Source: Ignavibacteriales bacterium
GTDB lineage: Bacteria > Bacteroidota > Ignavibacteria > UBA10030 > SZUA-254
DNA length: 64,000 nucleotides
Direction of reading: 5' to 3'
Assembly: GCA_016214905.1 (NCBI GenBank)
Contig: JACRMQ010000006.1
Coordinates: forward strand, 726,510-790,509
Made by a program: the position numbers and the translations under genes
Shown: positions 1-64,000 of the stretch, in pieces
Numbering within the stretch: position 1 is the stretch's first letter
Layout of the letters: the number at the start of each line of letters is the position of its first letter
The notes under the pieces: model-generated
What the model saw: the letters and a program-made list of their open reading frames with translations, nothing else
What the model was told of the DNA's origin: nothing
Databases searched by the model: none

Positions 1-1847
1 ACATAAGCCAGACCGGCACCTCGATCACCTACGATAAGTTCTTCATCAATTCAGCGATGACCGGAGCCGGCACAGCACCACGAGACGACGGAACAGCCGG
101 TCCATACGACATTGGCGGAACAATGCGTTTATTCGCCGGTGACACAGTTCGTTATGCATGGGTCAGCGTAAACGGTGCGTTAGCTCTTTCGAAGAGCGCA
201 ACAGATACAATCGATGTCAACGCGAACGGTTTTGCAACCAGCGGATGGGATTTCCCGATGCTTCAACATCATTACCGTGCAGATACAAATTATCCATCGC
301 GTATGCCTCCGAACTTCATAGCACCGTTCTGGGCAGATATGGTAATTGCCGATACAGGTGCAACACCGGCAGTATATGGAAAGATAGTTTATGGTACTGG
401 CGGAGATCCGTGTCAGTTCATAGTAGAATGGGATTCAATCGGAACATTCGATCAAGCAGGATCGACAAACGATGTAACAACATTCCGAACGATCTTGAAT
501 CACTGTGAAGGCAGTATAGAATATCAATATAAGAGCGTAGGCACACAAGGATTGGATTCATTGGCATTGGTTGGAATGCAGGCAGATTCAAACGATCTTA
601 CTCAACCCGACCCATCAGTAGATCCCGGATTTGTATTCATCAATCGCAACACATATCCTTACGAAACGAAACCGCGTGATAACTGGTGCATCAAGATGTA
701 TGCAGGTATGCCAGTATATGTTACATCCGGCTGGCAAATGCTATCTGTTGCAACAACCGGAGCGTCAACGAACGGAAACGATATGAGCAAGGCAACCATT
801 TATCCGACGGCAGCATCAGTGGCCTTCAGATATGCGTCTGGTTATCAGCCTACCGATCCACTAACAAACGGACCTGGCTACTGGTTGAAGTTTGATAAAT
901 TTACATACGCAGGCGGACCCGGTATTCCGAAGAACAGCGTATCAATAGACGTTCTCACCGGCTGGAATATGATTGGTTCAATCGCAAAGCCGGTAGCGGT
1001 CGCAAATATCGGATTATCATCCGGTTTGACGATTGGAACTGTATATAAATATGCAGGCAGTTACCAAGCGGTAACAACTATAACCCCCGGTTTAGGATAT
1101 TGGGTAAAGACAAACCAGCCCGGTACATTAACCATGACCGGCAGTGCATCACTTCCGAAACAGGAAGTAGCCGATTATTCACAGATCAACAAAGTAACGA
1201 TTATCGACAAAGCAGGCCGTTACCAGACACTCTACATTGGAGAAGAAGGATTAGTTAATGCAGCCGGATTAGACGCGGGCGAATGGCCCCCGGCAGCACC
1301 CAGCTTTGATGCACGCTTCAAGAACTCAAATGGTATGGTAGCAACCTATCCTGCAAAGTTAGAAGCAGCCAAATACGAATATCCTATCAGCATATCAACG
1401 GATGCGTATCCTGTGATAGTGAAATGGGAAATAAGTAAATCGGCAGAGAAGAGCTTAACGCTTGTATCAGGCGGCAAATTATTAGGAGTGCTTGAAGGCA
1501 GCGGAAGCATGAAGGTAAAGAATGGAGCCGGATTGGGCTTAGCGTTAAACGGCAATGTAAATGTGCCGAAAGTATTCGCGCTCGGTCAGAACTATCCGAA
1601 CCCCTTCAACCCGACAACCCGTTTCGCGGTTGACGTGCCGAGAGCAACAAACGTAGAGGTAGCAATATATAATGTCCTCGGACAAAAGATAGTTACCTTG
1701 ATGAACGGTGAACAAGAAGCCGGTTCATACCAGATGGAATGGAATGCCGTAGATGCACACAATCAGGTTGTGCCTACTGGTATCTACTTCGTCCGTATGA
1801 CTGCCGATAACTTCTCTGCTGTTCAAAAAATTATGCTGATGAAGTAA
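1..1847 (+). CDS. T9SS-exported surface protein, 5'-truncated by the window edge
   Basis: The reading frame is open to the left edge (first full codon at 3), so the N-terminus and any signal peptide lie outside the window; the ATG at 57 is internal. The first ~200 visible residues look like an extracellular beta domain (VSVNGALAL, NFIAPFWADM, FIVEWDSIG), similar to nidogen-like or T9SS 'choice-of-anchor' domains. From about residue 219 (counting from 57) comes a module with two GWN...GYW repeats (TSGWQMLSV, GPGYWLKF, TGWNMIGSI, GLGYWVK), then a PP...FDARF segment. It ends in a T9SS type A sorting domain (QNYPNPFNPTT to KIMLMK). The same module occurs in the genes at 12850 and 47870. It should be exported by Sec then T9SS and anchored at or released from the surface; its function is unknown. 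The next gene starts 4 nt after its stop. Confidence 0.88.
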   Translation, partial: ISQTGTSITYDKFFINSAMTGAGTAPRDDGTAGPYDIGGTMRLFAGDTVRYAWVSVNGALALSKSATDTIDVNANGFATSGWDFPMLQHHYRADTNYPSRMPPNFIAPFWADMVIADTGATPAVYGKIVYGTGGDPCQFIVEWDSIGTFDQAGSTNDVTTFRTILNHCEGSIEYQYKSVGTQGLDSLALVGMQADSNDLTQPDPSVDPGFVFINRNTYPYETKPRDNWCIKMYAGMPVYVTSGWQMLSVATTGASTNGNDMSKATIYPTAASVAFRYASGYQPTDPLTNGPGYWLKFDKFTYAGGPGIPKNSVSIDVLTGWNMIGSIAKPVAVANIGLSSGLTIGTVYKYAGSYQAVTTITPGLGYWVKTNQPGTLTMTGSASLPKQEVADYSQINKVTIIDKAGRYQTLYIGEEGLVNAAGLDAGEWPPAAPSFDARFKNSNGMVATYPAKLEAAKYEYPISISTDAYPVIVKWEISKSAEKSLTLVSGGKLLGVLEGSGSMKVKNGAGLGLALNGNVNVPKVFALGQNYPNPFNPTTRFAVDVPRATNVEVAIYNVLGQKIVTLMNGEQEAGSYQMEWNAVDAHNQVVPTGIYFVRMTADNFSAVQKIMLMK

Positions 1848-1851
1848 AATT

Positions 1852-3726
1852 ATGAATTTATTGAAGAAAGTTTCGCTCGTGCTTGCCCTCTGTGCTCTCA
1901 CAGTTGGTGTGTCACTGGCGCAACAAAGCGTTGTTATTAGCGGAACCGATGGCTCAGGAAGTGGATCCGTCACAATCGGTATCCACCCGGCTGCAACGGG
2001 TGGTATCGATGCCGCATTAGGTGAGTACTCACTCCCGCCCAAAGGATACGCTTTTGATATGCGATGTTTCTCTATGCCGAGATGGGATACACTAGGCTCG
2101 GATGGTGTTCGCATTAATTACCACAAACAATATCGGATAGGTCAAACCGATACATTTAGAATCGCATTCGCACCGGAATTTAGCGGATCACCAGTTACGA
2201 TTAGCTGGCCCGCTGATATGGCGCATGTTTACGGCGGATTCTGGCGCTTACTTGATGATAACGGAGTTGAGCTTTGCGATATGACGGCACAACCGAACTA
2301 CGTTTTTCAAACGGAAAGCGATGCGTATGTGTATTTCATGATTGCTAAAGGTGACGGCCTTGGTTTTAATACAGCAACCGTATTGGCTCTTGAGCAAGCA
2401 GTAGACTCAAAAGGCAAAGGCAAAGCAGAGAAACGTAAAACTGTTGCAAGTGAAGGTGAATTCTCATTTACAAATTCAGCTGATAGCACTGATGCTCTTT
2501 ATGTTGAATTCAGCCAGGAAGTTAATATTGCAACATTAGATTACGATCACTTCGATAAGGTAACAGATTTAGATGGAAAGAAGAAGAAGTATACATTTGA
2601 ATTCACCAGCGGAACACAATTACTAGGTCCGGCTACAGTAACAGTATTTGCGGAAGGTAACAAAGGCAAGGAACTTGTTGCGAAAAAATACTGGTGGATA
2701 CCTAATGTCCCACCATTAAAATGGAAACCGACTAAATTAGGACCGGTTAATCCAAACAGTGGTTCCTCACGCTTATGGTTAAAAATGCCGAACTGGAACA
2801 ACGTTGGAGAAGAGGTTTACGGCGGTCCACCACCGGCATTCGATCCAACACTTGGTTTGATTGTCGGTCTAAATACTGTCGCATCCGATAGTACAGTAAA
2901 GGGAGCACCGCAATATAAATTTGTTAACCTGCCGAAATGGAAAGATGTCAATAAATCGTTGATCGGCAAGGGTTCTCACTTAGGCGGCGCTACTACCTGT
3001 TTCAGATTTATTGGTACAAAGGCAGTTGCTAAAGGATCAAAAGGTTTAACCGCAGATAAATCAAAGCACGAATTATTTGCTCAGATAGCCACATTGAAGT
3101 TCAATGTAGCTTCTAGTAAATATGGACACACAAATACAGGATTCGGTTCACTAGCTTATAAAGCTCAAGCAGGCGATCCATCATGGGTTGATGGTATATC
3201 AGTAGATTCAATTCTAGCAATCGCAGATAGATATTTTTCGTGTTTCACAACAACTGCGACTGGAACAGAATTGAATACCATTATTAGTCGTATCAACGGT
3301 GCATTTGCTGGTACATTTGATACAGTAAGTTTCGGCACAAAAACTGTATTGAAAAATGCAAAAATATTGATGAATGTCAGTGTTCTTTACCGAACTTCGT
3401 TTGCAACTGTTGAACCGATTACAACACCGAATTACGTAGAATCGGCAACACCGGTAGAGTTCAAATTAAATCAGAACTATCCGAACCCCTTCAATCCAAC
3501 TACGACCATATCTTTCGATCTATCAGCAGATGCGTTTGTAACGTTGAAGGTATACAACATGTTAGGACAGGAAATTGCGACACTTATCGATCGTGAGGAA
3601 TACACAGAAGGTTCCAACGATGTTGAGTTCGACGCTTCCGCGCTTGCATCAGGCGTGTACTACTATCGCCTCATCGTCAACGACGGCGAAATGCAGCAAG
3701 TCCAAAAGATGATGTTATTGAAGTAA
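1852..3726 (+). CDS. T9SS-exported protein with module B
   Basis: This 624-residue secreted protein has a clear signal peptide (MNLLKKVSLVLALCALTVG...SLAQ, residues 1-24). The N-terminal ~280 residues match no family I recognise; a Lys-rich stretch (SKGKGKAEKRK) lies near residue 190. From about residue 305 to 530 it carries a region that aligns by eye with the C-terminal parts of the genes at 17887 and 20299 (KMPNWNNVGEEV, FRFIGTKAV, ELFAQIATLKFNVASS, RINGAFAGTFDTV). I call this module B. The C-terminus is a canonical T9SS sorting domain (NQNYPNPFNPTTTISF to KMMLLK). It starts 4 nt after the preceding stop, so the two are probably co-transcribed. Function is not recognisable; a surface or extracellular role is inferred from the export signals. 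Confidence 0.88.
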   Translation: MNLLKKVSLVLALCALTVGVSLAQQSVVISGTDGSGSGSVTIGIHPAATGGIDAALGEYSLPPKGYAFDMRCFSMPRWDTLGSDGVRINYHKQYRIGQTDTFRIAFAPEFSGSPVTISWPADMAHVYGGFWRLLDDNGVELCDMTAQPNYVFQTESDAYVYFMIAKGDGLGFNTATVLALEQAVDSKGKGKAEKRKTVASEGEFSFTNSADSTDALYVEFSQEVNIATLDYDHFDKVTDLDGKKKKYTFEFTSGTQLLGPATVTVFAEGNKGKELVAKKYWWIPNVPPLKWKPTKLGPVNPNSGSSRLWLKMPNWNNVGEEVYGGPPPAFDPTLGLIVGLNTVASDSTVKGAPQYKFVNLPKWKDVNKSLIGKGSHLGGATTCFRFIGTKAVAKGSKGLTADKSKHELFAQIATLKFNVASSKYGHTNTGFGSLAYKAQAGDPSWVDGISVDSILAIADRYFSCFTTTATGTELNTIISRINGAFAGTFDTVSFGTKTVLKNAKILMNVSVLYRTSFATVEPITTPNYVESATPVEFKLNQNYPNPFNPTTTISFDLSADAFVTLKVYNMLGQEIATLIDREEYTEGSNDVEFDASALASGVYYYRLIVNDGEMQQVQKMMLLK

Positions 3727-3741
3727 TTAAATATCTGTAAA

Positions 3742-3770
3742 CCTTGCGAAGGTTGAAAACCTTCGCAAGG
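3742..3770. repeat. Perfect 13-bp palindrome, REP-like hairpin
   Basis: CCTTGCGAAGGTT, a 3-nt loop (GAA), then AACCTTCGCAAGG: a perfect 13-bp stem 15 nt after the stop of the preceding gene. No T-tract follows, so it is a poor intrinsic terminator. It may be a dispersed palindromic unit or an mRNA 3'-end stabiliser. Confidence 0.7.
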
Positions 3771-3908
3771 ACACTAATAAAGTTTTGAGCGGGATTTCTA
3801 GGGAGATGAAGAAGTTCTCTTGAAATCTGAAATTATAAAATAAAACTAAAACTAATTAACAAAATATCTAATCCACCAATTAAATAACTATTTACAAAGG
3901 AGTCAAAC

Positions 3909-4463
3909 ATGAAAAAATTCATGTTCTTATTAGTAGTATGTTTGTTTGTATCAGGTATTGCACTTGCACAACCTGCCAACCAAAACATCTATACATTTAA
4001 TGTCACCTCAGTTGCAACAGGTTTAACAGTTGAAGCTGGCGATGTAACAGTTGAAGGGCTTATGCCTGGTGTATGTTATGAAGTAGTGCCAGATCCAGCT
4101 GGTCTTATTGCAAGCGGTGGTATCACGCCGGTTACAAGTGCAGAACTTGCCGCAATCACAGCAGCAGTTATTGCAGGCGATCCATTCTCAGAAGTTATCG
4201 TTAGCTGTGCAGTTCCAACCATTCTTTTAGGCGATGGAACAACAGGTAACTTAGCTCTTACATACACAGGAACATCAGCAGAATTCCTGAACGGACTTGG
4301 TGATGGATGGTTCTTCAATCCAACAGCCGGACCGTTCGTTGGAACTCTTGATGATGGCGGCGCAGCCGAAGTATGGATTGGTTTCAATACATGCGTTCCG
4401 AAGACTATCGTAGCCGGTGGTACATGGCTAGGTGAAGGCTTACTCACAGTTCAATACAAGTAA
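3909..4463 (+). CDS. Small secreted protein, candidate fimbrial (DUF4402-like) subunit
   Basis: This 184-residue protein has a strong ribosome site (AAAGGAG, 3896-3902) and a signal peptide (MKKFMFLLVVCLFVSGIALAQ). The mature part is about 163 residues, Gly/Thr/Val-rich and probably all-beta. Three cysteines lie around residues 57, 98 and 157. The end, VAGGTWLGEGLLTVQYK, resembles the GGT...Y.V.Y ending of DUF4402-type pilin domains. It has no T9SS signal, unlike its neighbours. It sits directly upstream of a PapD-like chaperone and an usher, from which it is separated by an intrinsic terminator, as expected for a subunit made in excess. The fimbrial role is inferred from context; a plain secreted protein remains possible. 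Confidence 0.8.
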   Translation: MKKFMFLLVVCLFVSGIALAQPANQNIYTFNVTSVATGLTVEAGDVTVEGLMPGVCYEVVPDPAGLIASGGITPVTSAELAAITAAVIAGDPFSEVIVSCAVPTILLGDGTTGNLALTYTGTSAEFLNGLGDGWFFNPTAGPFVGTLDDGGAAEVWIGFNTCVPKTIVAGGTWLGEGLLTVQYK

Positions 4464-4513
4464 AAGTTCGTTCTATTAAATAATAGACAACGATTTTTGT
4501 ATTAACCTTAACG

Positions 4514-4548
4514 AAAGGTAGCTTGTATGGTTTACAAGCTACCTTTTT
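4514..4548 (+). terminator. Intrinsic terminator between candidate pilin and chaperone genes
   Basis: AAAGGTAGCTTGTA (4514-4527), 5-nt loop, TACAAGCTACCTTT (4533-4546), running into a short T-tract. A 14-bp perfect stem. Partial read-through would give high subunit and low chaperone/usher expression. Confidence 0.8.
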
Positions 4549-4584
4549 AGTATATTAACAAAGAAACTTTCGGAGCTCTAACTC

Positions 4585-5412
4585 ATGCGCAATCTAAAAT
4601 ATTTGGGTGAAATACTTCTCTTAATTATCATTTTTTGTTCGTTCATGAACGGGGCAGTTACAGTTACCCCAAAACAAATATTTTTTGATCAAACTCAGCG
4701 TATGATCCCTGTGACAGTGAGAAATCAGGACGAAGCAGAAATTGAAATTGCAGTCCGAATTGTATATAGCTATATCACGACAAATGATACGGGGAAAATT
4801 GATCTGATAGTCGACTCAGCATCGACCGAGCTTACATCTGCCGCCCAATGGATCAAGCCATACCCTACAAGATTCGTCCTGGGCGGATTGGAAAGCCAAA
4901 CTATTCGTCTTCTCGCAACCCCCCCGCCGGATCTCCCCGACGGAGAGTACTGGGCACGTATTATGGTGCGAGTGATACCGCGTCGAGTTCTTACGGATAC
5001 TACCAAGTTAAAAGTAAAAGGTGGAATGATGATGGCGCAAGAATTGGGTTTGCCTATCTATTACCGTAAAGGGAAAGTACACACCGGATTAGAAGCAAAT
5101 AATTTCACCGTTTCAAAAATGGATTCTGCATTAATCTATTCTGTAAATTTATTCCGCACAGGAAATGCTGCATTCAACGGTTCCCGAACACTCAGATTAA
5201 AAGATAGAGAGGGAAATGTAGTTCGATCCTCGATGACCACTCTCGTTGTATTTAACACGTTTGTACTAAAAGATCGATTAAAAATAAAAGATTTACCGGC
5301 CGGAAGATACACGGCCGAATTTGAAATTGTTCCAAAAAGGCGCGATATTCTAAGTAAGTACTTGCTATCGACAATGCCGATTCGATTTTCAAGTGAAGTT
5401 GAAATATTTTAA
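4585..5412 (+). CDS. PapD-like periplasmic pilus chaperone
   Basis: This 275-residue protein has an N-terminal signal peptide (hydrophobic residues 8-23). The mature protein opens with VTVTPKQIFFD, then a PapD-like first domain: a beta-strand rich in alternating residues (MIPVTVRNQDEAEIEIAVRI) and the segment PPDLPDGEYWARIMVRV, which corresponds to the dGEYR region of fimbrial chaperones. Size fits the family (~230-280). It lies 12 nt upstream of an usher gene. The expected role is to bind pilus subunits in the periplasm by donor-strand complementation and deliver them to the usher. Ribosome site GGAG at 4571-4574. Assignment rests on these motifs plus the usher neighbour. Confidence 0.78.
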   Translation: MRNLKYLGEILLLIIIFCSFMNGAVTVTPKQIFFDQTQRMIPVTVRNQDEAEIEIAVRIVYSYITTNDTGKIDLIVDSASTELTSAAQWIKPYPTRFVLGGLESQTIRLLATPPPDLPDGEYWARIMVRVIPRRVLTDTTKLKVKGGMMMAQELGLPIYYRKGKVHTGLEANNFTVSKMDSALIYSVNLFRTGNAAFNGSRTLRLKDREGNVVRSSMTTLVVFNTFVLKDRLKIKDLPAGRYTAEFEIVPKRRDILSKYLLSTMPIRFSSEVEIF

Positions 5413-5424
5413 TAGGGATTTTTT

Positions 5425-7977
5425 GTGAAGCTACTGATAGTAATAAGCTTTTACTTTGGTTTCTTATTTAATACTGCATCGTCGCAATTAGGGGTAGAAA
5501 CTCGAATTCCGGTTGAATTGCGGGTGAAAGCGATAGGTTCGCTCAATATAGAAATAATCGAAAAAGATTCGGCTATCTATTTACCGGCAACTACCGTTCT
5601 ATCTTTTCTAGGGATACAAAATGTTTATGACGCAGAAGAATTAATCATTAAAGGATTTTATAAAAATCCGGATAATCAATATACAATCGATTGTTCGGCT
5701 TTGGAGGCGAGACTCAAAAAAAATCGTACTGTAATGACAGCGAACGATTTTCTTGTAAACAACGGTGATTTATTTCTTAGAATGGCATTCCTGAATAAAT
5801 TTTTCGGATTAAGTTTTAAGTTCAATCCCAGACAATTATTGATTCAACTCCCCTTAGTTGAAGATTTACCCAAAGTAAAATATATCCAGGGTTTTAAAAG
5901 GTTAGAACGTCTAGAACGCACAAGAATAATACTCCCGCCTCCCGATGTTGAAATAGGGCATACATTCTCAGTATTCGATGGTGGACGGTTGGGATGGAAT
6001 ATCTTTAATCGATTTGCGAACACGGTCAATCCTTACCGACACTATAAATTTACGGTGGGTGGCGGACTTCTCGGCGGCGATCTCAATATGAGCGCCTTCG
6101 GAGTACAAAGGAAATATAAACCTTACAGTGAATTCCGGGCACAATGGCGTTATCCTTTTTTGGATGAGACTGCTATAAGGCAAATAATTATAGGAGACGT
6201 AGTAACATCCGGATTTTCATCACGTTTAGCGAGAGGTATTGAGATATCTAATCGTCCATTGCAGAGACGCTACATATACGGATATGAAGAATTCCAAGGA
6301 ACCTTCACACCTGATATCGATGTTCAATTAAGAAACACTCAATCCAACCTGATGTACACAAAAACCGATTCACTCGGTCGGTATAATTTTAATGTCCCGA
6401 TCTATTATGGACAAGGTAGAATTGATATACAGTCATATGATCCTTGGGGTTTACAGGAAATGAATCGATACAGGATGAATGTCCCATTTTCGCTAGTACC
6501 GCCGGGCACAGCCGAGTATTCTCTTGTTTTTGGAAGAATGAGGAGAGCCGGCCAGCGATTTACATCAGCAGCGAATGTTCAAGTAGGATTATCGACAAAT
6601 TTTACAGCTGGAATATCGATTGATTATCTCGACCTTCCACGAATTAATTCTAAGTTCTATCCGACATTCAGTTCTTTAGCGCGGATTAATTCCGGATTAT
6701 TGCTGAATTTAAGTTCAACTCCAAATGCATATTCCAGCGCTCGTATTCAGTGGCTTCTTCCATCGGATGCCGAGATAAATTTAGGAGCTACTTACTACGC
6801 ACGAAATAATTACTACAACCCGGTTGGCATGAAAACCAGATTCGATTTATCATCGACAATTCCGATTGTCGGTGGTACCGGTTTCCAACTTAACGGTAGT
6901 CAGGTAAACTACGCTCGTCACCTATATCAGAATGGTGAAATCTCGTTCTACATAAATTCAAAGTTTATTTCTCCGCGAATTACATCACGTATGTATTGGC
7001 GTGTCGATGATGGTTCGAGAACGCTGTTAAATCATATCTCCCTTTTTGATCTATCTACCACACTTCCACTGAGCGTGTTTCTTTACGGAGATATTTCTTA
7101 TAACCATATAAGAAAAGGGATTGAATCTATCGGTCTCACCATAAACAAAATGTTATTTAATTCTGTCAGGTTATCGTTCTCTCATTATCGATTTCCGATG
7201 TTTGGTTCACCGATATCGACTCTCCGCCTGGAGTATGTCTTTCCATTTTTACGTGTGAATTCGAGTGTCTCACAAAGAACGAATAATTTCAGAGAATATA
7301 CGCTTGGCGGATCGGGTGTAGTCAATATTACTCCTAAACCATTTCTTGTATCATTCGAAAATAATACCACCAATCTTGGATATGGCGGAATTCAAGTCAA
7401 TCCGTTCTTTGATGGAAATAATAACGGGATTCTTGACGAGGATGAAGAAAAATCTAAAGTAGGCCGTCTATTTTTCTCGGATATCACGCGAAGTAAACGC
7501 GTTTCGTCTATACAGATGAATTCAACACGCCTTTTGAAATTGCCTGCATACGAGGAGTATGATGTTGCGGTAGATCAGAACACACTCGAAAATCCAACAT
7601 GGGTACCTCTGAATAATGTATTCAGGGTTTATGCAGAACCGAATAAAGTACGTGCAATCGATATTCCTCTTGTCATTGGCGGTACCGTGCGTGGCTCTGT
7701 TAAAATTCAGAATAACACTATCATTGCCGAAGGTATCAGATTATTGCTGAAAGATATGAAGTCTGATCAAGGTAAAACATATTCAACAACATCGTTTTCA
7801 ACAGGTGAATTTGAGTATGCATCAATACCCCCGGGAAGATATCGACTTACTCTGGATGAGACCCAACTGAATGCTCTTGGTTTACGTGCACAACCATCAT
7901 ACATGAACATCGAAGTTAATCTAACAACCGACGGTGATCTGATTGATAATAAGAATTTTGTTTTGATATCGAAGTAA
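5425..7977 (+). CDS. Outer-membrane usher-like protein (FimD/PapC-type)
   Basis: This 850-residue protein starts at GTG (5425) with AGGGA 6 nt upstream and has a signal peptide (residues 1-20). The middle carries the usher middle-domain pattern: GDVVTSGFSSRLARGIEIS (strand plus RG), then YGYEEFQGTFTPDIDVQLR, a TDSLGRYNF turn, PIYYGQGRIDIQSYDPWG and LVPPGTAEYSLVFGRMRRAG. A long stretch of aromatic-alternating strands (about residues 370-650) follows, as expected of a beta-barrel. The C-terminal part holds a Ca-loop-like FFDGNNNGILDEDEE and a carboxypeptidase-regulatory-like beta domain (GGTVRGSVKI ... GEFEYASIPPGRYRLTL). It should be the outer-membrane pore that assembles pili from chaperone-subunit complexes. 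Sequence is far from proteobacterial ushers. The stop overlaps the next ATG by one base, suggesting translational coupling. Confidence 0.8.
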   Translation: MKLLIVISFYFGFLFNTASSQLGVETRIPVELRVKAIGSLNIEIIEKDSAIYLPATTVLSFLGIQNVYDAEELIIKGFYKNPDNQYTIDCSALEARLKKNRTVMTANDFLVNNGDLFLRMAFLNKFFGLSFKFNPRQLLIQLPLVEDLPKVKYIQGFKRLERLERTRIILPPPDVEIGHTFSVFDGGRLGWNIFNRFANTVNPYRHYKFTVGGGLLGGDLNMSAFGVQRKYKPYSEFRAQWRYPFLDETAIRQIIIGDVVTSGFSSRLARGIEISNRPLQRRYIYGYEEFQGTFTPDIDVQLRNTQSNLMYTKTDSLGRYNFNVPIYYGQGRIDIQSYDPWGLQEMNRYRMNVPFSLVPPGTAEYSLVFGRMRRAGQRFTSAANVQVGLSTNFTAGISIDYLDLPRINSKFYPTFSSLARINSGLLLNLSSTPNAYSSARIQWLLPSDAEINLGATYYARNNYYNPVGMKTRFDLSSTIPIVGGTGFQLNGSQVNYARHLYQNGEISFYINSKFISPRITSRMYWRVDDGSRTLLNHISLFDLSTTLPLSVFLYGDISYNHIRKGIESIGLTINKMLFNSVRLSFSHYRFPMFGSPISTLRLEYVFPFLRVNSSVSQRTNNFREYTLGGSGVVNITPKPFLVSFENNTTNLGYGGIQVNPFFDGNNNGILDEDEEKSKVGRLFFSDITRSKRVSSIQMNSTRLLKLPAYEEYDVAVDQNTLENPTWVPLNNVFRVYAEPNKVRAIDIPLVIGGTVRGSVKIQNNTIIAEGIRLLLKDMKSDQGKTYSTTSFSTGEFEYASIPPGRYRLTLDETQLNALGLRAQPSYMNIEVNLTTDGDLIDNKNFVLISK

Positions 7978-8030
7978 TGAATGCATTGATTAATAAAATA
8001 TTTGACAATAAAAATTGGGGGAAGATGATT

Positions 8031-10244
8031 ATGAAAAATAGAAATGATATCTTTACCTTAATATTTCTCCTTGCATTGTTTTGCTCCACGCCTCTCTTCG
8101 CTCAGGAAGAAATGGATAGCGTCGATGTGGACATGGATGATCTCGTCCAATCGAGTAATCCCTTGTTGGATGATGAGGAAGCACTTACATCTTCAGAAGT
8201 TGCAGCCGGTGCAAATTGGCATTGGCTGAATCCATACCCTCAGGGAAACACACTTTATTCGGTCGACGTATTTAGAGATACAGGAATGTGCGCGGTTGGA
8301 GATGTAGAAAGTTTCCTTAGAACGACAGATGATGGATCATCGTGGTACAAGCAGCATTCCGTAGGACAGAGTACGCGAAGATTATTCGCTATCGATGTTG
8401 TTGATGATAAATATATTTATGCTGCCGGTACAATTGGATTGGTGGTCCGATCTTCAGACGGTGGTGAATCCTGGGCACCTACATCTTTCGGTACATCTAT
8501 GCCGATCCATGCTTTAAAATTCGTGGATTCTTTGACAGGATGGGTTGTGGGTTACAATGGCACTGTTGTAAAAACAACTGACGGAGGGAATTCCTGGACC
8601 TCGCAATACACTCTAAGTTTTGTACGACTGCGGGGTATAGACTTTATCGATAAACTTCAAGGTTGGGTTGTTGGCGATTCGGGTAAAATTTTTAAAACTA
8701 CGAATGGCGGAACGACATGGGTGGCACAAAATTCGAATACAACAAAAATATTGCAATCTGTCGAATTTATTAACGCCGATTCAGGCTGGGTTGCCGGAAT
8801 CGATGGAGTTATAAGGCGGACTACCAACGGTGGATTAACATGGATAATGCAAGCCGCACCATTTGCATCGTATGAATCTATTTGTTTTGTCGACAAGGAC
8901 CATGGTTGGGCGGTAGGTTACGGAGGAATGATAATAAAAACGACAAATGGAGGATCTGCCTGGGCAAGTCAAAATTCGCCGACTACAAATTATTTATCTA
9001 GTGTACGGTTCGCTAATCCTTTAGTGGGCTGGATTGTTGGGTATGGCGGAATTATATTACGAACGAGCGATGGCGGTACGTCATGGATAAAATTAAATCG
9101 TGGAGAAACAGGATTCTTTCGTGGTGCACATTTTCCAACACGGGATATTGGCTGGGTTGTAGGTGATGGCGGTTTAATAATGAAAACCACCAATGCAGGA
9201 TTGAATTGGACTCAGCAAAATTCAGCAATGCTTATACGATTTAATGCGGTTCATTTCACAGACCATTTGAATGGTTGGGTTGTAGGAAAATCAGGCACTG
9301 TCCTTCACACAACAGATGGCGGCGCAACATGGATTGAACAAAGCACTCCTACGTTGAATACACTTTATGGTGTGCACTTCTATGATTCACAAAATGGCAT
9401 CGCAGTTGGCACGCGGGGCAAAATTATTCGTACTACAAACGGCGGCTCGTTATGGATATCCAAAAATGCCAACACATCCCGTCAACTCAATTCTATAAAA
9501 ATGGTAACGAATTTAATTGCCTGGGCTTGCGGCAGAAATGGAATTCTGGTTCAATCTTATGATGGTGGAAATGGTTGGGTGCCTCAAGAAATCAGGCCGT
9601 TACGCAACAATTTAAGCAGCATCGATTTCATTTCTCCTCAGCGCGGTGTATCCGTGGGATACAAAGGAACGATCGTTCTCACAACAGATGGCGGTGGAAC
9701 ATGGAATACTGTTGCATCGGGAACGAAACGCAATCTTCTTTCTGTAAAATTCCTGAATGAAAATAATGTATGGGCAACTGGTGAGTATGGAATTTTATTA
9801 CACTCGACTGACGGTGGATTCACCTGGGCAAAAGTAGGCAGCGGAACAGCAAATAATCTATTTAGTCTATCCTTTGCCGATTCAACCATCGGATGGATTG
9901 CCGGTAGGAACTCAACTATACTGCGCTACGATTCGTCAGGTGGATATATTTCTTCGAAAGCGAAATATCTTTCTCTGATCACTGAGCTTGGAAATTATCC
10001 GAATCCATTCAATCCCTCAACGAATATTTCGTTTACGCTTATGGAAAATGCAAATCTATCAATTAGAATTTACAACGTTTACGGACAAGAGGTGGTGTCG
10101 TTGTTTAAAAATCAAGAATTTAATACGGGCTCGCACAATATTTCTGTTGATTTTCAATCTTATGCAACCGGAATGTATTTTGTGCATATTGTATCGGAAA
10201 AGATGAAGTACCAGGTGGTCAGAAAAATATTATACATCAGGTAA
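8031..10244 (+). CDS. YCF48-type double beta-propeller protein with T9SS tail
   Basis: An in-frame ATG at 7977 overlaps the usher stop, but GGGGGAAG (8017-8024) and a signal peptide (MKNRNDIFTLIFLLALFCSTPLFAQ) point to initiation at 8031; this gives 737 residues. After an acidic spacer come 14 tandem ~43-residue repeats of the form WVVGxxGxIxKTTDGGxxW, the signature of YCF48/Hcf136-like and BNR-type propellers. Fourteen repeats fit two seven-bladed propellers. The C-terminus is a T9SS sorting domain (NYPNPFNPSTNISF ... VVRKILYIR). Plant and cyanobacterial YCF48 assists photosystem II, but here an extracellular binding or adhesive role is more likely. It sits right behind the usher and before a second protein of the same design. 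Ligand unknown. Confidence 0.85.
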   Translation: MKNRNDIFTLIFLLALFCSTPLFAQEEMDSVDVDMDDLVQSSNPLLDDEEALTSSEVAAGANWHWLNPYPQGNTLYSVDVFRDTGMCAVGDVESFLRTTDDGSSWYKQHSVGQSTRRLFAIDVVDDKYIYAAGTIGLVVRSSDGGESWAPTSFGTSMPIHALKFVDSLTGWVVGYNGTVVKTTDGGNSWTSQYTLSFVRLRGIDFIDKLQGWVVGDSGKIFKTTNGGTTWVAQNSNTTKILQSVEFINADSGWVAGIDGVIRRTTNGGLTWIMQAAPFASYESICFVDKDHGWAVGYGGMIIKTTNGGSAWASQNSPTTNYLSSVRFANPLVGWIVGYGGIILRTSDGGTSWIKLNRGETGFFRGAHFPTRDIGWVVGDGGLIMKTTNAGLNWTQQNSAMLIRFNAVHFTDHLNGWVVGKSGTVLHTTDGGATWIEQSTPTLNTLYGVHFYDSQNGIAVGTRGKIIRTTNGGSLWISKNANTSRQLNSIKMVTNLIAWACGRNGILVQSYDGGNGWVPQEIRPLRNNLSSIDFISPQRGVSVGYKGTIVLTTDGGGTWNTVASGTKRNLLSVKFLNENNVWATGEYGILLHSTDGGFTWAKVGSGTANNLFSLSFADSTIGWIAGRNSTILRYDSSGGYISSKAKYLSLITELGNYPNPFNPSTNISFTLMENANLSIRIYNVYGQEVVSLFKNQEFNTGSHNISVDFQSYATGMYFVHIVSEKMKYQVVRKILYIR

Positions 10245-10304
10245 ATAATGGAGGTAGATTTGAGCGGGCTCATATGGATATTCTCAAATAAAGAAATTTC
10301 AAAC

Positions 10305-12509
10305 ATGAAAAATGTTTTGAAGCGATTATATTCCATCTTTGTATTTCTCATCTTATCATATCCTGCGTTGCACAGTCAAGAATCTCAAGGATGGATTTGG
10401 CAAAATCCGTTTCCTCAAGGTAACGATCTTTACGATGTGGTAACCATTGATGCACGAACTGTTTACGCAGTTGGTGATGCCGGAATGCTCCTGAGCAGTA
10501 CCAATAGTGGTTCGACATGGTCAGTTAGAGGAAATCTCGAAGACATACGCACATCATTTCGGTCGCTCCAATTTAACACACAATCGAATGGATGGATTGT
10601 TGGAGAGGAAGGAAGAATATTAAACACAACGAATCAGGGAGATAGGTGGAGAGTCAGTTATATCGGGACTTCCAATACTTTAAAAGATGTGTTTTTTTTC
10701 GATAGGAATCTTGGTTGGATATCGGGTCAAAATGGATATTTAATTCGAACAACAAATAACGGCTCTTCATGGGAACGGTTAGGATTGAATCTTACTAACT
10801 CACTCAATTCAATTCAATTTGTCTCACCGCAAGTCGGTTTTTTAGCGGCAGACCGGCGTACACTTTATACAACAATGAATAGTGGCAATGATTGGCAGTT
10901 AAGCGATACGTTAGCTTCGATTTCACCCAGCGATTTTGTTGATCTGAAGTTTATCAATCAATCTTTAGGTTGGGTGTTAGGTCGCGATTTCGGAGAAATT
11001 TTTATTACATCAGACGGCGGTTCGCACTGGTCAAAAAAATCTACCGGCACCGGAGGATTAAATGCCCTTGATTTTTTCTCCCAACAGGTAGGTGTTATTG
11101 TTGGTAATAACGGTGTAATTTTAAGGAGCGCTACAGGCGGATCGACATGGAATGCAGGCGTTTTCGACAGCACGTCAGATTTCTTGAATGTTTCTGTGCT
11201 TTCTTCACCGAATAGTATTGGATGGGCTGTGGGGACAAATGGACGGATATGGAAAACCACAAATAACGGAGTCAATTGGGTAAATTATTCGGGTGGCGAT
11301 GTGAATGATTTGCGAGAACTTGCTGTGATCGATTCGAACCGCGCTTTCGCCTCGGGTGCCAATGGTGTTATCGCATTCACACGAAATGGCGGTGCCCGAT
11401 GGGATACCGTGCATACTAATTATAAAACTGTCTTAAACTCAATAGATTTTTTGGATGAACTGACTGGTGTTACCGTAGGTGATTCCGGTATCATTCTATA
11501 CACTTTAGATCGTGGATTGACTTGGACGAAACTTACAAGTCCCGTAACAAGTCGACTCATGAAAATTAGATTAAATTCTTCACTCGTAGGCATCATCGTT
11601 GGTGAAGGAGGAGTTATTCTTCGTTCAAGAAACGGCGGACTTGATTGGAATCTTATTCAGTTGCATAGCAATTATCGTCTCGCGGATGTTCAGTTCATAG
11701 ATAAAGATACAATTATCGCAGTCGGTGATTCATCCGGATTGGGAAGAATGTTCAAAAGCACAGACGCCGGAGTAACATGGGTGGTTCCGCATGCCGAACC
11801 CTATATGGCGTTATTATCTGTACAATTTATTTCTCCACAGTCAGGTTTCGCGTCGGGCCGTAACGGAACAATTCTGACGACCACAGATTATGGCACAACA
11901 TGGTACCCGAGACGCATCAACACACCATCTCTAAAAGTAGATTATCAAAGTATATTTTTCGTCGACGATAGTACCGGTTGGATTGCAGGAAAGCAAGGAA
12001 CAGTATTAAAAAGTACAAACGGCGGTAAAAATTGGTTCGCACTTGCGAGCGGGACAAACCGGGATCTCTATTCAGCAAAATTTATTTCCGATAAGGTTGG
12101 GTGGGTTATCGGCGATAGGGGAGCGATTTTAAAAACTGTCGATGGTGGCGGTAGGGTCTTAAACACAGATCCTATTGTGGCTAAAGCACCTAAAGAAATT
12201 AAACTATTACCAAATTTCCCAAATCCGTATTATCCTATGAATCATTCAGCGGGCACGTATCTACCTTTTGAATTGAACATATCAACAAGTGTGATGATCA
12301 AAATTTATGATATACTCGGAAGAAAGGTACAGGAAATCCCGCTAGGTTTTGTCGCCGCCGGGGTTTATGATAATTCACGCGGTAATCCTTACGCGCCCTC
12401 GTGGGACGGGAGAGATATGAATGGTGTTTCGGTCCCGACCGGTGTTTACATATACTCTCTTTCGACCCCCAAAACTCAGGTTGCCGGGAAATTGGTTCTA
12501 ATCAGGTGA
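10305..12509 (+). CDS. Second YCF48-type double beta-propeller protein, divergent T9SS tail
   Basis: The frame opens at ATG 10248, but the signal peptide (MKNVLKRLYSIFVFLILSYPALHSQ) begins at the ATG at 10305, which I prefer; this gives 734 residues. As in the preceding gene, the mature protein begins W.NP.PQGN.LY.V and contains 14 propeller repeats (YAVGDAGMLLSSTNSGSTW to WVIGDRGAILKTVDGGGR). It is a clear paralogue and probably arose by tandem duplication. The C-terminal sorting domain is altered: NFPNPYYP replaces NYPNPFNP, with a long insertion before the final beta hairpin (WDGRDMNGVSVPTGVYIYS ... KLVLIR). It still looks like a T9SS type A tail. It is the last gene of the row begun by the chaperone; an intrinsic terminator follows at 12614. 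Confidence 0.85.
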   Translation: MKNVLKRLYSIFVFLILSYPALHSQESQGWIWQNPFPQGNDLYDVVTIDARTVYAVGDAGMLLSSTNSGSTWSVRGNLEDIRTSFRSLQFNTQSNGWIVGEEGRILNTTNQGDRWRVSYIGTSNTLKDVFFFDRNLGWISGQNGYLIRTTNNGSSWERLGLNLTNSLNSIQFVSPQVGFLAADRRTLYTTMNSGNDWQLSDTLASISPSDFVDLKFINQSLGWVLGRDFGEIFITSDGGSHWSKKSTGTGGLNALDFFSQQVGVIVGNNGVILRSATGGSTWNAGVFDSTSDFLNVSVLSSPNSIGWAVGTNGRIWKTTNNGVNWVNYSGGDVNDLRELAVIDSNRAFASGANGVIAFTRNGGARWDTVHTNYKTVLNSIDFLDELTGVTVGDSGIILYTLDRGLTWTKLTSPVTSRLMKIRLNSSLVGIIVGEGGVILRSRNGGLDWNLIQLHSNYRLADVQFIDKDTIIAVGDSSGLGRMFKSTDAGVTWVVPHAEPYMALLSVQFISPQSGFASGRNGTILTTTDYGTTWYPRRINTPSLKVDYQSIFFVDDSTGWIAGKQGTVLKSTNGGKNWFALASGTNRDLYSAKFISDKVGWVIGDRGAILKTVDGGGRVLNTDPIVAKAPKEIKLLPNFPNPYYPMNHSAGTYLPFELNISTSVMIKIYDILGRKVQEIPLGFVAAGVYDNSRGNPYAPSWDGRDMNGVSVPTGVYIYSLSTPKTQVAGKLVLIR

Positions 12510-12613
12510 AAATGTAATCCTTAAAAATATTATCATGCAATTGTAGGATAAAAAATTGGGAGCTTAAGTTGGAAAGCAATTACTATAGCAGAATATGTAT
12601 AAATCCCAGATCG

Positions 12614-12651
12614 ACACCCGCCCGAGGAATTCCGGCGGGTGTTTTGTTTTA
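12614..12651 (+). terminator. Intrinsic terminator
   Basis: ACACCCGCC (12614-12622) pairs with GGCGGGTGT (12634-12642) around a small GGAATTCC palindrome, followed by TTTTGTTTT. It closes the chaperone-usher/YCF48 gene row. Confidence 0.85.
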
Positions 12652-12708
12652 TTTATGGAATTTTGCAATATTAGAGTAACTTTGAGGGCGAGGTTGGCAG
12701 AGAGATAG

Positions 12709-12737
12709 TTGACATAGAAATTCATATTTGTTAATAA
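12709..12737 (+). promoter_or_regulatory. Sigma70-like promoter for the 12850 gene
   Basis: TTGACA (12709-12714), 17-nt spacer, TAATAA (12732-12737). It leaves a leader of about 105 nt before the start at 12850. The rest of the 12510-12849 gap holds only this promoter and the terminator at 12614. Confidence 0.6.
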
Positions 12738-12849
12738 AAATTTTATGTTTCTCCCATATCCTTTGTGAGTTTATATTTGAATATTCATTAACAAAAATTT
12801 TAAAATCATACAATCAACAAATTCAAAAATATTTTTGGAGGAAAGGATT

Positions 12850-15800
12850 ATGAAAACTTTAAGACAAATTTTTAATTTCGCACTATTTTTAGTGCTTTTT
12901 AGTGTAGGTGCCCTTGCCCAAATTACTAACCATGTTGTGATAAGCGAAGTTTATGGTGGTGGCGGTAACAGCGGTTCAACATATAAAAACGATTATGTTG
13001 AATTGTATAATCCTACGAGTTCACCTATAACAATGACTAATTGGTCTGTGCAATACGCGTCAGCAGCGGGTGTGTTTCAAGCTGGAGCATTGTATAAAAC
13101 TATATTCTCAGGGACCATACCTGCGCATGGATTCTTTTTGGTAAAAGAGGCAGCAGGAGCTGGCGGTACCACAGACTTACCACTTGCAGATGCGACGGGC
13201 TCAATTGCCATGTCTTCTTCGAATGGGAAAGTAGCTCTTGCAAATGATACTATTTCTGTTACTGGTCCTTCAAGTACAAATATTGTCGATTTTATTGGTT
13301 ATGGTAGCACTGCATCACTTTATGAAGGATCAGGACCTACTTCATCGTTGAGTAATACAACATGTGCTGAACGTAAAGCGCAATCATCATCAACAGCAAT
13401 TACTATGGCAGCGGGCGGTTCTGATGTCACAAACGGTAATGGATGGGATTCGAATGATAATAGCGCCGATTTTGTAATTCAATCGACTCAGGTACCACAA
13501 AACTCAGCTTCCTCAGCAGAGGATCCTCCATCAGGGAATCAATCTCCAAGTATTTCGGCAATTACCCGCGGTACATTTGTGCCGGCAACAAGTTCAACAA
13601 ATACTATCTCTGCAAATGTTATTGATGATGGAACTATTACATCAGTAAAATTAGCAATCAGTGTTAATGGGGGGAATTATGATTCATCTGTTACAATGAC
13701 ATTTGTTTCAGGTTCAACTTATAGCGGAGATATTCCGGTTTCAAAACATGTAACAAACGGAGATCTTGTAAAATATTTTATAACGGCAATAGATAACCTT
13801 GGGGCATATTCGGCATCCAGCGTATACGGATATTTTGTTGGCGATTCACCAATCAGTTCGATTAAATCATATGGTGTTTCTTCTGTTGCGGGGTACGGAG
13901 CCAGAATAAACGGGACGTTAAATGTCGATGCTAATACCTTATCATCTAATTCAACGTACATTCAAGATGCAACAGGTGGATTATACTTATCCCTTACCGG
14001 AATGCCATCGTCATTAAAGGCAGGACGTAACGCCAAAGTTGAGGGTACTATCGGGTCAGCATCATCTCATGTCTATCAACTGCAAACACCAAATTTCAAT
14101 TTTGTAGATACCGCTCTTGGTACATCTACAATTACTCCGGTTACTTTAACTTTACCTCTTCCAAAAGATTCATCTTACTCGAATGAAGGTAAGCTGGTGA
14201 AGATTCTCGGCTTGACAACTGATTCAGTCGGAACTTTTGCTGAACATGGTTATAATTTCAAAGAATCTGATAATGACACAATAACGGTTTACATACAAAG
14301 TAACGGAACTGCAAATACAGTTTTAGGGAAAACAATTCCATCAATAGCAACAGATGTTACTGGTATCTTAGCATATTACTACACATATATGGAAATCAAA
14401 CCGCGCAAAGCTGAAGACTTAGGTCTTTCTACGGGCGATGGTTCTGGGACAGCTACAATTAAACCAACCAGCAGACTTGTTTCTCTAACTGCGGTTGCAG
14501 AAACACTCACCGTTACCGGTGATGGAGTTAATACGTTAGAAAGTGTCAGCATCCAGATCCCACTAACATGGGCATGGACGAATACTGCTTCGTATGTGTT
14601 AACCGGCGCGTTTGCCGGAAAGACACCGACTATCACTGGTGATGGTTCTACAACTCCGTATGTTATAACCATTGCAGGATTGCTTTTAACAGATGTTAAT
14701 CCCGGAACAATTGAAATTAAAGACCTCAACACCCCCGCTTCAAGTGGTAATACATCTTTCATTGTGAAGACTGCTCTTGCAAGCGGAACGCTCACACCAA
14801 TAGCTTCATCTCCAACGGTAAATATCACTACGAATACATTCGAAGCGATTGCGACAGGTAATTGGAACAGCGGTGCAACATGGTCGGGTGGCATTGTTCC
14901 AACGTCAACCGATGATGTTACTATGACAACAGGAAATGTTGTTGTTACAATCACTGCCGATGCGCAATGTAATAAATTGACAATGGTCGGTGTGGATACC
15001 GTCGGCGGTGTAGCCGGTCCGGTTCTGCAATTTAATTCGTCAGGTGCGTTAACATTGACTGTTAACGGTAAATTAGATTTATCTGGTACACCGGGACGAC
15101 CGAAACTGACATCCAACGGAAATACCGACGCAACATTGGTTCTGAAAGCAGGAGCGTTCACGAATGCCTCCAATACGACAGCGAATGGTGACCGCGGGTT
15201 GAATATGAACGAAGGTACTGTGAAATTCACAGGTGCATCCACAGATTCATTAAAAACCGATGCAGGTTTCCGTCTCGCGAATTTTGTCATTGGTGATGGA
15301 ACGAACGCGAAAATACTGTATTGGAATCAAACAGCGAACGCGACCATGAACATTCGAAGTTTGACAGTGAAAACCGGAAGTTCATTTATCATCGGTATGG
15401 AATCGGAAGCCAATATCAACCCTATCGGAAATTTTTCAACGCCAGGATTACCGATGCTGACGGGTGGTATCGTAATTGAGACTGGGGCGAGTTTCCTTGT
15501 GAATAATGCATTAAGCGGATCAAACACAGCTTATATCAATCTGAAAGATGGCGGTATCACTAACAATGGAACTCTCAATCTAAAGTCACCGAACGGTTCG
15601 CGTAAATATTCGGTAGCGTTTGGTGAATTAACCGAAGATCCAACCGGTTCAAAGCAAACCATTGGTGGTAGCAGCGCAGGCACGTATTCATTTGTCAAAG
15701 TTGGTGCGATCGATACAGTGATCTTAAATAATTCGATGAACGTAGATACTATGCTTGTTAATGGCGAGATAGTTGAATCGTCGGGTAAAACTGTTATTGG

Positions 15801-17337
15801 AGTTGTTAGAACAAAACGTGTGTTAACCCAGGCAGTTGCCAACACATGCGGCGGTATTGGTGTTACAGTAAACGCGCTCGATGCCACTCCCGATACGACT
15901 GTGATCTATCGTATCACAGGTACACCGCAAACAGGTGGTGGTAATGAATCGATTTTGCGGGCATTCTCTTTCAGTCCGAAAGTGAATATCGGATTGAATG
16001 CGACAATGTCGTTCTATTACGACCAAAGTGAGTTGAACGGCCAGAACGAAGCGACATTGTCATTCTGGAAATCAACCGATAACGGCACTACATGGTGGGC
16101 GCAATCTGCAACATTCGATGCAGGATTGAATAAGATCGAGGCGACAGGATTAAGTTCACTAGATTTCTATACAGCCTCTGATGCTGCACATTCAATCGGA
16201 GCTACAACAAAATCACACACGGTCACGGCCGGCTGGAATTTAATCTCTCTACCATACTATGTCGCAGATGCAAGAAAGAGTATCCTTTATCCAACAGCAC
16301 CTGGTAACGCTTTTTATTATGAAGGTACTTACAAAGTTGAAGATACACTCAAAAAAGGTTTCGGCTATTGGTTGAAATTCCCTGTTGACGCAACATTTAA
16401 TTTTTCGGGTGCAGATATCCTCAACGATACGATTATTGTAGTGGATGGCTGGAATATGATAGGTTCAATCGGCAAGAATATTTTGACTGCCAGTATTCAG
16501 CAGATTCCGACCGATATTGTAACATCAAAATATTTTGAATTTACAAATACTTATCTGATATCTGATACAATTAAACCGAGCCATGGATATTGGGTAAAAA
16601 TAAATGGTGGAGGGAAACTGGTTTTGAACAGTGGAGTTTTAGTTGGTTCTAACAATTCTTCTTCGTCGGAAAATGGTCTTGCACTGAATACATTAACCAT
16701 CACGGATCAAACCGGAAAGAAACAAACATTGTATTTCGGAAATGGTATAGATGAAAAACAACTTCAATCTCATGACGTACCACCATTAGGTCCTGAAGAA
16801 ATATTCGATATTCGATTCGCTTCGAATCGAAATATAGAAGCTGTTGATCGAGTTCAAGAATCATCAAAGGAATTTTCTATAAATCTGCAAGGAGTGCAAT
16901 ATCCTATTACGATTGAATGGGATATTAAACAAGATATTGGAAATTGCTATCTGCGGACTGAAAGTAAAAATCAATTGATAACCGGTGCTAATAGCATTAT
17001 ATTCAATGAGCCGGTAACTTCACTGAGGCTCGGATATAATTCTCAAAAAGAATTACCGAAGAATTTTACACTTGGCAAATCTTATCCAAATCCGTTTAAC
17101 CCTTCAACAAAATTTCAGATCGAAATTCCTTATACAACCGTTGTGAATATTGTAGTCTACGATGCGATCGGGAGAAAAATTAAAACACTTTACCATGGTG
17201 AAAAAGAAGCAGGAATTTCCGTCCTCGAATGGAACGGATTATCCGATGATAATCGCCCGGCTACTAGTGGTATATATTTTATCAAAATGGCTGCAGATAA
17301 ATTTAATGCGATCACTAAAGCGGTATTATTAAAATAA
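12850..17337 (+). CDS. Giant T9SS-exported protein with lamin-tail domain and module A
   Basis: A TTG-initiated frame exists from 12835, but GGAGGAAAGG (12837-12846) is a strong ribosome site for ATG 12850, which begins a clean signal peptide (MKTLRQIFNFALFLVLFSVGALAQ); length is then 1495. Residues ~25-190 form a lamin-tail (LTD) domain (HVVISEVYGGGGNSGS, DYVELYNPTSSPI). Next come an Ig-like segment (~230-330) and an OB-fold-like segment resembling the nucleic-acid-binding domains often paired with LTDs (~340-530). A long repetitive beta region follows. From ~1120 comes module A with its two GWN...GYW repeats and PPLGPEEIFDIRF, and finally the T9SS tail (SYPNPFNPSTKFQI ... KAVLLK). LTD proteins of this kind are often linked to extracellular nucleases, but no nuclease domain is visible. 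It is monocistronic between its own promoter and a hairpin at 17350. Confidence 0.87.
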   Translation: MKTLRQIFNFALFLVLFSVGALAQITNHVVISEVYGGGGNSGSTYKNDYVELYNPTSSPITMTNWSVQYASAAGVFQAGALYKTIFSGTIPAHGFFLVKEAAGAGGTTDLPLADATGSIAMSSSNGKVALANDTISVTGPSSTNIVDFIGYGSTASLYEGSGPTSSLSNTTCAERKAQSSSTAITMAAGGSDVTNGNGWDSNDNSADFVIQSTQVPQNSASSAEDPPSGNQSPSISAITRGTFVPATSSTNTISANVIDDGTITSVKLAISVNGGNYDSSVTMTFVSGSTYSGDIPVSKHVTNGDLVKYFITAIDNLGAYSASSVYGYFVGDSPISSIKSYGVSSVAGYGARINGTLNVDANTLSSNSTYIQDATGGLYLSLTGMPSSLKAGRNAKVEGTIGSASSHVYQLQTPNFNFVDTALGTSTITPVTLTLPLPKDSSYSNEGKLVKILGLTTDSVGTFAEHGYNFKESDNDTITVYIQSNGTANTVLGKTIPSIATDVTGILAYYYTYMEIKPRKAEDLGLSTGDGSGTATIKPTSRLVSLTAVAETLTVTGDGVNTLESVSIQIPLTWAWTNTASYVLTGAFAGKTPTITGDGSTTPYVITIAGLLLTDVNPGTIEIKDLNTPASSGNTSFIVKTALASGTLTPIASSPTVNITTNTFEAIATGNWNSGATWSGGIVPTSTDDVTMTTGNVVVTITADAQCNKLTMVGVDTVGGVAGPVLQFNSSGALTLTVNGKLDLSGTPGRPKLTSNGNTDATLVLKAGAFTNASNTTANGDRGLNMNEGTVKFTGASTDSLKTDAGFRLANFVIGDGTNAKILYWNQTANATMNIRSLTVKTGSSFIIGMESEANINPIGNFSTPGLPMLTGGIVIETGASFLVNNALSGSNTAYINLKDGGITNNGTLNLKSPNGSRKYSVAFGELTEDPTGSKQTIGGSSAGTYSFVKVGAIDTVILNNSMNVDTMLVNGEIVESSGKTVIGVVRTKRVLTQAVANTCGGIGVTVNALDATPDTTVIYRITGTPQTGGGNESILRAFSFSPKVNIGLNATMSFYYDQSELNGQNEATLSFWKSTDNGTTWWAQSATFDAGLNKIEATGLSSLDFYTASDAAHSIGATTKSHTVTAGWNLISLPYYVADARKSILYPTAPGNAFYYEGTYKVEDTLKKGFGYWLKFPVDATFNFSGADILNDTIIVVDGWNMIGSIGKNILTASIQQIPTDIVTSKYFEFTNTYLISDTIKPSHGYWVKINGGGKLVLNSGVLVGSNNSSSSENGLALNTLTITDQTGKKQTLYFGNGIDEKQLQSHDVPPLGPEEIFDIRFASNRNIEAVDRVQESSKEFSINLQGVQYPITIEWDIKQDIGNCYLRTESKNQLITGANSIIFNEPVTSLRLGYNSQKELPKNFTLGKSYPNPFNPSTKFQIEIPYTTVVNIVVYDAIGRKIKTLYHGEKEAGISVLEWNGLSDDNRPATSGIYFIKMAADKFNAITKAVLLK

Positions 17338-17349
17338 TAATTGTATTGG

Positions 17350-17380
17350 ATGGGAGCTTACATAGGTTGTAAGCTCCCAT
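17350..17380 (+). terminator. Hairpin after the 12850 gene, weak terminator
   Basis: ATGGGAGCTTA (17350-17360), 9-nt loop, TAAGCTCCCAT (17370-17380): an 11-bp perfect stem 12 nt past the stop. No T-tract follows (AGTGTTAATG), so it is either a weak terminator or a 3'-end barrier. Confidence 0.55.
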
Positions 17381-17515
17381 AGTGTTAATGAGTGATCAAA
17401 ATGTAGCCAAAATATGAAAAAATGAACGATTTTTTTTATCTATTTCGGTGGATAATTGGATTTTTAAGCAAATAAAAGAAAATATCATATTTTCTCGTTT
17501 TTTTTAATTTAGGTA

Positions 17516-17544
17516 TTGACTGTAATTGTATATTTTAGTATACT
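17516..17544 (+). promoter_or_regulatory. Sigma70-like promoter with a ~330-nt leader
   Basis: TTGACT (17516-17521), exactly 17 nt, TATACT (17539-17544). The predicted leader runs from about 17551 to 17886. It contains AAAGGAGAA followed by a two-codon ATG GCT TAG at 17639 and no recognisable riboswitch. I see no other gene in the 17338-17886 gap. Confidence 0.6.
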
Positions 17545-17886
17545 TTGTAAAGTAATAACCAAGTAAAGCACCACACCTCAGAGCTGTTAAATAGGATTCT
17601 CAATTGATACCGGGCCAAGTGCGGGTTGTTAAAGGAGAAATGGCTTAGAGGATAAATAAAAAATACAGTATTCCTGATTCACGCTATCCAAAAAAATATT
17701 TGATTTATTTTAAAGAGTGTGAACCTATTTCAACCATATATGTCTTTGTTGAAGTTATCTTAATCTGAAGTAGGTTGCGAGCGTATATACTTTAAGCATA
17801 AAGATTTTAGGATTTATACACGCATTAAATGTAATGAAGTTAATGATAGATGTGACTGAGATGCATTTGAATTTTGTGATTATAGC

Positions 17887-20283
17887 ATGACCAAATTGGT
17901 AAGGATTTTACTTCTAAATATTTTCGCTAGCCTGTTTTTTCAGGGTTTGTTATTAGCAGACTGGCCATGCCGGACTGATAGCAGCGTCCCGATTGTTACC
18001 GCCTCAGGAGGTCAATGGAATCTTCGTATTTCCAGCGATGCGAAGAATGGTGCATTTTATGTTTGGCAGGATCGCAGAGGTGGCGGCGATAAATTATATA
18101 TTCAGCGAACAACTCCTTCAGGTAATCCGATTTGGAGTACCGATGGACTTCCTCTCACTTCAACCTCCGGATATCAGTATTATCCTCAAATCCTATCAGA
18201 TGGAAAAGGCAGTGCCTTCATTGTTTGGCAAGACAATCGATCAGGTTACGACTATGATATATTTGTTCAAAAGATTGATGGCAACGGAGTTTCGAACTGG
18301 TCGCCGAACGGTGTGACAGTTTGCAACGCTATCGGACATCAATACAATCCACAGTTAACAACCGACGGATTGGGAGGTGTAATTATCACCTGGCAAGATC
18401 GGCGTAAAGGACAGTTCGATATTTTCGCTCAACGAGTTGATTCACTAGGGCAGACGTCATGGGCGATGAACGGGCAATTAATTTGTAACGATTCAACAAG
18501 TCAAATAAATCCCAAAATCACAAGCGATCACCGGGGCGGTGCATTCATCGCGTGGGAAGATTTCAGATTGGGTAGCGGTTCTTCAGATGTCTATTGTCAA
18601 AGGATTTTCCCTTCAGGACAAAACGCATGGATCGCTAACGGATTACCGCTATGTACTTCACAAAATAATCAGTGGAATATTCAAATGATTCCCGATACTA
18701 TCGGCGGAACGATTGTTGTTTGGCAGGATAGAAGGAATAATACATATGATAATATTTATGGACAAAGAATCGATCCATACGGTAATATAAGATGGCTATC
18801 TGATGGGTTGGCGATTGCACCAGTTGCAGGTAATCAATATTATCCTCAATTAGTTTCCGATTGTCTCGGTGGCGGAGTTGTGGTATGGCAAGACAATAGA
18901 TCGGGAATTGATTACGATATCTATGCCCAAAGATTTTCTAGAGAAGGTAACATGCAATGGGGAGTTTCTGGCATTCCCATATGCAATGCAACAGGGTATC
19001 AGTACAATCCTCAAATCATTTATCAAAATTCTTATTTTATAGTTACCTGGCAAGATAAGCGTGGTGCTAATTTTGACATCTACGCACAAAGATTCAACCA
19101 ACAGGGGCAAATTCTTTGGGGTACGAACGGAAATCCGATTGCTACATCTCCAATGGATCAATTTATACCGCAGTTATCTATCGACAGCATGAATGGTGCA
19201 ATAATTGGTTGGGCTGATTATCACCTCAACAGCGGCTCAACGGATATATTCAGTCACCGGATTGGTGCGAATGGATTACCTGCTGGTGGGTGCTACCGTA
19301 CATTTATCCAGGATAGTTTAAGTGCAAAGTCTAAACGATATATCAACAATTTATCTCGAAAAATACTAGCGATGCCGAATGCCGGCAATATCAGAGACTC
19401 GGTTTTTAAACGAGGTGTGTTCCCATACGGACTTTACGCCGGGGTATCTCGTCTCGATAGCGCAAAAAAATATGGTTGGATAAGATATACAAAATCGTAT
19501 TTCTTAAAGAGAGTTTTACCACAACAAGGCGCGGCGCGGCCCTTCGATTGGATAATTGACAGATTATTTATCGGTGAGAAAAAGAACTTGAGTTCGATGC
19601 GATATAATAATCGTGTTCTAGCTGAATTGATAGCATTAAAACTCAATATCGGTGCGAGCGACGCAGGATTAATACCGGAAGGATTGGGTGATATTGTCTT
19701 TCTCGATACCATTCAAAATAATCCTTTAAACAATCGCAAACTTAGAAATATTGCATCCCTTGTCGATTCAATGTTAACTATGTGGCAATCTTACAAGCAG
19801 GTTAATTATAATTCGGTTGCTACATCGTTGGAAAGAATTAACAGAGCATTTCACGGAGCATTCGATACAGTTTCATCTTCACCTCTAAGGATGAAATCTG
19901 TGAAAGCGTTATTCTCGATTCCATTCCTTCGTCCGAGTGTTGAACCGCCACCCCAGTTGCCAACATTCCAGGCAATAGGCGACGAAGAGGAAATCCCTGA
20001 AAGTTTTAACTTGCTTCAAAATTATCCTAATCCCTTCAATCCATACACCACGATTGAATTTTCTGTTCCCGAACAATCGTACGTATCCCTTACAATTTAC
20101 AACATTCTTGGTCAGCAGGTTGCATCGCTCATGGATCGCGCGTTTTTAGATGAAGAGCAATATAGTCTAGATTTCGATGCTTCAAATCTTTCATCAGGCG
20201 TTTATTTTTATAGATTGATCGCTGAGCCGCTTTCAGGTGCCGATGTTCATCATCTGGTTAAGAAGATGATAGTTCTAAAATAA
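17887..20283 (+). CDS. WQD-repeat propeller protein with module B and T9SS tail
   Basis: This 798-residue protein has an N-terminal signal segment (residues 1-24, ending near LLLADWPC). Residues ~30-460 hold eight ~53-residue repeats of the type VWQDxRxGxxYDIYxQRxDxxGxxxW ... QYxPQ, which should fold as a beta-propeller. Residues ~469-700 are module B, opening YRTFIQDSLSAK, with MPNAGNIRDSVF, SAKKYGWIRYTKS, ARPFDW, FIGEKKN and LIALKLNIGASDAG. The T9SS tail (LQNYPNPFNPYTTIEF ... VKKMIVLK) closes it. Module B aligns clearly with the next gene and more weakly with 1852-3726. No Shine-Dalgarno is obvious. The next gene begins 15 nt downstream, so they are probably co-transcribed. Surface binding is inferred; the ligand is unknown. 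Confidence 0.85.
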   Translation: MTKLVRILLLNIFASLFFQGLLLADWPCRTDSSVPIVTASGGQWNLRISSDAKNGAFYVWQDRRGGGDKLYIQRTTPSGNPIWSTDGLPLTSTSGYQYYPQILSDGKGSAFIVWQDNRSGYDYDIFVQKIDGNGVSNWSPNGVTVCNAIGHQYNPQLTTDGLGGVIITWQDRRKGQFDIFAQRVDSLGQTSWAMNGQLICNDSTSQINPKITSDHRGGAFIAWEDFRLGSGSSDVYCQRIFPSGQNAWIANGLPLCTSQNNQWNIQMIPDTIGGTIVVWQDRRNNTYDNIYGQRIDPYGNIRWLSDGLAIAPVAGNQYYPQLVSDCLGGGVVVWQDNRSGIDYDIYAQRFSREGNMQWGVSGIPICNATGYQYNPQIIYQNSYFIVTWQDKRGANFDIYAQRFNQQGQILWGTNGNPIATSPMDQFIPQLSIDSMNGAIIGWADYHLNSGSTDIFSHRIGANGLPAGGCYRTFIQDSLSAKSKRYINNLSRKILAMPNAGNIRDSVFKRGVFPYGLYAGVSRLDSAKKYGWIRYTKSYFLKRVLPQQGAARPFDWIIDRLFIGEKKNLSSMRYNNRVLAELIALKLNIGASDAGLIPEGLGDIVFLDTIQNNPLNNRKLRNIASLVDSMLTMWQSYKQVNYNSVATSLERINRAFHGAFDTVSSSPLRMKSVKALFSIPFLRPSVEPPPQLPTFQAIGDEEEIPESFNLLQNYPNPFNPYTTIEFSVPEQSYVSLTIYNILGQQVASLMDRAFLDEEQYSLDFDASNLSSGVYFYRLIAEPLSGADVHHLVKKMIVLK

Positions 20284-20298
20284 CCTTTCAGAAAGGGG

Positions 20299-22635
20299 AT
20301 GAACACCCATATGAAACAATTACAAGTTGAGCGATACCTCATCTTTTTGTTTCTATTTTCTGCACTTTCGTTCGCTCAAGACACCCGACAGTGGGTTTCG
20401 CATTTATCAGGTTCTTTAAAAAATTCACCTGCCAGTGGATCGGCACTAGTTGTTGATAAAACCGGGAGACTAATAGTAACCGGTTGGGCGACTAATAAAT
20501 CTACCGGTGTGGATATTGTTACCGTAATTTATTCATCCGATGGCGAGGAGTTGAAACGGACCCTGGTAGAAAATTCCGGTATCGATAAACCTGTCGCAAT
20601 CGCAGTTGATACTGGTAGAAATATATATGTCACCGGATATACTACCTCAGGAGGAGGTGGTTTTGATTTTCTTACAGTTAAATATGACAGCAATCTTCAA
20701 CAGCTTTGGTCGATTCTTTATAACGGAACTGATAACAAAGATGATCAACCAACGGCAATTGCCGTTAACGATTCTCTGAATGTCTTTGTTAGTGGATGGA
20801 GCAAAGGCGTCGGGTCGGGGGTAGATTATGTAACGATAAAATATGATCGTTCAGGTATTGAAAAATGGGTCAAACGGTATAATGGTCCTGCAAGCAGCAC
20901 CGATAGCGCGCTCGGTATGGTATTATATAGAAATACAGATTTATTTGTGACAGGAACAAGTGTCGATTCCGGGTACGATTATTTTACAATTAAATATAAT
21001 CCGGCAACCGGAGATTCTATCTGGTCTGCTCGCTACAATGGATATCTTCTAGGTAATGATATTCCCCGTGGAATTGTTAGAAACACAAATAACGAAGTGT
21101 TTATTAGTGGATCGAGTATGAATGCTTCAGGAAATAATGATTATGTAACTATCGGTTATACTTCAAGCGGTACCGTGAAATGGATAAGCCGATATAACGG
21201 TCCTACCAATACTCATGATGAAGCATATGCAATCGGTTTATCCGGTACGAATCGTATTTATGTAACAGGGAAAAGTATTCAAACCGGGTCTTTCAATGAT
21301 ATTGTAACCGTATGTTATGCGCAATCGGATGGCGACTCAAATTGGGTCCGATCTTATAATGGGACAGCGGGTGATGAAGACATCGGAGTGGGGATAACCG
21401 GAACCACCAATCCTTACATAATAGGTGCAAGTATGGGAACCGGTGTTGGTAAAGATTTTGTACTCATCCAACACAACGGTAATAATGGCAATCTGAATTA
21501 TTCCGCAAGGTATAACGGTTATACCAATAGCGACGACACACCTGTTGCAGTGCTTTCATCGTCCGGTGCTGTTTATGTTACAGGTCAATCGAAAAAATTA
21601 AAGGGTTCTGAATTTTTAACGATAAAGTATGTCGATAGCGATGTTGTAAAGTACCGCTCATTTGTTCAGGAAAGTCTGACTCTAAAAGCTATCAGTATCA
21701 AACTTACTCAAAAACCAAATATGGGTAATGTTTGTGAAGAGGCGATGAGGTTGGCTTATCCAAAAATCAAAAAAGGATACATCGGGTATCCGGGTGGAAT
21801 GGTAATTGGAAGTCAAAACCCCGACTCTGCAACTTCGTATGGTTGGATGAGATTTGATAAGGGAAAGAGTGTATCGAGCTATTTACCGGATACAGGTTCA
21901 CCAAGGTGGTTCGATTTTTATTCATCCGCACCTTTTGTAGGTGAAAAGAAAAATCCTAAACGAGATAAACACAACAACCATCTTGCCGGAGAATTGATTG
22001 CGTTGAAAATCAGCATTGCAGCGAGTGATGCCGGTATAACAGCACCTACATTCGGTGATATTAGGTTTGATGATGGAAATCCGCTCAATCCGTATCGGAA
22101 TAAAACACTTCGACAAATTGCTGCCACTGCCGATAATTATCTGACATACGGTAAGAATTATTCTACCGTCGATTGGCTACTACTCGATAATATATTGTCG
22201 TCGGTTAACCACGCGTTTTTTGATACACTTAAAATAGTTTCACGTGATCCGTTGGTCGTTACCGGGGTAAATCCAATTGACAGTGTATGGTTTTTAAAAC
22301 CGGCAATCGCGCCGCCCATTGAACCATTGGCGTTTGACATAAATGGCATCGAGCTATCACCCGATAAATTCCAGTTACACCAAAATTACCCGAATCCTTT
22401 CAATCCGAGTACCACGATCTCTTTTGATTTACCAGAACAATCGTTGGTGACATTGAAAGTGTACGATATACTTGGAAAAGAAGTAACGACGTTATTCGAA
22501 AATGAAGAATGCGATGAAGGTACAACCGAAATCATTTTTGATGCCAGTTCATTAGCATCGGGTATCTATTTCTATCGTTTATACACTGACAATGCTCAAT
22601 ATCATCAATTGCAAAAGATGATTTTGCTGAAATAA
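20299..22635 (+). CDS. SBBP-type propeller protein with module B and T9SS tail
   Basis: This protein is up to 778 residues long. AAAGGGG lies almost against ATG 20299, so the ATG at 20311 (MKQLQVERYLIFLFLFSALSFAQ) is an equally good start. Residues ~30-450 contain seven or eight repeats of the form GxDYVTIKYDxxGxxxWxxRYNG ... YVTG, matching SBBP beta-propeller repeats. Residues ~452-690 are module B (YRSFVQESLTLK, KPNMGNVCEEAM, SATSYGWMRFDKG, FVGEKKN, LIALKISIAASDAG, DIRFDD). The T9SS tail is canonical (HQNYPNPFNPSTTISF ... QKMILLK). The protein is a domain-swapped relative of the 17887 gene: different propeller, same module B. An intrinsic terminator follows at 22662. Confidence 0.86.
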   Translation: MNTHMKQLQVERYLIFLFLFSALSFAQDTRQWVSHLSGSLKNSPASGSALVVDKTGRLIVTGWATNKSTGVDIVTVIYSSDGEELKRTLVENSGIDKPVAIAVDTGRNIYVTGYTTSGGGGFDFLTVKYDSNLQQLWSILYNGTDNKDDQPTAIAVNDSLNVFVSGWSKGVGSGVDYVTIKYDRSGIEKWVKRYNGPASSTDSALGMVLYRNTDLFVTGTSVDSGYDYFTIKYNPATGDSIWSARYNGYLLGNDIPRGIVRNTNNEVFISGSSMNASGNNDYVTIGYTSSGTVKWISRYNGPTNTHDEAYAIGLSGTNRIYVTGKSIQTGSFNDIVTVCYAQSDGDSNWVRSYNGTAGDEDIGVGITGTTNPYIIGASMGTGVGKDFVLIQHNGNNGNLNYSARYNGYTNSDDTPVAVLSSSGAVYVTGQSKKLKGSEFLTIKYVDSDVVKYRSFVQESLTLKAISIKLTQKPNMGNVCEEAMRLAYPKIKKGYIGYPGGMVIGSQNPDSATSYGWMRFDKGKSVSSYLPDTGSPRWFDFYSSAPFVGEKKNPKRDKHNNHLAGELIALKISIAASDAGITAPTFGDIRFDDGNPLNPYRNKTLRQIAATADNYLTYGKNYSTVDWLLLDNILSSVNHAFFDTLKIVSRDPLVVTGVNPIDSVWFLKPAIAPPIEPLAFDINGIELSPDKFQLHQNYPNPFNPSTTISFDLPEQSLVTLKVYDILGKEVTTLFENEECDEGTTEIIFDASSLASGIYFYRLYTDNAQYHQLQKMILLK

Positions 22636-22661
22636 TAAAAAAATAATGATGATGATCGTTC

Positions 22662-22692
22662 AAAACCCACTTGTCATCGAGTGGGTTTTTTT
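22662..22692 (+). terminator. Intrinsic terminator
   Basis: AAAACCCACT (22662-22671), 8-nt loop, AGTGGGTTTT (22680-22689), then a run of T. It ends the propeller gene pair. Confidence 0.88.
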
Positions 22693-22755
22693 ATTTATAT
22701 TTTTGTTTTTCAACTGTAATTTTCATAATTTCTCAGGAACAATTTTGGATGTAAT

Positions 22756-23070
22756 ATGGATCAAATAACAAAAGACGACCTGCTTCTCACTCAGCTCATT
22801 CTAATGTTTCAGACGGCTGCGCTTCAGCATATGGGAAAATTAAAAAATCCTTTAACCGATAAAATAGATCAAGACCTGCCCCAAGCACAGATCTCGATCG
22901 ATTTGCTTGATATGCTTCATAACAAAATGAAGAACAATCTATCAAAAGAAGAAGAGAAAATGTTTACCGGAGTTTTGCAGGAACTAAAGCTTAACTACGT
23001 TGATGAAGTGAACAAATCTCAAAAAACTTCAACAGCATCACCCGAAGCATCTCAACCGGAACAACAATGA
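22756..23070 (+). CDS. DUF1844 family protein
   Basis: This 104-residue protein has the DUF1844 pattern: LILMFQTAALQHMGK, then AQISIDLLDMLHNKMKNNLS, EEEKMFTGVLQELKLNYV and a Gln/Pro-rich tail. The family is small, probably helical and of unknown function. Its stop overlaps the nadK start by 4 nt (ATGA at 23067), which implies translational coupling, and the arrangement opens a housekeeping gene run. Confidence 0.85.
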   Translation: MDQITKDDLLLTQLILMFQTAALQHMGKLKNPLTDKIDQDLPQAQISIDLLDMLHNKMKNNLSKEEEKMFTGVLQELKLNYVDEVNKSQKTSTASPEASQPEQQ

Positions 23071-23954
23071 AATTCGGCATATTCGGAAACACAAGAAAAG
23101 CTGCGATCATCGAGGTAACAGAAAATCTTGTAAGTTACCTTACGATGGAAAAAATTCCATTCGTCGTACACCAGAAATTAGGAACATGGTTTAACCAATC
23201 GGGTGCCGGTTTGACGATTGATGAATCTATAATGGTGCCTGAATCGGAGATCAGCGAGAAATGCGATATGCTCATAGCTCTTGGTGGTGATGGTACTATG
23301 CTATCGGCGGCGCGAATGGTGCGCCAGCGCGGATTACCCATATTAGGTGTTAATCTCGGGAAACTTGGTTTCCTTGCTGAAGTTTCTATAGATGATATGA
23401 ACGATTGCATTGATGAGATAGCACGAGGTCAGTATTTCATCGAAGAGCGGTTGGCATTGCAAGGCGCTACATCCACAGATCAGGAGTTGTTTTTCGCTCT
23501 TAATGATATCGTGTTGGATCGCGGTTCTTCCCCACGCGTTATCGAGATAGAAACTATTGTTGATGGTGATTACCTCGCGACTTACGTTGCCGATGGTATA
23601 ATTGTGAGCACACCAACCGGCTCAACAGCATATTCGTTGGCAACGGGTGGACCGATTGTTGTCCCCGGTAGTGCGGTTTTGGCAATCAGTCCAATTTCAC
23701 CTCACACGCTTTCTGCCCGTCCGGTAATCATCCCCGATCACAGCGAAATCATTATTAAGATTCCTGCCGGTAATCAACCGATTCACTTAACAATCGATGG
23801 TCAGGAAGAATATTTTTATAATACACCCGCCGAATTCAGGATCAAAAAATCTCCTCTGAGAGTGAAACTTGTTAAACGAAGGGAGCATACATATTTTGAT
23901 CTGCTTAGAACAAAGCTCAACTGGGTAAAAGATGTCCGGAAAGAAACAAAGTGA
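23067..23954 (+). CDS. nadK: NAD kinase
   Basis: This 295-residue protein should phosphorylate NAD to NADP with ATP or polyphosphate in the cytoplasm. The diagnostic GGDGTML lies at residues ~73-79, followed by LPILGVNLGKLGFLAEV and, further on, TPTGSTAYSLATGGPIV, all conserved in bacterial NadK. Length fits the family. ATGA overlap with the DUF1844 gene upstream; its TGA is immediately followed by the ATG of radA. Confidence 0.96.
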   Translation: MKFGIFGNTRKAAIIEVTENLVSYLTMEKIPFVVHQKLGTWFNQSGAGLTIDESIMVPESEISEKCDMLIALGGDGTMLSAARMVRQRGLPILGVNLGKLGFLAEVSIDDMNDCIDEIARGQYFIEERLALQGATSTDQELFFALNDIVLDRGSSPRVIEIETIVDGDYLATYVADGIIVSTPTGSTAYSLATGGPIVVPGSAVLAISPISPHTLSARPVIIPDHSEIIIKIPAGNQPIHLTIDGQEEYFYNTPAEFRIKKSPLRVKLVKRREHTYFDLLRTKLNWVKDVRKETK

Positions 23955-25307
23955 ATGGCAAAAATAATTTCGAAATATATTTGCCAGAGTTGCGGATATG
24001 AATCACCCCGCTGGACCGGTAAATGTCCGAACTGCAGCGGTTGGAATACTTTTGTTGAAGAGCTCGCTCAACGAGGCGCAACACGCAAAACAGCTTCCTC
24101 ATCTAATGTCAAAGGAACTCCTCTTACGGAAATCGATACACAGGATGATTCCCGCACACGAACTAATATTGTTGAACTGGACAGGGTTCTGGGAGGAGGA
24201 ATCGTGGATGGTTCTGTTATGCTGATCGGAGGAGATCCCGGAATAGGTAAATCGACTTTGATGATGCAAATTGCCGCCCACCTTACGAATAAGATAGTTC
24301 TATATATATCCGGTGAAGAATCTGCACGGCAAATAAAATTACGCGCCGATAGATTGAAATTTCCAAAGAGCGATTCTTTTCTTGTACTCGCTGAAACCAA
24401 CCTGGACCTCATTCAAGAAGTAATCGAAAGAACACCACCTGATATTATTATTGTCGATTCAATTCAGACGATGTTCAAACCTCAGTTGGAAAGTTCGGCG
24501 GGAAGTGTCGGGCAGGTTCGTGAGAGCGCGGCGTTATTTACCCGGATCGCGAAAGAGAAATCGATCCCGGTTTTTCTGATCGGCCATGTCACTAAAGACG
24601 GTATGATAGCCGGACCGAAAGTTATCGAGCATATGGTTGATACGGTTCTGCAATTTGAAGGGGAACGGCATTATGCTTACAGGATTCTGCGCGTGATGAA
24701 AAACCGTTTCGGATCGACAAATGAAATCGGTGTCTTCGAGATGAGGGTAAACGGATTGGAAGAAGTTAAAAATCCTTCCGAGGTATTTCTATCTGAACGA
24801 TCGTTCGGTACTTCAGGTTCAGCAGTTGTAGCGAGTATTGAAGGTACCCGCCCGATACTTATAGAAGTTCAGGCGCTTGTAAGCACAACAAATTATGGCA
24901 CCCCGCAAAGGAATTCAACCGGAGTCGACCTGCGACGATTAAATTTATTACTCGCCGTTTTGGAAAAACGTCTTGGTATGCACCTCGGTCAACAAGATGT
25001 TTTTGTCAACATCGCAGGTGGAATCTCAATCGATGAACCCGCAGTCGATTTAGGTATAGCCGCGTCCATAATTTCGAGCTTTCGGGATGTACCGGTTGAT
25101 AATCAGGCGGTATCTGTCGGCGAAATAGGCCTCGGAGGTGAAGTTAGAACTGTGAGCCATATCGAAAAGCGAGTTCAGGAAGCGACCAAACTCGGATTTC
25201 AAAGAATTATCATACCGAAGAACAACATGAAAGAATTCAGTAACTCGAATGGCATCGAGATCATTGGTGTGGAAAGAATCGATGACGCAATGAAACTGCT
25301 CCTTTAG
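23955..25307 (+). CDS. radA: DNA repair protein RadA
   Basis: This 450-residue protein is the bacterial RadA/Sms branch-migration ATPase. It has an N-terminal C4 zinc finger (C10, C13, C24, C27), a Walker A motif GGDPGIGKST near residue 92, the RadA-specific KNRFG at about 249-253, and a C-terminal Lon-protease-like domain (VNIAGGISIDEPAVDLGIA). It acts in processing recombination intermediates. It starts on the base after the nadK stop and is followed 16 nt later by rdgB, so the four genes from 22756 to 25920 look like one transcript. Confidence 0.96.
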   Translation: MAKIISKYICQSCGYESPRWTGKCPNCSGWNTFVEELAQRGATRKTASSSNVKGTPLTEIDTQDDSRTRTNIVELDRVLGGGIVDGSVMLIGGDPGIGKSTLMMQIAAHLTNKIVLYISGEESARQIKLRADRLKFPKSDSFLVLAETNLDLIQEVIERTPPDIIIVDSIQTMFKPQLESSAGSVGQVRESAALFTRIAKEKSIPVFLIGHVTKDGMIAGPKVIEHMVDTVLQFEGERHYAYRILRVMKNRFGSTNEIGVFEMRVNGLEEVKNPSEVFLSERSFGTSGSAVVASIEGTRPILIEVQALVSTTNYGTPQRNSTGVDLRRLNLLLAVLEKRLGMHLGQQDVFVNIAGGISIDEPAVDLGIAASIISSFRDVPVDNQAVSVGEIGLGGEVRTVSHIEKRVQEATKLGFQRIIIPKNNMKEFSNSNGIEIIGVERIDDAMKLLL

Positions 25308-25323
25308 CTCAGGATGAATATTA

Positions 25324-25920
25324 ATGAAAAATATTATTTTTGCTTCAAATAATCCGGGAAAAGTAAAAGAGGTTAAAAGTCTGATCGCCGGTATCCCGAT
25401 TAATATCGAAAGTCTGATAGGAAGAAACGATCTTCCTGCAATTATTGAGGATGGAAACACACTTGAAGAAAACGCGTTGAAGAAAGCACGGATAATTTAT
25501 GATTCCACAAAATCTCCTACCATTTCCGACGATACAGGTTTAGAAGTATATCATCTTAATATGATGCCGGGAGTTATCTCGGCACGCTATGCAGGTGAGA
25601 ATGTCACTTATTCCGATAACAATCAAAAGCTGCTCAAGGAGATGGAAGGTGTTCCGGATGAAGAGCGTGGTGCTCAATTTCGTTGCGTTGCTGTCTTTAC
25701 AGATGGAAAAATTGAAAGATCATTTGAAGGAATTTGCAAGGGTAAAATTATACACGATTTACGAGGAACAGAAGGATTCGGGTACGATCCGATATTTGTC
25801 CCTGACGGTTATCGAAAGACGTATGCTGAATTAACTCTTACGGAAAAGAATAAAATCAGCCACAGGGCTGTCGCATTCCAAAAATTGATAAAATTTCTCA
25901 TCGAGTATTATAATCTTTAA
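25324..25920 (+). CDS. rdgB: XTP/dITP diphosphatase (RdgB/HAM1)
   Basis: This 198-residue protein hydrolyses non-canonical purine NTPs (ITP, dITP, XTP) to monophosphates and pyrophosphate, keeping them out of nucleic acids. Family motifs: FASNNPGK at residues 6-13, SDDTGLEV near 69, PGVISARYAG, GFGYDPIF and SHRAVAFQK. Length is standard. AGGAT at 25312 serves as the ribosome site. Confidence 0.95.
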   Translation: MKNIIFASNNPGKVKEVKSLIAGIPINIESLIGRNDLPAIIEDGNTLEENALKKARIIYDSTKSPTISDDTGLEVYHLNMMPGVISARYAGENVTYSDNNQKLLKEMEGVPDEERGAQFRCVAVFTDGKIERSFEGICKGKIIHDLRGTEGFGYDPIFVPDGYRKTYAELTLTEKNKISHRAVAFQKLIKFLIEYYNL

Positions 25921-26045
25921 TGATATTTTGTAGGGTATCGACAAAATATACATCATCTCACCCAATTCGTAATTATTATGATTATCGAGAAATTTCTTGA
26001 AAATCGTCTGTAGTATGATTATCTTATACAAAATTAATTTTACAG

Positions 26046-26885
26046 ATGATAGAGTTACCGTTTATTAAAAACCGTCCCCGCTTTCTATGGAAATATGAAG
26101 CGAACGGTGTATTCTGGAAAATCATTCCCGCAGATGATCAGTACCTGGTTCTCGAAGACAGGAACAAGGATTCAAAAATTGTAGAATATGTTGTTCTCGA
26201 TTATCTGACCGGAAAGGAATGTTGGAGAAAATCATTCCATGAAATATGGTGGATTGGTATCGAGATTGTTTACTATGGTGCTATCATATTTCACGGATAT
26301 GCTTCACCCGAACTGCCGGAACATAAAGGTGTTCAGGTTGTTGACCTGAAGACGGGGAAAGTACTCTGGTCAGATATTAATCTCAAATATCTTTTTTGTT
26401 ATTCCGGAAAACTCGTTGCGGAACAACGATCAAATTTCAATATCGGGTATGTCGAATGTGAGATGCAAAATTGTGATATCATTGCCAGGCATGATGAATG
26501 TTCGGTCAGATCGTTACAGCAGAAATCAATAATACCTGTGCCTAAATCTGTTGTCTATCCCGAATCGAACGATCTCAATCCGCTTGAATCAACAAAAGAG
26601 ATTATTATGCTGAAAAAGAAAATATCAGGATTCAATTTAACTGAATATATCGAAGTAGATAAGATGATGGTTATTGCTGGTTATTATCTGTCGTCTGATA
26701 TCGACAATCGATCGACATTTAATCAGGATATAATCATTATCAACAAAGATAAAAACAAAATAATATACCAGGATACAGTAATACGATCTGCAAATTATCC
26801 TGTGCGAGGAATATTTCTCCTGATCGAAAATATTATTCTGTATTTGAAAGATCACAAAATCTTAAATGCCCTGGAAATTAAATAA
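26046..26885 (+). CDS. DUF4905-like hypothetical protein
   Basis: This 279-residue protein has no signal peptide or membrane segment. It reads as short beta-strand repeats with conserved Trp/Tyr (FLWKYEANGVFWKIIPADD, VVLDYLTGKECWRKSF, VVDLKTGKVLWSD), like a PQQ/WD-type propeller fragment. The pattern recalls DUF4905, a family of Bacteroidetes-type genomes with unknown function; that assignment is from memory and tentative. The ATG is preceded by AT-rich sequence without a strong ribosome site. The following PhzF gene begins 8 nt after the stop. Confidence 0.72.
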   Translation: MIELPFIKNRPRFLWKYEANGVFWKIIPADDQYLVLEDRNKDSKIVEYVVLDYLTGKECWRKSFHEIWWIGIEIVYYGAIIFHGYASPELPEHKGVQVVDLKTGKVLWSDINLKYLFCYSGKLVAEQRSNFNIGYVECEMQNCDIIARHDECSVRSLQQKSIIPVPKSVVYPESNDLNPLESTKEIIMLKKKISGFNLTEYIEVDKMMVIAGYYLSSDIDNRSTFNQDIIIINKDKNKIIYQDTVIRSANYPVRGIFLLIENIILYLKDHKILNALEIK

Positions 26886-26893
26886 GAACAACC

Positions 26894-27799
26894 ATGCGAA
26901 AAATTAAAGTTAAAACAGTAGATGCGTTCACTTTAACACCCAACACCGGAAATCCGGCGGGCGTTGTATTGGATGCATCTGACCTGAGCGACATGATGAT
27001 GCAAAAAATTGCACGCGAAATAAATTTGTCTGAAACCGCATTTGTATGCAAACCAAAAAAAGCGGATACGGATGTTCATTTGCGGTGGTTTACGCCGACT
27101 ACTGAGGTTAATTTATGCGGACACGCAACCGTTGCTGCTTTCCATGCACTGGCTCAAGATGGTTTACTGGGAATGAAAGATGCTGGAGAATATAATTTTA
27201 AGATCGAAACAGCATCAGGTATTCTGCCAGTTGAGGTTGTCAAAGAAACGGGACGGATCACCGTTTGGTTCGGATTGAAACACCCGGTGATTGATCAAGG
27301 TGTGCAGCCGAAGGTTGAATTGATACGCGTCCTCGATATAAACCCGGGTGAATTCGAAAACCGTGCGGCAGATGTTTGCGATAAAAATCTGTTTGTTCAA
27401 GTTAAACGCCTCCATACTCTTTTTACAATGAAACCGAACTTCACAACGATGTCATATTTTCTTGCATCACGGAATCTGGAGGGATTGTGCGTCTATGCAA
27501 CTGAAACGGTTGACCGTGATTCTAAAGTACATTCGCGCTTCTTCGCTCCGACGATAGGAATCAATGAAGATCCTGTTACAGGTTCTGCGCACGGACCTTT
27601 AGCATTCTTGCTTTATGAAAATGGTTACTTAAAACATGCTGAAAATTTTTATGAATTTCAGGGAGAACAGGGTGACGTTATAGGCAGGAAAGGTAGAGTG
27701 AGAGTGCAGATAGAACTCAGATCTAAGAAAATTACTTCCGTGAGGATCGGCGGTAATGCGATCACCGTTATGGATGGTGAGATGCAAATACATGAATGA
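26894..27799 (+). CDS. PhzF-family isomerase/epimerase
   Basis: This 301-residue protein is a member of the PhzF fold, related to diaminopimelate epimerase. Visible hallmarks: VDAFTLTPNTGNPAGVVL at the N-terminus, the catalytic Glu in LSETAF (E47), RWFTPTTEVNLCGHATVAA and DPVTGSAHGPLA. Most family members outside phenazine clusters have unknown substrates. No phenazine genes are nearby, so a general isomerase role is all that can be claimed. Confidence 0.9.
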   Translation: MRKIKVKTVDAFTLTPNTGNPAGVVLDASDLSDMMMQKIAREINLSETAFVCKPKKADTDVHLRWFTPTTEVNLCGHATVAAFHALAQDGLLGMKDAGEYNFKIETASGILPVEVVKETGRITVWFGLKHPVIDQGVQPKVELIRVLDINPGEFENRAADVCDKNLFVQVKRLHTLFTMKPNFTTMSYFLASRNLEGLCVYATETVDRDSKVHSRFFAPTIGINEDPVTGSAHGPLAFLLYENGYLKHAENFYEFQGEQGDVIGRKGRVRVQIELRSKKITSVRIGGNAITVMDGEMQIHE

Positions 27800-27815
27800 T
27801 TAAGCAGGATTTATA

Positions 27816-29855
27816 ATGATTAAATCGATAATATTTATTGTTATACTTATCTCTTCTTTTACTCTTTTTACAATAAATGTAAAAAGATTGTTGTCGTACC
27901 TGAAACTCGGCAAACCGGAGGATAGATCCGATAATAAATGGCGGCGGATAAAAAATGTTATCACGATCGCGCTCGGACAAAAAAAACTTCTTCGTGAACC
28001 ATTCGCTGGCATCATGCACTTCATGATATTTTGGGGATTCATTGTACTTCTACTTGCGATTCTTGAAACGATAGGTGAAGGATTATATCCGGATTTTAAT
28101 TTCTCTTTTTTGGGCGTTTTATATAAACCGTTATGCATGCTGCAGGATGTTATGGGTTTGCTGGTCATAACATCGGTCGCATTCGCGTTGTTCAGAAGGT
28201 ATATATTGCGTCCCAAAAGGTTGGAGGTTAGCGGGCATGCGCAATTTGATGCGACTTTGATATTGACGATGATTGTTTTAATAATGATATCGATGTTCGG
28301 ACAAAGTGCCGCTCAGATCGCAAAGTCCGACACCACCATTTATTCCTGGAAAATTATATCGGCGCAAATCGCTTTGTATTTCTCCGGTCTTCCTTTTGAA
28401 CAGCAGCAATCCTGGTACGAAATATTCTGGTGGATGCACATATTGTTTGTTTTGAGCTTGATGAATTATCTCCCTTATTCAAAACATCTTCATATACTAT
28501 CATCAATTCCGAATGTTTACCTCGCTAAATTAGATAATAGAGCAAGCCTTAAAATGTTAAATCTTGCGGATGAAACTGCGACAAAGTTCGGCGCATCGGA
28601 TGTTGAAGATTTAACATGGAAGCAATTACTTGATGGATACACATGCACTGAGTGCGGACGGTGCACCGCTTCCTGCCCTGCGAATATAACTGGTAAACCG
28701 CTTTCTCCTAAAAAAATAATTGTCGATATAAAGCATCGGCTACTTGAAAAAGCATCGTTGATTACAAAAAACGATCTGAAATTCGCGGATGGACAATGGA
28801 AGAATAATGATAGTGAATCGGTTGATGATAGAATTCTCAGTAAGCCGCTAATTGATAATTATATCACGGAGGAGGAATTATGGTCTTGCACTACCTGCAT
28901 GGCATGTGTTCAAGAGTGCCCGGTTCAAATAGAGCATATTGATTCTATTATGGATTTGAGAAGATACCTGGTGCTCAATGAGTCACGGTTTCCGAAAGAG
29001 ATGCAAGTTGTTTTTCAAAATCTCGAACGGAATTTTACGCCATGGGCATTCAGTCATTCTTCCCGCGCCGATTGGGCAGAAGGGTTGAATGTTCCACTCA
29101 TGGCATCCAAAGAAAAAGTTGATGTTTTGTTTTGGGTTGGATGTGCAGGTTCGTACGATGAACGATACAAGAAAGTTACCAAAGCATTTACCAGACTGAT
29201 GCAGATCGCGGGAGTCAATTTTGCGATCCTCGGCACCGAAGAAAAATGTAATGGCGATCCGGCACGCCGCGCGGGTAACGAATACCTTGCACAGATGCTC
29301 ATTAACGATAATATTTCGACGATGGCAAAATATAAATTCAATAAAATTGTAACAACTTGTCCGCATTGTTTCAATACAATGAAGAATGAGTATCCACAGT
29401 TCGGTGGTAATTATGAGGTGATTCATCATGCAGATTTTATTTTGAGTTTAATCGAATCCGGTTCGTTGAAATTATCAAAATCAACAAAAGCGAAAATCAC
29501 TTATCACGATTCATGCTATCTCGGTCGGTATAATAACATTTATGATGCCCCGCGTGATTTGATCTCTGCCGTTCCGGGATTGGAATCAATTGAAATGAAG
29601 AGATCGGGTGATAAAGGATTTTGCTGCGGTGCCGGTGGGGCTCGAATGTTCATGGAAGAAACAACCGGTAAGCGTGTCAACCATGAACGAATGGAAGAAG
29701 CACTCACCCTCAATCCTGATGTGATAGGCACTGCCTGTCCCTTCTGCATGACGATGGTGAGTGATGGCGTTAAAGATAAAGATGCCTCTGATAAAGTATT
29801 CGTGAAAGATGTTGCTGAATTGGTTCTGGAAGCTATTGAAAATAAAGATATATGA
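27816..29855 (+). CDS. Membrane Fe-S oxidoreductase, ETF:menaquinone oxidoreductase-like (EtfD/FadF type)
   Basis: In this 679-residue protein, residues ~1-235 form a NarI-like membrane anchor with several helices and candidate haem histidines (GIMHFMIFW, WWMHILFVL, SKHLHIL). Then come two 4Fe-4S motifs (CTECGRCTASCP near 276, CTTCMACVQECP near 362) and two CCG-type domains (VGCAGS ... KCNGDPARR ... CPHC, and CYLGRYN ... CCGAGGARMF). This order is that of membrane HdrD-like proteins and of EtfD/FadF, which passes electrons from electron-transfer flavoprotein to menaquinone during acyl-CoA oxidation. Which partner it serves cannot be told; no etfAB is in the window. GlcD follows at once, hinting at hydroxy-acid oxidation. 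Confidence 0.82.
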   Translation: MIKSIIFIVILISSFTLFTINVKRLLSYLKLGKPEDRSDNKWRRIKNVITIALGQKKLLREPFAGIMHFMIFWGFIVLLLAILETIGEGLYPDFNFSFLGVLYKPLCMLQDVMGLLVITSVAFALFRRYILRPKRLEVSGHAQFDATLILTMIVLIMISMFGQSAAQIAKSDTTIYSWKIISAQIALYFSGLPFEQQQSWYEIFWWMHILFVLSLMNYLPYSKHLHILSSIPNVYLAKLDNRASLKMLNLADETATKFGASDVEDLTWKQLLDGYTCTECGRCTASCPANITGKPLSPKKIIVDIKHRLLEKASLITKNDLKFADGQWKNNDSESVDDRILSKPLIDNYITEEELWSCTTCMACVQECPVQIEHIDSIMDLRRYLVLNESRFPKEMQVVFQNLERNFTPWAFSHSSRADWAEGLNVPLMASKEKVDVLFWVGCAGSYDERYKKVTKAFTRLMQIAGVNFAILGTEEKCNGDPARRAGNEYLAQMLINDNISTMAKYKFNKIVTTCPHCFNTMKNEYPQFGGNYEVIHHADFILSLIESGSLKLSKSTKAKITYHDSCYLGRYNNIYDAPRDLISAVPGLESIEMKRSGDKGFCCGAGGARMFMEETTGKRVNHERMEEALTLNPDVIGTACPFCMTMVSDGVKDKDASDKVFVKDVAELVLEAIENKDI

Positions 29856-29877
29856 TCATCGATGATTGCGCAAGATT

Positions 29878-31332
29878 ATGTTAAAATCATCTGCTGTTAA
29901 AAAACTGCGTGAACTGATCGGGAATGAAAACATTCTCGATTCAATGGAAAGCCGGACAGCGTATTCGTATGATTCTTCTCCCATTGCGGCGAGAATTCCT
30001 GACTTAATATTGCGACCAAACACAGCGGAGGAAATATCTAAGATCATAACGCTTGCGAACGAAGAGAAGTTATCGATAATTCCCAGGGGTTCAGGTACCG
30101 GCTTAAGCGGGGGTACAGTGCCTATGGAAAATTCAATAGTTCTGCTGACAAATCATTGGAATCGCATCATAGAAATTGATGAAGAAAATCTGAGTGTTTG
30201 GGTAGAGCCGGGAGTTATTACCGCCGTTCTTCAGCAGGAAGTTGAGAAATATGGATTTATTTATCCGCCCGATCCGGGAAGCTCAAGCATCTCTACACTA
30301 GGCGGAAATGTTGCCGAGAATGCCGGTGGTTTACGCGGTTTGAAGTATGGTGTAACAAAAAATTATGTTCTCGGACTTGAAGTTGTTTTACCTACCGGTG
30401 AAATATTGCGAACTGGCGGCAAGTCTGTAAAAGATGTCGCGGGATATAACTTGAAAGATATTCTTGTCGGATCGGAAGGCACGCTTGGTATATTCACAAA
30501 AATATTATTGAAGATTGTTCCAAAACCAGAAACATCCCGAACCATTCTTGCCTTTTTCCCGTCGATGGATGATGCGGCAAAGACAGTTTCTGCAATTATT
30601 GGCGCCAAGATTACACCTTCCATGCTTGAATTTCTTGATAATACAACAATACGATGCGTGGAAGATTACACTCACATTGGTTTGCCTGTAGACACAGCAG
30701 CGATTTTGTTAATTGAGGTGGATGGCAGACAAACTGCTGTTGAAGATGATGCAAAATTGATCTATGAGATATGCAGGAATAATAATGCTTTTACAATCAA
30801 AACTGCCGAGAGCGAGCAGGAATCTATAAAGTTAAAATCTGCGCGTCGCTCTGCATTTGCATCGCTTGCAAGAGCTACACCGAACACGATGTCGGAAGAT
30901 ATTGCAGTGCCGCGTTCTCTAATTGCTGAATTGATTTCTCGTATTAGCGAAGTTGGGAAGAAAAATAATGTTCGCATCGGCACATTCGGTCATGCGGGTG
31001 ATGGTAATCTTCATCCTAATTATATGACTGACAAGAGAGATAAGGCAGCATTCGCAATGGCTGAAAAATCGATAATAGAAGTTGAAGAAGCCGCAATTGA
31101 ATTGGGAGGAACAATAACTGGTGAGCATGGCGTTGGTTTATATAAGAAACGACTTTTAGAAAAAATGGTAGGTTCACCATCGCTGACTATGATGAAAACT
31201 CTGAAGCAGATGATAGATCCAAACAATGTTCTTAATCCCGGTAAAATATTTGACCTGAAACCGAAGTGCGAAGGAACATTGCCAACATATAGAGATCAAA
31301 TAAAGAAATTCGAAGATGTAGCGTGGATTTAA
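29878..31332 (+). CDS. glcD: FAD-linked glycolate/D-lactate oxidase subunit GlcD
   Basis: A TTG start at 29866 is possible, but ATG 29878 (MLKSSAVKKLRELIG) is preferred; this gives 484 residues. It belongs to the VAO-type FAD family: FAD-binding PRGSGTGLSGG, PPDPGSSSISTLGG-NVAENAGG, VGSEGTLGIFT, and the C-terminal GHAGDGNLHPN and GEHGVGLYKK. It should oxidise a 2-hydroxyacid (glycolate or D-lactate) to the oxoacid and pass electrons to an Fe-S partner. The GlcF-like partner lies downstream at 32832, with two unrelated genes between. Confidence 0.9.
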   Translation: MLKSSAVKKLRELIGNENILDSMESRTAYSYDSSPIAARIPDLILRPNTAEEISKIITLANEEKLSIIPRGSGTGLSGGTVPMENSIVLLTNHWNRIIEIDEENLSVWVEPGVITAVLQQEVEKYGFIYPPDPGSSSISTLGGNVAENAGGLRGLKYGVTKNYVLGLEVVLPTGEILRTGGKSVKDVAGYNLKDILVGSEGTLGIFTKILLKIVPKPETSRTILAFFPSMDDAAKTVSAIIGAKITPSMLEFLDNTTIRCVEDYTHIGLPVDTAAILLIEVDGRQTAVEDDAKLIYEICRNNNAFTIKTAESEQESIKLKSARRSAFASLARATPNTMSEDIAVPRSLIAELISRISEVGKKNNVRIGTFGHAGDGNLHPNYMTDKRDKAAFAMAEKSIIEVEEAAIELGGTITGEHGVGLYKKRLLEKMVGSPSLTMMKTLKQMIDPNNVLNPGKIFDLKPKCEGTLPTYRDQIKKFEDVAWI

Positions 31333-31383
31333 ATGAATACGTAATTAAAAATGAAAAATTAAAAATATTAATCTGAAATCACA

Positions 31384-32034
31384 ATGAATCTTATCAACTC
31401 AACTCTCATTCACAGAATACTTCTACCGCGAAAAGGGACATCCGGAAAAGCGCCTGTGTTGATCATGCTACACGGGCGGGGCGCCGATGAAAACGATTTA
31501 ATCGGTCTCTCCGAATACCTCGATGAGCGATTATTCATCATCAGTGTTCAAGCACCTTTCCAGTTTGCTTATACCGGCGGTTTCACATGGTTCGATATTG
31601 AGGATATCGGCAAACCTGACCTTAAAATGTTCAACGAGAGTTATAAAAAATTATTGAAATTCATTGACGATGTGAAAAGCGGTTATCCGATCGATCCCGA
31701 TAAAATCTTTTTATTCGGATTCAGCATGGGTACTATGATGGCTTATGCCGTTTCTCTTACACATCCTGAAATGATTAGAGGGGTAATTGCAAACAGCGGA
31801 ATTATTCCCGAAGGATTGGATTTGGATTATAAATGGGAAAAAGTTAAAGAGAGACCTTATTTTGTGTCTCACGGTGTTCATGATTCGATAATTCCCGTGG
31901 CGTTCGCGAAACGTGCAAAAGTATTGTTAGAGAAATCGGAAGCTCAGGTCACGTATCGAGAGTATGAAATGGATCACCAGATCGATGAAGAGAGTCTGGC
32001 GGATATAATGAAATGGCTTGAGAGATATATTTAA
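31384..32034 (+). CDS. Alpha/beta-hydrolase, phospholipase/carboxylesterase family
   Basis: This 216-residue cytoplasmic protein of the small esterase (YpfH/acyl-protein thioesterase-like) family has the oxyanion region LIMLHGRGADENDL, the nucleophile elbow GFSMG (Ser114), the acid in HGVHDSIIP (about D167) and the His in MDHQID (about H198). The triad is complete. Natural substrate unknown. It has no clear Shine-Dalgarno and sits between glcD and the rhomboid gene. Confidence 0.88.
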   Translation: MNLINSTLIHRILLPRKGTSGKAPVLIMLHGRGADENDLIGLSEYLDERLFIISVQAPFQFAYTGGFTWFDIEDIGKPDLKMFNESYKKLLKFIDDVKSGYPIDPDKIFLFGFSMGTMMAYAVSLTHPEMIRGVIANSGIIPEGLDLDYKWEKVKERPYFVSHGVHDSIIPVAFAKRAKVLLEKSEAQVTYREYEMDHQIDEESLADIMKWLERYI

Positions 32035-32070
32035 GCATAGGGCATAGGGCATAGAGCATAGAGCATAGAG
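32035..32070. repeat. Five-copy 7-nt tandem repeat
   Basis: GCATAGG x2 then GCATAGA x3, plus a trailing G, beginning directly after the esterase stop. It is followed by A/C/T-only low-complexity sequence up to about 32150. Simple-sequence intergenic repeat of no evident function. Confidence 0.85.
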
Positions 32071-32161
32071 TGATCTGCAAAAATAAAATAACCAAAAACT
32101 ATTAACTGCTAACCACTAACTCACAACCAATCACCAATAACTAAGGTTTCCCTTCTAATCA

Positions 32162-32830
32162 ATGATCCCACTCCGCGACACCAATCCATCACGTACAGTC
32201 CCGATAGTGAATTACATCTTGATCGCGGCTAATCTGATTATATTTCTTTTTGAATTATCACTTGATGCTGATTTGGGGAATTTCATTTATAATTATGGAG
32301 TCGTTCCTGCAACAATCATGAACGATTTCAAGATGATGTCTATCGGGGTTGGCTCAATATTTCCCTTCTTTAGCTCGATGTTTCTTCATGGTGGATGGAT
32401 GCACTTGATTGGAAACATGTTATTCCTTTATATCTTCGGAGATAATATCGAAGATAAATTCGGACATATCAGGTATTTCATTTTTTATATTCTTGCAGGT
32501 GTTAGCGCTGCTGTAATGCAAACAATCATATTCCCTGATTCGACAACTCCAATGGTGGGGGCGAGCGGCGCAATCGCTGGTGTTCTTGGAGCGTACGTTT
32601 TCCTATTTCCAGGCGCAAAAATTGTAACACTCATTCCGATCTTCTTCTTTTTTCAAATCGTTGAATTACCCGCGTTCCTTTTTTTGGGGATATGGTTTGC
32701 AATGCAAATATTCAGCGGTTTATTTTCACTCGGTATAGGCGCTGATGCAGGCGGTGTTGCATGGTGGGCACACATCGGCGGATTTCTAGCCGGTGTAATA
32801 ATGCTGCCGTTTTTTAGAAAGAGATCGTGA
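32162..32830 (+). CDS. Rhomboid-family intramembrane serine protease
   Basis: This 222-residue protein starts with the common bacterial N-terminus MIPLRDTNPSRTVPIVNYIL. Six membrane segments are apparent. The catalytic serine lies in VGASGAIAG (Ser135) and the histidine in WWAHIGGF (His204); HGGWMHLIGNMLFLYIFG is the conserved loop and helix-2 motif. It cleaves transmembrane substrates within the bilayer. Substrate unknown. GlcF starts 1 nt after its stop. Confidence 0.93.
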   Translation: MIPLRDTNPSRTVPIVNYILIAANLIIFLFELSLDADLGNFIYNYGVVPATIMNDFKMMSIGVGSIFPFFSSMFLHGGWMHLIGNMLFLYIFGDNIEDKFGHIRYFIFYILAGVSAAVMQTIIFPDSTTPMVGASGAIAGVLGAYVFLFPGAKIVTLIPIFFFFQIVELPAFLFLGIWFAMQIFSGLFSLGIGADAGGVAWWAHIGGFLAGVIMLPFFRKRS

Positions 32831-32831
32831 A

Positions 32832-34127
32832 GTGGAAGCCACTCTTCATACGCATCTGAATGATATCTATAACAAATGTTTGCATTGCGGACTTTGTTTG
32901 CCTACATGTCCGACTTACAATATCGATCTTCGCGAAGAATCATCGCCGCGAGGAAGAATACAGCTGATGTATGCTGTTGAGAATAAATCAATCCCTCTTT
33001 CAGATAAATTCGTTAATGAAATATACTACTGCCTCGATTGCCAGGCATGCGAAACAGCGTGTCCGGCAGGTGTTCGGTATGGAGAACTTGTTGAGGCATC
33101 AAGAAACGTTATTGGTGAATCCAATAAAGATCATTATCTGCTAAGAATTGTTAAAAATATATTTCTACGTGGCGTACTGTCATCATCTGCCCGGACAAAA
33201 CTATTCGGGAGACTTCTCTATTGGTACGCGGAGATTGGTTTGAGGAACGCCATTGAGGAATCGGGAATTCTAAAAATAATATCACCGTCATTTCATGAGA
33301 AACATCGATTATTACCGAAAGCCGATAGAAACTGTTTCGATGAATCGGTAAATGAAATTATCCATGTTCAAAACGGCGAGAAGCGGGGCAGAATAGCATT
33401 CCTTTCGGGCTGTATCATGAATATCTCATTCACAAAAATTCATCAAGACGCGGTTCGGGTTTTAAATCTTAATGGATTCGAAATTGTCATTCCTAAGAAA
33501 CAGGTCTGCTGCGGTTCATTGCATTCTCACAACGGTGATCTCAAAGAAGCGAAACGATTGGCGAAAATAAATATTGAAGTATTTGAAAAATATCAATTCG
33601 ATTATCTTGTTGTGGATTCTGCCGGTTGCAGTGCGTTTATGAAAGAGTATGGAAAATTCTTTGCTGATGAACCCGACTATGCCGAAAGGGCAAAAAATCT
33701 TTCATACAAAATAAAAGAAATTACCGAATTTCTCTCAGAGGTTGGTCTTTCAAAAATACCCGAAAAATATTCAGCCACCGTTACATACCACGATGCTTGT
33801 CATCTGGTTCATACTCAAAAAATAAGTCGGCAACCGCGCGGGTTATTGCAAAATATTCCGGGTGTAAAATTGATTGAATTGTCTGAATCATCGTGGTGCT
33901 GCGGATCAGCGGGGATATACAATGTGGTCCGCTATGATGATTCAATGAAAATATTGGATCGTAAAATGGAAAATATCAAATCAACCGGAGCCGCGATTGT
34001 AACTACCGCGAATCCCGGTTGCCACCTTCAGCTTGAATATGGAATAGAGAAAAAAGGTTTAAAAATGGAAGTATTACATCCGGTAAGCATTTTATCACGC
34101 GCCTATGCTAAAACTCTTGACCATTAA
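32832..34127 (+). CDS. glcF: Glycolate oxidase iron-sulfur subunit GlcF-like
   Basis: This 431-residue protein starts at GTG (32832), one base after the rhomboid stop. It has two 4Fe-4S motifs (CLHCGLCLPTCP, CLDCQACETACP) near residues 16 and 66, followed by two CCG domains (SGCIMN ... VCCGSLHSH ... SAGC, and DACHLVH ... WCCGSAGIY ... NPGC). This is the GlcF/LutA-like architecture that accepts electrons from GlcD. All key cysteines are present. Separation from glcD by two genes is unusual, but the whole run is codirectional with short gaps. Confidence 0.88.
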   Translation: MEATLHTHLNDIYNKCLHCGLCLPTCPTYNIDLREESSPRGRIQLMYAVENKSIPLSDKFVNEIYYCLDCQACETACPAGVRYGELVEASRNVIGESNKDHYLLRIVKNIFLRGVLSSSARTKLFGRLLYWYAEIGLRNAIEESGILKIISPSFHEKHRLLPKADRNCFDESVNEIIHVQNGEKRGRIAFLSGCIMNISFTKIHQDAVRVLNLNGFEIVIPKKQVCCGSLHSHNGDLKEAKRLAKINIEVFEKYQFDYLVVDSAGCSAFMKEYGKFFADEPDYAERAKNLSYKIKEITEFLSEVGLSKIPEKYSATVTYHDACHLVHTQKISRQPRGLLQNIPGVKLIELSESSWCCGSAGIYNVVRYDDSMKILDRKMENIKSTGAAIVTTANPGCHLQLEYGIEKKGLKMEVLHPVSILSRAYAKTLDH

Positions 34128-34180
34128 CATGAATTCAGCTATATTCAAAATGGTTTTATTCAAATATTATGGAGAATCGT

Positions 34181-35665
34181 ATGAAGCTTTTTAAAACTTT
34201 GTTAATATTGATATTGATGCTGGGAACGACAGGATTTGCGCAAGAGCAGTTGCGCTCTCAATTATTCTCAAATGTGGAAGAGTTAATGAATAAAGCCCGG
34301 GCGCAGAATGGTGAACTGTTTGCTCCGTCCAATTTCTCGAAGGCGATGAAATATTATGCCGAGGCGAACGATTATTACAGGCGCGGAAAAAGTCTGGAAG
34401 ATATAAGAGAGAGCATAAAAAACGGAGAGGCATATTTCACGAAGGTTCTTGATCTATGCAGATTGGGAGAGGCGACTTTCAGTTCGGTGACTGCGGCTCG
34501 TACAGATGCGGATAGTGCCGGAGCTCGCAAACATGCAACCGAGTTGTGGGAAAAGGGTGAAAAATATTTTCAATCCGCAGGTGAGGAGTTGGAAAGCGGA
34601 TCACTTACCGATGCTAAGGAAGGAGGCAGGAGAGCAGAAGAAAGTTACAGAACTTCCGAGCTTGAAGCTATCAAAGCGAATTATCTATCTCCCGCACGCG
34701 CCCTGCTTACGAAGGCAGATGAAATGGATGTGAAAAAAAACGCGCAAAAAACATTACAGAATGCCTGGCGTTTAGCGCGGCAAGTTGAAGGATTACTGAA
34801 AAATAACCGGTACGATACCGATGAAGCGCGGCAACTCGCTCAGGAAGCCAAGATTGAAGCGGCTCATTCTATATATTTAGATCGCACGATTGAACAATAT
34901 AAAACGGGTGAGAAAACATTTGAAGATGTTCTATTGATGGCTGAAGCTGAGATGAAAAAAGTTGCCGTGTCGTTAGGAGTCAATGTCCATTTCGATAATG
35001 GACTTTCCGGTGCGGTCGCCGAGATTCAGCAAGCTATAAAAGAACGAGATTTAAAATCATCAGGCGACGCCGAAGCGTTACGGTTGGCTAATGAAACGGT
35101 AAAACAGAAAAATGCCGAGATTGAAAACATTAAGAAACAAAATGATCTCATGGTCCAGAGATTGGGAACATTGAGTGACGCGGAAAAGAAATTGCAGGAT
35201 GAAGGAAAAGAACTGCAACGCAAATTGGCTCTCAAGCATGAACAGGAAGAAACCGTTAAGAGCTTACTCTCATTGTTCAATGAACAGGAGGCGAATATTG
35301 TACGTGAGGGAGATAATATAATCATTCGAATGTACGGATTGACATTCGGTGTTGCCAAGAGTTCTATCGAATCAGAATTTTATCCTCTCCTTGCTAAACT
35401 TCAACAAGCTATAAGGAAATTTCCGGGAAGTCGGGTAACCATAGAAGGGCATACCGACTCTCAGGGCAGCGACGATGCGAACCAATCATTGTCAGAGAAA
35501 CGCGCAAATGCAATCGCGGAATATATAATGGCAAATATGAGCGTCGATCCCCCGATCAATTCGAATGGTTATGGCGAGAGCCGACCCATTGCCAGCAACG
35601 ATACACCTGAAGGACGAACAAAGAACAGACGAATCGATGTTGTCATCGTTCCTCAATGGAAATAA
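34181..35665 (+). CDS. OmpA-family outer-membrane/peptidoglycan-binding protein with coiled coil
   Basis: ATG 34169 is in frame, but GGAG at 34171-34174 places the start at ATG 34181 (MKLFKTLLILILMLGTTGFAQ, a signal peptide); length 494. Residues ~20-240 are helical, DUF4398-like repeats (AMKYYAEANDYYRRG, LWEKGEKYFQSAGEEL). Residues ~300-365 form a coiled coil rich in K/E/Q. The C-terminal ~120 residues are an OmpA domain: FGVAKSSIES, VTIEGHTDSQGSDDANQSLS, NSNGYGESRPIASN and GRTKNRRIDVVI, with the conserved peptidoglycan-binding Asp and Arg. It is likely a periplasmic spacer linking the outer membrane to peptidoglycan. Confidence 0.88.
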   Translation: MKLFKTLLILILMLGTTGFAQEQLRSQLFSNVEELMNKARAQNGELFAPSNFSKAMKYYAEANDYYRRGKSLEDIRESIKNGEAYFTKVLDLCRLGEATFSSVTAARTDADSAGARKHATELWEKGEKYFQSAGEELESGSLTDAKEGGRRAEESYRTSELEAIKANYLSPARALLTKADEMDVKKNAQKTLQNAWRLARQVEGLLKNNRYDTDEARQLAQEAKIEAAHSIYLDRTIEQYKTGEKTFEDVLLMAEAEMKKVAVSLGVNVHFDNGLSGAVAEIQQAIKERDLKSSGDAEALRLANETVKQKNAEIENIKKQNDLMVQRLGTLSDAEKKLQDEGKELQRKLALKHEQEETVKSLLSLFNEQEANIVREGDNIIIRMYGLTFGVAKSSIESEFYPLLAKLQQAIRKFPGSRVTIEGHTDSQGSDDANQSLSEKRANAIAEYIMANMSVDPPINSNGYGESRPIASNDTPEGRTKNRRIDVVIVPQWK

Positions 35666-35707
35666 TCAACGATATGAAAATATCAAATATTCTTTTATAT
35701 TAGAAAC

Positions 35708-37315
35708 GTGGAAAACGATAAAGATAAAAAGTTAGAACCCAATCAGGTTTTACACAGTTTGAATTTCGGAAGGGTTGACGCCGAATCTGATAACCGATTT
35801 GAAAATTGTTTCATCGGAACAGATATGCTTCGCCATACGCTTCGGGCGCAGCATTCGCTAGTGCTCGGCAGTAAAGGATCGGGAAAAAGCGCGGCATTCC
35901 GACTTCTCTGCACCGACAAAGAACGGTTACGTCCGTTGTTTCCCCGTAACTTCGAAGATGTATTTCCTATACCCGTTTACGGTTTGTACAACGAAGAGTA
36001 TGTATATGGCAGTGAATTCCGTGAGATGAAATCCGATTCAATCGATGAATTCAGATATTTCTGGTTAATGATAATCGGACTGAGAGCTGTTACAACTATT
36101 GCCGAAGAACCGAAGATCAGGGATATGGTTACGAAGAGTAAAAATCAAAAACTCAAAGACGCGTATAAAACGCTTCTTCAGGTTTTTGAAGATTTAAGCA
36201 TCGAACCTGAAAAAGGCGCGGTCTCGAAATTAAAACAGCGGGTTATGCAGTTGGTAAAACCATCGATGAAAGGGAACGGATCGAACGATCCGCCGCAATT
36301 GATACTCGCGGAAGATTTTAAACACAGAACGGGAATGAGCGTTACTGCAGTTATGGATAAAATCGATACCATCCTACAGGAGATCAACTGCACAGCGTGG
36401 CTCATGCTGGATAAACTCGATCTTCTTTTTATAGATGATTTTGAAAAACTGAAATCATCGATCACGGGATTGGTGCAATTGCTTATCGAACAAAGCAACA
36501 GATTCAAAAATATACATTTCAAGATATTCCTGCGTTCCGATATTTACCGTCAGTTGCGGATTGTGAACAAATCGCACCTAATCAGTTACACAAGCGAGAT
36601 GAAGTGGAGCGATTCATTATTATTAAAATTGCTCGTATCACGTGCGGTTGCCGATCCGACAGTACGCGCATATTGCGAAGAGCAGACAGGAATGGAAGTA
36701 ACAGTCACCGATATCATCAACGGAACCGATGAAGATGTCCTCGGAATGTTCTACGTTATTTTCGAATCGACGATGGATGAGAGCGATGCCGAAGTTGGGC
36801 AGTTCCCGTTTGTGCATTCATGGATGCTGAAACATTTAACCGACGGTATGGGAAACGTCTATCCACGCGAACAGATTCATCTGGGAAACCTTTCTGTTGA
36901 GAAACAGTTAGAGATGAACAGAAAAGAAGGTGAGCATGGCGCAACCCGTTTGATAGGCGCCAAAGCGCTGAAAGAAGCATTCGCGCATCTTTCAATTTAC
37001 AGATGCGATACATATTTATATTCCGAGTTTCCTCATTTGGCAAAACATTTCGATGTCTTCCGAGGTTCACCGAAAGTCCGTTTCACGCGCGACGAGTTAA
37101 ATAAATTATTCGAAAACCTCACGCCAAACGGTGATGAGGGCATTCGTTCCGTTCACGATACAGGACTTCTTACGCCTAACGGCAGAAGCGTAGATTCGAG
37201 CATGGAGTTCAGCATACCGTTGCTTTACAGGATTGGATTAGGTGTTGCAGAAAAAGACAGCAGTGCAACAGAGGGAGATACTTCGGATGATTCAATACTC
37301 GGTTTGAAATCATAA
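35708..37315 (+). CDS. P-loop ATPase, Sll1717-like
   Basis: This 535-residue protein starts at GTG (35708). It is a cytoplasmic STAND/AAA-like NTPase: the N-terminal LNFGRVDAESD opening resembles the family I know as Sll1717 P-loop ATPases. Walker A is GSKGSGKS (residues 54-61), a Walker-B-like strand is WLMLDKLDLLF (about 231-241), and FKIFLRSDIYRQL near 277 looks like a sensor strand. The rest is helical, with no recognisable effector domain. Some members occur near defence loci or stand alone, and the function is not established. It lies at the left border of a repeat-rich, gene-poor stretch. Confidence 0.75.
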   Translation: MENDKDKKLEPNQVLHSLNFGRVDAESDNRFENCFIGTDMLRHTLRAQHSLVLGSKGSGKSAAFRLLCTDKERLRPLFPRNFEDVFPIPVYGLYNEEYVYGSEFREMKSDSIDEFRYFWLMIIGLRAVTTIAEEPKIRDMVTKSKNQKLKDAYKTLLQVFEDLSIEPEKGAVSKLKQRVMQLVKPSMKGNGSNDPPQLILAEDFKHRTGMSVTAVMDKIDTILQEINCTAWLMLDKLDLLFIDDFEKLKSSITGLVQLLIEQSNRFKNIHFKIFLRSDIYRQLRIVNKSHLISYTSEMKWSDSLLLKLLVSRAVADPTVRAYCEEQTGMEVTVTDIINGTDEDVLGMFYVIFESTMDESDAEVGQFPFVHSWMLKHLTDGMGNVYPREQIHLGNLSVEKQLEMNRKEGEHGATRLIGAKALKEAFAHLSIYRCDTYLYSEFPHLAKHFDVFRGSPKVRFTRDELNKLFENLTPNGDEGIRSVHDTGLLTPNGRSVDSSMEFSIPLLYRIGLGVAEKDSSATEGDTSDDSILGLKS

Positions 37316-37317
37316 AC

Positions 37318-37339
37318 AATCCCTTCTTGAGAGGGGATT
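37318..37339. repeat. Hairpin directly after the ATPase gene
   Basis: AATCCCTT / AGGGGATT with a 6-nt loop (one G-U pair), starting 3 nt after the stop. The text after it (ACAGGGGTGTG) resembles what follows the hairpin at 39550, so both may be copies of one dispersed repeat. No T-tract follows. Confidence 0.5.
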
Positions 37340-37488
37340 ACAGGGGTGTGTATTTTCGAGTCAATTATATGGTATGACCGCTGGTGTGTTTCAACCAAAG
37401 ACTGATGTGCCTCTGGCGCACGTACTCCCGATCATTTAGCCATTTATGCGGGCCGGGGCAAAGCTTCCTCCCAGTAAGAGTAGTTTAT

Positions 37489-37535
37489 GTGCGACTCACC
37501 TCCATCGAAGATTCAAATGTGTAGGTGAGTCGCAC
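37489..37535. repeat. 13-bp inverted repeat with 21-nt loop
   Basis: GTGCGACTCACCT (37489-37501) and AGGTGAGTCGCAC (37523-37535) are perfect reverse complements. No gene is adjacent (nearest stop 37315). It could be a palindromic repeat unit or a remnant of a small element. Confidence 0.75.
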
Positions 37536-37628
37536 TTCTCAATTAATATTGGATTATGAAATACCTCTCTGTAATAATGTTCTTGGTGAAATTAATCGTG
37601 GGGCAGACCAATAAGTAAATTTAGAGTT

Positions 37629-37713
37629 GTCATTCCCGAATGCTTCTATCGGGAATCCAGGAATCTGAATATATCTGGGGACTGGACTCCCGCTTAAAAC
37701 ATGCGGGAGTGAC
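37629..37713. mobile_element. 85-bp MITE/REP-like element
   Basis: The ends are near-perfect inverted repeats, GTCATTCCCG and CGGGAGTGAC (9 of 10 paired). Each end is also the start of an inner hairpin: ATTCCCGA...TCGGGAAT and CTCCCGC...GCGGGAG. It contains no coding potential. Structures of this GTCATTCCCG type are common as dispersed intergenic repeats in many bacteria. Confidence 0.6.
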
Positions 37714-37901
37714 AGTAAAGTACTTTTTAGTCACCCCGATTGAGGGGAGGTAGGATTTTCGAAGATGCTCACCCTATGATATCTTGATCTGATATCATTC
37801 TGATCAGTATTGAAACTAAAATACTCAGATCATCCTCGACACTTAACATTATTGTGATAATCCCTTTCTGCATTACGACAGAAGCTATAAGGATAGCGAC
37901 G

Positions 37902-38216
37902 ATGCAATGTAGGAACGTGGCAGGGAAATGTAGGATTGCGACGATGCAATATAGGAACGTGGCAGGGAAATGTAGGATTGCCGCAATGCAATATAGGAAC
38001 GTGGCAGGGAAATGTAGGATCGCGACGATGCAATATAGGAACGTGGCAGGGAAATGTAGGATTGCCGCAATGCAATATAGGAACGTGGCGGGGAAATATA
38101 GGATTGCGACGATGCAATATAGGAACGCGGCGGGGAAATATAGGATTGCCGCAATGCAATGTAGGAACGTGACGATGCAATATAGGATTGCAACGATCCG
38201 ACATAGGATTGTGCCC
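37902..38216. repeat. Tandem array, 42-nt units built from 21-nt half-units
   Basis: Six consecutive 42-nt units begin at 37902, 37944, 37986, 38028, 38070 and 38112, followed by three 21-nt half-units at 38154, 38175 and 38196. A degenerate copy precedes at about 37885. Each unit joins a half beginning ATGCAATATAGGAACGTGG to a half beginning GGGAAATGTAGGATTGC. The end of the unit alternates between GCGACG and GCCGCA, so the higher-order period is about 84 nt. There are no unique spacers. Because 21 is a multiple of three, several frames stay open on both strands, but none has a ribosome site or plausible protein. Confidence 0.92.
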
Positions 38217-38352
38217 AAAACGTTCTGTTTTGTGAGGTAGCTGTTTTGACCCCTCAAAAACAAGCAAAATAACGGGGTAGCGAAATTATAACCTCCAGCA
38301 AGTTATAGAAGGTTGAACGGGTAAGCTTTAGGAAGGTTTTACTGTTTTTTAC

Positions 38353-38379
38353 TTGACAATGAACGGGATGTTTTATAAT
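38353..38379 (+). promoter_or_regulatory. Promoter-like hexamers upstream of the cassette-like gene
   Basis: TTGACA (38353-38358) and TATAAT (38374-38379) are both consensus but only 15 nt apart, which weakens the call. It would give a leader of about 250 nt to the gene at 38639. Confidence 0.45.
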
Positions 38380-38583
38380 TTGCATATCACGATTATGATG
38401 GAGTTGATAGACGGGAACTCACGCATATGGATGAAGTATTAATGATGAGACGGTAATGGAATGCGTGGTTATGATGATGGGCTTACACGAAAGACGAATA
38501 TAAAATACCAGATGAAACACAATAATTGCTTAAATAGGCAAAAACTAAAAACGAGAACAACGCAATATTTCATAGTTGCGAAC

Positions 38584-38597
38584 GTTATACGCAAGCG
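38584..38597 (+). other. attC R'-like box, left flank of cassette-like gene
   Basis: GTTATACGCAAGCG here is the reverse complement, at 13 of 14 positions, of the box at 39127-39140 on the other side of the 38639 gene. GTTATAC resembles the GTTRRRY core of integron attC sites, though not strictly. No convincing upstream half was found. Confidence 0.35.
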
Positions 38598-38638
38598 TCC
38601 ATGCCAATTCATCTATATGTGGGTCTTGATTGACAGTT

Positions 38639-39121
38639 ATGACTTCTCCTCGATATCTCGAACAATTTGAACGCATTCGTCGATGGCATGAACGGCTTCA
38701 ACCTATCGCTGAAGGGACCGTTCAAGTTGAATCATACGACCAACACCGCGATGATATGTTTGCATTCTTTATGAATTGCTATCATCTCAAAGATTGGATC
38801 AAGAACGATTCAAGTGTACCACATTTGAACAAGCTTGTAGAAGCTTACATCAACGAATCACCAGCACTAAGCCTTTGTGCTGATATTTGTAATGGACTTA
38901 AGCATTTAGTTCTAAACAATTCAAGAAGTGGATCTAATCCAGAAATTAGCCCAAGGGATTATCGTCGAATAGACTCAAGTAACACGGATGGTAAAATTGG
39001 CGCAGCAATATTAATATCTGCTGGAGATAAAAACTACGACGCATTCGAGCTTGCTGGGAGATGTATCGATGAATGGGAACTCTTCTTACTGAAAAACGAC
39101 ATTTCATTTCTACGTTCATGA
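38639..39121 (+). CDS. Hypothetical helical protein (HEPN-like), cassette-like context
   Basis: The frame opens at TTG 38630, but ATG 38639 (MTSPRYLEQFERIRRWHERL) is more natural; this gives 160 residues. It is soluble and helical, with FFMNCYHLKDWIKND and LSLCADICNGLKHLVL as the most conserved-looking segments. They remind me of a stand-alone family with a HEPN-like fold often found on mobile or accessory DNA, but I cannot name it. No Shine-Dalgarno is visible, as is frequent in integron cassettes. The gene is isolated in a gene-poor region and flanked by inverted GTTATACGC boxes. Confidence 0.68.
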   Translation: MTSPRYLEQFERIRRWHERLQPIAEGTVQVESYDQHRDDMFAFFMNCYHLKDWIKNDSSVPHLNKLVEAYINESPALSLCADICNGLKHLVLNNSRSGSNPEISPRDYRRIDSSNTDGKIGAAILISAGDKNYDAFELAGRCIDEWELFLLKNDISFLRS

Positions 39122-39126
39122 GCTGC

Positions 39127-39216
39127 CGCCTGCGTATAACACTTTATAAAAGGTTCCCATCAAAAGATGATGGGACAGGCGCCGTCAAGAGAAAATGATA
39201 TCCTTTGTCGTTATTT
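39127..39216 (+). other. Degenerate integron attC-like site
   Basis: GCGTATAAC (39132-39140) acts as R''. Folding pairs ATAAC (39136-39140) with GTTAT (39210-39214) and AAAGG (39149-39153) with CCTTT (39202-39206). Between them is a hairpin, TCCCATC/GATGGGA (39155-39161 / 39169-39175). R''-L''-hairpin-L'-R' is the attC layout. The right box is degenerate and no integrase is present. Confidence 0.35.
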
Positions 39217-39406
39217 TTTAACGATGTGATTATGGTCGACTTGGCGGCAACGATTGTAATTATGACTAACACTACTGAGGGAACATACAGTCAAAAATTT
39301 ATCAGAATTTATCAAAGTTAAATCAAACATCTTTCTTAGTGGAACATACCAATTTCTTAAACTCAGGGCTGTATTGTAATTCATCGAACTGCAAAAAAGA
39401 AGAGGA

Positions 39407-39461
39407 GATGTAGGACGAACTGATAGTTCGTCCTGAGCGAGGTGACATCTCGCTCTACATC
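39407..39461. repeat. 55-nt three-way-junction palindromic element
   Basis: The outer stem GATGTAG (39407-39413) / CTACATC (39455-39461) encloses two hairpins: GGACGAACT / AGTTCGTCC (39413-39421 / 39425-39433) and AGCGAG / CTCGCT (39436-39441 / 39449-39454). All arms pair perfectly, with one base shared at the junction. It is non-coding, in the 39122-39641 gap, and probably a dispersed palindromic element. Confidence 0.75.
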
Positions 39462-39549
39462 CAATACTTGCCAAAAAATGAAACATCCGCTTTTTTGAAA
39501 CGTAATTACTATTCCGTAATTTAGGTAACATTAAACTCATCCCCCATTT

Positions 39550-39577
39550 CCCCCTTATCTTATCAAAGAGAAGGGGG
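39550..39577. repeat. Hairpin upstream of the efflux operon
   Basis: CCCCCTTATCTT and AAGAGAAGGGGG pair with one mismatch around a 5-nt loop. GGGGGATTAAAGAGGG follows. It lies about 65 nt before the TolC-like gene and resembles the repeat at 37318. Confidence 0.6.
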
Positions 39578-39641
39578 ATTAAAGAGGGTTGAGTCCGAAA
39601 TAATGTCAATTAAAACGCAATAAAATAAGATTGAGGAGTAA

Positions 39642-41030
39642 ATGACAATCAGAAGTTTATCACGAATAGGTTATTTAATATTCGTCTTCATTTTAATTAT
39701 ACAAAATGTACACTCGCAAACGGAGATCAAAAAGCCGCTAAGCTTGCAAGAGGCAATTCAAATTGCAATGGTTCATAATCCTGAACTGAAAACGGCTCAA
39801 CTCGAGATTGAAAGATCGGATGCACGGGTGCTTGAGGCATGGGGTAATGCTATGCCTTCGCTGGATATATCGGGACGCTTTACACGCGCATTGAAACTGC
39901 CGGTGTTCTTCTTGCCTGATTTCGAGGATCTGAACAGCGGTCGTACAATACCTATCAAAATAGGATCGGACTATTCGCTTGATGCAACGTTAACCGCACA
40001 GCAAATACTTTTTAACGGTGCGGTAATCGTCGGTGTTGGCGCGGCGAAGGTTTATTCAAATCTTGCTAAAGATCTTTATGAAAGCAAACGGGTAGAGACT
40101 GTTGCAAAAGTACGGAAAGCTTATTACACTGCACTGCTTGCCGATAAGGTTGTTGAGATGATGAGATCGAGTCTGAAAAATGCAGAAGATAATTTCAAAA
40201 ATGTTCTGCTTATGCGGAAGCAGGGTATTGTATCGGAATATGACGAACTGCGCGCCTCGGTCCAGGTGGAGAATCTTCGTCCTTCGGTGATACAGAGCGA
40301 AAACAATTTTGAACTTTCGGTTGACGCATTGCGAAACGCTATCGGCGTTGATAAGGATGAAAATTATATTATGACAGATTCGATGAAGATCGAATTCATA
40401 GAAGAATCTGTAATCGAAAGCGCTGAGGAGATGGTCCTTAAATCTAACCCGAATCTTAAAGCGGTAGAGAGACAGATAGAACTTAACAACGCGGCTGTTT
40501 GGGCAGAGCGGTCAAGTTATATGCCGACCATTGCAGCGTTCGGACAATATCAATATCAGGCGGCGAAGAATGAATTCAAATTCTCCACGAACGATTTGAT
40601 ATCAAGCTCTATGGTCGGACTTACCGTGTCGATGAATTTATTCCAGGGGTTGCAAACACGTGCGCGTGTTGAGCAAGCTCAGGTTGAGCAGATGAAGAGT
40701 GAAGAGCAAAAAGTAAGTTTGGAACGAAATCTAAAGACAGGACTTCATTCAATCATCGGTAATTTACGGCAAGCAAGAAAGCGGGTTGAAGCTCAGCAGA
40801 AAACAGTTGAGACAGCCGAACGCGGCTATAAAATAGTTTCTGCAAGTTATTTGGCTAATGCCGCTACACAGCTTGAAGTGAACGATGCCGAAGTTGCGCT
40901 CACGCAGGCGAAAGTCAATCGCATTCAGGCGATATACGATTATCTTGTAGCATCGGCAGAGTTCGATCAATTAATAGGTCGGGTGCCAGGTTATTTAAGT
41001 GAATCAAAGAATTCAGAAAATTTGAAATAA
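39642..41030 (+). CDS. TolC-family outer-membrane efflux protein
   Basis: This 462-residue protein has GAGGAG at 39633-39638 as ribosome site and a signal peptide (residues 1-25, ending near VHSQ). Two similar halves are rich in long helices with the family openings LSLQEAIQIAMVHNPELK and LKSNPNLKAVERQIELNNA. Two beta segments (LDISGRFTRALKLP, FSTNDLISSSMVGLTVSMNLFQG) form the barrel part. It should trimerise into the outer-membrane channel of a tripartite pump. The adaptor and pump genes follow at 12- and 14-nt spacing. Confidence 0.92.
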   Translation: MTIRSLSRIGYLIFVFILIIQNVHSQTEIKKPLSLQEAIQIAMVHNPELKTAQLEIERSDARVLEAWGNAMPSLDISGRFTRALKLPVFFLPDFEDLNSGRTIPIKIGSDYSLDATLTAQQILFNGAVIVGVGAAKVYSNLAKDLYESKRVETVAKVRKAYYTALLADKVVEMMRSSLKNAEDNFKNVLLMRKQGIVSEYDELRASVQVENLRPSVIQSENNFELSVDALRNAIGVDKDENYIMTDSMKIEFIEESVIESAEEMVLKSNPNLKAVERQIELNNAAVWAERSSYMPTIAAFGQYQYQAAKNEFKFSTNDLISSSMVGLTVSMNLFQGLQTRARVEQAQVEQMKSEEQKVSLERNLKTGLHSIIGNLRQARKRVEAQQKTVETAERGYKIVSASYLANAATQLEVNDAEVALTQAKVNRIQAIYDYLVASAEFDQLIGRVPGYLSESKNSENLK

Positions 41031-41041
41031 GGAAATTGACA

Positions 41042-42085
41042 ATGATGAATTTAAAGCGGATTAAATTAATGATCATCTTTCCTCTGCTTATTTTATTGAC
41101 GGCATGCGGTAAAGATGAAAATAAAAATAACAATCAAGCTGTTCAACCTGTTGATGTGCAGATTGAAACTGTGAAGCCGGCTAAGTTCACGGTCTCCATT
41201 CAGGTTTCGGGATCTGTTAAAGCATATGAAGATGCCAATTTGAGCCCTGAAGAAGGAGGCGTAATCAAAGAATGGAAAGCGAAGAAAGGTCAGCATGTAA
41301 AACGCGGTGATGTAATCGCGATTCTGAACGACGATATGATTAAAGCAGGGTACGATGCCGCGGAAGCTCAATACAAAATGGCTGACCTAAATCTTGAAAA
41401 ACAAAAAGAGGTATATGCGCAGCAGGGAATAAGCGAGCTTCAATTTAAAAATATCCAATTCACGCGCGATGCCGCAAAAGCTAACGCCGATCTGATGAGA
41501 GCCAGATGGGAACGCACACAAATCCGCAGTCCGTTCGATGGTGTAGTGGATAATACGTTTGGGAATGAAGGAGAGTTCGCGCCACCCGGTGTCCCGATTA
41601 CAAGAGTAGTCAATATGTCGCAATTGAAGGTGCAAACAGAAGTACCTGAAATTGATGCGGGATCAATTACGGTCGGGTCAGATGCGATAATTTCTTTTGA
41701 CGCGATACCTGATCTTACATTGAAGGGGAAAGTGTCGTTCATAGGATCAACATTATCCCCTGCAAACAGAACATTAATGGTAGAGGTTACGCTGGTAAGT
41801 AATCATTCCAAACTGAAATCCGACATGATGGCGAAAGTGAAATTACCGAGAGAAACGAAATCGAACGCTTTACTCGTAAGCGAAAATATTATTCAGCTTG
41901 TAGATCGTGACCGCGCGATAGTTTATGTTGAAAAAGAGGGTAAAGCAGAAGAACGAAGATTGAAGTTGGGGGCTCGGCAGGGTAACAAGATAGATGTATT
42001 GGATGGATTAAAAACCGGAGATCACTTAATTATTGCCGGATATCAGAAGTGCATTAACGGAACACCCGTTGTTGTTACCCGCTGA
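41042..42085 (+). CDS. RND efflux membrane-fusion lipoprotein
   Basis: A TTG at 41036 is in frame, but GGAAA at 41031 suits ATG 41042 or 41045. The signal ends in a lipobox (LLILLTAC), so the protein is a predicted lipoprotein of about 347 residues. It shows the adaptor order: lipoyl half-motif (VSGSVKAYEDANLSPEEGG ... VKRGDVIAILNDD), a short helical hairpin, the second lipoyl half (IRSPFDGVVDN) and beta-barrel strands (VGSDAIISFDAIPDLTLKG). It bridges the RND pump and the TolC-like channel. Confidence 0.92.
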   Translation: MMNLKRIKLMIIFPLLILLTACGKDENKNNNQAVQPVDVQIETVKPAKFTVSIQVSGSVKAYEDANLSPEEGGVIKEWKAKKGQHVKRGDVIAILNDDMIKAGYDAAEAQYKMADLNLEKQKEVYAQQGISELQFKNIQFTRDAAKANADLMRARWERTQIRSPFDGVVDNTFGNEGEFAPPGVPITRVVNMSQLKVQTEVPEIDAGSITVGSDAIISFDAIPDLTLKGKVSFIGSTLSPANRTLMVEVTLVSNHSKLKSDMMAKVKLPRETKSNALLVSENIIQLVDRDRAIVYVEKEGKAEERRLKLGARQGNKIDVLDGLKTGDHLIIAGYQKCINGTPVVVTR

Positions 42086-42099
42086 ATGGAGATTGAAGG

Positions 42100-45000
42100 A
42101 TGAATATTTGGAGTTTAGCAGTCGATAATAAAGTTGTAGTGTACATCCTGATAGTGATGATAGTTATATTCGGATGGGCATCTTACAGCCGTTTGCCGCG
42201 TGAGGCGACGCCGGAAGTTTTAATTCCGTGGATAATTGTTGCAACACCATACGTCGGTGTTTCACCGGTCGATATTGAGGGATTGATTACGAAACCTTTG
42301 GAACGCAACCTAAAAGGTTTGAAAGATGTAAAGCAGATAACATCCGTATCGAAGGAAGGTCTTTCTACTATCCGTGTTGAATTCAATACGGGAATAGATA
42401 TTGACGAAGCGTTGCGTCGCGTTCGCGATAAAGTGAACACAACACGTTCTCAGCTTCCCACGGATATTCTCGATCCGATCATCAGCGAGATAAACATAAG
42501 CGAGTTTCCAATTCTATTTGTGAATGTGGGCGGCGATGTTGGATTGGCAAGATTGAAGAATATTGCTGAGGGAATCAGCGATAAAATCGAAGGTATTCCC
42601 GGCGTGCTTCGTGCAGATATATCAGGCGGTTTAGAACCGGAAGTACAAATCAACGCTGATGTTTATAGGATGAATGCTTATCAAATCAGTTTTGACGATA
42701 TCGCGAACGCGATTCGAGGCGAAAATTTGTCGATCCCCGGCGGGTCAATCGATACGAAAGAAAAAAATCTTACAATCCGTATTCCCGGAGAATTTAAAGA
42801 TGTCTCTCCGCTGGAAGATATTGTTTTAAAAATCCAGCACGGCAAACCGATTTATTTGCGGGATGTTGCCAAGGTGAATTATTCATTTGAAGACCGCCAG
42901 TCGTATGCCCGCTTGAATGGGACCGAAGTGGTTTCTCTCGCTGTAAGAAAGCGAGCGGGTGAAAATTTGCTCCGCATTACCGACGAAGTAAAACGGATTG
43001 TGAATGAAGAACAATCTCAATTGCCAAAAGGCATAATATTAACGGTGTCGAATGAGCAGGCAACTTTTGTAACAAGGATGGTTAAAGAGTTGGAGAACAG
43101 TATTATGACAGGAATGTTTCTTGTAGTTCTGTCTCTATTTATGTTCTTTGGATTCAAAAATTCTTTGTTAATCTCAACGGCGATTCCTTTATCCATGTTT
43201 GTTGGGTTTGTGGTTATATCAATGCTTGGTATAACTCTGAATATGGTTGTGCTATTTTCTCTCGTTATGGTACTTGGAATTTTAGTGGATGATGCCATCG
43301 TGGTAATCGAAAATATTTACCGCCATCAGCAGGAGTATAACGAACCTCCGATAGTCGCAGCTAAGAAAGCGGCGGGCGAAGTATTCGTCCCGGTTCTAAC
43401 TTCTACAATTACCACGTTGTCGGCATTTCTACCGTTAGCATTTTGGCCCGGCATAGTGGGCGACTTTATGAAGTATTTTCCGTTCACGTTAATTATTACG
43501 TTAACGGCTTCTCTATTCGTGGCTTATGTTATTAGTCCGGTGCAGGGTGCGCAATGGATAAATTATAAAAAAGAGATTTTAAAAGCGAAGAAAAATCTAG
43601 AGCATCCTCATTGGTACCGGAAGTATAATCCGTTCACGATTCTATATCATAAAGTCGATGAATTATTTTTCCCATGGATGCAGAAAGAGTACGTGAAGAC
43701 ACTCCGATGGACATTAAATCGGAAAGGGATTACGGTATTGGCTTCTTTCGTGTTTCTTATTTTTGTGATAGTATTATTTGGATTATTCAATAAAGGTGTC
43801 GAATTTTTCCCGACGACAGAACCGGCACAAATGAGCATCAACATGGAAGCGCCTTCAGGCACATCGCTGGATGTTACTGACGGTATCTCGAAAATTATCG
43901 AAGAACGATTGAACCAAATTCCCGGAAAGAGTGATGTCGAGTTTATTGCCACCAGTATCGGTACATCTGACGATCCGTTCGACTTTGGCGGACAGGGCAC
44001 GTCTAATAAAGGTCAGATAGCGATTAACTTTTTTGAGAAGTTGAAAAGGGAACAAAGCACTTTTCAAACTCTCGAAGAAGTAAGAAAAACCACAGTTGGT
44101 ATTGTGGGTGCTGACATCCGGGTGGTTAAAGAAGAACATGGACCTCCGGTTGGCGCGCCTGTAAGCATAGAAGTTTCTGGTGAAGATTACAGCCAGTTGG
44201 CTTCTCTGAGCAAATTAATAAGAGGGAAGATAAAAGATATTAACGGTCTCGTTGACTTGAAAGATGATTACAATACCGGAAGACCGGAAGTGGAAATATT
44301 AATTGACAGGGAGAAAGCAGGTCTTCTGTGGACCAGCACGGGGCACATTGCATCAACGGTGAGAGCCGCTATTGCGGGAGTAGAAGCGTCGAAGTATCGC
44401 GTTGGCGAAGATGAATATAAAATTCGGGTACGATTGCGTGAAGATCAACGGGCATCACAAACTGATCTTGAGAATCTGAGAATAAATTTCATGAATCAGC
44501 GCGGTGAATTGCTTTCAATTCCTCTCACGTCTGTGGCAACAATCAATCGCACGACCGCAGTTACAGATATAAGACGAAAAGACCAAAAACGTGTGATCAC
44601 TGTTTCGGGAAATGTTGAAGGTCGTGTGCAATCTGAAGTTATAAATGAGGTAAAAAATCGAATTGCAGGGATAAATCTCCCGGTGGAATATAACATTAAA
44701 CTCACCGGTTCGGAAGAAGAACAGCAGGTAGCCGCAGCATTTCTTACTAACGCGTTTGTGATTACGTTATTACTAATCTTTTTGATTATGGTTGCCGAAT
44801 TTAATTCACTCAAAGTTCCATTTGTAATTATGTTATCGGTCATTTTATCTCTCATCGGTGTTCTCGTTGGATTACTTGTTACGCGGACACCGGCAAGTGT
44901 AATTATGACAGGTGTCGGCACTGTAGCGCTTGCCGGATTGGTTGTCCGTAACGGTATTGTACTGCTCGATTTTGTAAAGCATAAATATAAAGAAGGTGAA

Positions 45001-45315
45001 GTATCGTTAGATGATGCGTTGGTAGAAGCTGGGCGCGTTCGTTTGAGACCGGTTTTGCTTACAGCCGCCGCCGCAGTGCTCGCAGTTCTGCCTATGGCAA
45101 CGGGATTTGATTTCGACTGGCGCGAATTTCATTTCGTTATTGGTGCGGAAAGTGCAGATTTCTGGAGACCACTTGCCGTAGCGATCATATTCGGACTTAC
45201 CATATCTACAGTGCTAACGCTGGTTGTGGTTCCAACAGCTTATTCGTTACTTGAAGAATGGCATAAGAAGATAAAAAAGAAAATCTTTTCTTTCTCCAAT
45301 AATAATGGACAATAA
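42100..45315 (+). CDS. RND-family efflux pump (AcrB/HAE1-like)
   Basis: This 1071-residue inner-membrane proton antiporter has 12 membrane segments in two repeats. The first helix is VVYILIVMIVIFGWASY, followed by RLPREATPEV. The TM4 motif GILVDDAIVVIENIYRH carries the paired aspartates (about D395/D396) required for proton relay. The second half repeats the pattern (GLVVRNGIVLLDFVKHKY) without the acidic pair, as usual. It is closer to the multidrug/hydrophobe group than to heavy-metal pumps, by general look only. Ribosome site GGAG at 42088. Confidence 0.92.
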   Translation: MNIWSLAVDNKVVVYILIVMIVIFGWASYSRLPREATPEVLIPWIIVATPYVGVSPVDIEGLITKPLERNLKGLKDVKQITSVSKEGLSTIRVEFNTGIDIDEALRRVRDKVNTTRSQLPTDILDPIISEINISEFPILFVNVGGDVGLARLKNIAEGISDKIEGIPGVLRADISGGLEPEVQINADVYRMNAYQISFDDIANAIRGENLSIPGGSIDTKEKNLTIRIPGEFKDVSPLEDIVLKIQHGKPIYLRDVAKVNYSFEDRQSYARLNGTEVVSLAVRKRAGENLLRITDEVKRIVNEEQSQLPKGIILTVSNEQATFVTRMVKELENSIMTGMFLVVLSLFMFFGFKNSLLISTAIPLSMFVGFVVISMLGITLNMVVLFSLVMVLGILVDDAIVVIENIYRHQQEYNEPPIVAAKKAAGEVFVPVLTSTITTLSAFLPLAFWPGIVGDFMKYFPFTLIITLTASLFVAYVISPVQGAQWINYKKEILKAKKNLEHPHWYRKYNPFTILYHKVDELFFPWMQKEYVKTLRWTLNRKGITVLASFVFLIFVIVLFGLFNKGVEFFPTTEPAQMSINMEAPSGTSLDVTDGISKIIEERLNQIPGKSDVEFIATSIGTSDDPFDFGGQGTSNKGQIAINFFEKLKREQSTFQTLEEVRKTTVGIVGADIRVVKEEHGPPVGAPVSIEVSGEDYSQLASLSKLIRGKIKDINGLVDLKDDYNTGRPEVEILIDREKAGLLWTSTGHIASTVRAAIAGVEASKYRVGEDEYKIRVRLREDQRASQTDLENLRINFMNQRGELLSIPLTSVATINRTTAVTDIRRKDQKRVITVSGNVEGRVQSEVINEVKNRIAGINLPVEYNIKLTGSEEEQQVAAAFLTNAFVITLLLIFLIMVAEFNSLKVPFVIMLSVILSLIGVLVGLLVTRTPASVIMTGVGTVALAGLVVRNGIVLLDFVKHKYKEGEVSLDDALVEAGRVRLRPVLLTAAAAVLAVLPMATGFDFDWREFHFVIGAESADFWRPLAVAIIFGLTISTVLTLVVVPTAYSLLEEWHKKIKKKIFSFSNNNGQ

Positions 45316-45339
45316 CTAGACTGATAATTCTCATACACG

Positions 45340-47589
45340 ATGAATTTGAATACGACAATATTCCATAATAAATGGTCGGCATTTTTAATATTGGCGGGCG
45401 TATCTATTGTCGCCTTTTTTCCCTTATTAAATAATAACTTCGTCAATTACGACGATCCGGGATACATCACACAAAATCAGAACGTTCGGTCGGGCATTTC
45501 ATTAAAAACGATTGTGTGGGCATTCAAATCAAATGAACAATCGAACTGGCACCCGCTAACTTGGATGTCTCATGCACTTGATTATCAGTTATTCGGATTG
45601 AATCCGACCTACCACCATCTCATGAATCTTTTATTGCATATCATCAGTTCCGTTCTACTTTTTATATTTCTAAAAAAAGCGACCGATTCGCATTGGCAAA
45701 GTTTATTTGTTGCAGTCGTGTTTGCTATACATCCCCTCCATGTTGAGTCGGTTGCATGGGCATCTGAGAGGAAAGATGTATTGAGCGGATTATTCTGGAT
45801 GCTTACCATGTGGGCGTATATACGCTATCGTCAGGTGCCTGGTTTATCCCGTTACATGTTGGTGTTATTTTTGTTCTCATTAGGGATTTTATCAAAGCCA
45901 ATGATAATTACACTTCCATTCGTTTTGATATTGCTCGATTATTGGCCTCTGAATCATTTATCTTTCAAGTCGATGACAGGAAAAAAGGAAAAATATATTA
46001 TTCCAACATCGCTCGTTAATAATATCAAAGATAAAATACCGTTCTTTATTCTTTCGCTCGGTTCAAGTATAATAACATATATCGTTCAGCGTGAGGGTGG
46101 AAGTATGGCGGAATCTGGTGGCTTGTTGTTTAAAGATAGGTTGTTCAACGCGGTATTATCATACTCAAAATACATTGTTAAAACATTTATCCCAACCGAT
46201 CTTTCTGTGTTTTATCCTCATCCCGCGAATAATATAAATCTGCTTTTAGTATTTTTTTCATTTATAATTCTTCTTTCATTCACGTGGTTTGTCTGGAAAC
46301 GAAGATCAACTCTCCCATTTTTATTCGTCGGATGGTTTTGGTTTCTTGGAACACTGGTACCGGTGATAGGCATTGTTCAAGTGGGATTACAGTCTATGGC
46401 AGATCGTTATATGTATTTACCTATGATCGGATTAACAATTACTATAGCATGGGGATTGCCGATATTCCTCCGACGCCACATACAAAATCCGAAGCATATC
46501 TTTACTTTCGGATTCGTAGCCGTTTCACTCATGATGACATTCGTGGCAAGAACACAAACAGAATATTGGAAAGATAGCAAAACATTATTTCAACATGCGC
46601 TTTCGGTAACTTCGGATAACGATATCGCTTACACGAATTTAGGTGTTGATTATGCTGATTCAGGAAAACATCGCGATGCTGTTTATAATTTACGAAAAGC
46701 GTACCAGCTCAAACCCAATGAAGTCGGAATTCGCAGCAATCTCGCGAAAGCTTTGGCTTCGATAGGTGAATATGATGAAGCACTCGATCACTATAACTGG
46801 TTGCTAAAAAAAGTAAAACCCGATCCGAGATTATACTTAAGAATCGGAAATGTGCATGCGGATGAAGGAAGGTACGATGAAGCGGTGGTATATTTTCTCA
46901 AATCGATCGAACTGGATTCATCGAATGCTTTTACACATTGTCAGTTAGGAGAGGTTTACATATATCAGGGAAAGTACATCGAAGCGAAACAGGAGTGCAC
47001 ACGGGCTTTACAGATCGATAGCACATATGCTGAAGCGCATAATATCCTAGGAGTACTGGCCGGTAAGCAGCAGCAATACGATTTGGCACTTGATGAATTT
47101 TCTGAAGCGATAAGGTTAGATTCATTAAACTCAGATTATTACACCGATCTTGGGGTATTGTACGATAAGATGAATCAATTCTCTAATTCGGAATATGCTT
47201 ATAAAAAAGCAATCGCATTAAATCAGAATAATCTCGATGCGTGTTTTAATTTAGGATTAATATATGGTAAACAAAAAAAATATCACGAAGCAGAAGATCA
47301 GTGGAGACGCATAATCTTAATTGATACGGTTTCGATTAATGTCCGGATGAACTTAGCAATGCTTTATGAAGTTCAAGATAAAAAGATACAAGCTCTTGAT
47401 CAGTATGTAAAAATTATACGTATGGAAAAAAAGAACGCGGTGGCTTATTATTTCGCCGGAATATTATTCGAAAAGTTGAACAAATTATCTGAAGCGGAGG
47501 AACATTTCAGGGGAGCAATAAAAATCGCACCAACCTATCGCGATCCCCAGATCGCTCTTCAGAGGATTCTATCATCCAAAAATAAATGA
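45340..47589 (+). CDS. TMTC-like polytopic membrane protein with TPR domain
   Basis: In this 749-residue protein, residues ~15-415 contain about ten or more membrane helices with motifs typical of the TMTC/GT-C-like family: NYDDPGYITQN (acidic pair in the first loop), SNWHPLTWMSHALDYQLFG, AIHPLHVESVAWASERKD and SKPMIITLPFVLILLDYWP. Residues ~427-745 are about nine TPR units (AYTNLGVDYADSGKHRDAV and following). Eukaryotic TMTCs are O-mannosyltransferases; bacterial relatives are untested, so glycosyltransfer is only a possibility. It follows the RND pump gene by 24 nt and may be in the same transcript. Confidence 0.82.
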   Translation: MNLNTTIFHNKWSAFLILAGVSIVAFFPLLNNNFVNYDDPGYITQNQNVRSGISLKTIVWAFKSNEQSNWHPLTWMSHALDYQLFGLNPTYHHLMNLLLHIISSVLLFIFLKKATDSHWQSLFVAVVFAIHPLHVESVAWASERKDVLSGLFWMLTMWAYIRYRQVPGLSRYMLVLFLFSLGILSKPMIITLPFVLILLDYWPLNHLSFKSMTGKKEKYIIPTSLVNNIKDKIPFFILSLGSSIITYIVQREGGSMAESGGLLFKDRLFNAVLSYSKYIVKTFIPTDLSVFYPHPANNINLLLVFFSFIILLSFTWFVWKRRSTLPFLFVGWFWFLGTLVPVIGIVQVGLQSMADRYMYLPMIGLTITIAWGLPIFLRRHIQNPKHIFTFGFVAVSLMMTFVARTQTEYWKDSKTLFQHALSVTSDNDIAYTNLGVDYADSGKHRDAVYNLRKAYQLKPNEVGIRSNLAKALASIGEYDEALDHYNWLLKKVKPDPRLYLRIGNVHADEGRYDEAVVYFLKSIELDSSNAFTHCQLGEVYIYQGKYIEAKQECTRALQIDSTYAEAHNILGVLAGKQQQYDLALDEFSEAIRLDSLNSDYYTDLGVLYDKMNQFSNSEYAYKKAIALNQNNLDACFNLGLIYGKQKKYHEAEDQWRRIILIDTVSINVRMNLAMLYEVQDKKIQALDQYVKIIRMEKKNAVAYYFAGILFEKLNKLSEAEEHFRGAIKIAPTYRDPQIALQRILSSKNK

Positions 47590-47869
47590 TCGATCTTGCC
47601 GGGCGTAGTGAATCCTGTTGAATAAAATATATTCGCACCATCAATCCGCGATCTCAAATTGTAAGCAAAAATCTTAATTGAAGATTCTACAATCTTCGAT
47701 TTCATTCTTTCAAAATAATTACCCGTAAAAAAATCACATCGTAAATATCTTCGTTTCTTTCTGATTTAAGCAATATCTATAGCGCATACTTGCTTACCCG
47801 GGATGGCATGTAATTGGACTTTATAAGCATCAAGACAAAAAAATGCTTTATAAAGGGGAAAGTTTGAGT

Positions 47870-50800
47870 ATGGAAATAAGATTCAACCGGCACAGATCTA
47901 ATTCATTTATACCGGTACGATTGATCTGTTTAATGATTTTTTTAACTTCAACACTATCGGTTGCGTCTATTCCACCACATCCGCGAGTCGAAGAACTAAT
48001 AAAAAAAGGTCTTGCGAAACTACCATATCAATTAGCGTATAAAACAGAGGCCGAACTAAGGGGAATTAACGCTCCGTCAAAAATCAGTTATCTGAATAAG
48101 AATCAAAATCTAAAATCGGTTTTTGGATCTTCATTCCGCACACTCGCAATCCTCGTCCAATTCAATGATCAAACGGCTCAGACAAATCCGGGTTATTATG
48201 ATACTTTGCTATTTGGTGCAACGGGCAAAACGTTGAATAATTATTATGGTGAAATATCATACGGACAAATGGATATAATAACTGTGAACCTTCCATCAGG
48301 ATGTGGATGGATGAATGTAAAAGAATCGTATAGTTATTATGTTGATGGGCAAAATGGTTTTGGCACTTATCCGAAAAACGCGCAAAAACTAGTTGAAGAG
48401 GTAGTCACTGTAGCTGATTCCTTTATTGACTACTCGAAGTACGACAACGATGGTGATGGATTTGTTGATGCTTTATTTATTATCCATTCCGGAAGCGGAG
48501 CTGAGTTCACAGGTAGTGTGAACGATATTTGGTCGCATCAATGGAGCACAAATTCACCTTTACAATTAGATGGCGTGAATATTTATAGGTATTCAATGGA
48601 ACCGGAATATTGGATACAACCGGGAGATATGACTTGCGGTGTGTTCGCTCATGAAATGGGACATTCTGTTTTCAATCTTCCCGATTTATATGATTATGGT
48701 CAGGATTCAAAAGGGCTTGGCAGGTGGAGCTTAATGGCATCGGGTAGCTGGAACGGTTCATTAGGCGATTCTCCCGCGCATCCCGACGCGTGGTCGAGAA
48801 TGAAAATGGGTTTTGTTCAACCAATAACGGTTACTGAAAACCTTCTTGATTATTCCATCCCGAATATTGTAGACAGTTCGATAATAATTAGATTATCTCC
48901 GAATAATAGTACGGAATATTTTTTATTGGAGAACAGATTGAAAAAAGGATTTGATTCAGCTTTGAGGGGAGAGGGATTACTTATTTATCACATCGATGAA
49001 TCGCAATCTACGAATTCTAACCAATGGTATCCATCGAGAACATCGAGCGGTCATTACATGATTGCTTTGGAACAGGCAGACGGCAATTATGACCTTGAAA
49101 AAAACCTCAATTCGGGCGATGCATCCGACCCGTTCCCAGGCAACCTGCGAAAATATTTTTTTAACAGCACATCCCTTCCTGGTGCCAATGAATACAATGA
49201 TACTACTTCAGGTATCGCGGTCACCAACATCAGAAAAAATGGATCGACTATCGTTGTTAATTTGTTCGGCTCTAATTCCAATGCGAATATTAATATGTCT
49301 CCCTCAACTCTGGAAATGATTTGTAATCTGAATTCCATTGTTTCAAAAAATATTATGCTTACCAACAACGGTGGTGAAGATGCAAAATATTCGTTAACAA
49401 TCGATACTATGCAGGCATTAATATCGCGCGGTATGTATATAAGATCGAACGGAATTGAGTTCCAATCAATCGAAGGAACAATATATCCGGGTGATTCAAA
49501 CTCGGTGGATATCTCGATCTCAGCTATTGATTTAGCAGAGGGTAATTATTCTACAAATTTATTTTTACAATATGATGGTAAAACATATTTTCTCCCGGTC
49601 AACTTAACAATCTTGGGTACTGATCAAAGTGTATCAGTTGTAACTCAAGTTGAATACGGTTGGAATATTGTCTCAACACCCGTTACAGTTCGCAACGATA
49701 GCGTAAAGGTAATTTATCCTTCAGCAAAAAGTCGGGCGTATGCCTATTCTCCGGGAGGGGGCTTTATTCCAAGTTCGACCCTGCAAGCTGGAATTGGATA
49801 TTGGATGAAATCCGCATCTACTGAATTCGTGTCAATTACCGGAATCCCAATAGACACAATTTCGGTAGTTGTAAAAGAAGGTTGGAATTTAATCGGATCT
49901 GCAACATCTCCATATCAATTAATAAATATCGGACAATATCCTGCCGAGATCATTGATTCAAAAATTTATGGTTTTCAAAATGGATACTATCCTGCAGATA
50001 CTCTGATGCCTGGGAAAGGATATTGGTTGAAAATAAAACAGGATGGTTTGTTAAAGATTTATCATAATGTATCGAGTGCTTTACATAAAGTTGTTTCCGA
50101 TTCAGAAGAATCATCAGACAAAATTGGTAAATTCACATTCACGACTAAAAATCAATCACGTAAAGAGTTATACCTTATTGGTGTCAGCAACAATCATAAT
50201 GTTCGATCGTATGAATTGCCACCGGTTCCACCCGAAGGAATATTTGATGTCAGATTTTCATCCTCCATACCCGGATCATTTGGAAGTTGGGCAACAGAAA
50301 TCGGTTCTTATTCACACGATGATAATTCAGTTGAGATACTTATTAATAGTGATGATTATCCCATAGAGATTACATATACCGGAGTAAAAGTTTCATTAAC
50401 CGAGATGGTTGATGGAGTTCCGACTTTATCGCACCAATTATTCGTGGACGGAAAAGTTACGATAAACGATTCGAGAGTTAAATCGTTTACCATTTATTAT
50501 GATAAGCAGGAAGTGGCGCCACAGGAATTCAAATTATTACAAAATTATCCAAATCCTTTTAACCCATCGACAATTATCAATTATCAATTGCCAATTGACG
50601 ATTATGTAACCATTAAGGTATACAATATACTGGGAGAAGAAGTGGCAATATTGGTGGACGGATTTGAAACATCTGGATATAAGGCAATTAGGTTCGATGG
50701 TTCTAATCTTCCAAGTGGTGTTTACTATGTTCGGATGAGGGTAGATGTCTCAACCGGTTCAACATTTAACGATACGAAGAAAATTATATTGACGAAGTAA
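47870..50800 (+). CDS. M6-family metalloprotease with module A and T9SS tail
   Basis: The frame opens at ATG 47843, but AAAGGGGAAA (47852-47861) fits initiation at ATG 47870; length is then 976. The signal segment ends near LSVASIPP. The catalytic domain has ILVQFNDQ, YYGEISYGQMDI, a Ca-loop-like YDNDGDGFVDALF, the zinc motif HEMGHSVFNLPDLYD at about residue 261 and a Met-turn LMASGSW, as in immune-inhibitor-A-type M6 peptidases. Module A follows from about residue 593 (GWNIVSTP, GIGYWMK, GWNLIGSA, GKGYWLK, LPPVPPEGIFDVRF). The T9SS tail (QNYPNPFNPSTIINY ... KKIILTK) ends it. It is a likely extracellular protease. The 47590-47842 gap holds a weak hairpin (47680-47697) only. Confidence 0.9.
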   Translation: MEIRFNRHRSNSFIPVRLICLMIFLTSTLSVASIPPHPRVEELIKKGLAKLPYQLAYKTEAELRGINAPSKISYLNKNQNLKSVFGSSFRTLAILVQFNDQTAQTNPGYYDTLLFGATGKTLNNYYGEISYGQMDIITVNLPSGCGWMNVKESYSYYVDGQNGFGTYPKNAQKLVEEVVTVADSFIDYSKYDNDGDGFVDALFIIHSGSGAEFTGSVNDIWSHQWSTNSPLQLDGVNIYRYSMEPEYWIQPGDMTCGVFAHEMGHSVFNLPDLYDYGQDSKGLGRWSLMASGSWNGSLGDSPAHPDAWSRMKMGFVQPITVTENLLDYSIPNIVDSSIIIRLSPNNSTEYFLLENRLKKGFDSALRGEGLLIYHIDESQSTNSNQWYPSRTSSGHYMIALEQADGNYDLEKNLNSGDASDPFPGNLRKYFFNSTSLPGANEYNDTTSGIAVTNIRKNGSTIVVNLFGSNSNANINMSPSTLEMICNLNSIVSKNIMLTNNGGEDAKYSLTIDTMQALISRGMYIRSNGIEFQSIEGTIYPGDSNSVDISISAIDLAEGNYSTNLFLQYDGKTYFLPVNLTILGTDQSVSVVTQVEYGWNIVSTPVTVRNDSVKVIYPSAKSRAYAYSPGGGFIPSSTLQAGIGYWMKSASTEFVSITGIPIDTISVVVKEGWNLIGSATSPYQLINIGQYPAEIIDSKIYGFQNGYYPADTLMPGKGYWLKIKQDGLLKIYHNVSSALHKVVSDSEESSDKIGKFTFTTKNQSRKELYLIGVSNNHNVRSYELPPVPPEGIFDVRFSSSIPGSFGSWATEIGSYSHDDNSVEILINSDDYPIEITYTGVKVSLTEMVDGVPTLSHQLFVDGKVTINDSRVKSFTIYYDKQEVAPQEFKLLQNYPNPFNPSTIINYQLPIDDYVTIKVYNILGEEVAILVDGFETSGYKAIRFDGSNLPSGVYYVRMRVDVSTGSTFNDTKKIILTK

Positions 50801-50867
50801 ACATAACACCGTTATCTGACACTGATTGACTCTAGAAGATACCGGATGTTATCATTGTTGCCCACAT

Positions 50868-50904
50868 AAAAGTGTTAGTGGTTTAAAATCACTGACACTT
50901 TTTT
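50868..50904 (+). terminator. Intrinsic terminator before glnA
   Basis: AAAAGTGTTAGTG (50868-50880) and CACTGACACTTTT (50890-50902) pair over 13 bp with one G-U, 9-nt loop, then Ts. It closes the protease gene. Confidence 0.85.
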
Positions 50905-50975
50905 ATTTTTGAATAAAGAAGTATATTTAACAACCTAAACGATATTCCCTTTTATTTAAGTATTCTGAAGATTAT

Positions 50976-52358
50976 ATGGATAAATTATTGTTAAAAAGAT
51001 GCAACGATCTTATTAAGAAAAATAAAATCGAGATGATCGACTTGAAATGTATCGATCTAACCGGATATCTCCATCATATTACGCTCCCTGTATCCGAAAA
51101 TATTCTCATCAAATTGCTTGCCGAGGGGGTTGGCTTTGACGGCTCGAGTTATGGTTTCAGGAAAGTGGAAAACAGCGATATGATCTTGATTCCCGATCTA
51201 ACTACCGCCGTTGTTGATCCGTTCAGGTCAACACCGACGCTAAGTTTTTTCGCGAATATACTTTTAACGGACGAAAAAAGATCGCCGTTTTCGCAGGATG
51301 GCAGGTATCTTGCTCGGCAGGCAGAAACAATTTTAAAAAAGATAACCGGTTTGGATCAATCGTGGTGGGGACCGGAATTTGAATTTTACATTTTCCACAA
51401 AGTCCGTTTCGATACTCGCACCGCTTCTTCGTTTTACGAAGTTGAACATGCCGAAGAATTTTTCCGCAACGCTTATCATGCCGCGAATCCGTTCGATGTC
51501 TACGATGATTTCAGAGATGATGCCTGTAAGCTTCTCAAGCAATTCGGTGTCAAGGTGAAATATCATCATCATGAAACGGGTGAGAGGGGACAGCAGGAAA
51601 TTGAAACATATTTTACAGATTTACTTTCCACAGCGGACAATATTGTAACAGTCAAATACGCGTTGTTCAATTTAGCCCGCCAACGCGATCTATTCATTAC
51701 ATTCATGCCGAAGCCAATGTATCAACAGCCGGGGAATGGATTGCATCTTCATTTATTCATGACAAAAAATGGGAAGAACGCATTTTATAAAAAGGGGGAG
51801 TATGGAAATGTTAATCAAGTTGGTCGGTATTTCATCGGCGGGATGTTGAAACACGGATCCGCGCTCTCTGCATTTACAAATCCGAGCACGAATTCGTACA
51901 AACGGCTCGTTCCCGGTTTTGAAGCTCCTGTTGCCCTCACTTATGGAACGGGGAACAGAGCATCGGCAATAAGAATTCCAAAATATGTAAACGATCCTGA
52001 ATCGACTCGGTTTGAGTACCGTCCGCCTGATGCTACTGCCAATCCGTATCTGTGCCTGACTGCAATGTTGCTTGCGGGTATAGACGGTGTAGTAAATAAA
52101 ATTGATCCGGTAAAAGAAGGTTTTGGTCCGTTCGATAAAAATATTCATGACGATAGTTTGAAAGATCATATCCATTTCCTGCCAAGAAATTTAGCCGAAG
52201 CGTTAGACGCGCTAGCGGTTGATAACGGATTCTTGAAGAGGGGGAATTTATTTTCAGATGAATTGTTAGATCAATGGGTGAATATCAAACAACAGGAGAT
52301 CAAATCAATCGGTACCATGCCGCATCCGTTTGAATTCAAATTATATTTTAATCTATAA
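50976..52358 (+). CDS. glnA: Glutamine synthetase type I, without adenylylation motif
   Basis: This 460-residue protein makes glutamine from glutamate, ammonia and ATP. Catalytic motifs are present: GFDGSS, WGPEFEFYIF, GERGQQEIE, GNGLHLHLF, NPSTNSYKRLVPGFEAPV, GNRASAIRIP and FEYRPPDATANPYLCL. The region that carries the adenylylated tyrosine (NLYDLP-type) in GSI-beta enzymes reads GPFDKNIHDDS instead, so GlnE-type control is unlikely. Its length matches the shorter GSI-alpha class. The glucan phosphorylase gene starts 44 nt after its stop. Confidence 0.92.
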   Translation: MDKLLLKRCNDLIKKNKIEMIDLKCIDLTGYLHHITLPVSENILIKLLAEGVGFDGSSYGFRKVENSDMILIPDLTTAVVDPFRSTPTLSFFANILLTDEKRSPFSQDGRYLARQAETILKKITGLDQSWWGPEFEFYIFHKVRFDTRTASSFYEVEHAEEFFRNAYHAANPFDVYDDFRDDACKLLKQFGVKVKYHHHETGERGQQEIETYFTDLLSTADNIVTVKYALFNLARQRDLFITFMPKPMYQQPGNGLHLHLFMTKNGKNAFYKKGEYGNVNQVGRYFIGGMLKHGSALSAFTNPSTNSYKRLVPGFEAPVALTYGTGNRASAIRIPKYVNDPESTRFEYRPPDATANPYLCLTAMLLAGIDGVVNKIDPVKEGFGPFDKNIHDDSLKDHIHFLPRNLAEALDALAVDNGFLKRGNLFSDELLDQWVNIKQQEIKSIGTMPHPFEFKLYFNL

Positions 52359-52402
52359 TGCCGGGTTGTGATTTGTTTAGTAAATGTACAGGAAATGTGT
52401 AA

Positions 52403-54535
52403 ATGAGGAAAGGTAGTCTGGTGAAAAAGAATGATAAAGATGTGAAAGCAATTTTAAAACGACTCGATACCCTGGCATCTAACTTATGGTGGAGCTGGAA
52501 TCCCCGTGCGCAGGAAATATTTAAAGAGTTTTCACCTCTTATATGGGAAGCGACCAACCATAATCCAATCGCGATACGAAAACAATTTTCCGAGACCGAG
52601 TTATGTGCCCGCCTTGGCGACAAAGATTTTCTTGAACGACTGCTATCGGTGCTCGAGAGCTTTGAAGATTATATGGATGCAAAACATATCACAGGAAAAA
52701 AATCCAAAGCACAAGTTGCATATTTCTGCGCTGAATTTGGTCTTCACGAATGCTTGCCATTTTATTCAGGCGGTCTCGGTATTCTTGCGGGCGATCATGT
52801 TAAATCGGCGAGCGATCTCGGCATCCCTTTAATCGGTGTTGGGTTATTCTACCGCCAAGGTTATTTCAGCCAGCATATCGATCCTAATGGAAATCAGTTG
52901 GAAAATTATCCAACAACCGATCCTGCTAACGTTCCAGTTGAGTTGGTTCTGGATCAAAGCGGTAAACCGCTTATCTGCAGCGTAACGATAGGAACAAGTG
53001 TAGTTCATTTTCAGGGATGGAAAGTTAATGTTGGTCGGTGCAAAATATATTTGCTTGATACCGATGTACCCGAAAATGATGAACATTTCAGAGGTCTTAC
53101 TGCACTCGCATACGGTGGAGATGTCAATACAAGAATCAGGCAGGAAATTGTTCTGGGGATTGGCGGTGTCAGGTTCCTGCGAGCACTGGGAATATCTCCT
53201 TCGGTATTTCATATGAACGAAGGTCATGCTGCATTTCTTACGCTTGAATTGTATCGCGAACAGCTTTTAAAAAATATTCCTAAACAAAAAGCGAAACAAA
53301 TCGTTCGTGATCAATGTATTTTTACCACTCACACACCCGTACCAGCAGGACATGACAGATTCCCCGCCGACTTGATTGAGTTCACACTGAAACCGTTTGC
53401 CGACTGGATGAAAATCTCTATTAAAGAATTGATGCGATGCGGGCAAACCGTGAATATGGAAGAGAAGGGTGAGTTTGTAATGACCATATTAGGTCTAAAA
53501 TTCTCGCGTGCCGCCAACGGAGTTAGCGACAAGCATGGGCAGATATCGCGTTTGATGTGGAGCGATTTGTATCCGGGAGTAAAAGCGAGTAAAGTGCCGA
53601 TTGGTCATATTACAAATGGAGTGCATATAACAAGCTGGACAACCTGCAGGTCGTGGGAATTCTGGGAGAGGCATAATTCGCACAAATGGAAAGATCATCT
53701 CAATGATCCGAAATTCTGGAAGCACGTTACTAATCCTAAAATAGTTTCTGATGAAGAATTGTGGGCACTGCGATACGAGCAACGACGCGATCTAATCGAG
53801 TTTATACGCTCGCGAGCACGGAATAAAAAAACAATCGGAGGAGCCGTTGGCGAAGAGGCGTTGTATCGACTTCTATCGTTCGATGCGCTGACGATAGGAT
53901 TTGCCCGGAGATTCGCGCCATACAAACGGGCGTTGTTATTGTTCTCTGATCTTGTAAAAGCACAAGAACTTTTCGATGATCCTCGACGACCAATTCAGAT
54001 AATATTTGCCGGGAAAGCACACCCGCGTGATAATGATGGGAAGGAATTTCTGAACCGTGTAATTGCCATGACCCATAATCCGCCTTTCCTCGGAAAAGTG
54101 ATATTTCTCGAAAATTATGATATGAATGTCGCGCGACATATGATCGCGGGGTGCGACATTTGGTTAAACAATCCAAGAAGACCGTTGGAAGCGAGCGGAA
54201 CCAGCGGACAAAAAATTGCAATCAACGGTGGACTGCATTTAAGCATTTTAGATGGTTGGTGGAGTGAAGCCTACAACGGGAAGAACGGATGGGCAATCGG
54301 AGAAAAAGTTAAAGACAGCTATTCTCCGGAAGAAATTGATAAGCGCGATGCCGATTCACTCTATCAGATATTGAGCAATGAGCTTATCCCGACATTTTAC
54401 CAACGCGATAAAAATGGGATTCCACGAAAATGGGTAGATAGAATCAGAAATGCCATGCGAACGATCATTCCCGTTTACAACACTCACCGAATGGTGATGG
54501 AGTATTCGAAGAAATATTATTTCCCGAAAAAATAA
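52403..54535 (+). CDS. Alpha-glucan phosphorylase (GT35, DUF3417-type)
   Basis: This 710-residue protein cleaves glucose-1-phosphate from glycogen or maltodextrin. The N-terminus has the DUF3417-like LASNLWWSWNPRAQEIF; then AYFCAEFGLHECLPFYSGGLGILAGDH, FHMNEGHAAF and TTHTPVPAGHDRF, all typical of the short thermophile-type GlgP. The PLP lysine lies in GTSGQK (about residue 603), followed by LSILDGWWSEAY. Family members with this layout often run to ~850 residues, so this one is on the short side but has no obvious break. Its 3' end meets the GH31 gene head-on with a 3-nt gap. Confidence 0.9.
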   Translation: MRKGSLVKKNDKDVKAILKRLDTLASNLWWSWNPRAQEIFKEFSPLIWEATNHNPIAIRKQFSETELCARLGDKDFLERLLSVLESFEDYMDAKHITGKKSKAQVAYFCAEFGLHECLPFYSGGLGILAGDHVKSASDLGIPLIGVGLFYRQGYFSQHIDPNGNQLENYPTTDPANVPVELVLDQSGKPLICSVTIGTSVVHFQGWKVNVGRCKIYLLDTDVPENDEHFRGLTALAYGGDVNTRIRQEIVLGIGGVRFLRALGISPSVFHMNEGHAAFLTLELYREQLLKNIPKQKAKQIVRDQCIFTTHTPVPAGHDRFPADLIEFTLKPFADWMKISIKELMRCGQTVNMEEKGEFVMTILGLKFSRAANGVSDKHGQISRLMWSDLYPGVKASKVPIGHITNGVHITSWTTCRSWEFWERHNSHKWKDHLNDPKFWKHVTNPKIVSDEELWALRYEQRRDLIEFIRSRARNKKTIGGAVGEEALYRLLSFDALTIGFARRFAPYKRALLLFSDLVKAQELFDDPRRPIQIIFAGKAHPRDNDGKEFLNRVIAMTHNPPFLGKVIFLENYDMNVARHMIAGCDIWLNNPRRPLEASGTSGQKIAINGGLHLSILDGWWSEAYNGKNGWAIGEKVKDSYSPEEIDKRDADSLYQILSNELIPTFYQRDKNGIPRKWVDRIRNAMRTIIPVYNTHRMVMEYSKKYYFPKK

Positions 54536-54538
54536 AAG

Positions 54539-56974
54539 TTAATGTTTTATTATTATCTGTCGTTCTTTAATGTAGTCAACAAATTTTATCGATAAAACAT
54601 TATTATTAGAATATGAAGATGTTAAATAATAATTGTCATTGTCTCGGGTTGTCGTAGTGTTATAATAAATGTTAGAGGGTTTATATGGGAAGTTATGAAT
54701 ATTCACGATGATCGATCTTTCCTTCATCTTAAATTTGCCTTCAGGACCTGAAAGAATCAGTTCATAATCGTTGTCAGTTTGTTTGAAGTTTATTTTTCGG
54801 ATTGAGTAAGCACCGTTTTTATAATTGAACGATTTTCCATCATCCTCGTAAATAATAGTCGATGCCTCACCGGAAGGATAAATATCAAGTGCCAGAGGAT
54901 CGATGGGAGCTTGATCTGTATATTGAACAATTTGCTGTGACGGTATAATCGAGCCGGCTTTAACAAAGAGGGGAATTTTGTCGATGGGTGCGTCAATAGT
55001 GATGTGTTTTGGTCCCGTAATATTTTCATCTGTCCAGTAATCGTACCACTCACCTGCAGGAACTCTGAGTTCTCTCTTCTTTGCACCTTCCCAAAGAACA
55101 GGTGCCACAAGAAACGCATCTCCGAATAAAAATTCCTTTTCGCTCCAATATGTTTCAATTTCATTTGGATAATCGAAAAATACCGGCCGCATTATGGGTG
55201 TGCCGTCGATTGATGCTTTATAAAACTGTGTGTAAATGTATGGCAAAAGTTTATACCGAAGCTCGATAGATTTCTTATTGATTGATTCCAACTCAGAACC
55301 ATAAGACCACGGTTCCTGATCTTTGCTGTTTATTTCTGTGTGAGTCCGCATTAGCGGTGTAAAAACTCCAAATTGTAACCATCGTGTATAAAGTTCACCG
55401 CTGGGGCTGCCGACAAACCCACCAATGTCGGTTCCCACGAATGATTGTCCTGAGATGCTAAGATTCAAGCACATTGGCAGTGCCATTTCTAAATGTTCCC
55501 ACGAGCTAATATTATCTCCGGTCCAAGCTGACGCGTAGCGTTGTCCACCGGCATAGTTAGCGCGAGTAAGAACAAATGGTCGCTCTTCGGGTTTGAGTTT
55601 CAATAATCCCTCGTATGAACCGCGAGCCATCTGCATACCGTAAATGTTGTGATTCTTCCGGTGATCTGATAGTGAACCATCGCGGTTGTGGAAAACGTCC
55701 AAGGCGAAAGTTTTATTCGGACCGTTGAACACCGATGGTTCGTTCATATCATTCCAGAAACCTTTAACTCCATTCTCCAATAATCCTCGATAAAGTGATC
55801 CCCACCATTCTCTCGCTTTCGTATTAATAAAATCGGGAAAGACACATTCGCCGGGCCAAACTGTTCCGGTAAAATATTTTCCATCAGGATATTTTACGAA
55901 CTGATCCCCATTCATTCCTTCTTGAAAAACCCAATATATTGAATCTTTCTTTATGCCGGGATCAATAATTACAACCACTTTAAAACCATCTTCACTCAAA
56001 TCGGATACCATCTTGGTTGGATCAGGGAAGCGTTCTTTATCCCAAGTGAAGCAGCGATATCCATCCATATAATGTATATCGAGATATATCGCATCGCACG
56101 GAATATTTTTATCACGGAAGGTGGAGGCAATTTCTTTCACTTTAGATTCAGGATAATAACTCCATCGGCATTGTTGATAACCAATCGACCATTTTGGGGG
56201 AAGGGGAGTTGTCCCGGTAAGTTTGCTGAATTTTTCGGAAACCATTTTGGGTGTTGGACCATAGATGAAATAATAATTCAACTCTCCACCGATGGCACCG
56301 AAAGAGTATTGATCGGGATTTTCTTTTCCCATGTCGAAATGAGAATAAAAAGTGTTATCAAAAAAAATACCGTATGTGTTTCCGTTGCGGATGCCATAAA
56401 AAAATGGGATCGTTTGGTATAGCGGATCGGTATCTGCTTTATACGCGGGTATATCGGTATTCCAGTTGCAAAAAGATTTTCCTTTTTTGTTCAAACTTCC
56501 TGACTTTTCTCCAAATCCAAAATATTGTTCATCCGCAGGCATCGTTTTCCATACTGCTACCTCATCGCCAGACCAACACATACCCTTCGATGGTTCGTCG
56601 GCATTTATGACATTCCCGCTTTTACCAAGAAACGAAATACGGCAAGGGATTTTATTGATTGATATTGTTACCTCGGATCCGATAAGGAATATTTTATCCG
56701 GTACTTCTTTTATTTTGAATTCTTGATTTAAATCGGGTTGATCGGTGATTGCCCATGACTTGTCCTGACAAAAATCTCCCTTCCGGGACATTTGAACTCT
56801 GAATATATCGCCTTCATAAACACTGATTTTAACCTTAGCATCTTTAGCGAATAAAATTATTTCTCCAGGATTTTGAGAAAAAGATTGTATATCACCAATT
56901 GAAGTCCATTGTGCAATTGTCAGAAATGGCAGTACTATAAATAGGAATAGAAGAGAAAACAATTTCCGTTTCAT
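54539..56974 (-). CDS. Secreted GH31 alpha-glucosidase
   Basis: This 811-residue protein has a signal peptide (MKRKLFSLLFLFIVLPFLTIAQ) and AAGGAAA 7 nt before the start. GH31 motifs: FGFGEKSG, YQQCRWSYYPESKV, DAIYLDIHYMDGYRCFTW, the nucleophile Asp in GFWNDMNEPS (about residue 408), and the acid/base Asp in WTGDN (about 487). A C-terminal beta domain and DUF5110-like tail follow. It should hydrolyse alpha-linked gluco-oligosaccharides in the periplasm or outside; it has no T9SS tail, so the periplasm is more likely. It lies 38 nt downstream of an MsmK-like ATPase gene on the same strand. Confidence 0.93.
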   Translation of the reverse strand: MKRKLFSLLFLFIVLPFLTIAQWTSIGDIQSFSQNPGEIILFAKDAKVKISVYEGDIFRVQMSRKGDFCQDKSWAITDQPDLNQEFKIKEVPDKIFLIGSEVTISINKIPCRISFLGKSGNVINADEPSKGMCWSGDEVAVWKTMPADEQYFGFGEKSGSLNKKGKSFCNWNTDIPAYKADTDPLYQTIPFFYGIRNGNTYGIFFDNTFYSHFDMGKENPDQYSFGAIGGELNYYFIYGPTPKMVSEKFSKLTGTTPLPPKWSIGYQQCRWSYYPESKVKEIASTFRDKNIPCDAIYLDIHYMDGYRCFTWDKERFPDPTKMVSDLSEDGFKVVVIIDPGIKKDSIYWVFQEGMNGDQFVKYPDGKYFTGTVWPGECVFPDFINTKAREWWGSLYRGLLENGVKGFWNDMNEPSVFNGPNKTFALDVFHNRDGSLSDHRKNHNIYGMQMARGSYEGLLKLKPEERPFVLTRANYAGGQRYASAWTGDNISSWEHLEMALPMCLNLSISGQSFVGTDIGGFVGSPSGELYTRWLQFGVFTPLMRTHTEINSKDQEPWSYGSELESINKKSIELRYKLLPYIYTQFYKASIDGTPIMRPVFFDYPNEIETYWSEKEFLFGDAFLVAPVLWEGAKKRELRVPAGEWYDYWTDENITGPKHITIDAPIDKIPLFVKAGSIIPSQQIVQYTDQAPIDPLALDIYPSGEASTIIYEDDGKSFNYKNGAYSIRKINFKQTDNDYELILSGPEGKFKMKERSIIVNIHNFPYKPSNIYYNTTTTRDNDNYYLTSSYSNNNVLSIKFVDYIKERQIIIKH

Positions 56975-57012
56975 TTTAATTTCCTTAGATATGAATTTTG
57001 GAATCGGAATCT

Positions 57013-58110
57013 TTAAAGAATCTTTCCTGATATTTTATCGAAGAAATGAAGTTTCGATATATCAAAGTATAATTCAAATTCTTTCCCTGCCAGGGGTATT
57101 ATATCGGATGGAATTCTCGATACATATTGGTTGGCGTTATTTTCCAAAGTAAAATAGACGAATATTTCATTCCCAACCGGTTCGGTGACATTTATATTAG
57201 CAATGATTTTATGATTGTGATTGTTCGATGGTTTTGCCAATATATGTTCTGGACGAATGCCGATTGTGATATCATGATCTAAATATTGGCTTAGTCGGAT
57301 CTGATCTTGCTGCGTTAACGGAAAAATAATTTTAGACGCTTCAACTTCGAAGGCGAGGGTACCGGAATTAATCAATTTACCTTCGAAAAAATTCATTGTC
57401 GGACTGCCGATGAAACCTGCGACAAATTTATTTATCGGTTTGTTGTATATGTTCAATGGAGTGTCTACCTGTTGAATGATGCCGTTGTGCATAACTACTA
57501 TACGGTCGCCCATCGACATCGCTTCAATCTGATCGTGCGTAACATATATCATCGTTGTTTCAATTTGTTTGTGCAACCGAGATATCTCTGTTCGCATTTG
57601 TACTCTGAGATTCGCGTCGAGGTTGCTCAGAGGTTCATCGAACAAAAATACTTTCGGTTTACGCACAATCGCTCTTCCGAGCGCCACACGTTGCCGTTGC
57701 CCGCCCGAAAGTGCTTTCGGCTTTCGCTCCAACATATCTTTTATTCCAAGGATCTCGGCCGCTTGGTGTACACGATTCTTAATTTCATCTTTTGGATATT
57801 TCCGCATCTTTAATCCGAATGCGAGATTTTCATAAACGTCCATGTGGGGATATAGGGCATAATTCTGAAACACCATTGCGATATCCCTATCCTTCGGTGC
57901 CACGTCGTTCACAATTTTATCATCGATGAATATTTTGCCTTCGGAAATTTCCTCTAATCCGGCTATCATTCGCAGGGTTGTGGATTTACCGCACCCTGAT
58001 GGTCCCACGAGTACAACGAATTCTTTATCTTTTATTTCAAGATTTACATCTTTTACCACTACATTTTTATCATATCTTTTATTTACTCGCTCTAACCTGA
58101 CACTGCCCAT
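57013..58110 (-). CDS. Sugar ABC transporter ATPase, UgpC/MsmK/MalK type
   Basis: This 365-residue protein is the ATPase of a CUT1-type carbohydrate importer. Walker [10 protein letters not shown] at residues 36-44, Q-loop [11 protein letters not shown], signature LSGGQRQR, Walker [13 protein letters not shown] and the switch VTHDQ are all intact. The regulatory OB/TOBE domain (about 240-365; GIRPEHI) is typical of MalK-like subunits. No permease or binding protein is adjacent, so it probably serves transporters encoded elsewhere. The pairing with GH31 suggests alpha-glucoside uptake. Confidence 0.93.
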
Positions 58111-58148
58111 GGTAATCTCTTATTTTGATTGAATTTCATTGTTCGATA

Positions 58149-58177
58149 AATATACAGACTCCTATCGCTAAACTCAA
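58149..58177 (-). promoter_or_regulatory. Promoter for the ABC ATPase/GH31 pair
   Basis: On the minus strand: TTGAGT (58177-58172), 17 nt, TATATT (58154-58149), about 40 nt before the ATPase start. It lies in the same 324-nt divergent gap as the TonB receptor promoter. Confidence 0.6.
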
Positions 58178-58261
58178 ATTTTATTCGGAATGATGAAATT
58201 ATTTCAGGATTGATATTGTTTCTTAGATATATTTGATCAAAGAGATGACATGGTTAAAAAC

Positions 58262-58290
58262 TTGACTTTCCATAAAAAAATCGCTAATAT
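58262..58290 (+). promoter_or_regulatory. Promoter for the TonB-dependent receptor
   Basis: TTGACT (58262-58267), 17 nt, TAATAT (58285-58290). The start point would fall near 58297, inside the palindrome listed next, leaving a ~140-nt leader. Confidence 0.6.
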
Positions 58291-58292
58291 TG

Positions 58293-58309
58293 AACAACAA
58301 TTTGTTGTT
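58293..58309. promoter_or_regulatory. Operator-like perfect palindrome at the predicted start point
   Basis: AACAACAA-T-TTGTTGTT: eight bases each side of a single central T, starting 3 nt after the -10 box. The placement over +1 suits repressor binding. The regulator is unknown and none is encoded nearby. Confidence 0.5.
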
Positions 58310-58434
58310 TGTTCTAAATTCCTTAAATGGAAGGGAATAAGGTTGATGAATATATTGGTGATGTTTTCAATATTCAATAAAATAATTCTATATGTATATA
58401 TGCCTGCCCTTGATTTCCAATCGGTAACCGAAAT

Positions 58435-61194
58435 ATGAAAAATTACTTAACCTATTTTATACTGTTATTCCTGCTGACCGTCGTAAATTTGTTTGCCGGC
58501 AATACCGGTAAAATATCAGGAAAAATTGTTGACAGCAAAACTCAGGATCCATTAGTCGGTGTTAATATTCTTATCACAGGGACTTCGTTAGGTGCCTCAA
58601 CAAATATCGATGGTGAATACTCAATTATAAATTTATCTCCCAACGTATATACATTACGCGCGTCAATTTTGGGATATGATCCTGTAACGGTCAATAATAT
58701 AAAAGTATCAATAGATCTGACCACACGACAAGATTTTTCTTTATCCGAAACTGTTGTAGAACAAAAAGAAGTGGTGATAGTGGCAGAACGACCTGTCATT
58801 CAAAAAGATATAACCGCAACAACTTCGATAGTAAGTAAAGAACTTATCTCGCAACTTGCAGTGACCGAAATTAGAGATGTAATAAAATTACAAGCAGGCA
58901 TGGCGGTTTCTTCTGATGGGCAGTTTCATATGCGAGGGGGTCGCAGCGGGCAAATGGCGTATCAGATTGATGGCGTCGCTGTAAACGATGCGTATGATAA
59001 TAGCAACACTATTGAAGTTGGAACTAATGTCATTCAGGAAGTTCAGGTGATTAGTGGAGCGTTTAATGCCGAGTACGGACAGGCAATGTCAGGTGTTGTA
59101 AATATCGTTACTCGGGATGGAGGAGACGCGTTATCAGGGACATTCACAACATACTCAGGAAGTTATCTGTCAAACAAGGATGATATCTTCTGGAATATCT
59201 CAAATGTTTCTCCGGTTTCAGTCAGAAGTTTTGAAGGCAGTTTAAGCGGGCCTGTTATTTCAAACAAGCTATCGTTCTATGCCAATGGCAGATATTATTA
59301 TAATGAAGGATATCTGTACGGGCATAGATTGTTTTTACCAACAGATATCTCGGTAGAAGAACCCGGCTCGAGCGGTTCAAATTTCATCATATCAAAAAAT
59401 GGTGATGAAAAATATATTTCGATGAATCCCAACGAAAGGATATTTGCTCAAGGGAAACTTTCATACAGATTTCTTCCTAATCTTAAACTCGCCTACAATT
59501 ACATGTTTGATAAACAAGATTATCAGGATTACGATAATGGAACTCGCTTAACCCCCGATAATAATTTACATCGATTTCGTAAAACTCATTCAAACATTGT
59601 GAGTATCAATCACGCTATTTCAAATTCTACATTTTATAATTTTAACTTATCATATCTTTTTAAAGATTACCGGCATTATCTCTACGAAAATATTTATACC
59701 GGTGATCTCAACAACCCTACACTATATGTTGATAATAGATTAAGGCAAAATCCGCCGTACAGTTTTTCAATCGGTGGGACGAACTATAACCGGTTCCAAC
59801 GAAATACAGGTACGTACGGGGCAAAGATTGATTTGACTTCACAACTCACAGAAAAGATTTCAATCCAAAGCGGTGGAGAATTTAAACAGCATAGGATATT
59901 TTATCAAAATATAAATTTAATTCCAATGCTGGATAACAGCGGCCAGCAAGTCTATCCTTTCAACGTCGCTATTCCCCCTGCGACTTCTCAAGATTATGAC
60001 GAATATATCCGAAAACCTCTCGAAGCATCTGTTTATCTGCAATCAAAATTTGAGGCAAATTATTTAATTTTTAATGTAGGAGTTCGGTTCGATGCTTTTA
60101 ATCCTGATGGAAGAATTCTATCCGATTCAACTGTAACTGATCCTGATATTCGGAATCCTGTTGTCCCGTCACATATTGCTGATCCGTACGAAAAACGATT
60201 GACTTACTGGTACGATAAAGCGTCCGTCAAATATCAATGGAGCCCGCGAATTGGTTTAGCATTCCCAATCAGTGCTGGTGGTGTGGTGCATTTTTCGTAC
60301 GGTCATTTTTTCCAGTTACCAAGTTATGAATTGTTATACACAAATCCGGAATTTAAATTAGGAATTGGTTCCGGTAATCAAGGACTTTTTGGAAATGCCG
60401 ACCTGAGACCACAGAAAACTGTTAAAGGTGAAATTGGATTAAAGCAACAAATCAGTCAGGATATCGGTGCCGATATCACGATGTTCTTTGAAGATTTTCG
60501 TGATTTAACCGGAACACAAACGGATGATATTTTGATATTCACTAACGAACGGACTTATAGCCGGTATGCGAATTCGGATTTCGGTTACTCAAAAGGAATC
60601 GTCCTTAAATTCGATAAAAGATTTTCCGATGGATTAGCCGCTAGCTTGGATTACACATTTTCAATTACGCAAGGTAACTCATCCAATCCGATAGATTCAA
60701 GAAATGCAAAATTAGGCGGCGCGCTGGGCGAAACATTCATCGCTCCCTTAGATTGGGATCAAAGACATTCTATTAATCTTGTTGTTGCCTACACTAAGCC
60801 GAGAGATTACGGTTTCTCGATCATTGGTAATTACTATTCCGGTCAACCCTATACACCGGAAGTAAATAAAAACAGTGCTGTTAAAAAGAATGCTTTCCCT
60901 CGAAACAGCGCTTTCCGTCCAACTATTTTCAATGTTGATCTGAAAGCAAATAAAGATTTCAATCTCGGCAATATAAATCTTTCTTTATTCCTGAGAGTCT
61001 TTAACTTGTTAGATCTTGATAATGCAAGAACCGTATATGCAAACTCAGGTGATCCATTCTTTTCATTCGACAAGCTGGCTGCTCAAAATGCAAATGCTAA
61101 AGTGTATTATAACACCTTGGATGAATTATACACGAATCCTGGATTTTTCTCGGAACCGCGCAGAATCGAACTTGGTACATCAATCAGCTTTTAA
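58435..61194 (+). CDS. TonB-dependent outer-membrane receptor
   Basis: This 919-residue protein has a signal peptide (residues 1-22). Residues ~25-110 form a carboxypeptidase-regulatory-like domain (GKISGKIVDSKTQDPLVGVNI, STNIDGEYSIINL), residues ~125-230 the plug (RDVIKLQAGMAV, MRGGRSGQMAYQIDGVAVND, YGQAMSGVVNIVTRDGG), and the rest a beta-barrel ending in LGTSISF with a terminal Phe. It should import a large substrate with TonB energy. It is not a SusC with an adjacent SusD; the next gene is a large secreted protein of other type. Substrate unknown; the divergent sugar-related operon is suggestive but not proof. Confidence 0.9.
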   Translation: MKNYLTYFILLFLLTVVNLFAGNTGKISGKIVDSKTQDPLVGVNILITGTSLGASTNIDGEYSIINLSPNVYTLRASILGYDPVTVNNIKVSIDLTTRQDFSLSETVVEQKEVVIVAERPVIQKDITATTSIVSKELISQLAVTEIRDVIKLQAGMAVSSDGQFHMRGGRSGQMAYQIDGVAVNDAYDNSNTIEVGTNVIQEVQVISGAFNAEYGQAMSGVVNIVTRDGGDALSGTFTTYSGSYLSNKDDIFWNISNVSPVSVRSFEGSLSGPVISNKLSFYANGRYYYNEGYLYGHRLFLPTDISVEEPGSSGSNFIISKNGDEKYISMNPNERIFAQGKLSYRFLPNLKLAYNYMFDKQDYQDYDNGTRLTPDNNLHRFRKTHSNIVSINHAISNSTFYNFNLSYLFKDYRHYLYENIYTGDLNNPTLYVDNRLRQNPPYSFSIGGTNYNRFQRNTGTYGAKIDLTSQLTEKISIQSGGEFKQHRIFYQNINLIPMLDNSGQQVYPFNVAIPPATSQDYDEYIRKPLEASVYLQSKFEANYLIFNVGVRFDAFNPDGRILSDSTVTDPDIRNPVVPSHIADPYEKRLTYWYDKASVKYQWSPRIGLAFPISAGGVVHFSYGHFFQLPSYELLYTNPEFKLGIGSGNQGLFGNADLRPQKTVKGEIGLKQQISQDIGADITMFFEDFRDLTGTQTDDILIFTNERTYSRYANSDFGYSKGIVLKFDKRFSDGLAASLDYTFSITQGNSSNPIDSRNAKLGGALGETFIAPLDWDQRHSINLVVAYTKPRDYGFSIIGNYYSGQPYTPEVNKNSAVKKNAFPRNSAFRPTIFNVDLKANKDFNLGNINLSLFLRVFNLLDLDNARTVYANSGDPFFSFDKLAAQNANAKVYYNTLDELYTNPGFFSEPRRIELGTSISF

Positions 61195-61203
61195 ATTTAG
61201 ATT

Positions 61204-64000
61204 ATGAATAATATGAAACTGATATTTTACTTTTGCTCACTAACCATTGCTGTTCAGTCATTTGGTATAGCTCAGCTTTCCGATCCGACACTGAGAAGAA
61301 TCGGGTATCATACCGGAAACCGAATTGGTATCTCATTTTATAACGATGGTCAAATCTCAGGATTCAGTCAGGGTGTTGATATAAGAGGCGAATGGCCTCT
61401 TGGCAGCGGCTACAATTATATCGGTGATCTTATTCCGATGATCGGAGTGGAACAAACAAATTCGCGCAATGAGATTTTTCATTCTGTGTGTATTTCTAGA
61501 GGTCCCAGAAACGGACAAGCAAATGAACACCATCCAACGAAAGGTTATTTCTGGGGATGGAATCCTGAACCGGGATATCTGAACCCGAATCAAACTTCAA
61601 TTGCCATGAGCCATCTTCCAAATTCGTGGCCCCTAGGCGGCTGGGCAGATCAACCTAATTGGGTCGATGATAAAGGTAAAACACAATGGAACGGATATTT
61701 CGGCCGCGGCATTATGAATGCCGATCAGGAAAGTTATTATGTTGCCGACGATCAATGGGATGATGAGTTCAATTCATTTTACTTACCGGACTCGACTGAT
61801 TCCACCCGGCATGGTATGGGACTGAAGATGACAGTACGGGGATTGCAGTGGTCTAGTTTTCTCGCGGAAGATATAAATTTTTGGTTATACGATATCACAA
61901 ATAATGCGACAAAAACATATCGCAAATCTGTTTTTGGAACTGTAGTGGGAACATTAGCTGGTGGTGACGGCGATAGTCAGGATGACCTTGGATTCTTCGA
62001 TATAAACGATAACATCACATATTCGTGGGATAGCGATAATAAAGGTAATAAGGGACAAAAGGTCGGCTATGTAGCTTATGCATTTCTGGAATCTCCGGGT
62101 AATCCGTTCGATGGAATAGATAATGACGGCGATTCACCAGATCCGGCATCACCCATATTTACCGTCACTGATTTTGATTCAGTAAGTTATCCTGTAGGTA
62201 AAAAAATTGTTTTAATCGATTCGGTTTCTTATGAGAGGTCGATATATACTATTCAAGGGCCCATCGATACGGTATATTCAGTTGGAACGCGATTTATAAT
62301 ACGGGCGGGAGTTACAAAGTTTAGAGAAGGACATATAGCCAGAATTCTAAATGGAGTTTCTGTTCCCGATGTTTCTGCTTATGACGGAATCGATAATGAT
62401 CTTGACGGATTGATAGATGAGAACCAAGCGGTTCATTATGAGACGAGGCAGAGGCGTGGATTTCCAATCTTGAAATATATAAATTATGTAACCGGTGCCG
62501 GTGTAAACGACCCGCTCATAGATGAAAAAAGAGATAACGGTGCGGGCTCAATCATATCAAGCTGGGTGAAAACACCTGAAGGAACAATTGTGCTGGCAAG
62601 TCATTGGTCAGGCGATGAGGATGGAGATTGGGATGCGCTTTATGATGATGTTGGGGCAGACGGTGTTGGACCGAATGACAACGATTATTTTGGTCCTGAT
62701 GGTGATGGTACGGAGGGGAATAACATGCCGGATCAAGGTGAACCAAATTTCGGCAAAACTGACCCTCATGAGTCAGATCAGATTGGTTTGACAAGTTTCA
62801 ATTTTTTCAACATCAGCGCATCACCCGATATGAGTAACGATCAGTTGCTCTGGGATAGAATGACACCCGGAAGATTCGATATTATTCCATCACAACCGCA
62901 AGATGGCGATTTTATTTATTCCTCAGGATACTTTCCGATCAGACAAAAACAAACGGAAAGATTTTCAGTCGCACTACTTTTCGGAGAAACATATGAAGAC
63001 GTAGTGAGAAATAAAAAGATAGCGTTACAAATTTATAATGCAGGATATAAGTTCCCTCAACCACCGCGCAAACCGAAGTTGAAACTCACTCTCGCACAGG
63101 AAAACGGTAATGTAGTGTTATATTGGGATGGAGCTTTATCCGAAAACACACGCGATTTCATCACCAAGAGAAAAGATTTCCAGGGTTATAAAATCTATAG
63201 AGCAACAGATGCCGGTTTCCAGGATAGCCGGGTGATAACAGACGCGCTTGGAGTTATGGCTTTCGATAAACCGATCGCCCAGTTTGATTATAAAGATAAT
63301 ATAAAAGGATTCTTTGAAGCGCCTCCTGATCTTCTAGAACAGGTGGGAGGAACAACATATTGGCTTGGTTCAGATAATGGGATTGTTAATAAGTATATCG
63401 ATACAACTGTAATACCCGGGCAGAGATATTTTTACGCTGTGGTTGCTTATGATGCAGGTGATCCGACGTTAAATATTTTTCCATCCGAGAATTCAAAATA
63501 TATTTTTATAACAAATACCGGCGAGATTATTACTGATGATAATACAGGGTATATTACTCCAAGTCGTCCACCGATCGGATACACGAACGCACAACCGTCG
63601 AATTTAGAAAAAGTTCAACCATTCAGTGGAACCGGAACGGGATGGATCGAAGTAGTGGATGATAAGGCGGTGAGAAACGATAACCATTATAACATCATAT
63701 TCTCAGATTCTGCTACGCAGGGATATACCACCGATTGGTCGTTAATCGATCTGGATGCGACCGATACTCTTTTTATTCCATCGTTAAATGAGACGAAGTA
63801 CGTGAAACCTCAGGATACAGTTTCAATCCCATCCGGAGTTGAATTGATTGTTAACGGTGAATCATTTATAAGCGACACAAATGTATATTCCGGCTCGTAT
63901 GATACCTTGGTAAGGCGCTCAACTACATTTTATGGGAACACACCGGTTAAACATGGTTTTAAAGTACAATTATTGAATGACAATTTTATCGACCGAGATT
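61204..64000 (+). CDS. Large secreted protein, partner of the TonB receptor, 3'-truncated
   Basis: ATG 61204 begins 9 nt after the receptor stop, and the frame stays open to the window end (about 932 residues so far). The signal peptide is MNNMKLIFYFCSLTIAVQSFGIAQ. The mature part opens LSDPTLRRIGYHTGNRIGISF. Acidic Ca-binding-like clusters recur (FDGIDNDGDSPDP, YDGIDNDLDGLIDENQ, HWSGDEDGDWDALYDD, DNDYFGPDGDG). Around residues 620-760 there is a fibronectin-III-like stretch (VVLYWDGALSENT, FQGYKIYRATDAG, GQRYFYAVVAYD). No catalytic motif is recognised. Tight linkage to the receptor suggests a surface partner. Any T9SS tail would lie beyond the window. Confidence 0.87.
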   Translation, partial: MNNMKLIFYFCSLTIAVQSFGIAQLSDPTLRRIGYHTGNRIGISFYNDGQISGFSQGVDIRGEWPLGSGYNYIGDLIPMIGVEQTNSRNEIFHSVCISRGPRNGQANEHHPTKGYFWGWNPEPGYLNPNQTSIAMSHLPNSWPLGGWADQPNWVDDKGKTQWNGYFGRGIMNADQESYYVADDQWDDEFNSFYLPDSTDSTRHGMGLKMTVRGLQWSSFLAEDINFWLYDITNNATKTYRKSVFGTVVGTLAGGDGDSQDDLGFFDINDNITYSWDSDNKGNKGQKVGYVAYAFLESPGNPFDGIDNDGDSPDPASPIFTVTDFDSVSYPVGKKIVLIDSVSYERSIYTIQGPIDTVYSVGTRFIIRAGVTKFREGHIARILNGVSVPDVSAYDGIDNDLDGLIDENQAVHYETRQRRGFPILKYINYVTGAGVNDPLIDEKRDNGAGSIISSWVKTPEGTIVLASHWSGDEDGDWDALYDDVGADGVGPNDNDYFGPDGDGTEGNNMPDQGEPNFGKTDPHESDQIGLTSFNFFNISASPDMSNDQLLWDRMTPGRFDIIPSQPQDGDFIYSSGYFPIRQKQTERFSVALLFGETYEDVVRNKKIALQIYNAGYKFPQPPRKPKLKLTLAQENGNVVLYWDGALSENTRDFITKRKDFQGYKIYRATDAGFQDSRVITDALGVMAFDKPIAQFDYKDNIKGFFEAPPDLLEQVGGTTYWLGSDNGIVNKYIDTTVIPGQRYFYAVVAYDAGDPTLNIFPSENSKYIFITNTGEIITDDNTGYITPSRPPIGYTNAQPSNLEKVQPFSGTGTGWIEVVDDKAVRNDNHYNIIFSDSATQGYTTDWSLIDLDATDTLFIPSLNETKYVKPQDTVSIPSGVELIVNGESFISDTNVYSGSYDTLVRRSTTFYGNTPVKHGFKVQLLNDNFIDRD

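Follow-up and report, generated by a model that had tools for sequence, protein, structure and literature searches.

A single-pilin chaperone–usher gene row joined to T9SS-tailed YCF48 propeller genes suggests a two-route surface organelle in Ignavibacteria

Introduction

Can two unrelated outer-membrane export machines contribute to one appendage? A locus in the genome of an Ignavibacteriales bacterium makes this question testable. In the stretch of 64,000 nucleotides analyzed here (the window), a chaperone–usher set is joined to genes of T9SS-tailed propeller proteins, and a preliminary description made from the sequence alone regarded two outer-membrane export routes in one gene row as unusual. 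We asked what the encoded proteins are, whether the row is conserved, and whether the two parts are likely to work together. The host genome is 3.3 Mb long and 99.6% complete; its named relatives are metagenome bins of Ignavibacteriae and Chlorobiaceae.

Results

Organization of the locus

Five genes on one strand, at 3909–12509, encode a probable pilin, a chaperone, an usher, and two propellers, denoted here p1 and p2. All five open reading frames (ORFs) were found where the preliminary description had placed them, and the identities that it had assigned to the products (pilin, PapD-like chaperone, usher, two T9SS-tailed YCF48 propellers) are supported by the analyses below. The whole block comprises approximately eight genes, five of them T9SS-tailed, of which three flank the pilin-to-p2 row:

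3–1847, + strand: T9SS-tailed surface protein with a nidogen-like trace, 5' end beyond the window edge (FlgD_ig E = 1.1e-9, Por_Secre_tail E = 2.5e-8)
1852–3726, + strand: T9SS-tailed secreted protein directly 5' of the pilin gene (Por_Secre_tail E = 3.8e-10)
3909–4463, + strand: probable single pilin, 184 aa, with a signal peptide, a free N-terminal extension, and a C-terminal strand ending in ...VQYK
4513–4547, + strand: terminator- or attenuator-like hairpin with a T tail in the pilin–chaperone gap, 15-bp stem
4585–5412, + strand: predicted periplasmic pilus chaperone, non-classical, 275 aa (weak PapD_N match, hhalign, conserved residues)
5425–7977, + strand: predicted outer-membrane usher, 850 aa (AlphaFold2 model, Foldseek, VIA-align, hhalign)
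~8025–10244, + strand: propeller p1, 14 YCF48 repeats and a T9SS type A tail; the ORF opens at 7977 (PSII_BNR E = 3.6e-66, Por_Secre_tail E = 8e-13)
~10305–12509, + strand: propeller p2, 14 YCF48 repeats and a FlgD-like T9SS tail; the ORF opens at 10248 (PSII_BNR E = 2.4e-56)
12835–17337, + strand: large T9SS-tailed protein with a lamin-tail domain, the next gene 3' of p2 (LTD E = 1.4e-13, FlgD_ig E = 8.5e-8)

If p1 and p2 are taken to start at their signal peptides (8025 and 10305), which are likely the real starts, the gaps along the row are 121, 12, 47, and 60 nt. The 12-nt gap reported earlier is that between the chaperone and usher genes, and the 1-nt overlap is formed by the usher stop and the start of the 7977 ORF; the small gaps around the propeller genes hold for the longest ORFs (3 nt between p1 and p2), whereas the signal-peptide starts yield 47 and 60 nt. 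The claim that the row runs without a break fails at the pilin–chaperone junction, as the 121-nt gap there contains the terminator-like hairpin: the folding energy of this gap is -30.6 kcal/mol (z = -4.0), and T residues come after its 15-bp hairpin. The hairpin, revealed by folding, was not listed by an automatic terminator scan, probably because its stem uses up the first T residues. An almost identical hairpin stem is found in two related loci, L025 and L027, and among the relatives measured the pilin–chaperone gap is 95–250 nt long in eight but only 53 nt long in L032.

The flanking genes are shared as well. Among relatives with enough contig, a T9SS-tailed homolog of 1852–3726 lies 5' of the pilin gene in all, and homologs of 3–1847 occupy the matching upstream slot in L027, L030, L032, L033, L036, L040, and L041; homologs of 12835–17337 stand 3' of p2 in most relatives, their position being largely conserved.

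Usher

The Pfam Usher model (PF00577) has no match in the host genome, picks up a single one of the 14 members of the family (E = 0.063), and does not exceed the cut-off in any of 296 genomes of the phylum, while the Pfam matches of the usher itself go no further than a carboxypeptidase-regulatory-like domain close to the C-terminus. Structure modeling gave a different picture. The AlphaFold2 model, built from 14 relatives (pLDDT 83.6), consists of an N-terminal domain (residues ~25–142), a barrel (~184–636) of 24 strands, six before and 18 after a plug (~299–353), and periplasmic C-terminal domains folded as sandwiches and extending to residue 850; thus both the plug and the barrel, on which the preliminary description had made the usher assignment depend, are present in the model. 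In the Foldseek comparison with the PDB the top 18 matches are all FimD/PapC (E down to 3.5e-28), and in VIA-align the top 15 are again FimD/PapC, with Z = 22.9 over 599 residues vs. 17.4 for the best non-usher barrel. The hhalign comparison with seven ushers of E. coli K-12 gave 98.3% over 500 columns, the negative controls (usher with propellers, chaperone with pilins, pilin with chaperones) remaining below 6%; identity to FimD/PapC is about 12–14%. By its modeled fold and by hhalign, the predicted product of 5425–7977 is an usher, not a scored member of PF00577, and the blank Pfam result reflects a limit of the model rather than an absence of ushers.

No pilus relatives were retrieved in a PDB sequence search with the usher, chaperone, and pilin profiles or with one distant chaperone, and EcpC alone yielded no match; a search of the genome contigs with the single usher retrieved nothing, whereas the usher alignment retrieved the relatives. 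Matches from Clostridiaceae and Sulfotelmatobacter, the last two listed, were discarded, as only the C-terminal carboxypeptidase-regulatory-like domain was aligned.

Chaperone

The window chaperone matches PapD_N below the cut-off (E = 0.0037), this domain being matched in seven out of 17 relatives, and hhalign comparison with nine E. coli chaperones gave 96.1% (E = 2.9e-9). According to Pakharukova and colleagues (PMC4654587), one proline is invariant across the chaperone superfamily, and an arginine in strand F of domain 1 (CsuC/EcpB Arg89) marks archaic and alternative chaperones. Here, Pro94 is invariant (28 out of 28 sequences) and aligns with the EcpB/CsuC proline, and Arg125 aligns with EcpB Arg89 (Arg in 25 and Lys in two out of 28 sequences), the EcpB alignment itself reaching only 65%. 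The classical basic pair of the Arg8/Lys112 type is absent, as Gln31 and Pro157 occupy its positions, and none of the 28 sequences has a basic residue at position 157. In archaic and alternative chaperones an Arg/Tyr pair of domain 2 completes the anchor; in domain 2 of the window family, whose register is unreliable, Arg191 is well conserved, and a Tyr is seen further on in several orthologs. Taking Pro94, the missing basic pair, and the PapD-like first domain into account, we regard the protein as a predicted true pilus chaperone of a non-classical type. Its possible membership in the archaic/alternative sub-class is a lead, not proof, being based on the EcpB alignment and the published description (PMC4654587).

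A second, more distant chaperone gene was observed in two genomes (G005:C124:40959-41768 and G006:C45:3057-3875), with no second usher detected in the same genome.

Pilin

Profile comparison of the 184-aa protein with E. coli pilins yielded a weak match (24.9%), and hence a structure model was made. The AlphaFold2 model (pLDDT 84.5) has a loose coil as its N-terminal extension. In the Foldseek search all matches ranked 1–20 are chaperone–usher pilins, with the best E of only 0.009 and the rest weaker; VIA-align places CsuA/B and CsuE at the top with Z = 6.5, below the level able to stand alone. Weak as each score is when taken alone, the uniform list of matches, the adjacency of the chaperone and usher genes, and the C-terminal strand ending in Tyr–Lys make it probable that the protein is a chaperone–usher pilin.

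The window pilin matches neither DUF4402 (PF14352) nor any other family, and DUF4402 matches were found in 12 out of 22 aligned pilin homologs at E up to 0.1, several of them over the cut-off. In Pfam the function of DUF4402 is given as unknown; since DUF4402 proteins occupy the pilin position upstream of chaperones in loci L094–L109, this is probably a family of chaperone–usher pilins.

Propellers

Both p1 and p2 are about 740 aa long and contain 13 clear YCF48/Asp-box repeats spaced by 40–45 aa plus one degenerate copy, in agreement with the 14 repeats counted previously; with this number, each protein is expected to fold as two seven-bladed propellers. The T9SS tails had been claimed for both proteins. 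That of p1 is well matched, whereas the tail of the window p2 stays below the cut-off (18.5 bits vs. 23 for TIGR04183), with 12 out of 14 p2 orthologs matching. SprA and several PorV-like proteins are encoded in the host genome, and by its tail, its signal peptide, and this genomic T9SS, p1 qualifies as a predicted T9SS substrate. Many YCF48-repeat candidates are present in the same genome, some of them in T9SS-tailed proteins.

Conservation and co-inheritance

Among 40 relatives, the usher is present in all 14 members of the host family (f1) and in four out of five members of a second family (f2). The order pilin–chaperone–usher–p1(–p2) is common to both families, and hence the gene-order conservation on which the earlier reading was to be judged is indeed observed. 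In all 17 contiguous loci, the window included, p1 lies directly 3' of the usher gene, and in 15 of them p2 comes next, being lost in G004 and G014. Following p1 in loci L034 and L035, we observed in place of p2 a gene for a 231-aa secreted protein, and in L034 then a TonB-dependent receptor gene.

Of the 98 genomes examined from the order, 18 have p1 orthologs (>800 bits), and each of these belongs to f1 or f2, the two families carrying the propeller-linked usher clade; the lowest-scoring ortholog, at 807 bits, is set apart from the next match, at 677 bits. The propeller-linked ushers form one side of a branch with support 100/100, and p1 and p2 are separate clades with the same support (100/100). 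The usher tree and the p1 tree alike place f2 with the f1 members L032, L034, and L035, as expected if the usher and p1 genes moved as a unit; the nesting of the f2 sequences within f1 hints at lateral transfer of the usher–p1 block. For a possible independent gain of p2 in f2, the AU test gave p = 0.043. Judging from gene order and trees, the chaperone–usher row and the propellers are apparently inherited as one block, and in this lineage only. Thus, the unusual pairing of two export routes stands as a conserved and co-inherited arrangement.

Related ushers without propellers

Long matches to the usher family occur in about 66 out of 294 genomes of the class, and full-length copies are found elsewhere in the phylum. 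In the unlinked loci that we inspected (20 in the class and six outside it), no propeller gene directly follows the usher gene. A chaperone gene is directly upstream of the usher gene in 19 out of 20 distant clusters of the class. Since ushers of this family are frequent in the class even where propellers are absent, it is the propeller linkage, and not the pilus, that is distinctive of the locus.

Linked and unlinked clusters differ in two more respects. Most unlinked clusters have two to four upstream DUF4402-like pilin genes, whereas every propeller-linked cluster with upstream sequence has exactly one pilin gene, and this contrast may stem from a single evolutionary event, as the linked clusters form one clade. 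The linked ushers stop at about 850–880 aa and have no peptidoglycan-binding extension, while all 12 longer unlinked ushers checked (L094, L095, L097–L103, L105, L108, L038) end on the periplasmic side in domains that bind peptidoglycan: nine carry SPOR, one of them together with LysM; two carry OmpA; and L038 carries a TPR stretch with a below-cut-off SPOR match. These domains suggest that the longer unlinked ushers are anchored to the cell wall. Six further unlinked ushers (L090–L093, L104, L109) have neither an extension nor a propeller.

Full clusters of one to four pilin genes with chaperone genes and usher genes of this family were also observed in other classes of the phylum (L140–L145), notably in family f43; at these loci Pfam Usher did not exceed the cut-off.

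Discussion

Proposed mechanism and alternatives

We consider it somewhat probable that this operon-like block encodes a non-classical Bacteroidota chaperone–usher fiber with a single pilin, coupled to T9SS-exported propellers in what would be a physical partnership. Such a coupling suggests a previously undescribed surface organelle assembled via two routes.

Judging from folds and residues, the chaperone would bind the pilin in the periplasm and use its own G1 strand to complete the unfinished Ig fold of the pilin. The usher, given its modeled architecture, would take the chaperone–pilin complexes and thread a homopolymeric fiber, in which the N-terminal extension of one pilin would complete the next one by donor strand exchange. 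The hairpin following the pilin gene may render the pilin more abundant than the machinery. Meanwhile, p1, p2, and the three flanking proteins would cross the outer membrane via the T9SS and be fixed at the surface, where p1 and usually p2 would act with the fiber or the usher, most likely in an adhesive, capping, or anchoring role, standing in for the extra or adhesin-like pilins of the sister clusters. This role is proposed because of the strict co-inheritance of p1 with the usher and the single pilin of the linked clusters. The preliminary description had likewise suggested that the propellers may cap the pilus, and alternatively that they may decorate it or compete with it. Against a partnership, p2 is dispensable, given its loss in G004 and G014, and the propellers may be generic surface proteins, given the many YCF48 candidates in the genome. 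Further points against the preferred reading are the individually weak Foldseek scores of the pilin, the single event that may underlie the single-pilin correlation, and the sub-cut-off tail of the window p2.

The same loss of p2 is compatible with shared regulation as the only bond, i.e., with the fiber and the T9SS proteins being separate attachment tools that share one transcription unit since both are required simultaneously, and that make no contact, and the three additional T9SS-tailed proteins flanking the block, reminiscent of a surface-attachment island, fit this explanation too. It is a serious rival, even if we hold it to be rather less than probable, since p1 always lies next to the usher gene, its orthologs are found nowhere else in the order, and the trees agree, a linkage tighter than co-regulation normally requires. 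These observations could also be explained if p1 were an accessory of the usher. Displayed where the barrel opens to the cell exterior, it would serve as a gate, plug, or anchor for the usher or the fiber base, in place of the peptidoglycan anchor found at the C-terminus of many unlinked ushers. Loci that have lost p2 still keep p1 after the usher gene, the p1 tree agrees with that of the usher, and it is the longer unlinked ushers that end in SPOR, OmpA, or LysM domains, the linked ones stopping at about 850–880 aa. The unlinked ushers with neither extension nor propeller (L090–L093, L104, L109) show, however, that an anchor is not obligatory, and we deem this explanation unlikely.

The barrel could also descend from an usher and have a non-pilus use, e.g., in producing a secreted coat or in exporting the 184-aa protein in non-fibrous form. 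The Pfam usher model is blind to this barrel, and single-subunit systems of the Caf1 type can form capsule-like coats instead of rods, both of which speak for such a use. Set against this are the complete usher architecture, the dedicated chaperone, and the pilin-like subunit with its free N-terminal extension, which leave a non-pilus barrel quite improbable. We retain the fiber with T9SS-exported partners as the preferred reading.

If so, the locus marks a single lineage whose usher has acquired a T9SS product as a fixed partner. The analysis also shows that chaperone–usher systems are common in Bacteroidota, yet hidden from the standard usher model.

Comparison with known systems

Among the closest parallels are the archaic and alternative pathways, represented by Csu of Acinetobacter baumannii and Ecp of E. 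coli (PMC4654587), which share with the window system the pilin–chaperone–usher set and the usher fold. The window chaperone likewise has the proline that is invariant in the superfamily, has an arginine where EcpB has Arg89, and is devoid of the classical basic pair, and the window pilin model is closest to CsuA/B. Unlike Csu and Ecp, the window system is from Bacteroidota, its usher falls below the Pfam cut-off, its pilins are DUF4402-like, and T9SS propellers are joined to it; in the published survey, the archaic systems range over Proteobacteria, Cyanobacteria, and Deinococcus-Thermus, with Bacteroidota left out (PMC4654587). Type 1 and P pili (FimC–FimD, PapD–PapC) resemble the window system in the order of the usher domains, the barrel with a plug, and the alignable N-terminal domain of the chaperone, but identity of the usher to theirs is about 12–14%, the Arg/Lys anchor is missing from the window chaperone, and the linked clusters have no separate two-domain adhesin pilin.

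A precedent for a T9SS substrate joining a fimbria of another type is Mfa5 of Porphyromonas gingivalis, which is encoded in a fimbrial cluster and reported to be built into the fimbria (PMC8313007, PMC7835359). The likeness of the Mfa1 type V fimbriae to the window system is limited to the presence of a gene for a T9SS-exported protein in the fimbrial cluster: they are made from lipoprotein precursors with no usher, and Mfa5 has a von Willebrand domain and is not a propeller. The components of the window system are of known kinds, and what is new, as far as tested, is the lineage, the pilin and usher variants, and the coupling to the T9SS. Among papers outside subscription, our search found none joining chaperone–usher systems with Ignavibacteria and the T9SS and none naming DUF4402.

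As regards the propellers, p1 and p2 share the PSII_BNR repeat family with the YCF48 photosystem II (PSII) assembly factor and with other T9SS-tailed YCF48 proteins, but differ from these in that each forms a separate clade bound to the usher locus.

One more protein with a YCF48 propeller region, about 1450 aa long, is encoded away from the usher gene (G000:C6:412025-413716) and, with its f1 counterparts, is conserved in the family.
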